From Tsuneonella sp. CC-YZS046 (GTDB lineage: Bacteria > Pseudomonadota > Alphaproteobacteria > Sphingomonadales > Sphingomonadaceae), in the NCBI RefSeq assembly GCF_035581365.1, contig NZ_CP141590.1, positions 1,426,001 to 1,490,000 on the forward strand: 64,000 bases of DNA, read 5' to 3'. A program made the translations under genes and the position numbers. Positions 1-64,000 of this stretch are shown one piece after another. Position 1 is the stretch's first letter; each line of letters begins with the position of its first letter. The notes under the pieces were generated by a model. The model saw only the letters and a program-made list of their open reading frames with translations, was not told where the DNA came from and did not search any database.

Positions 1-838
1 CTTCCGCCGTGGCGACATTGCCCGCCACCACCTGCACGGCGTTTGACAGCTTCTTCACCCGCTCCACCGCCTTGGCCACATCGCGATTATGGCCATGCGC
101 GGTATCGATGATCACCACATCGCATTCGGCGTCGATCAGCGCCTCGGTCCGTTCGAAGCCCTTGTCGCCCACCGTGGTCGCCGCCGCCACCCGCAGGCGG
201 CCTGCACTATCCTTGGTGGCGCTCGGGTAGGTGACGGCCTTTTCGATATCCTTCACCGTAATCAGGCCGATGCAATGATAGGCCTCGTCCACTACCAGCA
301 GCTTCTCTATCCTGCGCTGGTGCAGCAGCCGCCGCGCTTCCTCCTGGCTGACGCCGGGGCTTGCGGTGGCGAGATTCTCGCTGGTCATCAATTCCCGCAC
401 GGGCTGGCTGGGATTGTCGGCGAAGCGGACATCGCGGTGCGTCAGGATGCCTACCAGCTTCCCGCCCTTTTCCACCACGGGAATGCCGCTGATCCGGTTG
501 GCCTGCATCAGCTTCTGCGCTTCGCCCAGCGTCGCATCCGGCGAAATGGTGATGGGATTGACCACCATCCCGCTCTCGAACCGCTTCACGCTGCGCACCG
601 CCGCGCATTGTTCCCTGATCGAGAGGTTGCGGTGAAGCACCCCGATGCCGCCGAGCTGCGCCATGACGATCGCCATGTCCGCTTCGGTGACGGTATCCAT
701 CGCCGCCGAGAGGACAGGAATGTTGAGAGCGATGCCGCGAGTCAGCCGGGTGCTGGTGTCCGCCTGAGAGGGCAGGATATCGCTCGCCCCGGGACGCAGC
801 AGCACGTCGTCGAATGTCAGGCCGGTCGGGATATCCAT
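1..838 (-). CDS. guaB: IMP dehydrogenase, N-terminal part (runs off the window)
   Basis: IMP dehydrogenase oxidises IMP to XMP with NAD+, the committed step of GMP synthesis, in the cytoplasm. About 279 codons are visible, read leftwards from ATG at 838; the rest, including the catalytic cysteine loop, lies outside. The N-terminus reads MDIPTGLTFDDVLLRPG, the hallmark GuaB start, followed by SAAMDTVTEADMAIVMAQLGGIGVLHRN of the barrel (given here in part). The tandem CBS (Bateman) region follows, with SGIPVVEKGGKLVGILTHRD in the first CBS repeat, and the barrel resumes with IIDTAHGH and VVAGNVATAE at the window edge. A divergent zinc-peptidase gene starts about 230 bases away. I am sure of the family; only the 3' end is unseen. 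Confidence 0.95.
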   Translation of the reverse strand, partial: MDIPTGLTFDDVLLRPGASDILPSQADTSTRLTRGIALNIPVLSAAMDTVTEADMAIVMAQLGGIGVLHRNLSIREQCAAVRSVKRFESGMVVNPITISPDATLGEAQKLMQANRISGIPVVEKGGKLVGILTHRDVRFADNPSQPVRELMTSENLATASPGVSQEEARRLLHQRRIEKLLVVDEAYHCIGLITVKDIEKAVTYPSATKDSAGRLRVAAATTVGDKGFERTEALIDAECDVVIIDTAHGHNRDVAKAVERVKKLSNAVQVVAGNVATAE

Positions 839-1065
839 GGCGCCAGTTTCCTCTGCGAGGGAAGAATCGTGGCGGCCCATGTAACCGCGCTTTGCTGCAG
901 GTGCTAGGGGGAGAAGAAAATTCCCCGAAATCGGTCGCCCAACCCGCCGCTTTCCGCGGGAACATTGTCCCGCTCCGGCCTTTGTTTCGTGGAAGGTTGA
1001 CGCAAGACGGGAATGCCTGTCCAACCCGTTGGGTGCAACTGGCACGACAGGCGACGGGGATTTCA

Positions 1066-1932
1066 ATGCGGCTAAGAGACTTCAATCCTGCCAATATCCG
1101 GGTGGAAGACCAGCGCGGGATGCGTTTTCCGGGCGGCGGTGGCGGCAAGCTGGGCTGCGGCGGCATCGTGCTGGTGCTGATCGCATCGCTGGTGTTCGGC
1201 GTCGATCCGGCGCAGATGCTGGGAAGCCTGGAGCAAGTCCAGCAGAGCGCGCCGGCCGGGCAGCAGGCGGGCGGCACAACCGCCAGCGAAAGCTGCAATA
1301 CGGATGCGCTGAGCAAGGAAAGCTGCGCCGTCCTCGCCTCGCTCAACCAGACATGGGAACCGCTGTTCAAGCAGGCGAGTATCCCGTTCCAGCAACCCAA
1401 GCTGGTCTTTTATTCGCAGGCCGGGCGTTCCGGATGCGGCGCGGCGCAAAGCGCGATGGGCCCGTTCTACTGCCCCAGCGACCACGGCATCTATATCGAT
1501 ACGGATTTCTACCGGGAAATGGAGCAGCGCCTGGGCGCGGGCGGCGATTTCGCGCGGGCCTATGTGATGGCGCATGAATATGGCCATCACGTGCAGACTC
1601 TCACCGGGGTTTCCGATCAGGTGCGCAGCGCGCAATCGCAGAATCCTTCCCAGGCCAACCCGCTGCAGGTGCGGATGGAACTGCAGGCGGATTGCTACGC
1701 CGGGGTCTGGGCCGCCAAGAACGCCGATCTGATCGAGGCGGGCGATATCGAGGAAGGGCTGACGGCCGCGCACGCGATCGGCGACGACACTTTGATGAAA
1801 CAAGCGGGGCAGCGGCCCGTTGAAGCTGCATTCACCCATGGAAGCAGCGCGCAGCGGATGGAATGGCTGCGGCGAGGATTGGAGACAGGCAATGAAGATC
1901 AGTGCGACACTTTCGCCGATCTCAGGAGATAG
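1066..1932 (+). CDS. YpfJ-type neutral zinc metallopeptidase
   Basis: Putative membrane-anchored zinc peptidase of the YpfJ/COG2321 family; the physiological substrate is unknown. The 288-residue product begins with a glycine-rich cytoplasmic stretch (PGGGGGKLGCGG) and one membrane segment (about residues 31-46). The catalytic motif HEYGH is at about residues 170-174, and the downstream RMELQADCYAGVW supplies the usual third zinc ligand (Glu) and the conserved Ala-Asp-Cys region. ATG at 1066 is chosen because GACGGGGA lies just upstream and the family typically begins MRLxDxxxSxNVEDRRG-like; the frame is open further upstream but that part looks unlike protein. The next gene begins inside its 3' end, so the two are probably co-transcribed. 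Confidence 0.9.
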   Translation: MRLRDFNPANIRVEDQRGMRFPGGGGGKLGCGGIVLVLIASLVFGVDPAQMLGSLEQVQQSAPAGQQAGGTTASESCNTDALSKESCAVLASLNQTWEPLFKQASIPFQQPKLVFYSQAGRSGCGAAQSAMGPFYCPSDHGIYIDTDFYREMEQRLGAGGDFARAYVMAHEYGHHVQTLTGVSDQVRSAQSQNPSQANPLQVRMELQADCYAGVWAAKNADLIEAGDIEEGLTAAHAIGDDTLMKQAGQRPVEAAFTHGSSAQRMEWLRRGLETGNEDQCDTFADLRR

Positions 1933-2572
1933 ACGCTCAGGGAACGCACGAGTTGGCGCGGGCGGAACGATCCTTGCGCTCATGCTGGCGGCCTCGCTGC
2001 CGGCAGCGGCGCAGACCAAGGACAAGGAGCCCGAAAAGCCCGTCACCGACGATACGGTGACAGTGGGCGATGTGGCGGGCACCCCGCTCAACGATCTCAA
2101 CATCACGCGCGACGAAATCCCGCCGCTCCTGATCCAGGCGAGACAGGACCCCTACAACAGTAAGGATATGAAGAAGTGCGGCCAGATTGCCGCCGCCGTC
2201 GGCCAGCTCGACGCGATCCTGGGCGACGATCTCGATATCGCCGGGGAAAAGAGCAATGCCGTGAATGCAGGCCGCGTCGCCAAATGGGCGGTCAGCCGCT
2301 TCATTCCGTTTCGCGGCCTGATCCGCGAGATTTCAGGAGCCAGGGAGCATGAGCGGCAATTCCAGGACGCCATCGTCGCGGGAATGATGCGCCGCTCCTA
2401 CCTCAAGGGCCTGGGCGAAGCGAAAGGGTGCAAATATCCCGCCCGCCCGGCGGATGAGGAAACCATCAGCCGCATCGAATACGAGCGGCAGGTGATGGCG
2501 GCCGAGGCGGCGATCCAGAAGCCGGACGAGAAAGCCAAGGGCGCAAGCGTGAAGGACGAAAAGCCCAGATAG
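1892..2572 (+). CDS. Predicted exported protein of unknown function
   Basis: I do not recognise a named family. The 226-residue product has a basic N-terminus and a hydrophobic segment ending LPAAAQ (about residues 29-42), read as a cleavable signal peptide, then a mostly helical body with few cysteines and a charged Lys/Glu-rich tail. ATG at 1892 has GGAGACAGG just upstream; the gene overlaps the 3' end of the zinc-peptidase gene by 41 bases in another frame, which suggests translational coupling. The pair may act together at the envelope, but this is inference from position only. Confidence 0.7.
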   Translation: MKISATLSPISGDRRSGNARVGAGGTILALMLAASLPAAAQTKDKEPEKPVTDDTVTVGDVAGTPLNDLNITRDEIPPLLIQARQDPYNSKDMKKCGQIAAAVGQLDAILGDDLDIAGEKSNAVNAGRVAKWAVSRFIPFRGLIREISGAREHERQFQDAIVAGMMRRSYLKGLGEAKGCKYPARPADEETISRIEYERQVMAAEAAIQKPDEKAKGASVKDEKPR

Positions 2573-2584
2573 GCTCCCTCATTC

Positions 2585-4072
2585 TCAGGCCGGCGCGGCC
2601 GGGGGGCTTCCCGCATCCGCTGGCCCGCCCCCGCTTTCCGCCGGATTGCCGCTCCGCCCGATGCTGGACCATTCGACGTTGCGGGTGGCATACATCACCC
2701 CGGCGAGCGCCACGAACAGCAGGATCGATCCGATCAGCAGCGACCAGGCCTCAAGGCTCAGCAGCACGTAGAGCAATGCGTAGAGGCCGAGCAGCAACGC
2801 GCCGATGAAGCGCGCCCTGCGCCAGCTTTTCAGCACCGCCGCGCTATAGGCGGTGAGCAGGCCGATAATCGCGGCGCTGGCGACGAGATAGGCCACCGTG
2901 AAGCCGATCACCTCGGCAAAGGCGAGCAGCAGCACGAAGAACAGCACCAGCCCCGCGCCGGTCATCAGATATTCCGCCGCGGCCACGCGGGCGCCGCCCA
3001 CGATGTCGAACAGCAGGAAGGCGAGGAAGGTGAAGCCAATGAACAGGAACCCGTATTTCACCGCCCGGTCGACCTTGCTGTAGAGATTGACCGGCTCGAT
3101 CAGCCCGACCGTGACGGCGCGGGCCGGGCCGCCGATCACTTCCACCGCGCCCCCGGATGCGGGATTGCTGGCGGAAGAGGCCATGGCCACTTCCTGCGCC
3201 ATCACGGGCGCATAGCCACCGCTGCCATCGTCGATCATCGGCGGGCCGGGATCTTCCGTCGCGACCGGAGCCTGGCCGAGCGCCAGCTTGTCTACCGTGA
3301 AGCCGGCCTTGAAGCCCTCGCCCCCCACCGAGCGCGTCTCCGGCAGGAATGCGCCGCTGAAGCTGGGATTGGGCCAGCTGGAGGAAACGTCCCAGCGAGT
3401 CTGCCCGCCGCGCGGCACCAGGCTGAGCGAGCCGCTGCCCCGCAGGCCGAAGGCGTAATCGACAGAGAGCACGCCCTCGCCGTTCCACGGCAGGAAGGCG
3501 AAGAATCCCTGCCCGCTGGTCGCGCCCGGCCCCTTGCCCGGCTGCACCGGCAGGCTCTGCCCATTGGCCTTGAGCGTGCCGCCCTTGGTCAGCCCGCGCG
3601 CGTCGGACGCGCCCATGCGCAATTCCGCGCGGTCCCACAGCAATCGCTCGCGGGTCACACCGAAGCGCGGCAGGTCCGCCGGCAGCTCGAACTTCGCGGC
3701 GCCGCTGACCTGTGCTTCATAGAGCACGCTGCGATAGATCGACTTGCGCCGCTCCTCCGGCCTGACGCTGGTCTGCGCCCGGTTCTCGACAGGGGAGATA
3801 TAGAGCAGGCGCTCTACCTCCACGGTCCGGGTAGTAACCTTGCCGTTCACTTCCTCGTTCTGGGTTTCAGTCGTCCTGAACGGTACGACCACGATCGGCC
3901 CCGCGATCACCTGCGGCCCGCCCCATCCGGCGGTGATGCTCTGCTGGGCGGTCTGCGACTGGCCCTGCCGGTCCCACACCAGCGCATAAACGAAGACCAG
4001 GGGGATAATCAGCGCGGCGCCGACCAGAACCGCGAACAGGAGCTTGATCCCCGGACTACGTTCCCGCACCAT
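2585..4072 (-). CDS. creD: Inner membrane protein CreD
   Basis: CreD (CET) family inner-membrane protein of 495 residues, a family linked to envelope integrity and, in gammaproteobacteria, to the CreBC regulon; its molecular action is unknown. One N-terminal membrane helix (about residues 9-32), a large periplasmic domain beginning GWGGPQVIAGPIVVVPF, then a cluster of five to six membrane helices from about residue 335 to 460, and a Gly/Pro-rich tail. That topology and length match the family. No creBC two-component genes are beside it. It converges on the exported protein gene to its left and diverges from the hydroxy-acid dehydrogenase gene to its right. Confidence 0.9.
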   Translation of the reverse strand: MVRERSPGIKLLFAVLVGAALIIPLVFVYALVWDRQGQSQTAQQSITAGWGGPQVIAGPIVVVPFRTTETQNEEVNGKVTTRTVEVERLLYISPVENRAQTSVRPEERRKSIYRSVLYEAQVSGAAKFELPADLPRFGVTRERLLWDRAELRMGASDARGLTKGGTLKANGQSLPVQPGKGPGATSGQGFFAFLPWNGEGVLSVDYAFGLRGSGSLSLVPRGGQTRWDVSSSWPNPSFSGAFLPETRSVGGEGFKAGFTVDKLALGQAPVATEDPGPPMIDDGSGGYAPVMAQEVAMASSASNPASGGAVEVIGGPARAVTVGLIEPVNLYSKVDRAVKYGFLFIGFTFLAFLLFDIVGGARVAAAEYLMTGAGLVLFFVLLLAFAEVIGFTVAYLVASAAIIGLLTAYSAAVLKSWRRARFIGALLLGLYALLYVLLSLEAWSLLIGSILLFVALAGVMYATRNVEWSSIGRSGNPAESGGGPADAGSPPAAPA

Positions 4073-4120
4073 GCCGCATCCCCTTCATTGCCAGCGCCAC
4101 TGCCTGACGCCTTATTCGTG

Positions 4121-4126
4121 TATAAT
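4121..4126 (+). promoter_or_regulatory. Possible -10 element of the hydroxy-acid dehydrogenase gene
   Basis: A perfect TATAAT hexamer lies 48 bases before the ATG at 4174 in the short gap between the divergent creD and dehydrogenase genes. No convincing -35 hexamer sits 16-18 bases upstream (only CACTGC-like sequence), so it may be a weak or activator-dependent promoter. Confidence 0.35.
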
Positions 4127-4173
4127 GGATGAACCGCCTTTGCCGATCATGCTCACCCTGCTAGCGAAGCGCG

Positions 4174-5322
4174 ATGCGCCTTGCCGATTGCCATAATATC
4201 GAGGATTTTCGCAGGCTTGCCAAGGCCCGCCTGCCGTGGCCGGTGTTCGACTATATCGATGGCGCCGCGGATGACGAGCTGACCCGCCAGCGCAACACCG
4301 CCGCCTACGGCCATGCCGACCTCGTGCCCAACGTGCTGGCCGGCGTGCAGAACATTGACATGTCCTGCACCATCATGGGCCGCAGGAGCGCCCTGCCGCT
4401 GGTCCTTTCCCCCACGGCATTGCAGCGGGTGTTCCACTGGCAGGGCGAACGGGCCGTGGCCAGGGCGGCCGAGAAATTCGGGCTGTGGTGCGGCATTTCG
4501 AGCCTGGCGACCGTCAGCATCGAAGAAATCGGCGCGATGATTTCCACACCGAAAATGTTCCAGCTCTACGTCCACAAGGACAAAGGGCTGAACACATCCA
4601 TGATCGAACGCTGCAAGGAAGCGAAGTTCGATTGCATCGCTCTCACGGTCGACACCATCGTCGGCGGCAAGCGCGAACGCTGCCTGCGCAGCGGCTTCTC
4701 CAGCCCGCCGCGCTTCACCGCTTCCTCGCTGCTGTCCTATGCGATCAAGCCGCGCTGGGCGCTGGACTATGTGTTCCGCGAGAAATTCCGCCTGCCCAAT
4801 CTCGACACCCATGTCAGCCAAGGGACCGACGAGGCGATGTCGATCCAGGGCTATTTCTCGACCATGCTCGACCAGTCCATGAACTGGGATACGGCAGCAC
4901 GGATCAGGCAGGATTGGGGCGGCACATTCTGCCTCAAGGGCGTGATGAGCGCGGGCGATGCCCGCCGCGCCGTGGAAATCGGCGCGGACGCGATCATGAT
5001 TTCCAATCACGGCGGCCGCCAGCTCGACGGCAGCCGCACGCCGTTCGACCAGCTCACCGAGATCGTGGACGCCGTGGGCGGGGAGATCGAGATCATCTGC
5101 GACGGCGGAGTGCGACGCGGCACCCATGTGATGAAGGCGCTGGCGGCGGGAGCCACGGCGGCCTCGGGCGGGCGGCTCTATCTCTATGCGCTGGCCGCGG
5201 CGGGCCAGGCCGGGGTGGAGCGCGCCCTCACCATCCTGCGCGAGGAAATCGAACGCGACATGAAGCTGATGGGCGTAACCGGCGTCGATCAGCTTGGCCG
5301 GGATATGCTGCGCTGGCGATGA
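4174..5322 (+). CDS. lldD: FMN-dependent alpha-hydroxy-acid dehydrogenase (L-lactate dehydrogenase type)
   Basis: Flavoenzyme of the glycolate oxidase/L-lactate dehydrogenase family, oxidising an alpha-hydroxy acid (probably L-lactate) to the 2-oxo acid and passing electrons to the respiratory chain. The 382-residue length is typical. Visible family features: FDYIDGAADDE near the N-terminus, LSPTALQRVFHWQGE (FMN-binding strand), ALTVDTIVGGKRERCLRSGF, the catalytic-base region ISNHGGRQLDG with the essential His and Arg, and the FMN phosphate loop DGGVRRGTHVMKALAAGA. The start at 4174 gives the standard N-terminus. The exact substrate cannot be told from sequence; mandelate or glycolate dehydrogenases share these motifs, so the symbol is provisional. 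Confidence 0.85.
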   Translation: MRLADCHNIEDFRRLAKARLPWPVFDYIDGAADDELTRQRNTAAYGHADLVPNVLAGVQNIDMSCTIMGRRSALPLVLSPTALQRVFHWQGERAVARAAEKFGLWCGISSLATVSIEEIGAMISTPKMFQLYVHKDKGLNTSMIERCKEAKFDCIALTVDTIVGGKRERCLRSGFSSPPRFTASSLLSYAIKPRWALDYVFREKFRLPNLDTHVSQGTDEAMSIQGYFSTMLDQSMNWDTAARIRQDWGGTFCLKGVMSAGDARRAVEIGADAIMISNHGGRQLDGSRTPFDQLTEIVDAVGGEIEIICDGGVRRGTHVMKALAAGATAASGGRLYLYALAAAGQAGVERALTILREEIERDMKLMGVTGVDQLGRDMLRWR

Positions 5323-5349
5323 CCCGCATATTGCTGCCATGATCGGCCC

Positions 5350-6003
5350 ATGACACACCGATTCGCTTTTCTCGCCGCGCCTCTTTTCCTGCTTTCCGCC
5401 GCCGTCGCGGCGCAGGATCAACCCACTGCTTCGCCGGAACCAGCCCCGTCCGTGCCGCAAACCGTCGATGTAGTGATCCAGACCGAGCTGGGGAACATCA
5501 GGCTCGCGCTGGAAAGTGAGCGAGCGCTCGTCACCACCGCCAATTTCCTGCGCTACACCGATCAGAAGCGCTTCGACGGAACGGTGTTCTACCGGGCCAT
5601 GCGGCTTGCCTGGGGCGACCAGCCCAACGGCTTGATCCAGGGCGGCACGCAGATGAACCCCAAGCGCATTCTCAAGCCGATCGCGCATGAGGCCACCAGC
5701 CAGACCGGGGTGCTGCACAAGGCCGGAACCATCTCGATGGCCCGCTATGATCCGGGTTCGGCGACGGGGGATTTTTCGATCCTGCTGTCGGACATGCCTG
5801 GCCTCGACGCCGACCCGGCTTCGGCCAACCCGGATCTCGCCGCCGGCTTCGCCGCCTTCGGCCATGTGGTGGAAGGCATGGATGTGGTTCAGGCGATCTG
5901 GAACGCGCCGGTCGATCCGGAGAAAGGCGAAGGGGCGCTGAAAGGGCAGATGATCCAGCAGCCGGTGAAGATCATCAGCGTGCGCCGGGCGCCCAAGCAA
6001 TAG
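5350..6003 (+). CDS. Cyclophilin-type peptidyl-prolyl isomerase, periplasmic
   Basis: Peptidyl-prolyl cis-trans isomerase that helps fold exported proteins. The 217-residue product starts with a clear Sec signal peptide (about residues 1-21, ending AVAAQ), a Pro-rich linker, then a cyclophilin domain opening VVIQTELGNIRLALE and containing FLRYTDQKRFDGTVFYRAM, IQGGTQ, GTISMARYDPGSATGDFSI and FAAFGHVVEGMDVV, all in the order seen in bacterial cyclophilins. Several aromatic residues of the eukaryotic active site are replaced, as is common in bacterial secreted members. It follows the dehydrogenase by 27 bases on the same strand. Confidence 0.88.
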   Translation: MTHRFAFLAAPLFLLSAAVAAQDQPTASPEPAPSVPQTVDVVIQTELGNIRLALESERALVTTANFLRYTDQKRFDGTVFYRAMRLAWGDQPNGLIQGGTQMNPKRILKPIAHEATSQTGVLHKAGTISMARYDPGSATGDFSILLSDMPGLDADPASANPDLAAGFAAFGHVVEGMDVVQAIWNAPVDPEKGEGALKGQMIQQPVKIISVRRAPKQ

Positions 6004-6027
6004 AGAATCCGGCTCGCGCCATCACCC

Positions 6028-7455
6028 CTATTTCTTGCGCGCGACGCACTTGCCCCCGTCCGGCCCGACATCGCCGTTGCAGGTGCGTTCCTCAATCATC
6101 GGCTCATTCAGGTCGTTCAGGCGATTGAGCCCGTCGGCCCCGCGCACGAGTTCGAACCCGTCATAGAGCTTGCCGGACGCGGTGTAGGTCCGGAAGGTCA
6201 GCCGCTCGCCGGCCACATCGACGATCTGATACAGCTCGGTCGCTTCGGCAACCTTGTCCGGCTGGCTGCGCGCACGGTCGTTCAGGCCGTACATTTTCGA
6301 TCCGGTGACGGACACCAGATAGACCGGCCCCTGCACCGCACCGCTTGCATGCTGCGCCTTGCTCGCCACGCGCCCGTCTGCCGAGGTCAAACGGCTGTAG
6401 CAATGGTCATGCCCCTGCAGCACCAGATCAACCTTGCGCTTGTCGAACACCGGCTTCCATGCCGCCTTTATCTCCGCCGTGTCGTCCGGCCGCGCGCAAG
6501 TGAATACGGGCTGATGGAACAGCACCACATTCCACTTCGCCTTGCTGGAGGCCAGGGTCTGATCCAGCCAGCGGGTCTGGGCATCCATCGTCCCCAGATC
6601 GATCGCCGAGGTGCCGTCCAGCACGATGAAGCGAACCCCCTGGTAGTCGACGAAATAGGTGGTTGATTTCGCCGCCGCGACGCCATTGACAGGAAGCGCG
6701 AACTGCAACGGCCAGTATGGGCCCAGCTTGCGGCTTTCCTTGCCATTCGGCAGCATCACATCGACATATTCGTGATTGCCGGTGGCGGGGACCTGCGGGA
6801 CGATGGCGTAGTTATAAGCCCCGGCCTGGTTCCATTCGCCCCATTCATCGTCATGGTCCAGATCGTCGCGCTGCGCGGTCAGGTCGCCCGCATGGAGCAC
6901 CAGCTCGATCCTGCCATTGGCATGGAACGCCTGCCTGATAACGCGCGATGCATAGGTCAGGATTCCGTTCTGGATGTCGCCAAGATAGAGGAAGCGGAAC
7001 GGGCGAGGTTCGGCCGCAGCCGTGCGGAATTGCAGCCATTCGCTCCAGCCCGCGCTCCCTTTCAGCCGATAGGCGTAGGCCGTATCCGGCTGCAGGTCTG
7101 CAAAGCGTATCTGATGATAGAGCGCAGGCCCGTTCGCGCTATCCTTCGCGGCCGACGTCCCGGTTATCAGCGTCGCCTTTTCTTCCAGCGTCGGGCCGTC
7201 CACCGCAATGGCGATCTGCGCCTCGCTGCTCTGCTGCGCGACATCGGTGCGATAGGCCACCGCCATTTCGCGCGTCGGATCGGCGCCGGGGGTCAGCACG
7301 ACACGATCCGGCAGGTTGCGAGCGGCATAAGGCGTGCCGGCCGACCGCGGGATCGAAACTTCCTGCGCCTCCTGCGCATGGGCGGCGGGGTCGGTGCCGA
7401 TCGCCGCCAGCGCGAGACAACCGCTGATAAGGATGTTCCTTGAAAGAAAAGACAT
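6028..7455 (-). CDS. Purple-acid-phosphatase-like metallophosphoesterase, exported
   Basis: Predicted secreted phosphoesterase (475 residues). A signal peptide (about residues 1-27, ending AHAQ) is followed by a fibronectin-III-like purple acid phosphatase N-domain (PDRVVLTPGADPTREMAVAY) and a calcineurin-like metallophosphoesterase domain with its ligand series in order: FLYLGDIQNG, HAGDLT, ATGNHEY, VLFHQPVF and QGHDHCYSR. These supply the Asp, Asn and His ligands of a dinuclear metal site. A C-terminal segment with Cys residues (TCNGDVGPDGGKC) may form a disulfide. The likely role is phosphate scavenging from organic esters; an inorganic-phosphate response is plausible but no clear Pho box was seen upstream. 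Confidence 0.85.
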   Translation of the reverse strand: MSFLSRNILISGCLALAAIGTDPAAHAQEAQEVSIPRSAGTPYAARNLPDRVVLTPGADPTREMAVAYRTDVAQQSSEAQIAIAVDGPTLEEKATLITGTSAAKDSANGPALYHQIRFADLQPDTAYAYRLKGSAGWSEWLQFRTAAAEPRPFRFLYLGDIQNGILTYASRVIRQAFHANGRIELVLHAGDLTAQRDDLDHDDEWGEWNQAGAYNYAIVPQVPATGNHEYVDVMLPNGKESRKLGPYWPLQFALPVNGVAAAKSTTYFVDYQGVRFIVLDGTSAIDLGTMDAQTRWLDQTLASSKAKWNVVLFHQPVFTCARPDDTAEIKAAWKPVFDKRKVDLVLQGHDHCYSRLTSADGRVASKAQHASGAVQGPVYLVSVTGSKMYGLNDRARSQPDKVAEATELYQIVDVAGERLTFRTYTASGKLYDGFELVRGADGLNRLNDLNEPMIEERTCNGDVGPDGGKCVARKK

Positions 7456-7733
7456 GCCCTCTCCCTGGTCACGGATGCGTGATTGCCTGAATCTCCCAAT
7501 TCCCCTGAAAGGTCATTGTTACAATTATATGGAAGCGGGTGGAAATAACCCTGGCCCGCAGGAAAGCATCGACGCGCGCGGCTCCGGGGAGAAGGCGGAC
7601 CGCTCCCTGGCACAGGTTCGGCAATGCTCCCGCCCACGCAAGCGCGTTTGACCGAGCGCCGGATCGCACTTAATCAATCCGGCAGGCTGATGGAGAGGCA
7701 TTCGCCCTCTTGAAACAGGAAAGAGGAGCGGGC

Positions 7734-8504
7734 GTGGATCTCGAATTGAAGGGCAAGGTGGCGGTCGTGAGTGGTGGCACTCGCGGGATCGGCAGGGCGA
7801 TCGCGGAATGTTTCGCCGATGAAGGCGCGCATGTCGCGATATGCGCCCGCAACCAAGCCGACATCGATGCGACAGTGGCCGCGCTCGAGGCGAAGGGCGT
7901 CAAGGCATGGGGGCAATCGGTGGACATCTCCGACAGCCCAGCCATCGACGGCTTCGTGGCCGGGGCGGCGCAGGCCCTTGGCGGGATCGACGTGCTGATC
8001 TCCAATGCCAGCGCACTGCCCCGGACCGATGACGAGGATGCCTGGCGCAGCATGTTCGAGATCGACATGCTGGGCGCCTTGCGCCTGTTCAATGCCGCCC
8101 AGCCCTATCTCGAAAAGGCCGCCGTGCATTCAGGCGATGCCGCCTTCACCATCATCTCGTCGATGGTGGCCGCCGAGCCATACAAGCCCAGCCCCTACAG
8201 CGCGATAAAGGCAGGCCTGATAAACTATGCGAAGGGCGTGGCGCGGGTCCACGCCGGCAAGAAGATCCGCTGCAATGTGCTGTCGCCGGGCAATGTCTAT
8301 TTCAAGGGCGGGGTATGGCAAACCATACAGCAGGATATGCCGGACTATTTCGACAGCATGATAAAGGCCAATCCGACCGGGCGGATGGGAACGCCCGAGG
8401 AAATCGCCTCAGCCGTGGTCTTCCTCAGCAGCCCGCGATCTTCCTTCACCACCGGCGCCAATCTCGTCGTCGATGGCTGCCTGACCCAGCGCGCAAGTTT
8501 CTGA
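7734..8504 (+). CDS. SDR family oxidoreductase
   Basis: Classical short-chain dehydrogenase/reductase of 256 residues, NAD(P)-dependent. The cofactor motif SGGTRGIG is near residue 15, the NNAG-like position reads ISNASA, the catalytic serine is in IISSM and the catalytic pair is YSAIK. The C-terminus (TGANLVVDGC) is family-typical. I chose the GTG at 7734 because AGGAG lies five bases before it; an upstream TTG in the same frame has no ribosome binding site. The substrate is unknown. It faces sdhA convergently across a hairpin terminator. Confidence 0.85.
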   Translation: MDLELKGKVAVVSGGTRGIGRAIAECFADEGAHVAICARNQADIDATVAALEAKGVKAWGQSVDISDSPAIDGFVAGAAQALGGIDVLISNASALPRTDDEDAWRSMFEIDMLGALRLFNAAQPYLEKAAVHSGDAAFTIISSMVAAEPYKPSPYSAIKAGLINYAKGVARVHAGKKIRCNVLSPGNVYFKGGVWQTIQQDMPDYFDSMIKANPTGRMGTPEEIASAVVFLSSPRSSFTTGANLVVDGCLTQRASF

Positions 8505-8564
8505 TCCCGCAAGAACGCGCGATCGGGCGGCATCCCCGCCCTGGCGGCACGATAAGGGATCAAC

Positions 8565-8597
8565 GGAAAAGGCCGGAGCTTGCGCCCCGGCCTTTCC
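8565..8597. terminator. Hairpin terminator between the SDR gene and sdhA
   Basis: A GC-rich inverted repeat (AAAGGCCGGAGC / GCCCCGGCCTTT with a TTGC loop) flanked by A and T runs lies midway between the two convergent stop codons. It could work in both directions. Confidence 0.75.
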
Positions 8598-8621
8598 GCA
8601 TATCCAGAATGAAGAAGCGCC

Positions 8622-10442
8622 TCAGTAAACGCGCTTCTTCGGCTTGATATATTCAACATCGTCGGTGAGCGTATATTCGTGGACCGGACGGTAATCGATC
8701 CGGATCGCGCCGCCCTTGCCGCCCCAACCTTCGAACCATGCGGCGGTGTGCTTCATCCACTCGGCATCGTTGCGGTCGGGGAAATCCTCATGCGCATGGG
8801 CGCCACGGCTTTCCTTGCGGTTGTGGGCGCCGTGCAGCGTGACGGAAGCCTGCGAGATCAGATTGTCCAGCTCCAGAGTCTCGATCAGGTCGCTGTTCCA
8901 GATCAGCGAGCGGTCGCTGACACGAACGTCCTGCATCCGCTCATAGGTCTTGGCCAGCTTCACCTTGCCCTCGGCCATCAGTTCGTCCGTGCGGAACACG
9001 GCTGCGTGCTGGCTCATCGCCCGCTGCATCTCGAGGCGAACCTCGGCGGTCGGCGAACCGCCATTGGCATGGCGGAAGTAATCGAGGCGAGTCAGGGCCA
9101 GATCGGCGCTGTCCTTCGGCAGCTCGTCATACTTGTCGTCAGGCTTCACCAGCTCCTTGAGCCGGTGGCCGGTGGCGCGCCCGAACACCACGAGGTCGAT
9201 CAGCGAGTTGGAGCCGAGGCGATTGGCGCCATGGACCGAGACGCAGGCCGCTTCGCCCACGGCGAACAGGCCCGGCACCACGGTTTCGGGGTCGCCATCC
9301 GCGCCGATCGTCACGACTTCGCCGTGATAATTGGTCGGGATGCCGCCCATGTTGTAGTGCACGGTCGGCACGACCGGCAAAGGCTGACGGGCCAGGTCGA
9401 CACCGGCAAAGATCTTGCCGCTCTCGGTGATGCCCGGCAGGCGCTCGGCCAGAACCTTCGGATCGATATGATCGAGGTGCAGGAAGATGTGATCCTTGTT
9501 GGGGCCGACCCCGCGGCCCTCACGGATTTCCAGCGCCATGGAACGCGAAACCACGTCGCGGCTGGCCAGATCCTTCGCGGACGGGGCATAACGCTCCATG
9601 AAGCGCTCGCCTTCGGAATTGGTCAGATAGCCGCCTTCCCCGCGCGCGCCTTCGGTAATCAGCACGCCCGCGCCGTAGATGCCGGTCGGGTGGAACTGCA
9701 CGAATTCCATGTCCTGCAGCGGCAGGCCCGCGCGCAGCACCATGCCGCCGCCGTCGCCGGTGCAGGTATGGGCGGAAGTGGCGGTGAAGTAGCAGCGGCC
9801 ATAGCCGCCGGTGGCCAGCACCACCGCATGAGCGCGGAAGCGGTGGATCGATCCGTCATCGAGGCACAGCGCGATCACGCCGACGCATTTGCCATTGTCC
9901 ATGATGAGGTCGATGGCGAAATATTCGATGAAGAAGTCGGCGTCGTATTTCAGGCTCTGCTGATACAGCGCGTGCAGCATGGCATGGCCGGTGCGGTCCG
10001 CCGCGGCGCAGGTGCGCTGCACTGGCGGGCCTTCACCCATGTTCTGCATGTGGCCGCCGAACGGGCGCTGGTAGATCGTGCCGTCCTGGTTGCGGCTGAA
10101 CGGCACGCCGGCATGTTCCAGCTCGTAAACCGCGGCGGGCGCTTCGCGCACCATATATTCGATCGCGTCCTGGTCGCCCAGCCAGTCCGACCCCTTCACG
10201 GTGTCGAACATGTGCCAGGTCCAGTGGTCGGGCGTGTTGTTGCACAGCGAGGCGGCGATGCCGCCCTGCGCGGCCACGGTGTGGCTGCGGGTGGGAAAGA
10301 CCTTGGTGATGCAGGCCGTCCTGAGGCCGGCCTCGGCGCTGCCCATGGTGGCGCGCAGGCCGGAGCCGCCCGCGCCGACGACCACGGTATCATAGGTATG
10401 GTCGATGATCTTGTATGCGGACTGGGTGGAAGTGGTGGCCAT
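8622..10442 (-). CDS. sdhA: Succinate dehydrogenase flavoprotein subunit
   Basis: Catalytic subunit of complex II, oxidising succinate to fumarate with covalently bound FAD on the cytoplasmic face of the inner membrane. 606 residues, the standard size. Visible: FAD Rossmann motif [11 protein letters not shown], the FAD-linked His in [40 protein letters not shown], and the substrate-side [10 protein letters not shown] and [11 protein letters not shown]-type region (here [11 protein letters not shown]). ATG at 10442 gives [18 protein letters not shown], the usual alphaproteobacterial N-terminus. It follows sdhD by one base, so the three genes form one operon. sdhB, which usually comes next, is absent. 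Confidence 0.97.
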
Positions 10443-10443
10443 C

Positions 10444-10827
10444 TCAGGCGCCTCCCAGCGCAAGGCGGGCAATGCAGAACAGGCCGAAGGTGGCCCCGGC
10501 GAAAGCGGCAAGGTTGAGCGCGGCGATGGCGGCGAACTTGTTGCCATGATCGTGGACATAATCCTCGATCACGACCTGCAGGCCCAGCCGGGCGTGCCAG
10601 AAGGTGCTGACGATCAGCAGCGCCATGGCCGTGGCCGGGACCGGCGCGGAAATATATTCGCTTACCGTGCCGTAGCTGAGATCCGGCAGCAGCAGGATCG
10701 AAACGATCAGCCAGGCCATGAGCAGCAGATTGCCGATGGCGGTGAAGCGCTGCAGCAGCCAGTGATGCGCGCCGCTATGCGCGGAGCCGAGGCCCCGCAC
10801 GCGTCCGATGGAAGTTCCGTTACCCAT
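10444..10827 (-). CDS. sdhD: Succinate dehydrogenase membrane anchor subunit
   Basis: Small heme/quinone-binding membrane anchor of complex II. The 127-residue product has three predicted membrane helices (about residues 27-47, 60-80 and 100-125). [13 protein letters not shown] contains the conserved Arg/His region near the quinone site and [16 protein letters not shown] carries the heme-ligand His and the family's conserved EDY. It lies between sdhC (10-base gap) and sdhA (one-base gap). Confidence 0.93.
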
Positions 10828-10837
10828 GTTCTTGGCC

Positions 10838-11218
10838 TCAGCGAAGCAGGATCACCGCCCAGAAGGCGATGGTCAGAATGATGGCGATCAATGGCGACAG
10901 CACCGACCACAGCTTGTTGCGGGTCAGTTCGTAGCCCGCGCCGATATCCAGCACGAAGTGACGCAGCCCCGACATCAGGTGGGTGAAGAAGGCCCAGCTC
11001 AGGCCCACCAGCACGATGTAGCCGATGGGCGAGGTCATCAGGTCGGAGAATGTCGTGTAATATTCGGGGCCGGCGGCGAGCGCCCCCAGCCACCAGAGCA
11101 GCACGAACAGGCCGACAATGGCCATCCCGTCACCCGTGACACGGTGAAGGATGGACACCAGCATGGCGGGGCCCCAACGCCAGATTTGCAGATGCGGTGA
11201 CAGCGGACGGTTTGCCAT
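10838..11218 (-). CDS. sdhC: Succinate dehydrogenase cytochrome b556 subunit
   Basis: First gene of the sdhCDA operon, encoding the larger membrane anchor with heme b. 126 residues. RPLSPHLQIWRW is the signature N-terminus, SILHRVTGDGM holds the quinone-site Ser/Arg, and HLMSGLRHFVLDIG carries the heme-ligand His. Three membrane helices are evident. ATG at 11218 is chosen because it gives this standard N-terminus; the frame continues upstream without family resemblance. The 145-base gap to divergent prmA should hold the promoter. Confidence 0.93.
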   Translation of the reverse strand: MANRPLSPHLQIWRWGPAMLVSILHRVTGDGMAIVGLFVLLWWLGALAAGPEYYTTFSDLMTSPIGYIVLVGLSWAFFTHLMSGLRHFVLDIGAGYELTRNKLWSVLSPLIAIILTIAFWAVILLR

Positions 11219-11363
11219 GCGGGCCTTCCTGTTGCGTATGCATGATGCGGTCTTGCGCCGCGACGATGTGCGGATTGCGATCCCCCATAATGAAAAGACG
11301 GGCCAAGGCAAGCCGTGCAATGGCAGTTTCCGTCATCGCAAAGCGGCGCTAGGGAATGGCCGC

Positions 11364-12320
11364 ATGACTCAATCATGGAAGATTACCGCCCTCGCATCGC
11401 GCCAGGCAGTGCAGGATGCGCTGCTCGCGCATGAGGAAACGCCGGACTGGGATCACGCCATCGTGCTGTCCGGATGCGAGGTCGCCAAGGACCGGCCCGA
11501 GGAATGGCTGCTGGAAGCATGGCTGCCCCGGCGGCCCACCAGGGCGGACAAATCGGCGTTCCTGGCGCTTTTCGCGGGGGAGCCGCCCGCAATCGCATCG
11601 GAAAGACTGCCCGATCAGGATTGGGTGACATTGAGCCAGCAGAACGCGCAGCCGATCGTGGCGGGGCGTTTCCATATCCATACGCCCGAGCACCCGGCAA
11701 TGGAGGAGGCTGGCGTCGTCGATTTCACCATACCCGCCGGCCAGGCTTTCGGCACGGGCCATCATGAAACCACCGCCGGCTGCCTCGCCATGCTCGATGC
11801 GATGAAGGCCGGCGGCGTCTCGGCCCGCAATATCGCGGATATCGGCACCGGAACCGGATTGCTCGCCTTCGCCGCGCGGGCGCTGTGGCCCCATGCGCTC
11901 GTCACCGCGAGCGATGTCGATCCGGTCTGCGTCGACGTGGTGGAAAGCAATGCGGCGGCGAATGACGTGCCGATGGGCGCCGGGCCGGGACAACTGACCA
12001 TGCTGGTGGCCGACGGCATGGCCCATCCCCTGCTTCAGGCGCGCGCGCCCTACGATCTGCTGATCGCCAATATCCTCGCCGGCCCGCTGGTGGAACTGGC
12101 GCCGGATTTCGGCAAAGCCGTTCTGCCCGGCGGCTCCCTTCTGCTATCCGGATTGCTGGGAACGCAGGAAGATGCCGTGCTGCGGGCCTGCCGCCTTGCT
12201 GGATTCCGCTCCACGGCCCGGATGCGCAAGGGCGACTGGTCCATCTTGTGGCTACGCAAGCGGACGCTGGCCCGCCCGGCGCGGCGCAGCGTTCAGCCGC
12301 GATGGCTCCCCGGCTCCTGA
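11364..12320 (+). CDS. prmA: Ribosomal protein L11 methyltransferase
   Basis: SAM-dependent enzyme that trimethylates ribosomal protein L11. 318 residues. The N-terminal substrate-recognition region is followed by IPAGQAFGTGHHETT, then the SAM motif I IADIGTGTGLLAFAA, the acidic loop ASDVDPVCVDVVESNAAAN and the catalytic-site sequence DLLIANILAGPLVELAP, all diagnostic. ATG at 11364 begins the conserved part (MTQSWKITALAS). The last 19 bases overlap the next gene. Confidence 0.93.
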   Translation: MTQSWKITALASRQAVQDALLAHEETPDWDHAIVLSGCEVAKDRPEEWLLEAWLPRRPTRADKSAFLALFAGEPPAIASERLPDQDWVTLSQQNAQPIVAGRFHIHTPEHPAMEEAGVVDFTIPAGQAFGTGHHETTAGCLAMLDAMKAGGVSARNIADIGTGTGLLAFAARALWPHALVTASDVDPVCVDVVESNAAANDVPMGAGPGQLTMLVADGMAHPLLQARAPYDLLIANILAGPLVELAPDFGKAVLPGGSLLLSGLLGTQEDAVLRACRLAGFRSTARMRKGDWSILWLRKRTLARPARRSVQPRWLPGS

Positions 12321-12970
12321 AGGCCCTGCGCCTTACGCTGGCGAGCCTCGTCCTCGCCATCGCCGCATTCCTGCTGACGGCGTGGGCCGGTTCCGCGATT
12401 CCACGCAACGCGGAGTGGCGGGAGCCGGACCAGGGCGTGACGATCATGGTGGAAACCAACGGAATCCACACCGCCATCGTCATGCCGCTGGTGACGCCCA
12501 TAAAGGATTGGCGCATGGATTTTCCGGCCCGCGACCTCACCGATCCCGCCCGGCCCTATACCCATGTTTCGGTGAGCTGGGGCGAACGGGAGGTCTTCCT
12601 CGAAACCCCGACATGGGCCGATCTTTCGCCGATCACCGTGCTCCGCATCCTGTTCTCGGGCGGAGATGGCGTCCTTCATGTCGCCCATTATGTGCGCCCC
12701 GCGCCCGCCGACGACATTCGCCCGCTGCGGATCAGCGAGGCCCAATACAGGCGCCTTGTCCGCCGGATCGAGGCCAGCGTTCCCGCCGCGCCGCGCCGAT
12801 CCCATCCCGGCTATGGCAGCCATGACGTCTTCTACGAGACAACGGGCCGCTACACCTTCACCAACACCTGCAACCAGTGGACCAGCGATACGCTGGCCGG
12901 GGCGGGAATTCGCACCGGATGGTGGACTCCCTTCGCCGGCGGCGTGATGAAATGGGTTCCCGAGGTATAG
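12302..12970 (+). CDS. DUF2459 (TIGR02117) family membrane-anchored protein
   Basis: Member of the DUF2459/TIGR02117 family, annotated in the past as urease-cluster associated; function unknown. 222 residues: an N-terminal membrane anchor (about residues 8-30), then a periplasmic domain with VETNGIHTAIVMPL, VSVSWGEREVFLETPTW, and near the C-terminus TCNQWTSDTLAGAGI. The conserved His (IHT) and Cys (TCNQW) look like a catalytic pair of a papain-like fold, but that is inference. ATG at 12302 is inside the prmA 3' end, indicating translational coupling; a GTG further up is possible. Confidence 0.82.
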   Translation: MAPRLLKALRLTLASLVLAIAAFLLTAWAGSAIPRNAEWREPDQGVTIMVETNGIHTAIVMPLVTPIKDWRMDFPARDLTDPARPYTHVSVSWGEREVFLETPTWADLSPITVLRILFSGGDGVLHVAHYVRPAPADDIRPLRISEAQYRRLVRRIEASVPAAPRRSHPGYGSHDVFYETTGRYTFTNTCNQWTSDTLAGAGIRTGWWTPFAGGVMKWVPEV

Positions 12971-12991
12971 GGCGGCTGGCCCGGCCGACCA

Positions 12992-13486
12992 TCAGGCCGA
13001 CACCAGCACGTCCCTGAGCAGGGCCAGCGCCGCCCGCGCGAAGGCATGCATATTGGCGACCCGGTCATCATGGCCCGTGGCGACCGTTGCCGAACGTTCG
13101 AGGCCGGGCCCGACTACAGCGATGGCGCTCCTGCCGGAATCGACGCCGAATGGATGCTTGCCCGGCCCCGTCGAGCCGGACTCGGCCAGCCCCCAATCGC
13201 TGCCGAGACGGTCGCGGATCGCTCGGGCCTGCAACACGGCATAGGCTTCGGTGACGGAGCGCATTCCGGCAAGTTCGCTGCGGGAAAGGCCGAGCAGCGC
13301 ATCGCGCCCCTTAAACGAATAGATCACGCCACCCCCAACGTAAAAGGACGTCGCGCCCGGCATGGCGACCAGTGCCGCCGAAACCAGGCCGCCGGTCGCG
13401 CCATCCGCCACGGCCACGGTCTGCCCCCGCTCTTTCAGCAGCGCGCCCACGTCCGCGCCCAGATGGGCCAATTCCGCAAACATCAC
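12992..13486 (-). CDS. CinA C-terminal domain protein, divergent active site
   Basis: Stand-alone CinA C-terminal domain (164 residues). Characterised members are nicotinamide mononucleotide deamidases (PncC) of NAD recycling. The fold markers are all present: VAVADGATGGLVSAAL, VGGGVIYSFKGRDALLG and ESGSTGPGKHPFG. However the usual AESCTGG motif, whose serine is the nucleophile, reads ADGATGG here, and the usual GIAGP reads GSTGP. Deamidase activity is therefore doubtful. It starts two bases from the ligA stop codon, at the end of a recN-ligA-cinA operon. Confidence 0.8.
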   Translation of the reverse strand: MMFAELAHLGADVGALLKERGQTVAVADGATGGLVSAALVAMPGATSFYVGGGVIYSFKGRDALLGLSRSELAGMRSVTEAYAVLQARAIRDRLGSDWGLAESGSTGPGKHPFGVDSGRSAIAVVGPGLERSATVATGHDDRVANMHAFARAALALLRDVLVSA

Positions 13487-13487
13487 C

Positions 13488-15545
<2,058 letters not shown>

Positions 15546-17210
15546 TTATACACCTTCCAGTAGCCGATCCGCCTGCGCCCGCGCTTCGGCGGTGATTTCC
15601 GCGCCGGACAGCATCCGCGCGATTTCCTCCTGACGGCCCCCGGCATCCAGCAGCATGACCGAGGTGCGGGTCACGGTGCCTTCGGACGATTTGGCGATCA
15701 TGTAGTGCGTGGCGCCCCGCGCGGCGACCTGCGGGCTGTGCGTGACCACCAGCAGTTGCCCCCCTTCCGCCAGCCGCGCCAGCCGTTCCCCGATCGCGCT
15801 GGCGACCGCGCCGCCCACGCCCCGGTCGATCTCGTCGAAGATCACCGTCGCCGCCCCGCCCCGCTCGGCCAGAGCCACTTTCAAGGCGAGGATGAAGCGC
15901 GACAGCTCGCCGCCCGATGCGATCTTCGTCAGCGGCGCGAAACCGGCGCCGGGATTGGTGGCGATCAGGAACTCCACGCTGTCCATGCCATGCGCGCCCC
16001 AGCGCTCCTCCGGCAGCGCGGTGACGGCGGTGCGGAAGCGCGCGGCATCCAGCTTGAGCGGCGCAAGCTCCCCGGCAACCGCCTTGTCCAGCCGGGCGGC
16101 AGCGGCGGTTCGCACCTCGTGCAAGGCTTGCGCCCGCGCCCGATAGCTCTCCTGCGCGGCACGCTCGGCCTGCTCCAGCGCTCCGATTTCCGCTTCCCCG
16201 CCTTCGATGGCATCCAGCGCGGCACGCATCCGGTGCATCGCTTCGGGCAGATCGTCAACCTGGCAATCGTGCTTGCGGGCCAGCGCGCGCAGCTCGAACA
16301 ACCGCGCCTCGATCCGGTCCAGTTCGGCCGGATCATGGGTCAGCGCCTCCGCCGCCCGTGCCAGCCGGTCCTCCGCCTCGCCCGCCTCGATCACCGCGCG
16401 ATCCAGCGCTTCCAGCGCTTCGCCGAGCAGGGGATGCTCCCCCGCGATCCGGTCCAGCCGCCGGGCCGCGCCGCGAAGGCTGGCAAGCGCGGAATCCGAA
16501 CCGTCCCAGAGATGGCGCAAGGCCTCCAGATCGCCCGCCAGCTTCTCGCCCTTCTGCATATCGGCGCGGGCGCCCGCGAGTTGCTCTTCCTCGCCCCCCA
16601 CCGGCTCGATGGCTGTCAGCTCGGCCAGATGGGCCAGCAGCAGATCCTGGTCCGCCCTGGCCCGTTCGATCCCGGCGCGCGCCACGGCAAGGCGCTCACC
16701 CGCCGCGCGCCACACCTCCCAGGCCGCCGCAACGCCATCCACGTCCCCACCGGCATAGCGATCCAGCAAGGCGCGGTGGCCGCGCGGATTGACGAGGCCG
16801 CGGTCGTCATGCTGGCCATGCAGTTCCACCAGCGCGGGCGCGATCTCGCGCAGCAAGGCCACGCCCACCGGCTGGTCGTTGATGAAGGCTTTCGATCCGC
16901 CATCGGATTTGAGCCGCCGCCGGACGATCAGCGGCTCGCCCGGCTCGATCTCCACCTCCGCCTCCGCGAGCGCATTGCGCAAACCTTCCGGCAATTCGGC
17001 GAAATCGAAGGCGGCGGTGACGCTGGCCTGCTCCTCCCCCGCGCGCACCAGCCCCGCATCGGCGCGATTGCCGAGCACGAGGCCCAGCGCGTCGAGCAGG
17101 ATCGACTTGCCCGCGCCGGTTTCGCCCGTGAGCACGCCCAGCCCCGGCTCGAAGGCAAGGTCCAGCGACTCTATCAGCACGATATTTCGGATGGAAAGTT
17201 GGCTCAGCAT
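15546..17210 (-). CDS. recN: DNA repair protein RecN
   Basis: SMC-like ATPase that acts early in double-strand break repair. 554 residues: Walker A GETGAGKSILLDALG near residue 30 after the typical start MLSQLSIRNIVLIESLDL; a QHDD motif (ELHGQHDD); a central Ala/Glu-rich coiled coil interrupted by the hinge; and the C-terminal ABC signature ASGGELSRFILALK, Walker B ATVIFDEIDRGVGG and LLVVTHSPQVAA. ATG at 17210 gives the standard start. ligA follows within ten bases. No LexA box was evident upstream. Confidence 0.96.
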   Translation of the reverse strand: MLSQLSIRNIVLIESLDLAFEPGLGVLTGETGAGKSILLDALGLVLGNRADAGLVRAGEEQASVTAAFDFAELPEGLRNALAEAEVEIEPGEPLIVRRRLKSDGGSKAFINDQPVGVALLREIAPALVELHGQHDDRGLVNPRGHRALLDRYAGGDVDGVAAAWEVWRAAGERLAVARAGIERARADQDLLLAHLAELTAIEPVGGEEEQLAGARADMQKGEKLAGDLEALRHLWDGSDSALASLRGAARRLDRIAGEHPLLGEALEALDRAVIEAGEAEDRLARAAEALTHDPAELDRIEARLFELRALARKHDCQVDDLPEAMHRMRAALDAIEGGEAEIGALEQAERAAQESYRARAQALHEVRTAAAARLDKAVAGELAPLKLDAARFRTAVTALPEERWGAHGMDSVEFLIATNPGAGFAPLTKIASGGELSRFILALKVALAERGGAATVIFDEIDRGVGGAVASAIGERLARLAEGGQLLVVTHSPQVAARGATHYMIAKSSEGTVTRTSVMLLDAGGRQEEIARMLSGAEITAEARAQADRLLEGV

Positions 17211-17362
17211 CGCAATGGGCGGGCTTTTACCCCATGCTTGGCGGCGCGTCACCGGGGCAGCGCGGAATTACGAACAATTCAGCTTGTAACGGTTTTCAAA
17301 TCGCCTGCCCCGGGCTAGGCCATTGTCATTCGGAAAGAACCACGCAATCGGGAGAATTGACC

Positions 17363-17764
17363 ATGGCAAGCCAGCTGATCCGGAATCTGACCAAGGCATG
17401 GGCGGGCGACGAGCAAATGCTGCTCGACCAGTATGTCGAGGATTGCACCTTCACCGACAAGGCGTTCGACATCGTCCATCATGGCCACAAGGGCCTGCGC
17501 GAGGTTTTCGCCTTCAGCTTCGGCATGATGCCCGATTTCCGCGTCGAATACGGCAACGAGGTGCTGGGCGAACACGCAGGCTCGGTGGAGTGGACATTCA
17601 CCGGCAGTTTCCAGGGCGAATATGACGGCGTGAAGCACAACGGCACGCCGGTGCGGATCGAAGGGGTGTCCTTCATGACCTTCCGCGACGGCAAGATCGC
17701 GACCAACACGGACTACTGGAACGTGAAGCACATCGAGCAGCAACTGGCCGCCGTCACGGCCTGA
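17363..17764 (+). CDS. SnoaL/NTF2-like small protein
   Basis: A 133-residue single-domain alpha+beta-barrel protein of the NTF2-like/SnoaL superfamily, read from the pattern W-(x)-LDQYVEDCTFTDKAFD, LREVFAFSFGMMPDFRVEY, VEWTFTGSFQGEYDG and ISF-like VSFMTFRDGKIATNTDYWN. Such proteins are small-molecule enzymes or binding domains; the substrate cannot be told. ATG at 17363 has GGGAG upstream at correct spacing. It faces a ferritin-like gene convergently. Confidence 0.75.
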   Translation: MASQLIRNLTKAWAGDEQMLLDQYVEDCTFTDKAFDIVHHGHKGLREVFAFSFGMMPDFRVEYGNEVLGEHAGSVEWTFTGSFQGEYDGVKHNGTPVRIEGVSFMTFRDGKIATNTDYWNVKHIEQQLAAVTA

Positions 17765-17776
17765 TCCCGCCCGGCA

Positions 17777-17802
17777 CGGCATGGCTTCCGCGAGCCATGC
17801 CG
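17777..17802. terminator. Stem-loop between convergent genes
   Basis: CGGCATGGCT and AGCCATGCCG form a perfect ten-base stem with a six-base loop between the NTF2-like and ferritin-like stop codons. There is no T run, so it may be a Rho-linked or mRNA-stabilising hairpin. Confidence 0.5.
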
Positions 17803-17809
17803 CTCACGC

Positions 17810-18304
17810 TCAGCCCAGCAGTTCGGCCGCCTTCGCCAGACGATGGCCGTGATCGCTCTCTTCCTTGCCGTTCTGCAGGAACAGCGCCTTGGCCTGCTCA
17901 TCATCGAAGCTGGCCGCAACGCCCGCGTACAGGCTCTCGCCCGCGAATTCGGCATCGGCCAGTTTCTGCAACGCCTCGCGAGTGAGCGGCATTTCCGGCA
18001 GCGGCGTATAGATCGGATTGTCCTCGATCGCGGGGATCGGGAACCGCTTCCCGGTCAGGATCTCGATGGCCTTGCCGACGCGCCGGGCATGCAGCAGTTC
18101 CTCCTTGCCGTTTTCCAGCAGCAGGTCCTGCACCGCGGCGTTGTCGGTCCCGGCCGCCAGATTGGCATAGAGTTCCATTCCCAGCGCTTCGGTCAGGGCG
18201 AGTATCTTCAAATCATCGATGGTCACGTTCGGCCCCATGGAACCTACATATTCGAAGGCTTCCTGGGTCGTCTTCGGCGCATTCGCCGGCAGGTCGATGG
18301 TCAA
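17810..18304 (-). CDS. Ferritin-like (rubrerythrin-fold) protein
   Basis: A 164-residue four-helix-bundle protein with two Glu/His repeats, ALTEALGMELYAN...GKEELLHARRVGK and ADAEFAGESLYAG...GKEESDHGHRLAK, the ExxH pattern that binds a di-iron site in ferritin-like proteins. The role may be iron storage or peroxide reduction; no rubredoxin domain is present. The start is taken as TTG at 18304, because GGGAGAG lies five bases before it; an ATG 21 bases upstream (18325) has no such site. The gene is monocistronic by position. Confidence 0.75.
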   Translation of the reverse strand: MTIDLPANAPKTTQEAFEYVGSMGPNVTIDDLKILALTEALGMELYANLAAGTDNAAVQDLLLENGKEELLHARRVGKAIEILTGKRFPIPAIEDNPIYTPLPEMPLTREALQKLADAEFAGESLYAGVAASFDDEQAKALFLQNGKEESDHGHRLAKAAELLG

Positions 18305-18413
18305 TGCTTCTCTCCCACTTCGCATGGTTCGGGGTAATGCCGCCCGGCCGGCTTTCAGGCCCGGATATGCGCACCGCCGCAGCGGGGGATGATCCACTCA
18401 TCCCCGATCCCGG

Positions 18414-19520
18414 TCAAGCGCCGCGAATCCGCCAATCGGCGAGGATCGCCTCCCGGTCCGCATCCACCGGCGGAGTCGGCCGGACCAGTTCGCCCGGCGT
18501 TTCGGATAGCCGGGGCGCCGGGGCGGGATGCAGCCTGCCCGCGAATTCCTCGAAAGTGCCGCGCGCGCGCAGATGCGGGTCGTCCCACGCCTCGGCGATG
18601 GAAAGAACCGCGCTGAAGCAGATTTCCCTGCCCTCGGCGCGGGCCAGCCACTCATTGCGAGTGCGCGAGGCGAAACGCTCCGCAAACAGGGCGCGCAGGC
18701 CCGGCCAGTTCGCCCGGTCGGCCCGATCCGGCAGCGCTTGCGGATCGAGTTCGAGCAGTTCCAGCAGCCCGGCATAGAATTGCCGCTCCATCGCCCCCAC
18801 TGCGATATACAGCCCATCCTTGGCCACATAGACGCCATAATCCGGGCTGCCGCCGTCGACGCTGTTGTCATGGCGCCGCCCGCTCCACATGCCGCCCTGG
18901 GTCATCGCCTGGAACGCGGACATCATGTGGCAAACGCCGTCCACCATCGCCACGTCGATCACCTGGCCCTTGCCGGTGTTGCGCGCATGATGCAGCGCCA
19001 TCAGCACGCCGGAGACGAGATACATCGCGCCGCCGCCGATGTCGGCAACCAGATTGAGCGCGGGGGTCGGCGGCCGGTCGGGATAGCCGGTGGCATGGAG
19101 CGCGCCGGTGATCGCCGCATAATTGATGTCGTGCCCCACCGCATCGGCAAGCGGGCCGCTCTGCCCCCAGCCGGTCATGCGCGCGAACACCAGCCGGGGG
19201 TTCGCCCCGAGCAGGACATCCGGCCCCAGGCCCAGCCGCTCCATCACGCCGGGCCGGTATCCCTCGATCACTATATCCGCTTCCGTCGCCAGGCGGCGGG
19301 CGGTTTCCCGCCCTTCTTCCGACTTGAGATCGAGCGCGATGGACCGCTTGTTGCGATTGTAGAAGTCGAATTCCGGCGGCGCGGTCATCGGCCGGTCCGG
19401 CCCCGGCCGATCCACCCGCACCACATCGGCGCCGAAGTCCGCCAGATAGCCGCCCGCGAACGGCGCCGGCCCAATTCCCCCGAATTCCAGCACTTTCACA
19501 TCTTGAAGCGGCCCGCCCAT
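18414..19520 (-). CDS. CaiB/BaiF family CoA transferase (AMACR-like)
   Basis: Class III CoA transferase family, which includes alpha-methylacyl-CoA racemase. 368 residues. Visible: DVKVLEFGGIGPAPFAGGYLADFGADVVRVDRPG at the N-terminus (given in part as a family signature), NRNKRSIALDLKSEEGRE, GYRPGVMERLGLGPD, and GWGQSGPLADAVGHDINYAAITGAL with the catalytic Asp in GHDINY. The GHDINY/LH-type motif favours the racemase branch over formyl-CoA transferases. ATG at 19520 follows AAGGGTG. It is divergent from an acyl-CoA synthetase gene 92 bases away, so they may serve one branched-chain or steroid-type acyl-CoA pathway. Confidence 0.85.
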   Translation of the reverse strand: MGGPLQDVKVLEFGGIGPAPFAGGYLADFGADVVRVDRPGPDRPMTAPPEFDFYNRNKRSIALDLKSEEGRETARRLATEADIVIEGYRPGVMERLGLGPDVLLGANPRLVFARMTGWGQSGPLADAVGHDINYAAITGALHATGYPDRPPTPALNLVADIGGGAMYLVSGVLMALHHARNTGKGQVIDVAMVDGVCHMMSAFQAMTQGGMWSGRRHDNSVDGGSPDYGVYVAKDGLYIAVGAMERQFYAGLLELLELDPQALPDRADRANWPGLRALFAERFASRTRNEWLARAEGREICFSAVLSIAEAWDDPHLRARGTFEEFAGRLHPAPAPRLSETPGELVRPTPPVDADREAILADWRIRGA

Positions 19521-19612
19521 TTCACCCTTTCCAAAAGATCTGCCCCACTGGCCGTAACAGCAGCAAGTCCCTATAGCGAACGGAAATCGCTTAGAAACAG
19601 GAGAAGTCCCGG

Positions 19613-21172
19613 ATGCGGGGAACCGGCATTCTAGCTCAGGCCATCGCGAAGAATCCGAACGGCGTGGCGACCATCTGCGGCGATCGCCAGCGGCTGTGGA
19701 AGGAAGTCGGCCAGCGCGTTCCCCGCGCGGCATCCGGCCTGCGCGGGCTGGAAATCCGCGACGGCGCGACCGTGGCGGTGCTGGCGATGAATTCGGACCG
19801 CTATCTGGAGCTGTTCTTCGCCGTGCCCTGGGCCGGCGGCGTCCTCGCGCCGCTCAACATCCGCTGGTCGGAGAAGGAAAACGCCTTCGCCCTGAACGAT
19901 TGCGAGGCGGCGGTCCTGTGCGTGGACGACGCCTTTCTCGATCAGGTTCCCGCATTGCTGCGGGATGCGCCCCGGCTGAAGGCGCTGGTCTATCTGGGCG
20001 ACGGCGAGACGCCGGAAGGCATGACGTCATACGAAGATCTGATCGCCGGCCATGCCCCGCTCGAGGATGCGGGCCGCGCCGAGGAGGATCTCTACGCCAT
20101 ATTCTACACCGGCGGCACCACCGGAATGCCCAAGGGCGTGGCCATGTCGCACCGCGCACTCGGCTACGGCTCGATCTCCTATCTCTCGCTGCTGCCCTCG
20201 GTCGAGGACCTGAGCTTCCTCTATATCGGCGGCTTCTTCCATTTCTCGGGGGCCAGCGCGGTGTTCTACATCACCATGACCGGCGGGAAGCATGTCGTGC
20301 TGCCGAAGTTCGATCCGCTGCCGGTGATGCAGGCGATCAGCACCCATCGGGTGACCAACATGGTGATGGTGCCCACCATGGTTTCCATGCTGCTGAACCA
20401 CCCGGATTTCGAGAAATACGATCTCTCCAGCCTGCGCACCTGCGTCTATGGCGGCTCGCCCATGCCCGAGGCGCTGATGGCGGAAGCCGCACGCAAGCTG
20501 CCCGGCTGGGAGTTCTACCAGATCTACGGGATGACCGAGACATGCGGCTTCGCCACCATGCTGCGCTGGCGCGACCATGTCTTTTCCGGCCCCCGGGCCA
20601 GCCGCATCCGATCCTGCGGGCAGCCCGCGCCGGGCTTCGAGGTCAAGGTCGTGTCGCCCGAGGGTGAACTCATGCCGCCGGGCCAGCTCGGCGAGATCGC
20701 CATCCGCAGCGACTTCCTGATGAGCGGCTATCTCAACCGCCCGGACCAGACCGCCGAAGTGCTGCGCGACGGCTGGATGCATTCCGGCGACGCCGGCTAT
20801 CTCGACGAGGACGGCTTCCTCTATGTCGCCGACCGGGTGAAGGACATGATCGTGACCGGCGGAGAGAACGTGTTCTCGATCGAAGTGGAACGCGCGCTCT
20901 ACAAGCATCCCTCCGTGCGCGAGGCGGCGGTGATCGGCATTCCGAGCGAGGAATGGGGCGAGGCGGTTCATGCCGTGGTCGTGCCCCGGCCGGGCGCGAA
21001 TATCTCCGCCGAGGCGCTGATCGCCCATTGCCGCGAATTGATCGGCGCCTACAAATGCCCGAAATCGGTGGAATTCCGCGAGGAGCCGCTGCCCGTCACG
21101 CCGGTGGGGAAGGTCCGCAAGAATGTGCTGCGGGACCCCTGGTGGGAAGGCCGGGACAGGAAGATCGGCTGA
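19613..21172 (+). CDS. AMP-binding acyl-CoA synthetase
   Basis: Class I adenylate-forming enzyme that activates a carboxylic acid to its acyl-CoA through an acyl-AMP. 519 residues. Core motifs in order: A3 YTGGTTGMPKGV, A5 QIYGMTETCG, A7 HSGDAGYLDEDGFLYVADR, A8 KDMIVTGGENVFSIEVE and the C-terminal Lys in TPVGKVRKNVL. ATG at 19613 has GGAGAAG upstream. The substrate class is undetermined; long-chain and aryl acids are both possible. The divergent CaiB-type gene shares the promoter region. Confidence 0.88.
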   Translation: MRGTGILAQAIAKNPNGVATICGDRQRLWKEVGQRVPRAASGLRGLEIRDGATVAVLAMNSDRYLELFFAVPWAGGVLAPLNIRWSEKENAFALNDCEAAVLCVDDAFLDQVPALLRDAPRLKALVYLGDGETPEGMTSYEDLIAGHAPLEDAGRAEEDLYAIFYTGGTTGMPKGVAMSHRALGYGSISYLSLLPSVEDLSFLYIGGFFHFSGASAVFYITMTGGKHVVLPKFDPLPVMQAISTHRVTNMVMVPTMVSMLLNHPDFEKYDLSSLRTCVYGGSPMPEALMAEAARKLPGWEFYQIYGMTETCGFATMLRWRDHVFSGPRASRIRSCGQPAPGFEVKVVSPEGELMPPGQLGEIAIRSDFLMSGYLNRPDQTAEVLRDGWMHSGDAGYLDEDGFLYVADRVKDMIVTGGENVFSIEVERALYKHPSVREAAVIGIPSEEWGEAVHAVVVPRPGANISAEALIAHCRELIGAYKCPKSVEFREEPLPVTPVGKVRKNVLRDPWWEGRDRKIG

Positions 21173-21208
21173 GCGAAGCGGGAAAGAAGCCGCCGCCGCT
21201 ATGGGCGA

Positions 21209-22018
21209 TCAGCTCGCCTGCACGCCTTCCGCATGCCTCTGGACCAGCTTGTAGGCCTTTTCATACCACTCGCTGCCCGGATAGTTCTTGCCCAGCACGG
21301 CCGCATATTTGACCGCCTCTTCCGGCACGCCCAGCGCAAGGCTGGTTTCGGTCATGCGGTAGAGCGCTTCGGGCGCATGGCTGGTGGTGTCGTATTGCTC
21401 CACCACGGTCTGGAAGCGGATGCGCGCGGCCAGCCACTTCCCGGTCTTTTCATAGAACCGCCCGATCTCCATTTCCTTGCCGGCGAGGTGATCGCGCACC
21501 AGGTCGATCTTGAGGCGGGAGTCGGCAGCATATTCGCTTTGCGGGAAGCGCCGGTTCACTTCCTCCAGCGCATTCAGCGCCTGCTGGGTGATCTTCTGGT
21601 CGCGCTCCACATCGCTGATCTGCTCGTAATAGCTGAGCGCGATCAGGTAATAGGCGTAAGGCGCGTCCTTGTTGCCGGGGTGGATCGACAGGAAGCGCTG
21701 GGCGGACTGGATCGCCTGCGGATAGTTCCTCGCCAGATAATAGCTGAAAGAGCTCATCAGCTGGGCGCGGCGCGCCCAGGGCGAATAGGGGTGCTGGCGC
21801 TCCACCTCGTCGAACAGGGCGGCCGCCTGCTTCACATCGCCGCGGTCCAGCCGCGCCTTCGCCGCGGCGTAGAGCGTTTCGACGTCGCGCGCGACATAGG
21901 CGGTGTCCTTCTTCGCCTTGCCCCCGGCGCAACCGGCCGTGAGGGCCAGGGCGGCGGCCACGCTGGCAAGGACGACATGCCGGAAGGGCGAGCGGGAGGT
22001 GCGGGTCAGCGACAACAT
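21209..22018 (-). CDS. bamD: Outer membrane assembly lipoprotein BamD
   Basis: Essential TPR lipoprotein of the BAM complex, which inserts beta-barrel proteins in the outer membrane. 269 residues with a lipoprotein signal (VAAALALTAGC, Cys at about residue 29) and tandem TPR helices: LYAAAKARLDRGDVKQAAALFDEVERQHP (first repeat, in part), FLSIHPGNKDAPYAYYLIALSYY, NRRFPQSEYAADSR and YPGSEWYEKAYKLV. ATG at 22018 gives the signal peptide. In related genomes bamD sits beside lpxC and recN; here four metabolic genes separate it from recN. Confidence 0.93.
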   Translation of the reverse strand: MLSLTRTSRSPFRHVVLASVAAALALTAGCAGGKAKKDTAYVARDVETLYAAAKARLDRGDVKQAAALFDEVERQHPYSPWARRAQLMSSFSYYLARNYPQAIQSAQRFLSIHPGNKDAPYAYYLIALSYYEQISDVERDQKITQQALNALEEVNRRFPQSEYAADSRLKIDLVRDHLAGKEMEIGRFYEKTGKWLAARIRFQTVVEQYDTTSHAPEALYRMTETSLALGVPEEAVKYAAVLGKNYPGSEWYEKAYKLVQRHAEGVQAS

Positions 22019-22143
22019 GGCACGCCTATAGCCAGCACGCTGGTGAACGCCAAGTGAAGTTCGCCGCTTGCCCGGGTAAAACCGGCCCATCCCGGCAACC
22101 GGCGCGCAGCCGTGCCAGCCTTCCCGGCGCTCCGCCTCATGGC

Positions 22144-22581
22144 TCAGCGCGCGTCGCTCATCTCACCGCTGGAGCGGATCACCAGACCCAGCCCCTGCTC
22201 CGCCGTGCCGAGATCGAGATAATCGCGCCAGCGCCAGATCTTGCCGTCCTTCATCTCCATCACGCCCGTGACCGGCAGCGGCACGGTGGGCTTCTCGCCA
22301 TCGGTGCGGGTCAGGTAATCGACTCGCTCCGTGAACACGATGTTGCCGGAAGAAGCGATGTGCAGCGTCTCGATCTCGCAGGTGAAGGCCGTGAAGATCC
22401 CCTGGATATAGTCGCGGATCTCGTCCAGCCCCCGGCGTGGGGGCAGCGGCATGTCGATATAATGCGCGTCCGGCGTGAAACAGTCGAGCATCGCCTCGAC
22501 ATCCTGCCTGGCCCACAGGTCGCAGAAACGCAGCACCGCGCGTTCGTCGTCGGTGCGGCCATCATCGGGCGTAAGCGGCAT
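22144..22581 (-). CDS. Limonene-1,2-epoxide hydrolase-like NTF2-fold protein
   Basis: A 145-residue NTF2-fold protein matching the limonene-1,2-epoxide hydrolase family. The family's catalytic residues Arg-x-Asp and a later Asp appear to be kept: FTERVDYL and WRWRDYLDL. FCDLWARQDVEAMLDCFTPDAHYID is the usual N-terminal cone-forming region. It may hydrolyse an epoxide or act as a steroid-isomerase-like enzyme; the substrate is unknown. ATG at 22581 follows AAGGAGAG. An SDR gene lies 62 bases upstream on the same strand and may be co-transcribed. Confidence 0.78.
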   Translation of the reverse strand: MPLTPDDGRTDDERAVLRFCDLWARQDVEAMLDCFTPDAHYIDMPLPPRRGLDEIRDYIQGIFTAFTCEIETLHIASSGNIVFTERVDYLTRTDGEKPTVPLPVTGVMEMKDGKIWRWRDYLDLGTAEQGLGLVIRSSGEMSDAR

Positions 22582-22643
22582 AAGTCATCTCTCCTTGGCT
22601 TCGCCCGCCAGGATTAAGGACAACCGGGGAAAAGGCAACGGGT

Positions 22644-23444
22644 TCAGCCGAAAACGCGCTTCAGCTCTTCCATATGGTCGTTGAGGTCGGGCCAGCCGGT
22701 CTTGCAGGTCAGCCCGCCATCCACCGGGATCACCGCCCCGGTGATATAGGATGCGGCGTCGGACGCGAGGAATGCCACCGTCTCGCCGATCTCGCTCGGG
22801 TTTCCAAGCCGCTTCATCGGCACGGCCTGGATGAAGGCGTCGAACACGCCCGGCGCCTGCTTCATCCCGGCGAACAGCGGCGTGTCGATCGCGCCCGGGC
22901 AGATGCAGTTCACCCGGATGCCTTCCCTGGCGAAATCCAGCGCCATGTTGCGGGTGAGGTTGATGACCCCGCCCTTGGCCGCCGCGTAGCTGGCCATGCC
23001 GTAATCGCCGAACATGCCGGAAACCGAGGCGTTGTTGATGATCGCGCCGCCGCCGTTGCGGCGCATGTGCGGCACCGCCGCGCGGCTGCCGTAGAACACG
23101 GCGCTCAGATCCACGCCGATCACCTGCTGCCACAGCTCGGTGGTCGTGTCGGTGACGGAGCCGATCCCGCCGATCCCGGCATTGTTGAACAGGATGTCGA
23201 GCTTGCCGAACGCTTCCACCGCCGCTTCGATCAGCGCGGCGGCATCCACCTCATCCGCGATATTGCCGACCTTGCCGATCGCCTTGTCGCGGCCCAGCTT
23301 CTCGCAGATCGCGTCCAGCGCCTCGGCATTGAGATCGCCCAGCACCACCCTTGCGCCATCGCGCACGAAAGCGCGCGCCGCGGCCGCCCCCATGCCCGAA
23401 GCGCCGCCGGTGATGACCGCAACCTTGCCCTGCAGATTTGGCAT
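22644..23444 (-). CDS. SDR family oxidoreductase
   Basis: Classical SDR of 266 residues, probably a secondary-alcohol dehydrogenase. TGGASGMG cofactor loop near residue 13, acidic residue after beta-2 (GDLNAEA) suggesting NAD preference, NNAG, serine in NNASVSG and catalytic YAAAK, then the ICPGAIDTP and GGLTCKTGW end. ATG at 23444 has GGAAATACG-type sequence upstream. It likely works with the epoxide-hydrolase-like protein encoded just downstream. Confidence 0.87.
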   Translation of the reverse strand: MPNLQGKVAVITGGASGMGAAAARAFVRDGARVVLGDLNAEALDAICEKLGRDKAIGKVGNIADEVDAAALIEAAVEAFGKLDILFNNAGIGGIGSVTDTTTELWQQVIGVDLSAVFYGSRAAVPHMRRNGGGAIINNASVSGMFGDYGMASYAAAKGGVINLTRNMALDFAREGIRVNCICPGAIDTPLFAGMKQAPGVFDAFIQAVPMKRLGNPSEIGETVAFLASDAASYITGAVIPVDGGLTCKTGWPDLNDHMEELKRVFG

Positions 23445-23603
23445 CGTATTTCCTCTTCCCGTCTTTTCCGATGAATTGTCGGCAAGGCGATACCGTTCCG
23501 GCAGGCCCAAAGTCAAAGCAAAGACGCGCAAAGCAGAGGCGAGTGAGGAAAGACGCGCGCAAGGGGCGCGCCGACGCCCCGGCGAAGGCCGAGGCGTTCA
23601 CCG

Positions 23604-23627
23604 CCCTCTCCCCCGCCGGGGAGAGGG
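23604..23627 (-). terminator. Strong hairpin downstream of the cold-shock gene
   Basis: CCCTCTCCCC and GGGGAGAGGG form a ten-base GC stem with a four-base loop, 16 bases beyond the cspA stop. No T run follows. Confidence 0.5.
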
Positions 23628-23642
23628 GGTGCGTCGAAGCGA

Positions 23643-23849
23643 TCAGGCGGCCGCGAGATTGACCGCGGATTCCTTGCCGTTGCGGCCCTGCTCCACGTCG
23701 TAGGACACGCGCTGGTCCTTATCGAGCGTGTGCATCCCGGCGGCCTGCACCGCGGAGATGTGGACGAAGCTGTCCTTGCCGCCATCGTCGGGCTGGATGA
23801 AGCCGTAGCCCTTGTCGGTATTGAAGAATTTAACTGTGCCGATCGGCAT
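23643..23849 (-). CDS. cspA: Cold-shock domain protein
   Basis: Small single-strand nucleic acid binding protein (68 residues, one OB fold) that melts RNA structure. RNP1 KGYGFIQP and RNP2 SFVHIS are intact, and the ends MPIGTVKFFNTDKG and AVNLAAA are typical of alphaproteobacterial Csp proteins. AAGGAAC lies before the ATG. More than 200 non-coding bases upstream could be the long structured 5' leader common to cold-shock genes. Confidence 0.95.
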   Translation of the reverse strand: MPIGTVKFFNTDKGYGFIQPDDGGKDSFVHISAVQAAGMHTLDKDQRVSYDVEQGRNGKESAVNLAAA

Positions 23850-24000
23850 GATCTGTTCCTTTCAGGAAACGTTTTCGTCGCCCGCGACATGCGGGCTAGG
23901 GTCGTGCGTCAAGTCGTCCAATGAAAGGAAGTCGTCGTATGGGGTTGAGCAGGTCCCGGAAAATTTCCGGGCGCCGCAAAACACCTAGCGCCGAAGTCCG
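23850..24000 (-). promoter_or_regulatory. Putative cspA 5' leader
   Basis: Non-coding stretch upstream of cspA, holding a GCCCGC/GCGGGC stem-loop (23880-23896) about 30 bases before the start codon. Long leaders that act as thermosensors are known for cold-shock genes; here this is inference from position and the hairpin. Confidence 0.35.
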
Positions 24001-24085
24001 TCGCAAATTTTCGACGTCAGCGCACGCTCCATAGCACGATCGCGCCGGTTTGCCTACTTGCTTGATCTTGCGCCCAATACCGGCC

Positions 24086-24994
24086 CTAGGCGGGCAGCGC
24101 CTCCCGATATGGCAAGGCCAGCAAATGGCGGACCAGCATCGGTTTTCGCAGCAGGTCGCGCGCCAGCAGGGAAAAGCCGGAATGGCTGGCGCCGAAGATA
24201 TTCGGCTCGAGCGGAAAGAAGGTCAGGCTTTTGCCCATGGCGAGCATGAACAGATCGGCGATGGCATCGCAATTGACGTCCCATGCGTCCTGGTCGGCCG
24301 GGCGGCAGTGCAAGGGCGTGCCGGGCTCCTTCTGGAAGCGGGTGAAGCTGTGGACCGGCCGATCAGGGAACGCCTCGCGGACATGATCGACCACCTCGGC
24401 ATTGTCCGTGGCCAGGAAGATCGGCCCCTCGATCCGGCCCTTCATCTTCTCGAGCCGCTGCCGGTAATCCATCGCATAGTCGGTCGCCCGTATATGCAGG
24501 CCGCAATAAGGCTCCCCGATCCGCGCACAGCGCCGCAGGATCAGCTCGCGCAGCATGGGCTGGAGCCGCATCCGCTCCAGGGCCGCGATCGGATCGCCCC
24601 GGCGGCTGGTGGCATGGTGCAGGATCAGCGGCGCATCATAATCGCAGTCGAAATCGAGCTTGAGCGGCGTGCCGGTGTCCACGTCGCGATAGCACCGGGC
24701 GTCGTAATCATATTCCGGCACATAGCTCGATATTCTGCCGGTCAGCGGCGCAGGATAGGCGGCCAACCTGTCGACAAGTTCGGCATGGGCGCCGATGTCG
24801 AGCACGAGATTCTCGTCCAGGCTGATGAAATAGCGCGAGAAATCGTCCCGGAAATGCCGGCTGTTCCTGAAATTGGTGTCGACGATGTTCAACCGCCCCG
24901 TCGCCTTCGCATATTGGCTGGTGACGCCGATCTGGCACAATATATCGCACAGCCCGGAGTCCGGCCGGCACAGCAGCAGCTTCCTGTTTCTCAT
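24086..24994 (-). CDS. Putative fucosyltransferase-like glycosyltransferase
   Basis: I can only place this tentatively. The 302-residue soluble product has a GLHIRATDY motif near residue 167, resembling the HIRxxD donor-phosphate motif of GT-B fucosyltransferases (GT11/GT23/NodZ types), followed by GPIFLATDNAEVVDHVREAF, a typical second-domain segment of that superfamily, and SHSGFSLLARDL near the end. No signal peptide or membrane span is seen, so it would act on a cytoplasmic acceptor. ATG at 24994 is chosen as the first start giving a compact domain (MRNRKLLLCRPDSGLCDIL). It stands alone, without a surface-polysaccharide cluster. Confidence 0.5.
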   Translation of the reverse strand: MRNRKLLLCRPDSGLCDILCQIGVTSQYAKATGRLNIVDTNFRNSRHFRDDFSRYFISLDENLVLDIGAHAELVDRLAAYPAPLTGRISSYVPEYDYDARCYRDVDTGTPLKLDFDCDYDAPLILHHATSRRGDPIAALERMRLQPMLRELILRRCARIGEPYCGLHIRATDYAMDYRQRLEKMKGRIEGPIFLATDNAEVVDHVREAFPDRPVHSFTRFQKEPGTPLHCRPADQDAWDVNCDAIADLFMLAMGKSLTFFPLEPNIFGASHSGFSLLARDLLRKPMLVRHLLALPYREALPA

Positions 24995-25064
24995 GGCCGC
25001 GCCCGATAGGCCGGCATGGATAGAGCGGCAATAGCGGAAGCGAAGCGGCCGCCCCGGCTCCATT

Positions 25065-25092
25065 CGTCATCCCCGTGTAAACGGGTATCCGG
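25065..25092 (+). repeat. Dispersed repeat copy
   Basis: Sequence of the form CGTCATCCCCGTGTAAACGG followed by GTATCCGG, with CCCGT/ACGGG arms. A near-identical copy lies in reverse at 42536-42562, and two looser relatives at 42359 and 42416. Confidence 0.6.
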
Positions 25093-25141
25093 CGACCCTC
25101 ACGTCATGAGAGAGGGCAAGGCGTTAAATCTGGTATCAGGG

Positions 25142-26278
25142 TTAATATATTGGTCTGGCAGCAGCTTGAATGACCGTATTCTTCCATTTACCGCCCCGAA
25201 GAAAGCTGACCTTATATTCCATGCCGGGGGACGCTCCCTTGACCGTTTCGCCGACGATATCCAAAGAACTGCGGCCATTGATGGCCCCGATCATGTCCCC
25301 CGCGGCCAAGCCTGCCTTATCCGCAGGGCCACCCGGCTCGATCCCTTCGATCACATTGACCGGCAGTCCCAGCTTTTGCGAATTCGCCGGTTCCGCGAAC
25401 TTGTAGCTCAAGCCGAACCATGCGGTGTATGGCCTGCAAAATTCATGATATCGGATCAAGTCAACCAATATCGTGTCACGATCATCAACGGAAAGAGAGA
25501 AGGCAACCGCCGTCTCATTCGTTGAATCGTTGGCCAGGAATATTCCATTATTATTGCCATGAATCGAAGAGAATTTTCTCCAATCTATGTTATACTCTGT
25601 GGTCAATTTCGATGAACCAGAACTAGAATACAATAGACCTTGCAGCGAAATTTTTGAAACGCAGGGGCTGGCGTTGCTTATTCTGGACACGCTCCACTTT
25701 TCCGACTTTTTGTAAGCCCAATTTCTCCAGTCCATTTTCGACGACAGCGTCATTGTCATTTTTGATTTTGTGACAAGGTCGTTCAAGGTCTTGTGAACCT
25801 CAGCCGCCGACCAGGAATTCCTCAATGCCTCGACCTGATCGCGCCCCATCAAATCATTCATGAAAGCGACGAATTGCGGCTTTTTCAGCCATTCATGGAT
25901 ATTTCTGATGCGCTTTATCGCGTCAACCGTGGAGGTTTCGCGACGGGAAAATCCCTTCAGGGCATTTTCAAAACCCGTCTGATCCGAGCGGTTCCACGAG
26001 GCGCGCTCCATCCGGTCGACATAGATCTCCCGATAGGTGGGATCCGCATCTTCCGCCGATTGAAGGCTGGCTAATGCCTCGTCACCCGATTGCTTCCGGG
26101 ACTTCTGGACGTAGCCCTCCGCTATCGTTCGCAGTTCCGGCTGCAGCTTGCCACAGCCCGAGCAGAACAAGCCTTGCCGGTATTCTTCAAGTTTCGCTTC
26201 CTTGTCGCGGATGGCTGCGGCCACCTTGTCGGCAAGCTCCTTTTCCGGCTCACCGCAGGGGTCTATTACCTGAATCAA
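25142..26278 (-). CDS. PDZ-domain protein, 5' end probably lost
   Basis: Protein of unknown function with a C-terminal PDZ domain (VIEGIEPGGPADKAGLAAGD, about residues 300-375), a Cys pair in GLFCSGCGK near residue 40 and a charged helical N-region, a layout seen in exported bacterial proteins. The best visible start is a TTG at 26278 with no ribosome binding site; the frame opens only ten codons further up. The DNA from 26249 rightwards reads, on the other strand, as the inside of a TonB receptor, so this gene's own start and signal peptide were probably removed at a rearrangement. Base composition is visibly AT-richer than the flanks, suggesting foreign origin. Confidence 0.55.
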   Translation of the reverse strand: MIQVIDPCGEPEKELADKVAAAIRDKEAKLEEYRQGLFCSGCGKLQPELRTIAEGYVQKSRKQSGDEALASLQSAEDADPTYREIYVDRMERASWNRSDQTGFENALKGFSRRETSTVDAIKRIRNIHEWLKKPQFVAFMNDLMGRDQVEALRNSWSAAEVHKTLNDLVTKSKMTMTLSSKMDWRNWAYKKSEKWSVSRISNASPCVSKISLQGLLYSSSGSSKLTTEYNIDWRKFSSIHGNNNGIFLANDSTNETAVAFSLSVDDRDTILVDLIRYHEFCRPYTAWFGLSYKFAEPANSQKLGLPVNVIEGIEPGGPADKAGLAAGDMIGAINGRSSLDIVGETVKGASPGMEYKVSFLRGGKWKNTVIQAAARPIY

Positions 26279-27382
26279 CTGCAGAAGCAGAATATCATTG
26301 CACCGCTATTTCAGTTCGCCGGCGCCGGATCGGTGGCCCTCAGGGCCAATGTCAGGCAGCGCTCGAAAGGTTATGCGGTCTTCGCCAATGCCGAGTATGA
26401 TCTGAACGACAAGCTGACCGCCATCGCGGGCATAAGATGGTCCCGTGATGAAAAGAGTATTCAGCAGACGAACGGAATGTATGGCAATCTGGACCCACTG
26501 GAGCCATTCAAAGGGTATGAGAGGGATTACAAAATCCCTGTCGGCGCTACCTTGGGAGAGAATGAATTCACGGACGCCACAGCGGGTGGGCTGAACAAAT
26601 TCGGCAAGAATCTTTGGTCCGCCAAATTCGAGCTGGACTATAAGCCATCCGAGGGAACGCTTATTTATGCCTCTGTGAACAGGGGGGTGAAGGCACCGGG
26701 TTACAACAACGGATTGGTTTCCATCGGCCTTCCATTCAGTGAGTATTATTTCAAGCCAGAAAGGCTGATGGCTTATGAAGTTGGCCTGAAGTCGAATATC
26801 TTCGGGAGAATGGGTAATATATCCGTATCATCATTCTACTATGACTATAAGGATTACCACGCCATATCCTTCATCGGCGTCGGATCGTTCATCACGAATA
26901 ACGATGCCAAGCTCTACGGGCTGGAGGCAGATATTTCGTTGAAGCCGGTCAGGGGCCTGACCATACAGGTCAACGGAGGGTTGCTGCACTCGAAACTTTA
27001 CGATGCCGCCAACGCAGCACAGATCGTTGACGACAGGGAAATGCCGATTGCCCCGTCATGGACCATATCCGGATTGGTGCGGTACGATTTCGACGTGGAC
27101 GGCAAGCGAGTGGGATTCCAGTTGGATGGGCGAGCGAGGGATGCGTTCTTTAACAATCCCGGGAATGACACGGCCGCCAAGGTGCCATCATACGGAATTC
27201 TCAATGGGAATCTCGACATTTCCGATAGCGACGGGAAGTACAAGTTCTCTATCGGGGTGAAGAACATCTTCGACAAGAGATACAAGACGTCGATATTCCT
27301 GCTGAACGGCGTCGCGGGATACAGGTATGGTTTCTATGCTCCGCCCAGGTGGGTTACGGCGGAATTTTCGGTCAATTTCTAA
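26249..27382 (+). pseudogene. TonB-dependent receptor, C-terminal barrel remnant
   Basis: About 377 codons of a TonB-dependent outer-membrane receptor. Recognisable from LTAGVYYLNQ on: YAVFANAEYDLNDKLTAIAG, GIRWSRDEKS, YASVNRGVKAPGYNNG, EVGLKSNIFG, YGLEADISLKPVRGLTIQVN, IFDKRYKTS and the terminal aromatic VTAEFSVNF needed for barrel assembly. The signal peptide, TonB box, plug domain and first strands (about half of a 700-800 residue receptor) are missing, and there is no start signal, so it should be non-functional. The left edge coincides with the broken 5' end of the divergent PDZ gene. Confidence 0.8.
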
Positions 27383-27388
27383 GGGTTG

Positions 27389-27416
27389 GCGCGATCTGTC
27401 TCATGACGGATCGCGC
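27389..27416 (+). terminator. Stem-loop after the receptor remnant
   Basis: A twelve-base stem (GCGCGATCTGTC / GACGGATCGCGC, one G-U pair) with a TCAT loop lies six bases after the receptor stop codon, as expected for the receptor's original transcript end. No T run. Confidence 0.5.
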
Positions 27417-27507
27417 TATGCCGCATTTATAAAGCGCTCCGGCGCCCTCTCTCAAGCGAGAAAGCGCAGCCGGATCTGCTTCTGGAAGATAGGCTGTGAG
27501 AGGACAC

Positions 27508-29325
<1,818 letters not shown>

Positions 29326-29369
29326 TGCGCGCCCTTAGCCGCGCTGTTCGCCCCTGTCAGCGGGTTTTG

Positions 29370-31592
29370 TCAGGCGGCGCGTTCGGATCGCAGGCTGGCG
29401 ACTTCGACCTGCATGAACATCGGGCGCGAACCGCTGCCCCCAGGCACCCCGATCACGGTGCCCGAACCCAGCGCCGCAAGCGGCATGCCCGCCGCCGCCA
29501 GCGCATAGGGCGAAACGCGATGCCGCGTGCACATCCCGCCGGCGCCATCGCTGATCAACGGCGTTTCGAACTCGACCCCCTGAACCGCATCCTTGGACCG
29601 GATGACGGAGGCGACCACCAGCTGACCTTCGCCCAGATCGAGCACCAGTTCGGTGCCGACCGGCACGCCCAGCAGCCCTTCGATGCGCGCGCCGGTCTTG
29701 GAAATATCGCGCAATGTCGCTTCATAGCGGTAGTCCGCGTGGATCACGCCGATCCGGCGGAACACCGTGCGCCGGGTCTGGCGATGCTTTTGCGGCCCGG
29801 ACGGCTCAATCCTGAAGACGCCATCGGAGAAGCGTTCGTCCACCTCTTCCCGGCAAAGGGCCTTGGAATAGATGAAGCCCTGGATATGCGTCCCGCCCTG
29901 GCTGCGCACCAGATCCAGCTGGTCGAATGCCTCGACGCCTTCCACCGTCGTCTCCATGCCCAGCGCCTTGGCAAGGCTGATGATGGCGGCAATGATCGCC
30001 GAATTGTTGCTGCCGCCCTCGGTGGAGGTTTCCACGAAGCTGCGGTCGATCTTGATCTTGTCGAACGGCGCGGTTCGCAAATAGCCCAGCGACGAGTATC
30101 CCGTCCCGAAATCGTCGAGTGCGAGGCGGACCCCCAGCTTCTTGAGGATAGAGAATACCTCGTCGGTAGTCCCATGATCGCCCATGAAGACCGTCTCGGT
30201 GATTTCAAGCTCAAGCCGGTCCGGATTGATGCCGGACGTCGCAAGCGCGCTGGCCACGGCTTTCGGAAAGCCCGCAGTCGCAAACTGGACGGGAGAAACG
30301 TTGATCGCAATCCGCACATTGCCGGGCCATGTGGCCGCATCTTCGCAAGCCTTCCGCAATGCCCACTCGCCCAGCGAATTGATCAGGTTGGATTCTTCGG
30401 CAATCGGAATGAAGACTTCCGGGTTGACCCACCCTCTCTCCGGATGTTCCCACCGCATGAGGCCCTCGAAGCCGACGACTATATTGTCCTCGATGCGGAC
30501 GACCGGCTGGTAATGCATCTGGATCTGGTCGCGCGCGAGCGCATCGCGCAAATCTTCCTCGATCTGGCGCCTTTCCTCGGCAACATCCTTCAGATCGTTG
30601 GAATAGAAGCGATATTGCCCGCGCCCGCCCCCCTTGGCCGCATACAACGCCAGATCGGCGGCGCGCACCAGATCGTCGCTCTCCAGACCATCGTAGGGCG
30701 CCACCGCGAGACCCACGGAAGTCCCGATGACGCAGCGGCTCCCTTCGATCGTATAGGGCTGGGAGATCATCTGAATCACGCGATTGGCCAATTCGCCCAA
30801 CTGGCCGCGATCGTCCATATCCGGCAGGATCACCTGAAATTCGTCACCGCCCAGGCGCCCGATTTCGCCTTGCGTGCCGATGATCCGCGTCAGCCGCTGC
30901 GCCACCTGCTTCAGCAGTTCATCGCCGGCCTGATGGCCCAGCGTGTCATTGACCTGCTTGAAGCGGTCGAGATCGAGCATCATCAGCGCGCAGGAGCGCT
31001 TCGCAATCCTGTAGGCCTGGAGAATGGAGACGAGCCGCTGCCCCATCCTGTGGCGGTTGGCGAGGCCGGTCAGGGAATCATACATCGCCATCCGCGAGGC
31101 ATCCTGCCGGCTGCGGCGCAGTTCGGTTATGTCCTTGCCATTGCCGCAATAGCCGATGAAATTGCGGTCGGCGTCATATTGGGGCCGCCCGAAGATCGCC
31201 CACCATATTTCCCGTTCGTCCGTCGCGACACGCAATTCCATGTTGGAAATCGTGTTCTTCGCGCGCATGATGAATGGCAGCGTTCGCTGCGTGCCCTGTT
31301 CCTCCTCCTGGCTTTCCGGAGCGTCCGATACGAACAGGGAACTCAGCGGCCTGCCTGCAAGAGCGGCCGACGATGCGCCAAGCGCGGTGGCGGCCGAAGG
31401 CGAAATATAGGTAATCTGGCCCGACGTATCGGTCGCCCAGAACCATCCCTGCCCCGAGCTTTCAAATTCATCGAGCAATTGCAGCCGGGTGGCGATATCG
31501 GCCCCCCTGATGCCCGCACGGTCGGAGGAATCATCCGCATCAGGGCCAGATCGTCCCTCGCTTGACCGGATGCCTTTCCAGAATGCCGCCAT
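29370..31592 (-). CDS. PAS-GGDEF-EAL-PilZ cyclic-di-GMP protein
   Basis: Cytoplasmic c-di-GMP turnover protein of 740 residues. Domains in order: PAS (about residues 40-150, GQGWFWATDTSGQITYISP), GGDEF (about 165-330, intact signature RLGGDEFQVI), EAL (about 340-590) and PilZ-like (about 600-700, DISKTGARIEG). The EAL signature reads EGL, an occasional variant, but the metal and catalytic residues AINVSP, EITETVF, LDDFGTGYSSL and KIDRSF are kept, so phosphodiesterase activity is plausible. The allosteric RxxD site before GGDEF is absent. ATG at 31592 has CTGGAG six bases before it. It is paralogous to the next gene on the same strand. Confidence 0.9.
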   Translation of the reverse strand: MAAFWKGIRSSEGRSGPDADDSSDRAGIRGADIATRLQLLDEFESSGQGWFWATDTSGQITYISPSAATALGASSAALAGRPLSSLFVSDAPESQEEEQGTQRTLPFIMRAKNTISNMELRVATDEREIWWAIFGRPQYDADRNFIGYCGNGKDITELRRSRQDASRMAMYDSLTGLANRHRMGQRLVSILQAYRIAKRSCALMMLDLDRFKQVNDTLGHQAGDELLKQVAQRLTRIIGTQGEIGRLGGDEFQVILPDMDDRGQLGELANRVIQMISQPYTIEGSRCVIGTSVGLAVAPYDGLESDDLVRAADLALYAAKGGGRGQYRFYSNDLKDVAEERRQIEEDLRDALARDQIQMHYQPVVRIEDNIVVGFEGLMRWEHPERGWVNPEVFIPIAEESNLINSLGEWALRKACEDAATWPGNVRIAINVSPVQFATAGFPKAVASALATSGINPDRLELEITETVFMGDHGTTDEVFSILKKLGVRLALDDFGTGYSSLGYLRTAPFDKIKIDRSFVETSTEGGSNNSAIIAAIISLAKALGMETTVEGVEAFDQLDLVRSQGGTHIQGFIYSKALCREEVDERFSDGVFRIEPSGPQKHRQTRRTVFRRIGVIHADYRYEATLRDISKTGARIEGLLGVPVGTELVLDLGEGQLVVASVIRSKDAVQGVEFETPLISDGAGGMCTRHRVSPYALAAAGMPLAALGSGTVIGVPGGSGSRPMFMQVEVASLRSERAA

Positions 31593-31782
31593 GATTGCTC
31601 CAGGATTTCCCAAACTCGGCTGTTTCAGCAGTCTGCCCTGAGCAATCCTTTATCGCTGAGTTGTTGAAGAAAGTTAAATTCGACCAAATGTTTTCTACAG
31701 ATTTTCGCCGGATCGCTGGAAAAACCGGCCCGAGCGAACGCAACAGCTTGCCATTTGCCGGGAAAACCCCGGGAAGCGCTCC

Positions 31783-34479
31783 TCAACCGGCCTGACGCCA
31801 GAGCCGCGGCTTGTCCTCTTCCTGCGAGACACCGCGCTTGAGGGAAATGCGGCCATCGGCACCGATATCGACGGGTATCTGAAATTCGATGCCCATGCGG
31901 TTTTCCTGACTCCAGCGCGCCTTGCCGGCCAGGATCAGATCATCCGACACGGCGATCTTGAAGGTGGTTTCAGGCGGCACGTTCCACAGCCCTTCGATCA
32001 TTGCCCCATTCGCGGAGATGTTGCGGATCGTGCCGGTGTATATCTCGCCTTCGTGATCCAGCACGACCTTGCGAAGCATGGTCTGACGCGGGCCGCGCGA
32101 GGCGCGCGGACCGCTCGCCACCGCCTTCAATCCGCTCTCCAGCCGCCGGGTGGCTTCATCGGCGTCGAACGGCTTGTCGTAAACATATCCCTGCACATGA
32201 CTGCAGCCGAGCAGGCGGACCAGTTCCAACTCGTCCAAAGTCTCCACGCCTTCGGCGGTGGTATCCATGCCGAGCGACTGGGCCAGGCTGGTGATCGAGG
32301 CGATGATCGCGCCGTTGCGGCTGCCGGGCATCGTTGCCCCCCGCACGAACCCCTGATCGATCTTGATCTTGTCGAAGGGAGCTTTCTTGAGATAGCTGAG
32401 CGAGGAGTAACCCGTGCCGAAATCGTCCAGCGCGAGCCGCACGCCGATCCGCTTCAACGAAGCGAACATCGCATCGGTATTGCTGTCATCGGCGAGGAAC
32501 ACGCTCTCGGTTATCTCGAGTTCCAGCCGCTGCGGATCAATGCCCGCCTGCGCGATCGCGCTGGTCACGATCCCGGGAAGCTGCGGATTGGCGAACTGGA
32601 TGGGCGATACGTTGACCGCGACCCGCACGCTCTCCGGCCAGCGCGCCAGATCGTGACAGGCGGTGCGGATCGCCCACTCGCCCATCGCGGCGATCAGGCC
32701 CGTGTCTTCCGCCACTTCCACGAACCGGGCCGGCGAAAGCATGCCCCTCGTCGGGTGATTCCAGCGCATCAGCGCCTCGAAGCCCGAAATCTCCTCGGTC
32801 GCGGTCTCGATCACCGGCTGGTAATGCAGCTCCAGCGCCCCGGCATGGATCGCGTCCCGCAGATCCTGCTCGAGCTGGCGCTTTTCCTCGGCGCGCGAAT
32901 GCAGGTCGGTCGCATAGAAACGGTAGCAACCCCGCCCAGCATCCTTGGCCGCATACAGCGCCAGATCCGCATTGCGAACCAGCGCATCGCTGGTCGTGCC
33001 GTCCTCGGGAGCAAGGGCGATCCCCACCGACGCTCCAATAATCACGCGATGCCCCTCGATCGAATAGGGCTGCGACAGGGATTCGATGATCCGGTGCGCA
33101 AGATTGGCCAGATCGTCCCGGACCTGCGCTCCGCCGAGTATCACCTGAAATTCATCGCCGCCCAGGCGCCCCACGCGGCCACGTTCCGCGACCACCCTGA
33201 GCAGGCGCTGCGAAACCTGCGTGAGCAGCGCATCCCCGGCGGGATGGCCCAGCGTGTCGTTGACCTGCTTGAAACGGTCGAGATCGAGCAGGAAAACCGC
33301 GCAGGTCCGCTGCGCCTCCCGTGGCGCATCGAGCAGCCGTTCCAGTGTCTTGGATATTTGGAAACGATTGGCGAGGCCGGTCAGCGAATCATAGCGGGCG
33401 AGGCGCGTGGCCTCCTCCTGCGTCCGCCTTTTCTCGGTCAGATCGTGGGCGGACCCGCGAAACCCCACATAATTGCCATAGCTGTCATAGATCGGCTTGC
33501 CCGTTACCGACCACCAGCGCTCCTCCCCCCGCAGCGGCGCCCTTACCGCGAGTTCGTGGAAGGCCGAGCGGGCCGACAGATGGAACGCAAGCGTCCGTTC
33601 CCCATCATGGCTGTCGCTCCCTGTCTCGAACAGCTTGCTCAGATGGCAGCCGATCATGTCGCCCCGGCTCGTGTTGAACAGCCCGGCGGTCGCCGGGGAG
33701 AGATAGGCAAGCATCCCCTTGCTGTCGGTTTCCCAGAACCAGCCCTGGCCGGATTCCTCGAAATCATGGAGGATGTCTTCGGCCCGCCGGCTGAGGCGCA
33801 GTTCCGCCTCCCGCCTGAGGAGGCTGGCCCTCTGGGCGGCCGCCTGCATCCGGTCGACCAGCACCGCAATCGGCACCAGCACGAGCAGCGTGGCGACGGC
33901 GCTGGGGGAATGGAACCAGGCCAGCAAGCCGGACCAGCCCGCGATCTGGACGGTGAACAGCGTGTATCGCTTGCCGCTCTGGATCAACGTGGCGATCACG
34001 CTGGCGAGAATGAAGGCCGCCAATGGCCCTTCCAGAAACTCCCCCGCTCTGAAATTCCAGTAGCCCATGCCAAGGCCGAAGACCGCCATGGGCACCGCCA
34101 CGGCCGGAACCGCGAACATGGCCCGTTGCCATGGCGCATCGGCAACGCGATTGCCGAGGCGGACGAAATATATCCCGGCAAGGACCAGCAAACTTGCCGC
34201 CGCAATCAGGAAAATGCTGTGGACAGGCGGAATGCCGGCAAAGATCGCGGCGAACGCCGCGGAGCCGGCGAATACCCCGGCCATACAGTTCCAGCGCCTT
34301 GAAAGCAGCGCATCGGCGGCATGGGTCGCGGCGAATGCCGAGAACAAGCCATCCGCCGGCTCACCCGCGCGCGCCGCAACCGCGCCTGCCTTGCGGACCC
34401 GCGCCGGCACGGGACGAGCAGCGTCGCCCGTGGCATGACGCCCAGCGTTCGATACAGCGTCGGGTTCGGATTGCGCCAT
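31783..34479 (-). CDS. Membrane PAS-GGDEF-EAL-PilZ cyclic-di-GMP protein
   Basis: Inner-membrane c-di-GMP protein of 898 residues. A Pro/Ala-rich cytoplasmic start is followed by about six membrane helices (roughly residues 64-215), PAS (about 240-350, GQGWFWETDSKGMLAYLSP), GGDEF (intact RLGGDEFQVI), EAL (canonical FEALMRW, AVNVSP, EITESVF, LDDFGTGYSSL, KIDQGF) and a C-terminal PilZ-like domain in which the DxSxxG aspartate is Asn (NISANGAMIEG). RxxD is absent. From the PAS domain on it is clearly a paralogue of the neighbour 190 bases downstream, pointing to tandem duplication with gain or loss of the membrane part. Confidence 0.9.
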   Translation of the reverse strand: MAQSEPDAVSNAGRHATGDAARPVPARVRKAGAVAARAGEPADGLFSAFAATHAADALLSRRWNCMAGVFAGSAAFAAIFAGIPPVHSIFLIAAASLLVLAGIYFVRLGNRVADAPWQRAMFAVPAVAVPMAVFGLGMGYWNFRAGEFLEGPLAAFILASVIATLIQSGKRYTLFTVQIAGWSGLLAWFHSPSAVATLLVLVPIAVLVDRMQAAAQRASLLRREAELRLSRRAEDILHDFEESGQGWFWETDSKGMLAYLSPATAGLFNTSRGDMIGCHLSKLFETGSDSHDGERTLAFHLSARSAFHELAVRAPLRGEERWWSVTGKPIYDSYGNYVGFRGSAHDLTEKRRTQEEATRLARYDSLTGLANRFQISKTLERLLDAPREAQRTCAVFLLDLDRFKQVNDTLGHPAGDALLTQVSQRLLRVVAERGRVGRLGGDEFQVILGGAQVRDDLANLAHRIIESLSQPYSIEGHRVIIGASVGIALAPEDGTTSDALVRNADLALYAAKDAGRGCYRFYATDLHSRAEEKRQLEQDLRDAIHAGALELHYQPVIETATEEISGFEALMRWNHPTRGMLSPARFVEVAEDTGLIAAMGEWAIRTACHDLARWPESVRVAVNVSPIQFANPQLPGIVTSAIAQAGIDPQRLELEITESVFLADDSNTDAMFASLKRIGVRLALDDFGTGYSSLSYLKKAPFDKIKIDQGFVRGATMPGSRNGAIIASITSLAQSLGMDTTAEGVETLDELELVRLLGCSHVQGYVYDKPFDADEATRRLESGLKAVASGPRASRGPRQTMLRKVVLDHEGEIYTGTIRNISANGAMIEGLWNVPPETTFKIAVSDDLILAGKARWSQENRMGIEFQIPVDIGADGRISLKRGVSQEEDKPRLWRQAG

Positions 34480-34638
34480 CGAACATTAAATCGCCTGCCG
34501 GCTTTTAAAAAAGGTTAAGCCGCGCACAAGGTTTGCCCGGTAACATGCGCGGCGCATTTCCTTATGACCGGGCGAATGCAGCACGGGGCTTGTGCGCGAA
34601 TGCCGGGCCGTGCATTCTCCCCTGGATGGAAGCGGGAA

Positions 34639-35541
34639 ATGCGAAACCTCGGTCTTTCAGGCCGACCGGCAGGAAGGACAGACAGCAATGATTTCTCCCG
34701 CTCCAGTCACGAGCGACCGCGCTTGAACGCCCCACTGATTGAAACGCTGGGTTCGCGCCGCTTGCGCACCGCATGCTGGAACCGGCACCTGATCGGCACG
34801 GCCACCCCGCTGCTGATCTTCAACGGCGTCGGCATGAACCTGGAAGTGCTCGAACCGATGGTTCGCGAAATCCGCGACCGGCCGGTGCTCACCCTCGACA
34901 TGCCCGGCATCGGGGGGTCGCCCGATCCCACGATACCCTACACGCCGCAGATGGCCGCAAGCTGGGGCAGGAAATTGCTGGCCCGGCACAATATGGAACG
35001 GGCCGACGTCATGGGGTTCAGCTGGGGCGGCGCGATCGCGCAGCAATTCGCCATCCAGTATCCCCGGCACGTCGGCAGGCTGGTCCTCGCCGCGATCGGG
35101 CCGGGGCTGCCGATCCTTCCGGGCCAGGCCACCTATCACTTTCATCTGATGGACCCGATCTGGAACGGGCAGACCGCGGAAAGCAATCTGCTGGGGGCGA
35201 TTTCCGCATCCGACCGGAAAGTCGTGATGGAAGATCTGCTCGCCCGGCTGACCCCGCCTTCCTCGACCGGCTATTTCTATCAGATCCTTGCCCTTTCCGG
35301 TTGGGCAAGCGCGCTTGCCCTGCCGCTTGTCAACAAGGACACCCTGATCGTCATGGGGGATGAGGACCACATCATTCCATTGGTGAACGGACGCTGGCTC
35401 TCGGCCCTGATTTCATCGAGCCGCGTGGCGGTCATAAACGGTGGCGGACATCTCTTCATGTTCAGCCACATCGCCGAGGTGATGAGCCACCTGCGCCCGT
35501 TTCTCGAAATGGATGGGCAAGTGCATCAAGGCGCGGCATAA
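34639..35541 (+). CDS. Alpha/beta hydrolase (PHA-depolymerase-like)
   Basis: Soluble alpha/beta-fold hydrolase of about 300 residues resembling intracellular medium-chain polyhydroxyalkanoate depolymerases. LLIFNGVGMNLEVLEPMV forms the oxyanion region, DMPGIGGSPDP follows, the nucleophile elbow is GFSWGGA, the acid is likely Asp in MGDEDHIIP and the base is His in NGGGHLFMF. The start is uncertain: ATG at 34639 has GGAAG at good spacing, but conserved sequence begins only at NAPLIETLGSRRL (a TTG at 34723), so the first 28 residues may not be translated. It precedes the FprA-type gene by 30 bases. Confidence 0.75.
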   Translation: MRNLGLSGRPAGRTDSNDFSRSSHERPRLNAPLIETLGSRRLRTACWNRHLIGTATPLLIFNGVGMNLEVLEPMVREIRDRPVLTLDMPGIGGSPDPTIPYTPQMAASWGRKLLARHNMERADVMGFSWGGAIAQQFAIQYPRHVGRLVLAAIGPGLPILPGQATYHFHLMDPIWNGQTAESNLLGAISASDRKVVMEDLLARLTPPSSTGYFYQILALSGWASALALPLVNKDTLIVMGDEDHIIPLVNGRWLSALISSSRVAVINGGGHLFMFSHIAEVMSHLRPFLEMDGQVHQGAA

Positions 35542-35571
35542 CGAAAATGGGTGAGAGGAGACTGAAACGAC

Positions 35572-36888
35572 ATGCGGCATCTGGCGATTATCGGCTCCGG
35601 CCCGGCAGGATATTACACGGCTGAAGCGGCGCAGAAGCAATGGGGCGATGATATCCGGGTCGACATCTTCGACCGCCTGCCCGTGCCCTACGGCCTGATC
35701 CGCAGCGGGGTCGCGCCGGATCATCAATCCATCAAGGGCGTATCCCGGCGCTATGAGCAGACCGCGCTGTCGGAAAATGTCCGCTTCGTCGGAAACGTCA
35801 CCATCGGCAAGGATGTGACGGTCGCCGAATTGCAGGATCTCTATCACGCGGTGATCTTCGCGACCGGCGCCCCGAACGACCGGCCGCTCGAAATTCCGGG
35901 CGAGGATCTCGGCAATGTCTTCGGCAGCGCCGCCTTTGTCGGCTGGTATAACGGCCACCCGCAATTCACCGATCTGGCCCCGGACCTCTCCGGCAAGAAC
36001 GCGGTTATCGTGGGAATGGGCAATGTCGCGCTGGATGTCGCGCGCATTCTTTCCAAGACCAGAAGCGAATTCGAAGGCAGCGACATCGTGGCCCATGCGC
36101 TCGATGCGCTTGCCGCATCCCGGCTGGAGCAGATCACGATCCTGGGCCGGCGCGGACCGCACCAGATCGCCATGACTCCCAAGGAACTGGGCGAACTCGC
36201 CCGGCTCGAACGCGCCACGCCGAGGGTCGATCCGGCGGACCTTCCCCCGGAAGACGACGACGCGGTGCTGGAACCGGGCCAGCGCAAGTCGGTCGGCCAT
36301 CTGCGCAGCTTCGCGGCCATCCCCGAAAGCGAGCGCGCCGACGCAAGCATAGAGGTGAACTTCGCATTCTACGGAGTGCCGAAAGCGCTCAAGGGAGAAG
36401 GCAAGATCCAGGTCGTGCAGGTTGCCGAAACCGAATTGAGCGGCGGCAAGCTTGTGGAAACAGGCGCGCTCTACGATCTTCCCTGCGACCTGCTGGTCAG
36501 TTGCATCGGCTATCGCACCTCACCCATCCCCGGGGTTCCCTTCGACGAACGCATGGGCCGCTTCGCCAATGACGAAGGCCGCATCCTGCCGGGCCTCTAT
36601 TGCGTGGGCTGGGCGCGGCGCGGCCCCACCGGCACGATCGGCACCAATCGGCCCGACGGCTTCGAAATCATCGAGAAAATAGCCGCCGACATGGAAAGCG
36701 GCAGGCTGGACACGGGCGGAAAGGAAGGAAGGGCGGGCTTCGACAGGATCGCGGCGGCGCGCAATCTGGAGATCGTGACCTTCCGAGACTGGAAGAAGAT
36801 CGAGGAAGCCGAAGAAAAGGCCGCGCGCGAAGGCGCCCCGCGCGAGAAATTCGTCAAGATCGAGGAAATGATCAAGGCGCGGGGGTGA
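35572..36888 (+). CDS. Adrenodoxin-reductase-type ferredoxin--NADP reductase (FprA-like)
   Basis: FAD- and NADP-dependent reductase of the adrenodoxin reductase/FprA family, passing electrons between NADPH and a ferredoxin. 438 residues. FAD motif AIIGSGPAGYYTAEAA, VPYGLIRSGVAPDHQSIK, FATGAPNDR, NADP motif VGMGNVALDVARIL, and the family signature WARRGPTGTIGTNR near the C-terminus. A charged helical tail ends the protein. Partners could be a cytochrome P450 or a biosynthetic ferredoxin; none is adjacent. Confidence 0.9.
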   Translation: MRHLAIIGSGPAGYYTAEAAQKQWGDDIRVDIFDRLPVPYGLIRSGVAPDHQSIKGVSRRYEQTALSENVRFVGNVTIGKDVTVAELQDLYHAVIFATGAPNDRPLEIPGEDLGNVFGSAAFVGWYNGHPQFTDLAPDLSGKNAVIVGMGNVALDVARILSKTRSEFEGSDIVAHALDALAASRLEQITILGRRGPHQIAMTPKELGELARLERATPRVDPADLPPEDDDAVLEPGQRKSVGHLRSFAAIPESERADASIEVNFAFYGVPKALKGEGKIQVVQVAETELSGGKLVETGALYDLPCDLLVSCIGYRTSPIPGVPFDERMGRFANDEGRILPGLYCVGWARRGPTGTIGTNRPDGFEIIEKIAADMESGRLDTGGKEGRAGFDRIAAARNLEIVTFRDWKKIEEAEEKAAREGAPREKFVKIEEMIKARG

Positions 36889-36921
36889 TGGGCGCCAGCC
36901 CCTTCCCCGCAGCATGAGCGA

Positions 36922-36941
36922 GCCGGGCGAAAACGCCCGGC
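36922..36941. terminator. Stem-loop between convergent fprA-like gene and dnaN
   Basis: GCCGGGCG and CGCCCGGC form a perfect eight-base stem with an AAAA loop, between the two stop codons. No T run on either side. Confidence 0.5.
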
Positions 36942-36951
36942 ATCACCCGAA

Positions 36952-38079
36952 TCAGACCCGCATCGGCATCAGCACGTAAAGGGCCGGGCTCTTGTCGTTC
37001 TGCCGGATCAGGGTCGGCGCGCCGGGATCGGCCAGGTGAAGCTCGACCGTGTCGCCTTCGACCTGGCTGAGGATGTCCTTCAGGTAATTGGCGTTGAAGC
37101 CGATCTCGAATTCTTCCGACGAATAATCCGCGGGAAGCTCCTCGGCGGCGGTGCCGTTGTCGGGCGAGGTGACGGACAGGGTGACCCGGTCCTTTTCGAG
37201 GCCCATCTTGACCGCGCGGGTCTTTTCCGTGGCGATTGTCGCAACGCGATCAACGCCTTCAAAGAAACTCCTCGGATCAAGCTTCAACAGCTTGTCGTTG
37301 CCGGTGGGAATGACCCGGCTGTAATCGGGGAAGGTGCCGTCGATCAGCTTGCTGGTCAGCACCACGCCGCCCTCGCCGCCCAGGGTGAAACGAATCTTGC
37401 TGGCCGAAAGGTCGATCTCGACATTGCTGTCCAGCGCTTCTTCCAGCAGCTTGCGCAGCTCCGCGATCGCCTTGCGCGGAACGATCACGTCCGGCATCCC
37501 TTCGGCGCCGTCGGGGCGCGTGATCGTGTAGCGGGCCAGGCGGTGGCCGTCGGTCGCCGCCGCCTTGAGAACCGGGCGATCCTCGTCCGAAACATGCAGG
37601 AAAATGCCATTGAGGTAATAGCGGGTTTCCTCGGTGGAAATCGCGAACCGGGTCCGGTCGATCAATTCGGCCAGAACCTTGGCCTGCACTTCGAAGCTGG
37701 TGGGAAGATCGCCCTCCACGATCACCGGGAAATCGTCGCGCGGCAGCGTCGGCAGCGAGAAGCGGCTGCGCCCGGCCTTGACCGCCATGCGGTTATCCGC
37801 CGTTTCCAAGCTGACCTGGCTGCCATCGGGCAGCTTGCGCGCGATGTCGAACAGCAGATGCGCCGACACGGTGATCGCGCCCGGAGCCTCCACCGATACA
37901 GCCGCCATCGTCTCGACCACCTGCAGGTCGAGATCGGTCGCCATCACTCTCACGGCGCCATCCGGATTCGCCTCGATCAGGACGTTCGAGAGAATCGGAA
38001 TGGTGTTGCGGCGCTCGACGACGGACTGCACGTGAGACAGACAGCGCAGCAGCGTTGCGCGTTCGATCGTGGCCTTCAT
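36952..38079 (-). CDS. dnaN: DNA polymerase III beta subunit (sliding clamp)
   Basis: Ring-shaped processivity clamp of the replicase. 375 residues, three repeated clamp folds. MKATIERATLLRCLSHVQSV, RRNTIPILSNVLI, FSLPTLPRDDFPVI, the middle-domain YYLNGIFLH, ATDGHRLA and the end SPALYVLMPMRV (the conserved MPMR tail of the partner-binding groove) are all present. ATG at 38079 gives the standard start. dnaA is not adjacent, so the locus is not an obvious replication origin. Confidence 0.96.
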   Translation of the reverse strand: MKATIERATLLRCLSHVQSVVERRNTIPILSNVLIEANPDGAVRVMATDLDLQVVETMAAVSVEAPGAITVSAHLLFDIARKLPDGSQVSLETADNRMAVKAGRSRFSLPTLPRDDFPVIVEGDLPTSFEVQAKVLAELIDRTRFAISTEETRYYLNGIFLHVSDEDRPVLKAAATDGHRLARYTITRPDGAEGMPDVIVPRKAIAELRKLLEEALDSNVEIDLSASKIRFTLGGEGGVVLTSKLIDGTFPDYSRVIPTGNDKLLKLDPRSFFEGVDRVATIATEKTRAVKMGLEKDRVTLSVTSPDNGTAAEELPADYSSEEFEIGFNANYLKDILSQVEGDTVELHLADPGAPTLIRQNDKSPALYVLMPMRV

Positions 38080-38220
38080 GCGTTGTCGATCCCCCCTTAT
38101 CCGCCCAAGCGAGCGGACTCGCTCCAAGCGTCAAGTTCCGAATGATCAATCCTTAGCGCGAGAGTCCGTATCGGCAAGGCAGAAGGTATGAAAACCAGCG
38201 CTATCTGGGGATAAACCCCC

Positions 38221-38982
38221 TCAAATCATCGCCATTCCACCATTTACGTGCAGGGTCTGGCCGGTGAGATAGCCTGCTTCCCGTGAAGCGAGATAGGCGG
38301 CGGCGGCCCCGATGTCCTCGCCTTCGCCCATGCGGCCCATCGGGATTTTCGCGTTGAGCGCCTCTTTCTGCGCGTCGGGCAGCCCATCCGTCATGGCCGT
38401 GCGGATGAACCCCGGGGCGATGCAGTTCACGGTGATGTTGCGGCTGGCCAGTTCCTGCGCCAGGCTCTTGGACATGGCGGTGATCCCGCCCTTGGCCGCG
38501 CAATAGTTCATCTGCCCCGGATTGCCGGTGGTGCCGACGATGCTGGTGATGTTGATGATGCGGCCGAACTTCGCCTTCATCATCGGACGGGCGGCGGCGC
38601 GCATCAGGCGGAAGGTCGCTTCGAGATTGATGCGGATCACCTCGTCCCACTCCTCGTCCTTCATCCGCATGGCGAGATTGTCGCGCGTGACCCCGGCATT
38701 GTTCACCAGAATGTCCAGCTTGCCCAGCGTATCGACCGCCGCGGGAACGAGATGCTCGACCTGATCGCTGTTGGAAAGGTTGCAGGTGATCTCGACATGA
38801 TCGCCCCCGCCCTTCGCGCCGAAGTCCGAATTCAACTCCTCGCGGAAGGCGCGCAGCTTCCCGGCGTTGGAGCCGGAGACGGCCAGGCGCGCGCCCTGCG
38901 CGGCCAGCGCGCGGGCGATGGCGGAGCCGATGCCGCCGGAAGCGCCGGTAACCAGTGCGGTCATGCCTGTCAGATCGAACAT
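38221..38982 (-). CDS. fabG: 3-oxoacyl-ACP reductase
   Basis: NADPH-dependent SDR that reduces 3-oxoacyl-ACP in type II fatty acid synthesis. 253 residues: TGASGGIGSAIA, NNAGVTRDNLAMRM (the FabG signature), serine in INITSIVG and catalytic YCAAKGG (Tyr, Lys spaced by three), then IAPGFIRTAMTD. Adjacent fabD, 17 bases upstream on the same strand, supports the fatty acid role over other SDRs. Confidence 0.95.
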   Translation of the reverse strand: MFDLTGMTALVTGASGGIGSAIARALAAQGARLAVSGSNAGKLRAFREELNSDFGAKGGGDHVEITCNLSNSDQVEHLVPAAVDTLGKLDILVNNAGVTRDNLAMRMKDEEWDEVIRINLEATFRLMRAAARPMMKAKFGRIINITSIVGTTGNPGQMNYCAAKGGITAMSKSLAQELASRNITVNCIAPGFIRTAMTDGLPDAQKEALNAKIPMGRMGEGEDIGAAAAYLASREAGYLTGQTLHVNGGMAMI

Positions 38983-38999
38983 CTTCGTTTCTCCTGCGC

Positions 39000-39935
39000 T
39001 CACAGCGCCTTTATCAGGGATTCGATGTCTTCCATGGTGACGACGCTGGTCACTTCGACATCCTGCACGCTGCGGCCGATCATCGGGCCAAGCACCTTGC
39101 CGCCCAGTTCCACGAAATGCGTCGTCCCGGCAGCCTGCATGGCGATCACGCTCTCGCGCCAGCGCACCCGGCCGCAGACCTGCTCCACCAGCAGGCGCCG
39201 TTCCTCCGCCGCGTCGCTGACGAGGCTGGCGGTGACATTGGCATAGACCGGCAGGCGCAGCGCCTGCGGCGGCGTCTTTTCCAGCGCTTCCGCCATCGCA
39301 TCGGCGGCAGGCTGCATCAGCGGACAATGGAACGGGGCCGAAACCGGCAGCAATATTCCACGCTTGATCCCGTGCTCCTTCACCAGGGCGATGGCGCGCT
39401 CGATCGCTTCGCGATGGCCGGAAAGCACCACCTGGGTGGGGTCGTTGTCATTGGCGACGGCGCAGACCTGCCCTTCAGCGGCGGCATCGGCCAGCGCCTG
39501 CGCCTTTTCCACATCGGCGCCCAGCAACGCGCACATCGCGCCCTGCCCCACCGGCACGGCCGCCTGCATCGCCTGGCCGCGCAGCTTCAGCAGCCTGGCC
39601 GTATCGGCCAGCGAGAACGCGCCCACAGCGCACAGCGCGGTATATTCGCCCAGGCTGTGCCCGGCCACGCAATCGCCCTTGTCGGCCAGCGCAATCCCGC
39701 CTTCCTTTTCCAGCACCCGCAGGGTGGCAATGGCATTGGCCATGATCGCGGGCTGCGCATTCTCGGTCAGCGTGAGCACGTCTTCCGGGCCTTCGCGCAT
39801 GATTGCGCTCAGCTTCTGGCCCAGCGCGTCGTCCACTTCCTCGAACACTTCGCGGGCGACCGCGCTGGCGTCCGCCAGTTCCGCCCCCATGCCGACTTTC
39901 TGGCTACCCTGACCCGGAAAAACGAATGCACGCAT
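39000..39935 (-). CDS. fabD: Malonyl-CoA:ACP transacylase
   Basis: Loads malonate onto acyl carrier protein for fatty acid synthesis. 311 residues. AFVFPGQGSQKVGMG at the N-terminus, catalytic serine in GHSLGEYTAL, catalytic His in SAPFHCPLM, and substrate Arg region preceding it. It leads a fabD-fabG operon; acpP and fabF, often next, are not seen here. Confidence 0.96.
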   Translation of the reverse strand: MRAFVFPGQGSQKVGMGAELADASAVAREVFEEVDDALGQKLSAIMREGPEDVLTLTENAQPAIMANAIATLRVLEKEGGIALADKGDCVAGHSLGEYTALCAVGAFSLADTARLLKLRGQAMQAAVPVGQGAMCALLGADVEKAQALADAAAEGQVCAVANDNDPTQVVLSGHREAIERAIALVKEHGIKRGILLPVSAPFHCPLMQPAADAMAEALEKTPPQALRLPVYANVTASLVSDAAEERRLLVEQVCGRVRWRESVIAMQAAGTTHFVELGGKVLGPMIGRSVQDVEVTSVVTMEDIESLIKAL

Positions 39936-39959
39936 GAATGTCTCCTTCGGTGGCGCCGG

Positions 39960-40787
39960 TTAGGAAGCGTTGCGCCGCGAAGCAATACCGAAAGGCACTA
40001 TCTTGTTGGCAGCATCATGCCCAATATCCGCCGCGCCGAGATAGGGGATGCCGGCCCGGCCGCACCAGTAGCGGGCGATCCCTTCCGGTTCCGCACCGAA
40101 AACCCGGTCGTTCTCCGGCACATCGCTGACTCGACCGAGCCGCAGGCCCGCGATCCCCGAAAGATGCGCGGTGACATGGAAGAACAGCCGGTCCACCGCA
40201 TAGAGATATTCCGAAACCTCCTCCACCAGCACCACATGCCCGGAAAGGTCCGGCATCAGATCGGTGCCGCACAGCATCGCCAGCGTCATCAGGTTGAACG
40301 CCGCTGCCGGTCGCTCGTCCAGCCCCGGCTCCAGCCCGGAATTGTCGCCCGAGAGATAGGTCAGCGCGCGGCGCACCGCCGCCTCGCCCCTCTCGCGCCT
40401 TATATCGGACGGCATCGGACCATGCACCGGCGCCCCAATCCCGGCGCGATAGAGCGCGCCAAGCAGCGTCCCCCCATCGGAATAGCCAAGGAAGGTCTTG
40501 CCGCGCGCCGCTTCTCCCATCCGCGCCACGGCCTCGCCCGCGATCCGCACCGCGCCATAGCCGCCCCGCGCCAGCCAGACGGCATCGAAGGAAGGATCGT
40601 CGGCGCATTCCAGCAAGGTGGAAAGGCGCAATGCGTCCGGCCCGGCGAAATGCCCGTCACATGCAAAGCACTGGTCATGGAACACCAGTTCCAGCGTCGG
40701 AAACTCCGCCGCGGCCAGAGCGATCACACGCGCGGCATCCTCGCGCGTGAACGGCGTGGACGGTGCGCAAATGGCGATACGTGTCAT
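39960..40787 (-). CDS. ldcA: Murein LD-carboxypeptidase
   Basis: Cytoplasmic serine peptidase (S66) that removes the terminal D-Ala from murein tetrapeptides during cell wall recycling. 275 residues. The nucleophile is in FLGYSDGGTLL, and the other members of the Ser-Glu-His triad lie in VEEVSEYLYAVDRLF and ADIGHDAANKIVPFG. ARGGYGAVRI is the conserved glycine loop. It is divergent from mpl, which consumes its product; 54 bases separate the starts. Confidence 0.9.
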   Translation of the reverse strand: MTRIAICAPSTPFTREDAARVIALAAAEFPTLELVFHDQCFACDGHFAGPDALRLSTLLECADDPSFDAVWLARGGYGAVRIAGEAVARMGEAARGKTFLGYSDGGTLLGALYRAGIGAPVHGPMPSDIRRERGEAAVRRALTYLSGDNSGLEPGLDERPAAAFNLMTLAMLCGTDLMPDLSGHVVLVEEVSEYLYAVDRLFFHVTAHLSGIAGLRLGRVSDVPENDRVFGAEPEGIARYWCGRAGIPYLGAADIGHDAANKIVPFGIASRRNAS

Positions 40788-40841
40788 TGCGCATTTTCTA
40801 GCCAGCTTGTGTTGTTCCGCACAACTGCATACCGAAGCCTT

Positions 40842-42284
40842 ATGACCGACAATTCAGCAGCAGGCGCCGATCTCACTGCCCATCCCTGGTTCTTCTGCGG
40901 CATCGGCGGCTCCGGCATGTTGCCGCTCGCGCTGATCCTGCGCGGGCAAGGCGCGCGCATCGCGGGGTCCGACCGCAGCCGCGACCAGGGCCGCACGCCG
41001 GAAAAATTCGCCTGGCTGGGACGGCAGGGCATCGCCCTGTTCCCACAGGACGGCAGCGGGGTCACTTCGCCGGAGCAGGTTCTCGTCGCTTCCGCCGCAG
41101 TGGAGGACACCGTTCCGGAAATGGTGCGCGCCCGGGAACTGGGCTGCCCGCGCCTGAGCCGGGCCGAGCTGCTTTCATCGCTGTTCAATCGCGCGCCCTG
41201 CGGCATCGCGGTGGGCGGCACCAGCGGCAAGTCCACCGTCACCGGGATGCTGGGCTGGATTCTGTTCGACACCGGGCGCGATCCCACCATCATGAACGGC
41301 GCGGTGATGAAGAACTTCGTCTCCGCCGACGCACCCTTCGCCAGCGCGCGCGTAGGCGCGCAGGGCACGGCGGACGGGGTATTCGTTTCCGAGGTGGACG
41401 AAAGCGACGGCTCCATCGCGCTCTATCGCCCGGCGGTGGCGGTGCTGCTGAACGTCAGCCTCGATCACAAGAGCCTGGAGGAATTGCGGTCGCTGTTCGG
41501 CGATTTCCTGGCGGCTTCGCAAGCGGCAGCGATCAATCTCGACGATGCGGAAAGCGCCACGCTGGCAGAGCGTGCCAGGCGATTGACGACTTTCGCGATA
41601 GAAAATCCGGCGGCCAACATCGGAGTGCAACCGGGCAGCATCGTCGACGGCCCGGCCTCGCTTGCCGCAACCGTGCTGGATCGGCGGGACGGGGCCGCCC
41701 ATGCGCTCTCGCTGCGGGTCCCCGGGCGGCACAATCTCGCCAACGCCCTTGCCGCCATCGCCGGAGCGAACGCGGCAGGAGTGCCGGTCGGCGAGGCGGT
41801 GCGGGCGCTCGGCGGGTTTACCGGCCTCGGCCGCCGGTTCGACATCATCGGCGCCAGCCCGTCCGGCATCACCGTAATCGACGATTTCGGCCATAATCCG
41901 GAAAAATGCGCAGCGACCTTGCGCACGCTGAAGGCGCATCCCGGGCGCGTGATCGCCTTCTTCCAGCCGCACGGCTATGGCCCGCTGCGCCAGATGGGGC
42001 ATGAGCTGGCGGAAACCTTCGCCCGCGAGCTGGGGCCGGAGGATGTGACGATCTTCTGCGATCCGGTCTATTTCGGCGGCACAGTGGACCGCAGCGAGGG
42101 CTCGGAACGGATCGTCCGCCTGATCCGGGAGGCCGGGGGCGACGCGGAATATATCCCGTCGCGCGAGGAGTGCGGGCAGCGCATCGTGGCCCTCGCCCAC
42201 CCCGGTGACCGGATCGTGGTGATGGGCGCGCGCGACGATACCCTGACCAACTTTGCGAAAGACATATTGGCGCGGCTGGGTTGA
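40842..42284 (+). CDS. mpl: Mur ligase family protein, probable UDP-MurNAc:tripeptide ligase
   Basis: ATP-dependent amide ligase of 480 residues. N-terminal UDP-binding FCGIGGSGMLPLALIL (the MurC/Mpl type), ATP P-loop VGGTSGKSTVTGM, VSEVDESDGS, LNVSLDHKSLEEL and the C-terminal DDFGHNPEKCAATL. These motifs fit both MurC and Mpl. I prefer Mpl, which joins recycled L-Ala-gamma-D-Glu-meso-DAP to UDP-MurNAc, because the true murC normally lies in the dcw cluster and because ldcA is its divergent neighbour. ATG at 40842 gives MTDNSAAGADLTAHPWFF. Confidence 0.8.
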   Translation: MTDNSAAGADLTAHPWFFCGIGGSGMLPLALILRGQGARIAGSDRSRDQGRTPEKFAWLGRQGIALFPQDGSGVTSPEQVLVASAAVEDTVPEMVRARELGCPRLSRAELLSSLFNRAPCGIAVGGTSGKSTVTGMLGWILFDTGRDPTIMNGAVMKNFVSADAPFASARVGAQGTADGVFVSEVDESDGSIALYRPAVAVLLNVSLDHKSLEELRSLFGDFLAASQAAAINLDDAESATLAERARRLTTFAIENPAANIGVQPGSIVDGPASLAATVLDRRDGAAHALSLRVPGRHNLANALAAIAGANAAGVPVGEAVRALGGFTGLGRRFDIIGASPSGITVIDDFGHNPEKCAATLRTLKAHPGRVIAFFQPHGYGPLRQMGHELAETFARELGPEDVTIFCDPVYFGGTVDRSEGSERIVRLIREAGGDAEYIPSREECGQRIVALAHPGDRIVVMGARDDTLTNFAKDILARLG

Positions 42285-42358
42285 GCGGTGGGATGGATGC
42301 CTTGGGAGCATAGGTCATCCGATGTTTGCTTGCGACCTATTGCAACCTCGCCCCTCAT

Positions 42359-42385
42359 CGTCATGCCAGCGAACGCTGGCATCTC
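42359..42385 (+). repeat. Short palindromic repeat, copy A
   Basis: CGTCATGCCAGCGAACGCTG followed by GCATCT: an imperfect palindrome (GCCAGC/GCTGGC) resembling small intergenic repeats of sphingomonads. Paired in inverted orientation with copy B 30 bases away. Confidence 0.6.
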
Positions 42386-42415
42386 TCTCTCGGTAACGCG
42401 CCGCGCCGCCCACAA

Positions 42416-42441
42416 CGATCCCAGCCTGCGTCGGCATGACG
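42416..42441 (-). repeat. Short palindromic repeat, copy B
   Basis: On the minus strand it begins CGTCATGCCGACGCAGGCTG, matching copy A in the outer CGTCATGCC and central GCTGG. Together the two could fold into one larger stem-loop. Confidence 0.55.
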
Positions 42442-42535
42442 AGGGAGAGGCCGGGCGGTTCTTGTCGGCACCTTTCCTACCCGGCGAAAATCTGGCTTAT
42501 CCTGAGGGATGAGACACCCGGAGATGAAAGGAGGC

Positions 42536-42562
42536 TGGCTTCCCGTTTGCACGGGGATGACG
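42536..42562 (-). repeat. Dispersed repeat copy
   Basis: On the minus strand CGTCATCCCCGTGCAAACGG followed by GAAGCC, differing from the copy at 25065-25092 at only a few bases. Found in two unrelated gaps 17 kb apart. Confidence 0.6.
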
Positions 42563-42847
42563 CAAGGCGAAGAAGCCCCCTCGCGAAAGGTCACACCCAA
42601 TTCCGGGGCAATAGCCCGGCGCAGCGGGGAAATCCCCGGAAAGCCCGATCCACATTTTCGCCGTTCCGCGTCAACCGCCATGGCCTCGGATTGCGCGAAA
42701 CGGGCCATTCCCGGCTTGCATTCCCCCCGGGAATCGCTATGGCGCGCCCTTCCCCGCCGCTTGGCCGGGAAACGAAGAAAGCCGGAGGGGCCCCGCGATG
42801 GTCGCGGATCAGCCAGCGATCGGCATAGTGATGAAAGGAATGCGCGC

Positions 42848-43210
42848 ATGCCGCTTTACGAGCATGTCTTCCTCGCGCGTCAGGATCTGAGCCAGAGCCA
42901 GGTCGACGCATTGGCCGCCACTGCGACGGAAATCGTCGAGCAGAACAACGGCAAGGTCACCAAGACGGAAACCTGGGGCCTCAAGAACCTGGCCTACAAG
43001 ATCGAGCGTAACCGCAAGGCGCATTTCGTCCTGCTGAACATCGACGCCCCGGCCAATGTGGTCGAGGAGCTGGAACGCCAGACCCGCATCAACGAAGACG
43101 TCATCCGCTACGTCACCATCCGGGTCGACGAGCATGAGAACGGCCCGTCGGTGATGATGCGCAAGAACGACCGCGAGCGCAGCCGCCGCCGCGAACGCGA
43201 GGAGATCTGA
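42848..43210 (+). CDS. rpsF: Ribosomal protein S6
   Basis: Small-subunit protein that pairs with S18 on the 30S platform. 120 residues: [39 protein letters not shown] and [11 protein letters not shown] are standard, followed by a basic tail ([14 protein letters not shown]). AAGGAATG precedes the ATG at 42848. The frame is open upstream but carries no S6 resemblance. First gene of rpsF-rpsR-rplI. Confidence 0.96.
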
Positions 43211-43212
43211 TC

Positions 43213-43437
43213 ATGGCGCGTCCGTTTTTTCGCCGCCGCAAGAGCTGCCCGTTCTCCGCGAAGAACGCGCCGAAGATCGATTACAAGGACGTGCGCCTGC
43301 TGCAGGGCTTCATGTCCGAGCGAGGCAAGATCGTGCCGAGCCGCATCACCGCCGTTTCCGCCAAGAAGCAGCGCGAGCTGGCCAAGGCGATCAAGCGCGC
43401 GCGCCATCTGGGCCTGCTGCCCTACATCGTGAAGTAA
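43213..43437 (+). CDS. rpsR: Ribosomal protein S18
   Basis: Small-subunit protein of 74 residues, partner of S6. [34 protein letters not shown] and [20 protein letters not shown] are diagnostic. Two bases after the rpsF stop codon. Confidence 0.97.
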
Positions 43438-43450
43438 GGAGGGCACCGCC

Positions 43451-44065
43451 ATGCAAATCATCCTGCTCGAACGTATCGAGAAGCTGGGCTCGATCGGCGA
43501 TGTCGTGACCGTCAAGGACGGCTACGCCCGCAACTTCCTGCTGCCCAACAAGAAGGCGCTGCGCGCCAACGACGCCAACCGCAAGGTGTTCGAAGCCAAC
43601 CGCGAACGGCTGGAGAAGGAAAACGCCGAGCGCCGGACCGATGCCGCCAAGGCCGGCGAAAAGGTCGACGGCACCGAAGTGGTGCTGATCCGCGCTTCCT
43701 CCAATTCCGGCCAGCTTTACGGCTCGGTCAGCGTCCGCGACATCGTGGAAGCGCTGAAGGAAAAGGGCCACGATATCGGCAAGTCGCAGGTCGTGCTGGA
43801 ACGCCCGATCAAGACCATCGGCGTGTTCGACGTCCGCGTCTCGCTGCACCCCGAAGTCCATGTCACCGTGAAGGCCAATGTGGCCCGCTCCGACGACGAG
43901 GCCGAATTGCAGAGCCAGGGCGTCGACGTGATGGCCCAGATGTTCGAGGAAGACAAGGTTCCGACCGGCTTCACCGAAGCGGTCGATCCCAATGCGGAGC
44001 CGGGCGAAATCCCGGCCGAGCTGATCGAGGAACGGGCCGAAGGCGGCGACGAAGCCGCGGCCTGA
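43451..44065 (+). CDS. rplI: Ribosomal protein L9
   Basis: Large-subunit protein with two RNA-binding domains joined by a long helix. 204 residues: [36 protein letters not shown], the KLYGSVS-type C-domain start ([12 protein letters not shown]), and an acidic C-terminal extension (about residues 150-204) that makes it longer than the roughly 150-residue E. coli form, as in other alphaproteobacteria. AAGGAGGGCACC precedes the ATG. Confidence 0.96.
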
Positions 44066-44087
44066 TCCTGACTGGATCGCATATCAT

Positions 44088-44124
44088 GGAAAGGGCGCCC
44101 CGGAAGGAGGCGCCCTTTCCTTTT
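44088..44124 (+). terminator. Rho-independent terminator of rpsF-rpsR-rplI
   Basis: GGAAAGGGCGCC and GGCGCCCTTTCC form a twelve-base stem, followed by TTTT, 22 bases after the rplI stop codon. Confidence 0.9.
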
Positions 44125-44127
44125 GCG

Positions 44128-44889
44128 CTAGCCGGACAGGAAGCGGACGATGGCCTGCCCGAGATCGGGCCTGGTGACGGAGTTCATATGCGTGCCGGGC
44201 ATCCATTCCAGCCTGCCGTCCGGCAGCGCTTCGGCCAGGGCTTCCGGCGATCCGTTGTCGCGGTCGTCCTCTCCGCACAGCACCAGCGCCGGCATGGTCA
44301 GCTTGCCGAGTTCGTCCCGCTGCAGATCCTGAATCGACTGGAGCAGCAGCCGCGCCGCGACACGGTCGATCTTCATCGTCTTCATGAACTGGACGGTGAG
44401 AAAGGCGGGATCGCCCTGGCGCACTTCGGCAAAGCGGTCGATCGCGTCGATGAAGAAGCCGCCGCGCCGCAGCCAGCCGGTCAGCCCCTCCAGCCCCATC
44501 CCCGCCAGCACCAGCCTGCGCGGCGAAAGGCCCCCTGCCACGGCCCGCGCGGCGGTGCGCGCGCCGAGCGAGAAACCGACGAGATCGAACTCCTCCAGTT
44601 CCAGCGCATCCACCAGCGACACCAGATCGCGCACCAGCACATCGGGCGGATAGGCTTCGGGATCGTGAGGCGCGGCGCTTGCGCCATGGGCGCGCAGATC
44701 CGGCATGATCGCTTCGAATCCGGCATCGGCGAGGCGCTGCGCATGGCCGAACCTGATCCAGTTCATCGCAGCGCTGGAAAACAGGCCATGCAGCAGCAGC
44801 ACGGGCCGCCCCTCGCCCAGGCGATGCACGGCAAGTTTCGCGCCATCGAACGCGGGAATCTCCTCCACGCTTGCGGTTTGCGGCTGCAT
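44128..44889 (-). CDS. Alpha/beta hydrolase
   Basis: Soluble alpha/beta-fold hydrolase of 253 residues. LLLHGLFSSAAMNW (oxyanion), PDLRAHGASAAP, nucleophile elbow GFSLGARTA, the likely acid in CGEDDRDNG, and the His in MPGTHMNSV. The lid region is rich in aromatic and Arg residues. Substrate unknown. ATG at 44889 has AGGAGAAG at good spacing. It shares a 170-base divergent gap with the emrA-like gene. Confidence 0.8.
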   Translation of the reverse strand: MQPQTASVEEIPAFDGAKLAVHRLGEGRPVLLLHGLFSSAAMNWIRFGHAQRLADAGFEAIMPDLRAHGASAAPHDPEAYPPDVLVRDLVSLVDALELEEFDLVGFSLGARTAARAVAGGLSPRRLVLAGMGLEGLTGWLRRGGFFIDAIDRFAEVRQGDPAFLTVQFMKTMKIDRVAARLLLQSIQDLQRDELGKLTMPALVLCGEDDRDNGSPEALAEALPDGRLEWMPGTHMNSVTRPDLGQAIVRFLSG

Positions 44890-45059
44890 CTTCTCTCCTT
44901 GCGCCTGTGTGCGGATGGCTATCCCGAACAAGGAAGCGCCCGGGGTCAAGCGATAAGTGATTGCCATGCCCCGGTTCTCGGACTTATGGCCTTTCCAAAT
45001 TCGGCGCCGCGCGGACATATCGGGCGGTGACTCGCAAGACCATCGTGAAGAGAGGCGAA

Positions 45060-46148
45060 TTGGCTGAAGCGGACCCAGATATTTCCGGTCGAACCGAAGT
45101 GGAAGATGACGAGGCGGCCCGGCAACCGGCGGCGCCCCGGCGCAAGCGCCTGCTTCTGATGATCTCGGTGCCCCTGCTCGTAATCGTGGGCGGGCTGGCC
45201 TATTGGTGGAGCCTTCAGGGGAAGGTTTCGACCGACAACGCCTATGTGAAGCAGGATAGCGTGGGCGTCTCCGCCGAGGTGGCAGGGAAGATCATCGACG
45301 TCTCCGTCCACGAAAACCAGATAGTGAACCCGGGCGATCTGCTGTTCCGCATCGATCCCGAACCGTTCATGGTCAAGATAGAGCAGGCGACCGCTTCCAT
45401 CGCGGCCGCGCAGAGCAATGTGACCGCGCTGCAGAACGACGAGGCGCTTTCCGGCGCTGACATTGCCGCCGCGCGGGAAGACATCGGCTTCGCCCAATCC
45501 CGCCTTGCCCGCCAGGAAGCGCTGTGGACGCGCGGCTTCACCACCAAGGCCGACCTCGATGCGGCGCGGCACGCGGTCGCCCAGGCGCGCGAAGCGCTGA
45601 ATGGCGCCGAGGCGCGCGCCCGCGAAGCCCAGGCAAAGCTGTCCAACGGGCCTGCCATCCCCAACGAGAACGCGCAGATCGCCAAAGCCAAGGCAGATCG
45701 GGAGCAGGCCGAACTCGATTTGCGCAGGACAGAGGTGAAAGCGCCCATCGCGGGGAGAGTCGCCCAGTCCGAACGCCTCCAGGAAGGGCAGATGGCGATC
45801 ACCGCCATGCCGATGCTGACCATCGTCAATGAGAAGTCGAGCTATGTCGAGGCGAACTTCAAGGAAACGCAGTTGAACGACATGCGGGTGGGCCAGAAGG
45901 CCGAGATCGCGCTCGACGCCTATCCCGGCCTCAAGCTCAACGGCCATGTCCAGTCGATCGGATCGGGCACCGGCTCGGAATTTTCGGTTCTTCCCGCCCA
46001 GAACGCCACCGGCAACTGGGTGAAGGTCACTCAGCGGGTGCCGGTGAGGATCGCCATCGACAGCAAGCCGGCGCGGCGGCTGATCGCCGGGCTATCGGCC
46101 GACGTAACCGTGTTCACCGGCGATTCCGGCCACAAGAAGGCCAGATAG
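45060..46148 (+). CDS. emrA: EmrA-type membrane fusion protein
   Basis: Periplasmic adaptor of a tripartite drug efflux pump. About 362 residues: one membrane anchor (about residues 37-56), then VSTDNAYVKQDSVGVSAEV, the hallmark of HlyD/EmrA proteins, a lipoyl half-motif (VHENQIVNPGDLLFRID), a coiled-coil hairpin (Ala/Glu/Arg-rich, about 95-200), the second lipoyl half (VKAPIAGRVAQ) and the beta-barrel domain (VEANFKETQLNDMRVGQKAEI). The start is uncertain: TTG at 45060 has AGAGG five bases before it; GTG codons upstream (for example 45027) are alternatives. emrB follows after three bases. Confidence 0.88.
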   Translation: MAEADPDISGRTEVEDDEAARQPAAPRRKRLLLMISVPLLVIVGGLAYWWSLQGKVSTDNAYVKQDSVGVSAEVAGKIIDVSVHENQIVNPGDLLFRIDPEPFMVKIEQATASIAAAQSNVTALQNDEALSGADIAAAREDIGFAQSRLARQEALWTRGFTTKADLDAARHAVAQAREALNGAEARAREAQAKLSNGPAIPNENAQIAKAKADREQAELDLRRTEVKAPIAGRVAQSERLQEGQMAITAMPMLTIVNEKSSYVEANFKETQLNDMRVGQKAEIALDAYPGLKLNGHVQSIGSGTGSEFSVLPAQNATGNWVKVTQRVPVRIAIDSKPARRLIAGLSADVTVFTGDSGHKKAR

Positions 46149-46151
46149 GCC

Positions 46152-47741
46152 ATGGCCGCCGAGGCCTCGGCAGCGCCAGCGGAGGGGACGGGCATCACAC
46201 CGGCGGCGCTCGATGCGCCGACGGTCCATGTCGACAGCGTGCCGCTGGTCTATATCGGCGTCCTGCTGGCCGCGCTGCTGCAAATCCTCGACACCACCAT
46301 CGCGAATGTCGCGATCCCGCATATGCAAAGCTCCCTGGGCGCGACCCAGGAAAGCGTGCTGTGGGTGCTGACCAGCTACATCGTCGCTTCCGCCATCGCC
46401 CTGCCCACCGCGGGCTGGCTCGCTGGCCGGTTCGGCGCGCGCAGGCTGATGCTGGTCTCGACCATCCTGTTCATCCTCTCCTCGATGCTCTGCGGCATGG
46501 CGATCAATCTCGAGGAAATGGTGCTCTTCCGGGTTATCCAGGGCTTCGCCGGGGCGTTCCTGATGCCCCTGAGCCAGACCGTGATGCTGGACGTCACCCG
46601 GCCATCCCGGCACCCCCAGGCGATGGCCCTGTGGGGCGGCGGGATCATCGTCGGGCCGATCCTCGGGCCGATCATCGGCGGCTGGCTGACCGAGAACATG
46701 AACTGGCGCTGGGTGTTCTACGTCAATGTCCCGGTCGGCGCGGTGGCGCTGTTCCTCATGGCGACCCAGCTTCCACGCTGGCCCACCCGCAAGGTGCGGT
46801 TCGATATCGCGGGCTATGTGCTGGTCGCGCTCAGCGTCGCCTCGATGCAATTGCTGCTGGACCGGGGCCAGCATATCGACTGGTTCGATGCGACCGAGGC
46901 TTGGGTCTATGCCATCATAGCCGCCTGCGCGGGCTGGATGGCGGTGGTTCACCTGGCCACGGCGCGAGCGCCCCTGTTCGACCGGGCGCTGTGGCATGAC
47001 GCCAATTTCACCGTGACCCTGCTCATCATGCTGGTGCTCGGGCTGTCGGCCTATGCGACGCTGGCCCTGCTCCCGCCCCTGCTGCAGGGCCTGCTCGGCT
47101 ATTCGGTGCTGACCTCCGGCACCGTCGTCGCGCCCCGCGGGATCGGGGTGATGGCATGCATGATCCTGGTCGGGCGGCTTGCCCGCATGGGGGTCGATCT
47201 CCGGCTGATGGTGGCGACGGGGTTCGGCATCATCGCCCTTTCCATGTTCCAGATGGCGTCGTGGTCGCTCGATGTGGATATGCGGCACGTCGTGATGACA
47301 GGCGTGATCCAGGGAGTCGGTCTGGGATTCCTGTTCATTCCGCTGAACGCACTGGCGTTCAGCACCTTGCCCGCGCATTTGCGGGCGGATGGATCGAGCC
47401 TGGTCAACCTGTCCCGTTCGATCGGCGCCTCGGTGGGGATTTCGCTTTCGTCGCTGCTGCTGGCGCGCTCGATCCAGACCAACCATGCCGAGCTGGCGCC
47501 CCATGTGTCGGCGGAGGCGATGCAGGTGTTCGATCCCGCGCAGGCCGGGCGCTTTGCCCAGTTCGGCGAAGCGGCCCTGAGCTTTGCCGACGCCGAGGTC
47601 AATCGCCAGGCGGCAATGATCGGATATGTCAACGATTTCTGGCTGATGGGCTGGCTATGCCTGGCCTCGATCCCGCTGGTGATGCTGATCCGCAAGCCCG
47701 CGAAGGACGCGGCCCCGATTTCCGCCGAGGCCGCGCATTAA
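46152..47741 (+). CDS. emrB: EmrB-type DHA2 family MFS drug exporter
   Basis: Proton-driven exporter of the 14-helix DHA2 family, 529 residues. The first helix holds LLQILDTTIANVAIPHMQ (motif D1), then SYIVASAIALPTAGWLAGRFGARR (motif A, given in part), FRVIQGFAGAFLMPLSQ and the motif C region IIVGPILGPIIGGWL. Works with the adjacent fusion protein; an outer membrane TolC-type channel and a MarR-type regulator are not in the window. Substrates cannot be inferred. Confidence 0.92.
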   Translation: MAAEASAAPAEGTGITPAALDAPTVHVDSVPLVYIGVLLAALLQILDTTIANVAIPHMQSSLGATQESVLWVLTSYIVASAIALPTAGWLAGRFGARRLMLVSTILFILSSMLCGMAINLEEMVLFRVIQGFAGAFLMPLSQTVMLDVTRPSRHPQAMALWGGGIIVGPILGPIIGGWLTENMNWRWVFYVNVPVGAVALFLMATQLPRWPTRKVRFDIAGYVLVALSVASMQLLLDRGQHIDWFDATEAWVYAIIAACAGWMAVVHLATARAPLFDRALWHDANFTVTLLIMLVLGLSAYATLALLPPLLQGLLGYSVLTSGTVVAPRGIGVMACMILVGRLARMGVDLRLMVATGFGIIALSMFQMASWSLDVDMRHVVMTGVIQGVGLGFLFIPLNALAFSTLPAHLRADGSSLVNLSRSIGASVGISLSSLLLARSIQTNHAELAPHVSAEAMQVFDPAQAGRFAQFGEAALSFADAEVNRQAAMIGYVNDFWLMGWLCLASIPLVMLIRKPAKDAAPISAEAAH

Positions 47742-47756
47742 GCCGACAAGCGTGGC

Positions 47757-48782
47757 TCAGCCCTTCTTGAGGTGGCGGCGGCCCAGCAATTCCGCGATCT
47801 GCACCGCGTTCAGCGCGGCGCCCTTGCGCAAATTGTCGGACACACACCACAGGTTCAGGCCGTTCTCGACCGTCGAATCTTCCCGCACCCGGCTGATATA
47901 GGTCGCGCTGTCGCCCGCGCATTCGACCGGAGTGACGTAACCGCCATCCTCGCGCTTATCCACCAGCATGATGCCCGGCGCCTCGCGCAGCAGATCCTGC
48001 GCCTGCTGCGCGGAAATCTCCTTCTCGAATTCGAGGCTGATCGATTCGGAGTGGCCGACGAACACGGGAACGCGGACGCAGGTGGCGGTCACCTTCACCT
48101 TGGGATCGAGGATCTTCTTCGTCTCCGCCACCATCTTCCACTCTTCCTTGGTGGAGCCGTCATCGAGAAAGACATCGATATGGGGAATGACGTTGAACGC
48201 GATCTGCTTGGTGAACTTCTTCGGCTCCACCGGATCGCCCACGAAGATCGCCCGGCTCTGCTCGAACAGCTCGTCCATGCCGACCTTACCCGCGCCGGAC
48301 ACCGACTGGTAGGTGGAAACCACCACCCGCTTGATGGTGGCGAAATCATGCAGCGGCTTCAGCGCCACGACCATCTGGGCGGTCGAGCAGTTGGGGTTCG
48401 CGATGATGTTCTTCTTGGTATAGCCGTCGATCGCATCGGGGTTCACCTCCGGCACGATCAGCGGCACATCCGGGTCCATGCGGTAGAGCGAGCTGTTGTC
48501 GATCACCACGCAGCCCGCGGCGGCGGCCTTGGGCGCATAGATCTGGGTCGGGCCGGAGCCTGCCGCGAACAGCGCGATGTCCCATCCGGTGAAATCGAAA
48601 TGCTCGATATTCTTCACCTTCAGCATCCTGCCGGTATCGCCGAATTCGATCTCCATGCCCGTGGAGCGCGGGCTGGCGACGGCCGCCACTTCGTCACAGG
48701 GGAATTCGCGTTCGGCCAGAATGGCAAGCATCTCGCGCCCGACATTCCCGGTGGCACCTACAACAGCTACTCGATAACCCAT
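47757..48782 (-). CDS. asd: Aspartate-semialdehyde dehydrogenase
   Basis: Reduces aspartyl phosphate to aspartate semialdehyde with NADPH, feeding lysine, diaminopimelate, threonine and methionine synthesis. 341 residues. VAVVGATGNVGREML (cofactor loop), ALFAAGSG, DNSSLYRMDPDVPLIVPEVN, catalytic Cys in ANPNCSTAQ and the substrate/His region RVPVFVGHSESISLEF. Start MGYRVAVVG is standard. It converges on emrB. Confidence 0.96.
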   Translation of the reverse strand: MGYRVAVVGATGNVGREMLAILAEREFPCDEVAAVASPRSTGMEIEFGDTGRMLKVKNIEHFDFTGWDIALFAAGSGPTQIYAPKAAAAGCVVIDNSSLYRMDPDVPLIVPEVNPDAIDGYTKKNIIANPNCSTAQMVVALKPLHDFATIKRVVVSTYQSVSGAGKVGMDELFEQSRAIFVGDPVEPKKFTKQIAFNVIPHIDVFLDDGSTKEEWKMVAETKKILDPKVKVTATCVRVPVFVGHSESISLEFEKEISAQQAQDLLREAPGIMLVDKREDGGYVTPVECAGDSATYISRVREDSTVENGLNLWCVSDNLRKGAALNAVQIAELLGRRHLKKG

Positions 48783-48840
48783 TCCATAAACTCCTTGCCG
48801 GAAAGCTCCGGCTGATCCGCCGAACTTTCAGATAGGCGGA

Positions 48841-48881
48841 ATAGAAAAGGGCGCCCCGGCTCTCCGGCCAGGACGCCCCTT
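48841..48881 (-). terminator. Terminator of the ffh/rpsP-rplS operon
   Basis: On the minus strand, AAGGGGCGTCC and GGGGCGCCCTTTT-type arms form a GC-rich stem ending in a T run, just after the rplS stop codon. Confidence 0.75.
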
Positions 48882-48904
48882 GCAACTCGCTTGGGCGGGA
48901 GGTT

Positions 48905-49285
48905 TCAGCCCTCCTGGCCGGCGCTCTGATCGCGCCGTTCGGCGATGCGCGCGCGTTTACCTGTGCGGCCGCGCAGGTAATAGAGCTTGGCCCGCCGCAC
49001 GACACCGCGACGGACGAGGGTAATGCTGTCGATATTCGGGGAATAGAGCGGGAACACGCGTTCCACGCCTTCGCCGAAGCTGATCTTGCGGACAGTGAAG
49101 TTGCTGCCAAGGCCGCGATTGGAGCGGGCGATGCAGACGCCTTCGAAATTCTGGACGCGGGTGCGTTCGCCTTCAACGACGCGCACGCCGACACGGACGG
49201 TATCGCCCGGGCGGAAATCGGGGATGTCCTTCCCCTGAACGAATTGCTCGATCGCCTCGGCTTCGAGCTTCTGGATGAGGTTCAT
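48905..49285 (-). CDS. rplS: Ribosomal protein L19
   Basis: Large-subunit protein at the 30S-50S interface. 126 residues: [63 protein letters not shown] and [15 protein letters not shown] are diagnostic. ATG at 49285; the upstream open frame has no resemblance. Last gene of the conserved rpsP-rimM-trmD-rplS order. Confidence 0.97.
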
Positions 49286-49298
49286 GTCCTCATATCCT

Positions 49299-50030
49299 TC
49301 ACTTTTCGCGCCGCGCGCCAGAGGCAGGTCGGTCCCGAGCGCCCCTGTGACGCTCCCAAAGGTCCGGCCTGCGTAACCGTGTGTCTTCTTCCGCCCGGAG
49401 TTTCCTCCATGCGGCGATTTTCGCATGATCCCCCGATCGCAGCACTTCAGGGATCGTGCGCCCTTCCCAATCAACTGGTCGGGTATAATGCGGATATTCG
49501 AGCAAGCCTTCCTCGAAGGACTCTTCATGTCCGCTTTCGGTCGCGCCCATTACGCCGGGAAGCAGGCGAATGCAAGCGTCGAGCACCATCAGCGCGGCCG
49601 GCTCTCCGCCCGACAGCACGATATCGCCGACGGAAACCTGCTCGACCGCGCGCCCCTCGAAGATGCGTTCGTCGAAACCTTCGAATCGGCCGCACAGAAT
49701 CGTCACTCCGGGACCGCCAGCCAGCTCGCGAATCCGCTCCTGCGTGATCGGCTTGCCGCGCGGCGTCATCGCCAGCACCGGGCAATCAGGATGGAGCGCA
49801 AGGGCATGGTCGATCGCCCGGCCCAGCACATCGACCTTCAGCACCATGCCGGCGCCGCCGCCGGCCGGCGTGTCGTCCACCGTGCGATGCTTGTCCGCCG
49901 CGAAATCGCGAAGCTGGACCGTTTCGAGCGACCACGCGCCTTCTTCCCGCGCCCGCCCGGCGAGCGAAACGCCCAGCGGACCGGGGAACATCTCCGGATA
50001 GAGCGTGATGATGGTGGCGGCGAAGGTCAT
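49299..50030 (-). CDS. trmD: tRNA (guanine-N1-)-methyltransferase
   Basis: SAM-dependent SPOUT enzyme that makes m1G37 in tRNA and prevents frameshifting. 243 residues. [29 protein letters not shown] (family signature), the trefoil-knot sequences [12 protein letters not shown] and [15 protein letters not shown], and the C-terminal [23 protein letters not shown] at 50030 matches the usual N-terminus. Here 114 bases and a toxin-antitoxin pair lie between it and rimM, instead of the usual tight junction. Confidence 0.95.
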
Positions 50031-50144
50031 TCCGCAAAGCTTTTCACGAAACCAGACATGAAACATCGCCCCGCAGCTTTCTTGCCGCAGATGCCCGCAG
50101 GGCAGGCGCCAACAGAACCGGAGCCATAAGGAGCGGAAATTCCA

Positions 50145-50531
50145 TCATACCGTCCAGTTCTCGACCTTCAGACCCGGCACGTCGGCGAAATCTCGCCCGT
50201 TTCGAGTCACGAGCGTCAAATCCAGTTCCAGCGCCTGCACGCCAATCAACCGGTCGAAGCTCTTTCTTCGCACGCCGATCTGCTTCACAATCGATCCGTA
50301 ACGCCTGGCACATGCCAGATCGAAATCGACGATCTTCACGCTCGCAACGAAGATGTTGATTCTCTCGGCATCGCGCTTGGGATCTTGCGAACGTTTGGAG
50401 CCGACCATCAGCTCACCGACGCTGATCGACGATACCGACAAATTCTCGAAATGCTCGCCGATGCGAGCCAACAGGCGTTCGCTCCTGCCATCGAGGAAAT
50501 CGATGCAGGCGTTCGTATCGAGCAGGTACAT
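50145..50531 (-). CDS. vapC: VapC-type PIN-domain toxin
   Basis: Predicted endoribonuclease toxin of 128 residues. The PIN acidic residues are visible: Asp5 in LLDTNACID, Glu40 in SVGELMVGS, and the later acidic site in KSFDRLIGVQAL, plus the closing NGRDFADVPGLKVENW. VapC toxins cut initiator tRNA or rRNA loops. Its ATG overlaps the vapB stop codon (TGATG), so the pair is translationally coupled with the antitoxin first, the normal VapBC order. Confidence 0.9.
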   Translation of the reverse strand: MYLLDTNACIDFLDGRSERLLARIGEHFENLSVSSISVGELMVGSKRSQDPKRDAERINIFVASVKIVDFDLACARRYGSIVKQIGVRRKSFDRLIGVQALELDLTLVTRNGRDFADVPGLKVENWTV

Positions 50532-50803
50532 CAAGCCACCGCCGGTCGATCCGATGGACCATCCCAATCATAGTCGTCCTGCTCGATATCCCCGCGACCT
50601 TCGGACATGAAGCCGGGCGACATGCTGCCATAAAGGCTCAGAAAGACCTTCTTGGTATCGCTGTCTTTCCAGATGCTGAGACTGCCGTCAGCATGAGGCA
50701 CGATCACGACCTCATCGCCTTCGGCAATTCCAAGCGCCTTGGGCAGACGCATCGCTACCGAATTGCCCGATTTGAAGGTCTTGGTTGTCCATTCGCGAGT
50801 CAT
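50531..50803 (-). CDS. vapB: VapB-type antitoxin (AbrB/SpoVT fold)
   Basis: Antitoxin of 90 residues. The N-terminal half is a swapped-hairpin AbrB domain (TKTFKSGNSVAMRLPKALGI, EGDEVVIVPHADGSLSI), which binds operator DNA; the acidic C-terminal half (EGRGDIEQDDYDWDGPSD) is the disordered toxin-binding tail. CGGAG precedes the ATG at 50803. An inverted repeat just upstream is a likely autoregulation site. Confidence 0.88.
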   Translation of the reverse strand: MTREWTTKTFKSGNSVAMRLPKALGIAEGDEVVIVPHADGSLSIWKDSDTKKVFLSLYGSMSPGFMSEGRGDIEQDDYDWDGPSDRPAVA

Positions 50804-50813
50804 ACGTCGCTCC

Positions 50814-50834
50814 GTATATCTCGGATGTATATAC
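50814..50834. promoter_or_regulatory. Putative VapB operator palindrome
   Basis: Perfect inverted repeat GTATAT-N9-ATATAC, 11-31 bases upstream of the vapB start codon and ending at the first base of the rimM stop codon block (50834-50836). VapB/AbrB-fold antitoxins bind such repeats; this one may repress an internal promoter of the operon. Assignment is inference from position and symmetry. Confidence 0.55.
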
Positions 50835-51325
50835 TATTCGGCAAAGGCAGCGTCAATCACGAGGCCCTCGGGATCGCTCCATTCCGGCACCGCTTCCTCG
50901 CGCATCGGCACCATGAAGCGCTTGCCGTCCGGTTTCTCGATTTCGAGGACATCGCCCGCGCCGAAATTCTCGACGGCAACGCATTTGCCCAACGCCTCTC
51001 CGCTGGTGGAGATCGCCGGCAGGCCGATCAGGTCCGCGTGGTAATATTCGCCCTCCTCCAGCGGCGGAAGGGCGGAACGAGGAACCGTTAGGGCCGTGCC
51101 TCTCAGCTTCTCGGCTGCGTTTCGGTCGGTGATCTCGGCAAAGCGGGCGATCGCCCCGCCCTTGTTGTCGCTGCGCAGCTTTTTCAGCGTCAATGCGCCG
51201 TCATTGAAGCTCTTGAAGCGGGAGAGCGCATCCACGCCCTCCCCGAACAGCTTGAGCCGGACTTCGCCCGTCACGCCATGCGCGCCGGCAACGGCGGCGA
51301 TCGTGACGGGTTTGTCGCCAGCCAA
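50834..51325 (-). CDS. rimM: Ribosome maturation factor RimM
   Basis: Assists 16S rRNA 3' domain processing through S19. 163 residues: VTIAAVAGAHGVTGEVRLKLFG (N-domain signature, here in part), LPPLEEGEYYHADLIGLPA and the PRC-barrel end DVLEIEKPDGKRFMVPM. The start is taken as TTG at 51325, with GAGG nearby and only five bases from the rpsP stop; no ATG gives a complete N-domain. Confidence 0.93.
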   Translation of the reverse strand: MAGDKPVTIAAVAGAHGVTGEVRLKLFGEGVDALSRFKSFNDGALTLKKLRSDNKGGAIARFAEITDRNAAEKLRGTALTVPRSALPPLEEGEYYHADLIGLPAISTSGEALGKCVAVENFGAGDVLEIEKPDGKRFMVPMREEAVPEWSDPEGLVIDAAFAE

Positions 51326-51330
51326 GGGCC

Positions 51331-51888
51331 TCAGCCTTCGGCCTGTTCCTCGCCAGCCGCTTCGGCGGGCGCTTCCTCGGCCGGAGCTTCCTCGGCCGGA
51401 GTTTCCTCGGTAGCAGGAGCTTCCTCCGTAGCGGGGGCTTCCTCGGCAGCAGCCTGTTCAACGGGAACCTCGGCAGGAGCTTCCTCCGCAGCGACTTCCT
51501 CAGCCGGAGCGTTGGCGGCTTCCTCGGCAGCCTTGGCCGCTTCTTCCGCTTCCGCGATCTTGCTGGCGCGTTCCTCGGCACGATCCTTGGCCTTGGCGCC
51601 CGGTTCACCCTTCTTCGGGTTGTTGCGGGCGGCGCGTTCCTTCACGCCCGCGGCGTCGAGGAAGCGGGCAACGCGATCCGTCGGCTGCGCGCCGACGCCC
51701 AGCCAGTAGCGCGCGCGATCCTCATTCAGCTTCACGCGGTTTTCATCGCCCTTGGGCAGAACCGGATTGTAGGTGCCGATCTGCTCCAGATACTTGCCGT
51801 CGCGCGGGCTGCGGCTGTCGGCCACCACGATCCGGTAATAGGGACGCTTCTTCGCGCCACCGCGCGACAAACGCATTGCAATTGCCAT
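51331..51888 (-). CDS. rpsP: Ribosomal protein S16 with long Ala/Glu-rich tail
   Basis: Small-subunit assembly protein. The S16 core (about residues 1-80) is standard: [54 protein letters not shown]. At 185 residues it is more than twice the E. coli length. After a Lys/Arg-rich link comes an Ala/Glu helix ([19 protein letters not shown]) and then an imperfect repeat of the type EEAPA (about residues 128-180). Moderate tails are known in alphaproteobacterial S16; this one is long. M5 could be the true start. Confidence 0.93.
51340..51510 (-). repeat. Imperfect in-frame repeat in the rpsP tail
   Basis: Tandem, imperfect 15-24 base units (GCTTCCTCGG-like on the plus strand) encode repeated (A/T)EEAPA-type peptides. 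Such a tract may change length by slippage while staying in frame. Confidence 0.7.
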
Positions 51889-51920
51889 TTGTATAACCTT
51901 TCTTCTGTAACCCTATGTAA

Positions 51921-53384
51921 TCACTTCTTGTTCAGCAAATTCTGCAAGTCGGGCGGAAGCTGGCCTCCACCCAATCCGGGAAGCCCGGGACCGCCGCCGC
52001 CAAGGCCCGGCATGGCGGCGCCGAGGCCGCCTTTTCCGAACAGGGCACCAAGGCCCTTGAGCCCGCCCATCTTCTTGATCTGCTTCATTGCCCGGCCCAT
52101 CTCCTGATGCATCTTCAGGAGCTTGTTGATGTCCTGCACTTCCGTGCCGGAACCGGCGGCAATGCGCTTCTTGCGCTTGGCGTTGAGCAATTCGGGGCGC
52201 TGGCGTTCCTTCGGCGTCATCGAGCCGATGATCGCGTCCATCCGGAGCAGGACCTTGTCGTCCATGTTCGAGGCCGCCATCGCCGCCTTGGCCTTCTTCA
52301 TGCCCGGCATCATGCCCGCCAGCATGCCGAGGCCGCCCATATTCTGCATCTGGCGGAGCTGGGTGCGCAGGTCGTTCATGTCGAACTGACCCTTGAGCAT
52401 CCGCTCGGCGAGCTTCTCCGCCTCTTCCTTCTCGACGACGGCGGCCGCCTTCTCGACCAGCGAGACGACATCGCCCATGCCGAGAATGCGATTGGCCACG
52501 CGCCCCGGGTGGAACGGCTCGATCGCGTCGATCTTTTCGCCGGTGCCGGCGAACTTGATCGGCTTGCCAGTGACGGCGCGCATGGACAGCGCCGCCCCGC
52601 CCCGGGCATCGCCATCCATCCGGGTGAGGATGACGCCGGTCAGATCCACTTCGCCGGAGAAGCTCTGGGCGACGTTCACAGCATCCTGGCCGGTCAGCGA
52701 ATCGACCACCAGCAGCACTTCCTGCGGGCGGGAGATGGCGGCGACCGCCTTCATCTCCGCCATCAGCGCATCGTCGACATGCAGGCGACCCGCCGTATCC
52801 AGCAGCAGCACATCGATCGCCTGGAGCTTCGCGGACTGAAGAGCACGGGTGGCGATATCCACCGGCGCCTGCCCCGCAATGATCGGCAAGGTGGCGACGC
52901 CCACCTTCTCCCCCAGCACGGCAAGCTGCTCCTGCGCGGCGGGGCGATTGACGTCCAGCGACGCCATCATCACCTTCTTGCCCTGCTTGTCCTTGAGCAG
53001 CTTGGCGATCTTGGCGGTGGAGGTGGTCTTGCCGGAGCCCTGAAGGCCGACCATCATGATCACGACCGGCGGAACCGCGTTGAGATCGAGCCCGACCGCC
53101 TCTTCCGCGCCCTCCGCATCGCCGCCCAGCATGGCGACCAGCTCGTCGTGGACGATCTTGACGACCTGCTGCCCGGGAGTGACCGACTTCAGGACATGCT
53201 GGCCGACAGCCTTTTCCGTGACATTGTCGATGAAGCGGCGGGCCACCGGAAGCGCCACATCGGCCTCCAGCAGGGCGATCCGCACTTCGCGCATGGCGGC
53301 GCGGACATCTTCCTCGCGCAGCGCGCCGCGCCCGCGCAGCTTGTCGAACACGCCGCCGAGACGATCTGAAAGGCTGTCGAACAT
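51921..53384 (-). CDS. ffh: Signal recognition particle protein
   Basis: SRP54 GTPase that binds 4.5S RNA and signal peptides of membrane proteins. 487 residues: N domain MFDSLSDRLGGVFDKLRGRG, P-loop GLQGSGKTTSTAKIA, DTAGR, TKxD-type LTRMDGDARGG, and the methionine-rich M domain (MQNMGGLGMLAGMMPGMKK, MTPKERQRPELLNAKRKKRIAAGSG). A Gly/Leu/Pro-rich tail follows. ATG at 53384 has AGGAG 11 bases upstream; a GTG four codons before is less likely. rpsP follows. Confidence 0.96.
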   Translation of the reverse strand: MFDSLSDRLGGVFDKLRGRGALREEDVRAAMREVRIALLEADVALPVARRFIDNVTEKAVGQHVLKSVTPGQQVVKIVHDELVAMLGGDAEGAEEAVGLDLNAVPPVVIMMVGLQGSGKTTSTAKIAKLLKDKQGKKVMMASLDVNRPAAQEQLAVLGEKVGVATLPIIAGQAPVDIATRALQSAKLQAIDVLLLDTAGRLHVDDALMAEMKAVAAISRPQEVLLVVDSLTGQDAVNVAQSFSGEVDLTGVILTRMDGDARGGAALSMRAVTGKPIKFAGTGEKIDAIEPFHPGRVANRILGMGDVVSLVEKAAAVVEKEEAEKLAERMLKGQFDMNDLRTQLRQMQNMGGLGMLAGMMPGMKKAKAAMAASNMDDKVLLRMDAIIGSMTPKERQRPELLNAKRKKRIAAGSGTEVQDINKLLKMHQEMGRAMKQIKKMGGLKGLGALFGKGGLGAAMPGLGGGGPGLPGLGGGQLPPDLQNLLNKK

Positions 53385-53500
53385 GGCCTTCGTCACTCCT
53401 TCGCGGCCTGCCGGCCACCGAACGCGAAAAACGCCGGCGGACGAAACCTCGTCGGCCAGCGCGGGGAATATCCCCTATGAAACCCGTACTATCTTATGAA

Positions 53501-53576
<76 letters not shown>

Positions 53577-53725
53577 GTTCCATTCATCGGCACGCTCTGG
53601 GGAACATGCCTTGCCGCGCCTTCCGGCCCGGGACGCCGCCTCTAGTAGCGAGCCCCGGAATTGGCAAGAGGGATTTTCGACCTGCGAAGGAAAGCGCGGA
53701 TCGGCATCCCCATGCCGTTGGAAGA

Positions 53726-54055
53726 TCAGCTGTCGTCCTCGTCATCGTCGCCGGACGTGCCGACACCGAGGTCGTCGTCCCCGCCGAGATCGACATCATT
53801 GTCAGGCGAATCATCGTCATCGACATCGACGTCGATGTCCAGATCGTCATCCGCCAGATCGGCATCCTCGACCTTCGCCTTGTCTTCCTTCTCGATTTCC
53901 TCGAACGGAATGGGCTGCTTCGATTTCAGGACCGGCTCGGGATACCAGTGCTCACCGCATTCGATGCAGTTTACCGGGTCTTCCTTGCCAAGGTCATAGA
54001 AACGGGTGCCGCATTTCGGGCAGCTGCGCTTCGTGCCCCATTCAGGCTTTACCAT
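53726..54055 (-). CDS. TIGR02300 (FYDLN acid) family protein
   Basis: Alphaproteobacterial family of unknown function named after its FYDL motif and acidic tail. 109 residues: a four-Cys zinc ribbon (CPKCGTRFYDLGKEDPVNCIECG) near the N-terminus, and a C-terminal half that is almost all Asp and Glu. It probably binds zinc; the acidic tail may mimic nucleic acid or bind a basic partner, but this is speculation. Monocistronic, between a tRNA and aroA. Confidence 0.9.
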   Translation of the reverse strand: MVKPEWGTKRSCPKCGTRFYDLGKEDPVNCIECGEHWYPEPVLKSKQPIPFEEIEKEDKAKVEDADLADDDLDIDVDVDDDDSPDNDVDLGGDDDLGVGTSGDDDEDDS

Positions 54056-54255
54056 CGAAAATCCTCAATTTGCCTGCCCCGGGGGGCACTGGCTGGACAA
54101 ATGAATCACATTATAGCGGAAGCTCCCAGATGGAGCGCGGCGCGCGCCTTGCCATAGCGCGCAGGCGCTGTCAAAAGCCGCGCGCAATCCAGGCCCTCAT
54201 CAACAAGGGTATTCCAGCTTTGTCCGCTTCCCGATCATCCCACCGATCCTCCGCC

Positions 54256-55578
54256 ATGCATGCGCGCCGCTTCCGCCCTTCCGGGCCGCTGCTCGGCACC
54301 CTCCGCGTGCCGGGCGACAAGTCGATCAGCCACCGTGCGCTGATGCTGTCCGCCCTGGCCGTAGGCGAGAGCCGCATCTCCGACATGCTGGAGGGCGAGG
54401 ATGTGCTGGCCACCGCCGCCGCGCTGCGGGCCATGGGCGCGACGATCGAACGCGACCGGATGGGCGACTGGCTGGTCCATGGCGTGGGCGTGGGCAGCCT
54501 GTTGCAGCCCCGGGCCGCGCTGGAGATGGGCAACAGCGGCACTTCCACCCGCCTGCTGATGGGCCTCATCGCCAGCCACGCCATCACCGCGACCTTCACC
54601 GGCGACGCAAGCCTTTCCAAACGGCCGATGGGCCGCGTGACCGAGCCGCTCTCCCTGATGGGGGCGGAAATCACCGCCAGCCCCGGCGGCACCCTGCCGC
54701 TGATGATCCGGGGAATGTGCCCCGCCGTCCCCATCGAATACAGGCTTCCGGTCGCCTCGGCCCAGGTCAAGAGCGCGGTGCTGCTGGCCGGGCTGAACAC
54801 GCCGGGAATCACCACCGTGATCGAGCCGGTGCCGACGCGCGACCATTCGGAACGCATGTTGAAAGGGTTCGGCGCCGATCTGGAGGTGGAGGAACAACAA
54901 GGCACCCGCATCATCCGCATTCGCGGCGAGGCCGAGCTTCAGCCCCGGACCATCGTCGTGCCGGGCGATCCATCCTCTGCCGCGTTCTTCGTCACCGCCG
55001 CCCTGCTGGTGCCGGGCAGCGACGTGCTGATCGAGAATGTCGGACTGAACCCGACCCGCGCCGGGCTTTTCTCCGTGCTGCGCGCCATGGGCGGGCGGAT
55101 CGAGGAAGTGAACCCCCGCGAGGTCGGCGGCGAGCCGGTGGCCGACTTGCGCGTCACTCATTCGCCGCTGAGCGGAATCGCGGTCGATCCCGCGCTTGCC
55201 CCCAGCATGATCGACGAGTTTCCCATCCTGTTCGTCGCCGCCGCGCTGGCCGAGGGCACCACCGTCACCAGCGGGCTGGACGAGCTGCGCGTCAAGGAAT
55301 CGGACAGGCTGGCCGTGATGGCCGCGGCCCTCGCCGCCGCCGGGGCGCGGGTGGAGGAACGCGAGGACGGGCTGGTCATCCATGGCACCGGGGGCGAACC
55401 CCTTTCCGGAACGCCGGAAAACGGGCAGCCTATCGCCACCCATCTCGACCACCGCATCGCCATGAGCATGGCGATTGCCGGGCTGGCCAGCGCAAGCGGC
55501 GTCGAAGTCGACGACACCACCCCCATCGGCACCAGCTTTCCGGGCTTCGAGGGGCTGCTGGACGGCCTTTGCGCATGA
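54256..55578 (+). CDS. aroA: 3-phosphoshikimate 1-carboxyvinyltransferase (EPSP synthase), class II type
   Basis: Sixth step of the shikimate pathway, transferring enolpyruvyl from PEP to shikimate 3-phosphate. 440 residues. GTLRVPGDKSISHRALML, GDASLSKRPMGRV, SAQVKSAVLLAGLNTPGITT, VPGDPSSAAFF, SMIDEFPIL and ELRVKESDRLAVMA follow the class II (Agrobacterium CP4-like) pattern. The PEP-site loop reads GNSGTSTR, with Gly where the CP4 enzyme has Ala. ATG at 54256. Stop codon overlaps the next start (ATGA). Confidence 0.95.
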   Translation: MHARRFRPSGPLLGTLRVPGDKSISHRALMLSALAVGESRISDMLEGEDVLATAAALRAMGATIERDRMGDWLVHGVGVGSLLQPRAALEMGNSGTSTRLLMGLIASHAITATFTGDASLSKRPMGRVTEPLSLMGAEITASPGGTLPLMIRGMCPAVPIEYRLPVASAQVKSAVLLAGLNTPGITTVIEPVPTRDHSERMLKGFGADLEVEEQQGTRIIRIRGEAELQPRTIVVPGDPSSAAFFVTAALLVPGSDVLIENVGLNPTRAGLFSVLRAMGGRIEEVNPREVGGEPVADLRVTHSPLSGIAVDPALAPSMIDEFPILFVAAALAEGTTVTSGLDELRVKESDRLAVMAAALAAAGARVEEREDGLVIHGTGGEPLSGTPENGQPIATHLDHRIAMSMAIAGLASASGVEVDDTTPIGTSFPGFEGLLDGLCA

Positions 55579-55829
55579 GCCCGGAGATGGCGAACCTGTT
55601 CGGCTTCACCGGCATGGCCTGCATCATCGGCGCCTATGCCTACATCACCTGGCACGCGCAGCCGAACCCGTTCATCCAGCACGGCGTCAACCTGCTGGGC
55701 GCCTGCCTGCTCACCGTTTCGCTGCTGGTGAACCTCAATCCCGCCTCGCTGGTGCTGGAGGGCTTCTGGGCCGCCATCGCCATCTGGGGCCTGGCGAAGG
55801 CGCTGGTTGCACGAAAGCGGGGCGCATGA
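55575..55829 (+). CDS. Small membrane protein, CBU_0592-like
   Basis: An 84-residue protein made of three predicted membrane helices (about residues 7-27, 35-52 and 58-78) with the pattern LFGFTGMACIIGAYAYITWH and ASLVLEGFWAAIAIWGLAKA. It resembles the CBU_0592 family of small membrane proteins, function unknown. Its start overlaps the aroA stop (ATGA) and its stop overlaps the cmk start (ATGA), so the three genes are tightly coupled. Confidence 0.75.
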   Translation: MSPEMANLFGFTGMACIIGAYAYITWHAQPNPFIQHGVNLLGACLLTVSLLVNLNPASLVLEGFWAAIAIWGLAKALVARKRGA

Positions 55830-56446
55830 TTATCGCGGTCGACGGCCCCACCGCTTCGGGCAAGGGCACCATCGCCCGGGCGCTGGCCCGGCATTTTGGC
55901 CTGCCCCATCTCGATACCGGGCTGCTCTATCGCGCGGTCGGCCAGCAGCTCGTCCGCAACGGCGGCGATCCGGACGATCCGATGGATGCGCTGGCCGCCT
56001 GCGCCTTCCCCGAAAGCCTGCTTGCCGACCCCCGCTTGCGCAGCGAGGGCGCGGGCGGCATCGCCAGCCGCGTTTCGATCCACTCAGCGGTGCGCGCGGC
56101 GCTGCTCGAACGCCAGCGCGCCTTTGCCCGCCAGCCCGGCGGCGCGGTGCTGGACGGGCGGGACATCGGAACCGTGATCGCCCCGGATGCCGATGTGAAG
56201 CTGTTCGTCACCGCATCGGTCGCGGCGCGCGCGGTCCGGCGCTGGAAGGAAATGCGCGAGCGCGGCGAGAACCGGACCCTGGATTCGATAGAGGACGATC
56301 TGCGCGCCCGCGACGAGCGCGACACCACCCGCGCCCAGGCTCCGCTGGTTGCGGCGACGGATGCGATCATCCTCGACACGTCGGAGCTGGACCGGGACGA
56401 CGCCATCGCCGCCGCCATCGCAATCGTGGAACGGCACCGCGCCTGA
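55826..56446 (+). CDS. cmk: Cytidylate kinase
   Basis: Phosphorylates CMP and dCMP with ATP. 206 residues. P-loop IAVDGPTASGKGTIARAL, DTGLLYRAVG (substrate), LDGRDIGTVIAPDADVKLFVT and the lid RDERDTTRAQAPL are diagnostic. In most proteobacteria rpsA follows at once; here rpsA is 3.1 kb away, behind a sulfur-metabolism cassette. Confidence 0.95.
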   Translation: MIIAVDGPTASGKGTIARALARHFGLPHLDTGLLYRAVGQQLVRNGGDPDDPMDALAACAFPESLLADPRLRSEGAGGIASRVSIHSAVRAALLERQRAFARQPGGAVLDGRDIGTVIAPDADVKLFVTASVAARAVRRWKEMRERGENRTLDSIEDDLRARDERDTTRAQAPLVAATDAIILDTSELDRDDAIAAAIAIVERHRA

Positions 56447-56452
56447 CGGCAG

Positions 56453-57235
56453 TCAGCTTGGCGCCCCGAACGCCACATAAAGCCCGACCGCAATCACGAT
56501 TGCAGCGAATATCCGCTCCAGCAGGTTCTTCCGGCTCGCCAGCCTGCGCCCCAGGGCAATTCCGGCGGCAGCGCCAGCCACACCGCCCCCGGCCAGCAAC
56601 GCCGTCAGCGGCCAATCCACCAGCCCCGACAGGGCGTAGGATGCCGCCGTGGTCAACCCCAGCGCGGTGACGACCAGCAGCGAAGTGCCGATCGCATTGG
56701 GCAACGGCATCGCGGTGGCCAGCATCAGGCCCGGCACGATCAGGAAGCCGCCCCCGATCCCGAAGAAACCGGCGGCAAGCCCCACCCCGACACCGATGGG
56801 GAGCAGCCGGGGCAGGAGATAGCCTGCGCTCTGGCGCGTCAGACGCACGTCAGGCGCTTCCGCCGCCCTCCGCTTGCGCAGCATGGAAATGCCCACGCCG
56901 ATCATCAGCAGGCCGAACAACATCAGCAGCCGCTTGCCATCCAGAGCCTTGCCCAGCTCCGCACCCATCGCCGCGCCGATCACGCCCGCCATCGCGAAGG
57001 CGCTGCCGCAGCGCCATTTGACCATCCCCGCGCGGGCATGGCCGGCCAGGCTGGCGGCCGCATTGGCGGCAACGGCAATCGCTGCGGTGCCGATCGCCAT
57101 ATGCGTCGATCCGATCCCGACGACATAGACCAGCAGCGGCACCGCCAGAATGGAGCCGCCGCCGCCGACCAGACCGAGGATCAGGCCGATCAGCCCGCCC
57201 GACAGCAGCGCGGCGACAACCGTCGCGATGGTCAT
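56453..57235 (-). CDS. TSUP (TauE/SafE) family sulfite/sulfur anion exporter
   Basis: Membrane transporter of 260 residues with about eight helices, arranged as two repeats each opening with a Gly-rich motif: GLILGLVGGGGSILAVPLLVY and GLAAGFFGIGGGFLIVPGLM (both in part). The family moves sulfite, thiosulfate or organosulfur anions. Neighbouring rhodanese, ArsR-type regulator and persulfide dioxygenase genes make export of sulfite or thiosulfate, the end products of persulfide oxidation, the best guess. Confidence 0.88.
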   Translation of the reverse strand: MTIATVVAALLSGGLIGLILGLVGGGGSILAVPLLVYVVGIGSTHMAIGTAAIAVAANAAASLAGHARAGMVKWRCGSAFAMAGVIGAAMGAELGKALDGKRLLMLFGLLMIGVGISMLRKRRAAEAPDVRLTRQSAGYLLPRLLPIGVGVGLAAGFFGIGGGFLIVPGLMLATAMPLPNAIGTSLLVVTALGLTTAASYALSGLVDWPLTALLAGGGVAGAAAGIALGRRLASRKNLLERIFAAIVIAVGLYVAFGAPS

Positions 57236-57242
57236 GCCCGGC

Positions 57243-57767
57243 CTATGCGCCCTGCCGGAAGCCCCGGTTCCACGGCATATGGCGCAGCAGGCTGGCCATG
57301 CCGCACCAGCCGGTCGCCCCGGCCAGCATCAGCCCCGCTCCGACGAAGGCGGACAGGGCGAAGAAGCCCGGCCCGGCGAGGAAGCCCAGGGCGACGCCCA
57401 GCAGGACCAGACCGCCGGCCCCGAGCTGGACCTGCCGCATGATTTCGAGGGGCTGCTTCCTATCGACGGAAACCGGCAGCCCCGCCTTGCGCCACGCATC
57501 CATGCCGCCTTCGACGATGTAGCAGGGCGCATCCCGCGCCGCCCCGGCCAGCAGATCGGCATTGGCCGCCGTGCGCATGCCGGAGCGGCAATGGAAGATC
57601 ACCGGCTGCGCGCAGGGCGGCAGGCTGCCGATCCGCGACAGCGGCACATTGACGGCCCCGGGGATATTTTCCCGCGCGTGCTCGTCTTTGTCCCTGATAT
57701 CGACAAGCAGGGCGCCCGCTTCGATTTTCCTGCGCGCCTCGGCCGGAGAGATGGTGGTTATGGTCAT
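57243..57767 (-). CDS. YgaP-type rhodanese with membrane domain
   Basis: Sulfurtransferase anchored in the inner membrane. 174 residues: an N-terminal rhodanese domain with Cys60 as the persulfide-carrying residue in FHCRSGMRTAAN, then two membrane helices (about residues 115-155) of the DUF2892 type. E. coli YgaP has the same layout. The loop CRSGMRT suits thiosulfate or persulfide. Seven bases from the TSUP gene, so co-transcribed. Confidence 0.88.
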   Translation of the reverse strand: MTITTISPAEARRKIEAGALLVDIRDKDEHARENIPGAVNVPLSRIGSLPPCAQPVIFHCRSGMRTAANADLLAGAARDAPCYIVEGGMDAWRKAGLPVSVDRKQPLEIMRQVQLGAGGLVLLGVALGFLAGPGFFALSAFVGAGLMLAGATGWCGMASLLRHMPWNRGFRQGA

Positions 57768-57773
57768 GGCGGA

Positions 57774-58088
57774 TCATTCCTCGCAATAAAGTTGATAGAG
57801 CGTGGCGAGCAGCGTTTCGGTCCTCGGATCGGCGATCCTGTACCAGAGCGTCTGGCTCTCGCGGCGGAAGCCGACCAGCCCTTCCTCGCGCATTCTGGTG
57901 AGATGCTGGGAAAGCGCGGATTGTGACAGGCCCACTTCCCGGGCGAGATCGGTCACGGTCATTTCCCCATGCTGGACCAGCTTGCAAAGCACCATCAGGC
58001 GCCGGGCATTGCCGATTGCCTTGAGCTGGGCGGCGACCGCGCCCGCCTTTTCCTCGAAAGTCGCAAGATCCATCGGCGGCTTGAGCAT
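57774..58088 (-). CDS. bigR: ArsR-family persulfide-sensing repressor, BigR/SqrR-like
   Basis: Winged-helix dimeric repressor of 104 residues. LKAIGNARRLMVLCKLVQHGE and LSQSALSQHLTRMREEGLV form the ArsR recognition region. Two cysteines, Cys35 in VLCKL and Cys102 in the tail LYCEE, are at the positions used by SqrR and BigR to form a polysulfide link in response to sulfide; metal-binding ArsR ligands are absent. It heads the minus-strand cassette and diverges from the dioxygenase gene, whose promoter it probably controls. Confidence 0.85.
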   Translation of the reverse strand: MLKPPMDLATFEEKAGAVAAQLKAIGNARRLMVLCKLVQHGEMTVTDLAREVGLSQSALSQHLTRMREEGLVGFRRESQTLWYRIADPRTETLLATLYQLYCEE

Positions 58089-58118
58089 TACATTACTCCA
58101 TTAGCTCTTGCTAATGTA
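58089..58118. promoter_or_regulatory. Putative BigR-like operator in the divergent promoter
   Basis: A perfect palindrome CATTAGC-TCTT-GCTAATG (58099-58116), nested in a wider TACATTA/TAATGTA symmetry, lies between the regulator and dioxygenase starts. It abuts the AT-rich block TAATATATAAG, which looks like a -10 region for the plus-strand gene. AT-rich inverted repeats are the usual ArsR sites; binding is inference. Confidence 0.65.
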
Positions 58119-58159
58119 GCATATACTAATATATAAGCAAGGCCTGAATGGAGGTTTCA

Positions 58160-59032
58160 ATGCGCCAGCCACTCATCGAAGCGTTCTTTGACGAACCGAC
58201 CAATACCATCAGCTACCTCGTGGCCGACCCCGCCACCGGAGAAGCGGCGGTGATCGACCCGGTGCTCGATTTCGACCTAGCCAGCGGCGAAGCCGATACG
58301 CGCTCGGCCGGGCGGATCGTCGAGCAGGCCGCCAACAAGGGCTGGCGCATAGCGATGGTGCTGGAAACCCATGCCCATGCGGACCACCTTTCGGCGGCGC
58401 CGTTCATCAAGGCGCGCACCGGCGCATGGATCGGGATCGGCGAGTATATCCGCGACGTGCAGAAGATATTCCGGCCGGTGTTCGCCATGGACGATCTGGC
58501 CACCGACGGATCGGATTTCGACCGGCTGTTCGCGGATGGGGAGCAATTCCCGCTGGGCGGGCTGACGGTCGAGGTGATGCATGTGCCGGGGCACACCCCC
58601 GCCGATGTCGCCTACAGGATCGGCGATGCGGTCTTCGTCGGAGATACGCTGTTCATGCCGGACTACGGGACCGCCCGCGCCGACTTTCCCGGCGGAGACG
58701 CGCGGAGCCTTTATCGCTCGATCCGGCGGGTGCTCAGCCTTCCCGGCGATACCCGCCTGTTCCTGTGCCACGATTACAAGGCGCCGGGCCGCGACGAATA
58801 CCGCTGGGAAACCACCGTGGCGGAACAGCGCAAGGCGAGCGTGCATGTCCATGACGGGATAACCGAGGACGAATTCGTGGCGATGCGCGAAGCCCGCGAC
58901 GCCACGCTCTCCGTGCCGAAGCTGCTGCTGCCCTCGATCCAGGTCAATGTGCGGGCCGGGCGCTTCCCCGCGGCGGAGGCCAACGGGGTGAGCTATCTGC
59001 GCATTCCGGTGCGGCCCAAGGCCGACGCCTGA
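58160..59032 (+). CDS. blh: ETHE1/Blh-like persulfide dioxygenase (MBL fold)
   Basis: Mononuclear iron dioxygenase that oxidises glutathione persulfide to sulfite. 290 residues with the metallo-beta-lactamase ligand series: THAHADHLSA, VPGHTPADV, GDTLFMPDYGTARADFPGGD and LCHDY. The GTARADFPGG loop is typical of ETHE1 and Blh, not of glyoxalase II. ATG at 58160 has GGAGG five bases before it; the ATG at 58148 lacks a site. Blh is regulated by BigR in Agrobacterium and Xylella, the same pairing as here. Confidence 0.9.
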   Translation: MRQPLIEAFFDEPTNTISYLVADPATGEAAVIDPVLDFDLASGEADTRSAGRIVEQAANKGWRIAMVLETHAHADHLSAAPFIKARTGAWIGIGEYIRDVQKIFRPVFAMDDLATDGSDFDRLFADGEQFPLGGLTVEVMHVPGHTPADVAYRIGDAVFVGDTLFMPDYGTARADFPGGDARSLYRSIRRVLSLPGDTRLFLCHDYKAPGRDEYRWETTVAEQRKASVHVHDGITEDEFVAMREARDATLSVPKLLLPSIQVNVRAGRFPAAEANGVSYLRIPVRPKADA

Positions 59033-59521
59033 GCCGTTGGCATTATGCCTTGGCGAGCGCGGCCCGCCGATTCCATTTTCCTACCGGCGCGCGCTCTGGC
59101 AGGTTGCGAAACGGCTCCTTCGCATCGTCGGCCCATCCCCCCGAGCGGCAGGCCCGCGCCGCGCAATCGCGCGGGATCGCCATCGCCCGACAGGGAAAGG
59201 TTTTTCTTCCCAGAACAGTGTCAACCCTGTCACCCCCCTCGCCCGTTTGCGGCCATCCATCCCATTTTCCTTGCTTTCCCGCCGCTTTTCCCCTAGGCGC
59301 GCGTCCGTCCGAGCGGCTGAGGTCCGCCGGGCGGCTTTCGCGAAAATGTGACGGCCGGTTGCCGGGCTTTCCCGCCCTGCCCTGCCCGTTCCTTTCCGGC
59401 CCCGCCTGGCGCTGAGACGCAAGGGTGCCGCGCCAGGTATTCGGCCTGCGCGGCGGTTCGGCCAAACAGACCGGCGGAAACAACCGCTTGGCCGGAAAAT
59501 GTAAGTCAGGATATCTAATTT
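59033..59521. other. Non-coding gap and rpsA leader
   Basis: No gene is supported in these 489 bases. Several open frames exist on both strands but have no ribosome binding site or family resemblance. The right part, about 59400-59521, should hold the rpsA promoter and leader. Confidence 0.55.
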
Positions 59522-61222
59522 ATGGCCACTTCGGCAAATCCCACGCGCGACGATTTCGCGAAACTCCTCGAAGAACAACTCGGCGGCGCCGACAGCGACG
59601 GCTTTGAAGGCCGCGTCGTGAAGGGCACCATCACCGGAATCGAAAACGACAAGGTCGTGATCGACGTCGGCCTCAAGAGCGAAGGCCGCATCCCTCTCCG
59701 CGAATTCCAGCATGGCGACGGCGTCACCCTCAATGTGGGCGATGAAGTCGAAGTGTTCGTCGATCGCGTCGAGAACGCCGATGGCGAAGCGATGCTCAGC
59801 CGCGACCGCGCCCGCCGCGAAGCCGCGTGGGACAAGCTCGAAAACGAATTCGGCGAAGGCAAGCGCGTCGAAGGCCGCATCTTCGGCCGCGTCAAGGGCG
59901 GCTTCACGGTCGACCTCGACGGCGCCGTGGCCTTCCTGCCCGGCAGCCAGGTGGACATCCGCCCGGTTCGCGACGTGACCCCGCTGATGGACATGCCGCA
60001 GCCCTTCCAGATCCTGAAGATGGATCGCCGCCGCGGCAACATCGTGGTTTCCCGCCGCGCAGTCCTCGAAGAAACCCGCGCCGAACAGCGCAGCGAGCTG
60101 ATCGACAAGCTCTCCGAAGGCCAGGTGATCGAAGGCGTGGTGAAGAACATCACCGATTACGGCGCCTTCGTGGACCTGGGCGGCATCGACGGCCTGCTCC
60201 ATGTCACCGACATGAGCTACAAGCGGGTCAACCACCCGAACGAGGTGATCAATATCGGCGACACCGTCACCGTCCAGATCATCCGCATCAACACCGACAC
60301 GCAGCGCATCTCGCTCGGCATGAAGCAGCTTGAAAGCGATCCGTGGGATGGCGTGGCCGCCAAATATCCGATCGGCGCCAAGCTGAGCGGCACGGTCACC
60401 AACATCACCGAATACGGCGCCTTCGTGGAACTGGAAGCAGGCATCGAAGGTCTGGTCCACGTTTCCGAAATGAGCTGGACCAAGAAGAACGTCCACCCGG
60501 GCAAGATCGTCTCGACCAGCCAGGAAGTCGATGTGGTGGTGCTGGAAGTCGATTCCGACAAGCGCCGCATCAGCCTCGGCCTCAAGCAGGCCCAGCGCAA
60601 TCCGTGGGAAGAATTCGCCGAGAAGCATCCGGTCGGCTCGACCGTGGAAGGCGAAGTCAAGAACGCCACCGAATTCGGCCTGTTCATCGGCCTCGACGGG
60701 GACGTCGACGGCATGGTCCACATGTCCGACATCGCCTGGGGCATTTCCGGCGAGGATGCGCTGGCGCTGCACCGCAAGGGCGAGCAGGTTTCGGCCGTGG
60801 TGCTCGACGTGGATGTCGAGAAGGAACGCATCAGCCTCGGCATGAAGCAGCTTGAAAAGGGCGCTCCGGCCGCCGGCGGCGCTGGCTCGGGCGGCCTGAA
60901 GCGTGGCGATGTCGTCACCGTCACCGTTCTCGAAGTCCGCGATGGCGGCCTCGAGGTGCAGGCGGGCGACGATGGCGCGACCGGCTTCATCAAGCGCTCG
61001 GACCTTGGGCGCGACCGCGACGAGCAGCGTCCGGACCGCTTCCAGGCCGGCCAGAAGGTCGACGCCATGGTCACCGGCTTCGACCGCTCGAAGAAGCCGA
61101 ACTTCTCCGTCAAGGCCCGCCAACTGGCCGAGGAAAAGGAAGCCGTCGAACAGTACGGTTCGTCCGATTCCGGCGCATCGCTGGGCGACATCCTGGGCGA
61201 AGCGCTCAAGCAGAAAGACTGA
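59522..61222 (+). CDS. rpsA: Ribosomal protein S1
   Basis: Large RNA-binding protein that brings mRNA to the 30S subunit. 566 residues with six S1 repeats; the characteristic repeats 3-5 read KNITDYGAFVDLGGIDGLLH, TNITEYGAFVELEAGIEGLVH and KNATEFGLFIGLDGDVDGMVH (each in part). RISLGMKQL and RISLGLKQAQ separate them. It normally forms cmk-rpsA; here it has its own upstream gap. Confidence 0.96.
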   Translation: MATSANPTRDDFAKLLEEQLGGADSDGFEGRVVKGTITGIENDKVVIDVGLKSEGRIPLREFQHGDGVTLNVGDEVEVFVDRVENADGEAMLSRDRARREAAWDKLENEFGEGKRVEGRIFGRVKGGFTVDLDGAVAFLPGSQVDIRPVRDVTPLMDMPQPFQILKMDRRRGNIVVSRRAVLEETRAEQRSELIDKLSEGQVIEGVVKNITDYGAFVDLGGIDGLLHVTDMSYKRVNHPNEVINIGDTVTVQIIRINTDTQRISLGMKQLESDPWDGVAAKYPIGAKLSGTVTNITEYGAFVELEAGIEGLVHVSEMSWTKKNVHPGKIVSTSQEVDVVVLEVDSDKRRISLGLKQAQRNPWEEFAEKHPVGSTVEGEVKNATEFGLFIGLDGDVDGMVHMSDIAWGISGEDALALHRKGEQVSAVVLDVDVEKERISLGMKQLEKGAPAAGGAGSGGLKRGDVVTVTVLEVRDGGLEVQAGDDGATGFIKRSDLGRDRDEQRPDRFQAGQKVDAMVTGFDRSKKPNFSVKARQLAEEKEAVEQYGSSDSGASLGDILGEALKQKD

Positions 61223-61252
61223 TCGCAGCGGGGTTCTCCCCCGCCAAGCAGG

Positions 61253-61291
61253 AAAAAGGCCCGTCCGCTCTCGCAGCGGGCGGGCTTTTTC
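61253..61291 (+). terminator. Rho-independent terminator of rpsA
   Basis: GCCCGTCCGCT and AGCGGGCGGGC form an 11-base stem (one mismatch) followed by TTTTTC, about 35 bases after the stop codon. Confidence 0.88.
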
Positions 61292-61390
61292 TTGGGGAAT
61301 GGAGGATGGATTGGGGAGCGGTTTGAAACGCAACGGGGTGGAATGCAGTCAACCAACGATGATCGCGATTGCGAGCATTACTGCGCCTCT

Positions 61391-61777
61391 CTAGTGGTCT
61401 ACTTGCTGGTACTCGATCTTGACCCCACTCACTTTGCTTCCCTGTTGAAAGATGCGGGACTTGGCAGCGTAGCGGATCAGAAGATGATCCGGCCCCAGCC
61501 ATCTCATATCCACCCAAGGCCCCCGCCAATCGCCCAACGAAGCTGCCCCGTTATTGTCGTCCGCTCGATAGGTGTTGCCGCTACCTATGGGAGTTTCGCC
61601 GAGCTCCAAGACAGAGATTTGGGTTGAGAAACCGGTCGTTGCTCCACAATCACGCTGAAACAAGGTCGCAACATGAGAGCGGTCAGGCGATAAAATGCAA
61701 GATACAACCGCATTTTGGCAAGCATCGGAACATCCACTGCACATCAGCAACGCGAAAAAATGCAGGGCTCCCCTCAT
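61391..61777 (-). CDS. Small predicted lipoprotein, function unknown
   Basis: A 128-residue product with a short signal peptide and a lipobox-like LLMCSGC. The body carries SPDRSHVATLFQRDCGATTGFSTQISVLELG and ends MRWLGPDHLLIRYAAKSRIFQ...GVKIEYQ (in part). The pattern (E/Q)RDCGATTGF recurs, from memory, in uncharacterised short bacterial proteins, so the gene looks real, although the local GC is lower and the start is not backed by a clear ribosome binding site. It stands alone between rpsA and the ATP synthase genes. Confidence 0.6.
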   Translation of the reverse strand: MRGALHFFALLMCSGCSDACQNAVVSCILSPDRSHVATLFQRDCGATTGFSTQISVLELGETPIGSGNTYRADDNNGAASLGDWRGPWVDMRWLGPDHLLIRYAAKSRIFQQGSKVSGVKIEYQQVDH

Positions 61778-61890
61778 CCCAGCAAAAGTAGCTTGGCATC
61801 AGTTCCCGTCAACAAAAGGTTTCAGGATGATAACGCTACCGTTCTCAAGTCGTTAGCAAACCTCGGTGGCGCATCCTTCATCCCCAACAA

Positions 61891-61921
61891 CAAAAAGCCC
61901 CCCGCAATGCGGAGGGCCTTG
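61891..61921 (-). terminator. Rho-independent terminator of the F0 operon
   Basis: On the minus strand GGCCCTCCGC-ATT-GCGGGGGGC folds into a stem followed by TTTTTG, 27 bases after the atpF stop codon. Confidence 0.88.
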
Positions 61922-61947
61922 TAGCGCGTCAGTTCAGCGGGATCGCG

Positions 61948-62532
61948 TCAGATCGCGGAAATAGCCTCGTCGACGAGCTTGCGGTCCGCTGCCGCGTCAT
62001 GCTTTTCCGAAATGAGGCCCCGCGCGGCGGCGGCGGCGGCACTCGCGGCCTTGGCGCGCAATTCGTCGACCGCGCCGCGTTCGGCAGCGGCGATCTTGTC
62101 TTCCGCCATCTTCTGGCGGCGGGCGATCATCGCTTCGCTGTCCGCCTCGGCCTTGGCGACGATCTGTTCCGCCTCGACCTTGGCATGGTCGAGCATCGCC
62201 GCCGCATCCTTCTCGGCATTGGCGATCTTGTCGGCATATTCCTTGCGCAACGCCTCGGCTTCCGCGCGCAGGGTCTTGGCTTCCTCGAGCTGCTTCCTGA
62301 TCTCGGCGATCTTGGTATCGAGGCCGCCCACGATGAGGCCCGGCACCTTCTTCCACACCAGAATGCCGATGAAAACCAGCATGGCCAGCGAAACCCAGGC
62401 AGCCGGCCCGACGATGCCGAACGCGACGGGAGCGGCATGCCCCGCGCCGTGAGCGGCATCATGTTCGACGGTGGCGCTCATTTCGCCCGGTTCGCTGTGT
62501 CCGGCATGTTCGACGGCGGCGGGATTAGCCAT
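61948..62532 (-). CDS. atpF: F0F1 ATP synthase subunit b
   Basis: Peripheral stalk subunit. 194 residues: a His/Glu-rich N-terminal extension, one membrane helix (about residues 42-60, PAAWVSLAMLVFIGILVW), then a long Ala/Glu/Lys coiled coil. It overlaps the b' gene by eight bases. The His-rich start (AVEHAGHSEPGEMSATVEHDAAHGAGHA, in part) is unusual but seen in relatives; ATG at 62478 is an alternative start (MSATVEHD). Confidence 0.92.
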   Translation of the reverse strand: MANPAAVEHAGHSEPGEMSATVEHDAAHGAGHAAPVAFGIVGPAAWVSLAMLVFIGILVWKKVPGLIVGGLDTKIAEIRKQLEEAKTLRAEAEALRKEYADKIANAEKDAAAMLDHAKVEAEQIVAKAEADSEAMIARRQKMAEDKIAAAERGAVDELRAKAASAAAAAARGLISEKHDAAADRKLVDEAISAI

Positions 62533-63019
62533 GGCTCAATGCATCCTTCACAGCGCTCTTGGCGGAGGCAGGAGCGATATCGATCCCGGCCAGGCGGCGA
62601 ACGATGTCCTGCGCGGCCTCGCTCGCCACATCCTCGATCTCGCCAAGCGCGGCGGCACGAGCCTGGGAAATACCCGCCTCGGCCTCGGCCAGCTTCTGAT
62701 CGATACGGGCCTGCGCCGCGGCAAGTTTCTTTTCGGTCTGCGCCGCCGCCTCGGCCTTCGCCTTGGCGATCAGCGCCTGGGCGGAGGCGCGATTTTCATT
62801 CTCGCGCTTGCGCCACGCCTCTTCCTGTTCATCCGCCTGAGTCCGGGCGGCGTCCGCCGCCGCAAGATCGTCCGCGATCTGCTTGTCGCGCAGAGCCACG
62901 GTATCCATCACCTTCGGAACCATGCCCTTGCCGATGACGAAGAAGATGAACCCGAAGAAGATGAGCACCCAGAAGATCTGGCTGGAATAGGTTTCCGCGA
63001 GTTGGGCAATCTGAGGCAT
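62525..63019 (-). CDS. atpG: F0F1 ATP synthase subunit b'
   Basis: Second, divergent b-type stalk subunit, typical of alphaproteobacteria, cyanobacteria and plastids. 164 residues: MPQIAQLAETYSSQIFWVLIFFGFIFF membrane helix at the start (in part), the conserved MVPKVMDTVALRDKQIADDL and then coiled coil. Order atpB-atpE-b'-b is the alphaproteobacterial one. The symbol varies between genomes (atpG, atpF2, atpX). Confidence 0.92.
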   Translation of the reverse strand: MPQIAQLAETYSSQIFWVLIFFGFIFFVIGKGMVPKVMDTVALRDKQIADDLAAADAARTQADEQEEAWRKRENENRASAQALIAKAKAEAAAQTEKKLAAAQARIDQKLAEAEAGISQARAAALGEIEDVASEAAQDIVRRLAGIDIAPASAKSAVKDALSHG

Positions 63020-63101
63020 CGTCAGCTTCCGAGGGTCAGGCGAGAACGGATCTGGGCCGGCCGGAGGCTATCCCCGGCCGGTCCGGCTTCAGTCTGGAAT
63101 G

Positions 63102-63329
63102 TCAGGCGACGAAGATCAGGATCATCGCGACGACGAACGAGAGCAGGCCGAGAAGCTCAGCGGCGGCGAAGCCGATGAACAGGCGGCCCTGCTGGCCGTC
63201 GGCCGCACCCGGATTGCGCAGAGCGCTTTCAAGGAACGAACCGAAGACGTTACCCACGCCGATGGCGGCCATGCCGGCGCCAATCGCAGCGAGGCCAGCA
63301 CCGATCAGCTTCGCGCTTTCTGCTTCCAT
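63102..63329 (-). CDS. atpE: F0F1 ATP synthase subunit c
   Basis: Rotor ring proteolipid of 75 residues: two membrane helices joined by the polar RNPGA loop, Gly-rich first helix ([17 protein letters not shown]) and the proton-carrying Glu58 in [12 protein letters not shown]. The ATG at 63329 has AGGAG eight bases before it; the ATG at 63335 is only two bases from AGGAG, so the downstream start is chosen. Confidence 0.95.
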
Positions 63330-63373
63330 TTCCATAACTCCTTTTCAGAATCTCGTGTAAAAATAACAGATTG

Positions 63374-64000
63374 TCAGTGAAGATTTTCAGCGTCGTTGAT
63401 GTAGAGCGAAGCCAACAACGCAAAAACATAGGCCTGGATGCCCGCCACCAGGATTTCCAGCGCGCAGATCGCGACCATCAGCACGAAGCTGAGCACGCTG
63501 ACCACGGGGCCGATGCCAAGCCCGGCATTGAAGCCGTTGATGACAAAGCCCGAAAGCACTTCCAGCAGAACGTGACCGGCCATCATCGCGACGAAAAGCC
63601 GCAGGCCGAGGCTGAACGGGCGCACGAGGAAGCTGACCAGCTCGATCACGAAGATCAGCGGAATCATCGGCAGCGGCGTGCCATGCGGCACGAACAGCGA
63701 GAAGAAGTGAAGGCCGTGCTTCCAGAAGCCGACGATCAGCACGATCGCAAACGACAGGATCGCAAGGACCCCGGTCACGCTGAAATGGCTGGTGAAGGTG
63801 AAGGCATGAAGGCCCAGAACGCCGATCGGCAACAGACCCAGGATGTTCGCGAACAGAATGAACATGAAGATCGAGAAGATATAGGGGACGTATTTGCGCC
63901 CTTCCTTCCCGACATTGGCGGCCAGCATATCGTCGATGAAGCCGGTGAAGCTTTCCACGGCCATCTGCCAGCGGCCCGGCACGAGCTGGCGCTTCATTCC
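63374..64000 (-). CDS. atpB: F0F1 ATP synthase subunit a, 5' end outside the window
   Basis: Proton channel subunit of F0. About 208 C-terminal codons are visible of a usual 250-260. Membrane helices with the essential Arg in PFSLGLRLFVAMMAGH and the partner region EILVAGIQAYVFALLASLYIND. The first residues seen (KRQLVPGRWQMAVES) are internal in the family, confirming that the start lies beyond 64000. Confidence 0.95.
   Translation of the reverse strand, partial: GMKRQLVPGRWQMAVESFTGFIDDMLAANVGKEGRKYVPYIFSIFMFILFANILGLLPIGVLGLHAFTFTSHFSVTGVLAILSFAIVLIVGFWKHGLHFFSLFVPHGTPLPMIPLIFVIELVSFLVRPFSLGLRLFVAMMAGHVLLEVLSGFVINGFNAGLGIGPVVSVLSFVLMVAICALEILVAGIQAYVFALLASLYINDAENLH

Follow-up and report, generated by a model that had tools for sequence, protein, structure and literature searches.

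The closest described systems to the one analysed here are the enterobacterial VapBC modules of Shigella, Salmonella and the F plasmid, which belong to the tRNA(fMet) endonuclease family. The VapBC pair of Tsuneonella sp. CC-YZS046 shares with them a PIN fold with four acidic residues, an antitoxin of the AbrB/MazE type and a vapB gene that lies upstream of, and overlaps, vapC. The predicted structure of its VapC matches 3tnd, 5ecd, 6ifc and 9h6a at a TM of about 0.9, with a sequence identity to the enterobacterial proteins of about 30% and scores below the NCBIfam cut-offs. A further likeness, by protein only, is to VapBC2 of Rickettsia felis (3zvk), in which an AbrB-type VapB and a PIN VapC are bound to their own promoter DNA (VapC match TM 0.84-0.88). 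Unlike the enterobacterial modules, however, the vapBC genes described below are placed inside a core ribosomal operon, in the slot between rimM and trmD, with promoter-like sequence overlapping the upstream gene.

Chromosomal toxin-antitoxin (TA) modules are known from between core genes of E. coli and Salmonella, namely ccd in folA-apaH and parDE in relA-mazG (PMC7167474). These resemble the present case in that the module occupies a plastic intergenic region between conserved genes in which other elements are also found (PMC7167474). They differ from it in that the slot vapBC is a single TA lineage restricted to a single slot in 37 genera of one family, and shows an operator fused to the upstream stop codon and a stop-start overlap with the next gene. 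How chromosomal TA systems move between hosts, and by what mechanism they integrate, has been stated to be unelucidated (PMC7167474). No paper combining trmD, rimM and vapBC was found in the open-access collection searched, and the titles and abstracts of work on ribosomal operons and on Sphingomonas TA systems gave no obvious precedent.

Results

A vapBC module inside the rpsP-rimM-trmD-rplS operon

The window, as we call the whole 64-kb stretch of DNA that was analysed, carries the gene order ffh-rpsP-rimM-vapB-vapC-trmD-rplS, all on the minus strand, as determined from open reading frames (ORFs) and from Pfam and NCBIfam searches. This confirmed the sequence-only reading that had placed vapB and vapC co-directionally between rimM and trmD, and its coordinates were correct. 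The features, all on the minus strand, are as follows.

51331-51888, minus strand: rpsP (ribosomal protein S16), the operon's first gene after ffh (ORF and Pfam)
50834-51325, minus strand: rimM (16S rRNA maturation factor), upstream neighbour of vapB
50851-50856, minus strand: -35-like box TTGACG within the Ile-Asp codons of rimM, spaced 17 nt from TATATA (sequence and comparative codon test)
50814-50834, minus strand: putative vapB operator with -10-like TATATA; half-sites GTATATAC at 50834-50827 and the degenerate AGATATAC at 50821-50814
50810-50813, minus strand: GGAG, Shine-Dalgarno-like, 5′ of vapB (sequence)
50531-50803, minus strand: vapB antitoxin, 90 aa, with an AbrB/MazE-type DNA-binding N-terminus and a variable toxin-binding C-terminus (PF04014, E=6e-6, above the cut-off)
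50145-50531, minus strand: vapC, encoding the 128-aa toxin, a PIN-domain RNase (long subtype) with catalytic D6/E41/D94/D115 (PF01850, E=3e-17)
50044-50148, minus strand: 34-aa hydrophobic ORF starting in an ATGA overlap with the vapC stop
49299-50030, minus strand: trmD (tRNA m1G37 methyltransferase), downstream neighbour of vapC (TIGR00088, 254 bits)
about 48905-49285, minus strand: rplS (ribosomal protein L19), the operon's last gene (ORF and domain search)

In the window the rimM stop is separated from the vapB start by 30 nt, vapB and vapC overlap in TGATG, and 114 nt lie between vapC and trmD. The 185-aa S16 encoded by rpsP continues past the S16 domain (residues 9-70) in a long C-terminal extension rich in Ala, Glu and Pro.

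Properties of the VapC and VapB proteins

The predicted VapC structure (pLDDT 93.5) found its best PDB matches among the VapC proteins of Shigella, Salmonella, the F plasmid and Rickettsia, with Caulobacter VapC also matching (TM about 0.84-0.91), and the catalytic acids are retained almost throughout the VapCs found in the slot: D6 and E41 in 101/101, D94 in 100/101 and D115 in 92/101. The module has two hallmarks of a type II VapBC system, a PIN toxin with conserved acids and a small DNA-binding antitoxin whose gene overlaps that of the toxin. Against the tRNA(fMet)-specific VapC models NF047863 and NF010285 the window VapC scored 98 and 65 bits, below the curated equivalog/subfamily cut-offs of 140 and 143; membership of that group was therefore not assigned, and we infer, rather than assign, its RNA target. 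An annotation as anti-phage defence was rejected because none of the PADLOC families matched VapB or VapC. Between pairs in which VapC is more than 72% identical the median dN/dS was 0.09 (0.03-0.24), which at the sequence level indicates strong purifying selection on VapC.

The lineage is confined to one slot in Sphingomonadaceae

The distribution of the module was determined by searching 401 whole Sphingomonadaceae genomes with the window VapC, followed by retrieval, which left out about forty weaker family matches, and a profile search. With membership set at a score of more than 100 bits in a search with a slot-VapC profile, which is biased towards slot members as it was made from them, slot-type VapC was present in 101/401 genomes and 37/91 genera, leaving roughly three quarters of the genomes without slot vapBC. 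All 101 high-scoring VapCs have VapB alongside, are next to rimM, trmD or both, and share one orientation, none of the 101 loci having vapBC on the opposite strand; at three of them rimM alone was seen, trmD not appearing within the stretch covered. Eight other retrieved family VapCs score 34-89 bits and sit elsewhere.

A conserved peptide pattern, searched for in 84,980 species without regard to position, gave 296 loci; among the best 80 of these, trmD was downstream in every case and rimM was also within reach in 55. The hosts of the best 80 were Sphingomonas, Sphingobium, Novosphingobium, Sphingopyxis, Blastomonas, Sphingorhabdus, Erythrobacter and others. By comparison, 38 distant VapC relatives from outside the family, in the wider order and class, included none near rimM or trmD and none with the operator described below. 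A genome of the window's own genus (G001), 67% complete, gave no TrmD match and hence no reading of the nearest empty or occupied site.

Every VapC match in plasmid and phage sequences was below 60% identity, and the best plasmid match, an 880-kb Sphingomonas parapaucimobilis record, itself carries the rimM-trmD slot operon. A plasmid or phage reservoir for slot vapBC was rejected, none having been found in these searches. The record labelled plasmid has an ffh-rpsP-rimM-rplS operon with vapBC (L349; NZ_CP155749.1, 760952-768320).

The suggestion that the module could simply be a recent neutral insertion did not survive these comparisons, as the same module occupies the same slot in 37 genera and its VapC is under strong purifying selection.

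The rimM-trmD slot is hypervariable in Sphingomonadaceae

It had been assumed in the sequence-only reading that rimM and trmD are usually adjacent. A spacing comparison showed that this holds for other Alphaproteobacteria, where the gap is at most 150 nt in 88/103 genomes (about one genome per family, with rimM and trmD on one contig and strand), but not for Sphingomonadaceae, where it is so in only 22/115. Because close spacing is rare there compared with other Alphaproteobacteria, the region between rimM and trmD can be regarded as a hypervariable slot in this family. The gene pair vapBC is its most frequent occupant and always lies on the operon strand; next comes an FAD/NAD(P) oxidoreductase, which is on the opposite strand in 27/27 called cases, and amidohydrolases, serine hydrolases, LysR regulators, methyltransferases and others also occur. 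Unrelated cargos reach about 5 kb (Sphingomonadaceae loci L036-L149). An opposite-strand FAD/NAD(P) oxidoreductase in the slot would break up the ribosomal operon. In the family members G025, G034, G080, G112, G114 and G122 a long distance, or a change of contig or strand, separates rimM from trmD, and the operon appears broken.

A conserved putative operator with promoter-like elements extending into rimM

The signature of the putative operator 5′ of vapB is GTATATAC-N5-GTATATAC followed by GGAG. An exact search of 121 genomes found 22 sites, all 22 of them upstream of a slot vapB by coordinates, and the reversed control pattern had no site in the same 121 genomes. In the window the second half-site reads AGATATAC, and the window operator is therefore degenerate. 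In 53 genomes, including the window, the operator is fused to the end of rimM as TAG-TATATAC, such that its first G is the G of the rimM TAG stop codon.

A TTGAC box 17 nt before TATATA, within rimM codons, was present in 35 of the 53 genomes with an operator abutting rimM, compared with 3/85 rimM genes without vapBC and 2/28 rimM genes with a displaced operator at the same spacing. The NTN codon that precedes GAN ends in T in 42/51 abutting cases versus 7/47 others, the background for T-ending Ile/Val codons elsewhere in rimM being 8-14%. A related codon test on the last 12 rimM codons gave a Fisher p=9e-11, a value to be read with the relatedness, and hence non-independence, of the genomes in mind. 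Where the operator is displaced, the non-coding DNA 13-17 nt upstream of it often holds a TTGAC-like box. A generic consensus promoter scan of the window gave no site at vapB; the scan misses TATATA because it requires T as the last -10 base, which TATATA lacks. Taken together, the comparison of genomes provides good evidence for a putative promoter whose -35 element overlaps rimM. Autoregulation, as is usual for type II VapBC systems, would be in keeping with the conserved putative operator and the -35/-10-like elements, the second half-site of the window being degenerate.

The junction with trmD

In 53 genomes the vapC stop and the trmD start share four bases (NTGA). In other genomes vapC and trmD are separated by a third small gene, often with four-base overlaps with both (loci L099, L098, L094, L100, L108 and others). 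Its products are mostly of 92-118 aa with several predicted transmembrane segments; an alternative type of 116-118 aa lacks a Pfam match and has few predicted transmembrane segments or none. The 34-aa ORF of the window is a probable remnant of this gene, judged by its intact counterparts. Given the 114-nt vapC-trmD gap and the degenerate half-site, translational coupling to trmD is likely to be weaker in the window than in its relatives.

The earlier proposal that the TA promoter may drive trmD-rplS gained comparative backing from both ends of the module: the operator and -10-like sequence are fused to the rimM stop with a -35-like box in rimM codons, and vapBC is co-directional with the operon in 101/101 loci, with the NTGA overlap with trmD in 53 genomes.

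Toxin alleles are exchanged within the slot

VapC distances hardly follow those of TrmD (Spearman 0.19, against 0.67 for RimM and TrmD), and among the 50 pairs in which TrmD identity is 92% or more, VapC identity is below 60% in 32. Such swapped pairs were found in six genera (g2, g20, g30, g41, g62 and g83). In pairs such as G211/G316 the nucleotide sequences are mostly 80-100% identical from rimM through the operator into the 5′ part of vapB; over the remainder of vapB and over vapC identity is about 40-70%, and at the vapC stop and in trmD it is again about 87-100%. The C-terminal half of VapB follows VapC (0.45) and the N-terminal half follows TrmD (0.38). In some swapped pairs the N-terminal half of VapB was replaced too, and the breakpoint therefore varies. 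The nearest VapC came from the same genus in only 35/80 genomes, compared with 72/80 for the nearest TrmD. Simple vertical inheritance of the whole of vapBC was rejected on the incongruence of TrmD and VapC and the sharp drops in identity.

The weak tracking of TrmD by VapC would also be expected had vapBC been inserted repeatedly and independently into the same site from a mobile pool. We consider this improbable, since no pool was found, plasmid and phage matches being below 60% identity and the closest plasmid match being the slot itself, and since in many close pairs the host lineage keeps its operator and the 5′ half of vapB while the rest changes, for which exchange in place is the better fit.

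On a RimM/TrmD tree of 162 genomes the presence or absence of vapBC changes at least 26 times; with three quarters of the family genomes lacking it, vapBC is therefore not needed by trmD. This turnover, together with the many unrelated cargos described above, those on the opposite strand included, is what would be seen if the slot were a permissive insertion hotspot in which vapBC is one cargo of many, kept by addiction alone and having no regulatory role for trmD-rplS. Of the alternatives this is the most serious, but it seems unlikely: vapBC is always co-directional, this VapBC family and its operator were found nowhere else in the searches, and the rimM codon bias for the -35-like box occurs only where the operator abuts rimM.

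A different connection would be one with translation, in which VapC cleaves a tRNA dependent on TrmD or RimM and the location has been functionally selected. VapC does resemble the tRNA(fMet)-cleaving VapCs in sequence and fold, and its neighbours are genes for tRNA and ribosome maturation. However, VapC alleles only about 40% identical substitute for each other at one site and most family members have no vapBC. We regard this as the least probable of the explanations weighed, slightly below repeated insertion, and any link between the RNA target of VapC and tRNA modification by TrmD is speculation.

Discussion

The explanation that we favour, with reasonable though far from complete confidence, is that the window carries an active type II VapBC system of a Sphingomonadaceae lineage that occurs only in the rimM-trmD slot, where it would act as an autoregulated internal promoter of trmD-rplS and be exchanged allelically. 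Judged by genome comparison, vapBC has probably been long resident in the slot and probably supplies an internal promoter for trmD-rplS.

In such a scheme VapB, with VapC, would repress a promoter with its -35 element in rimM and its -10 element in the operator. Transcripts from the vapB promoter, and read-through from rpsP, would continue via vapBC into trmD-rplS, making the TA locus their internal, autoregulated promoter. VapC, once free, would halt translation by cleaving a tRNA, which on grounds of homology may be the initiator tRNA; addiction and linkage to the essential trmD may hold the module in place. Homologous recombination would then use the conserved flanks, with trmD at one end and rimM, the operator and the 5′ half of vapB at the other, to exchange the toxin together with the toxin-binding half of the antitoxin. 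The broader proposition is that, family-wide, a TA locus has been turned into the autoregulated internal promoter of the essential trmD-rplS genes, its polymorphic toxin and toxin-binding half being exchanged between genera by way of the conserved operon flanks and its promoter and repressor half remaining with the host; this we put forward tentatively, as somewhat short of an even chance.

How chromosomal TA systems enter, move and are retained, and whether they benefit their hosts, are open questions in the field. Here one TA lineage can be followed at one and the same site through dozens of genera, and close relatives show occupied sites, empty sites and swapped alleles, so that insertion, retention, allele exchange and any effect on essential translation genes become directly testable at the slot. 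The locus may thus offer an unusually testable example of a toxin locus joining the core machinery of the cell, with its toxin half repeatedly swapped across the family.
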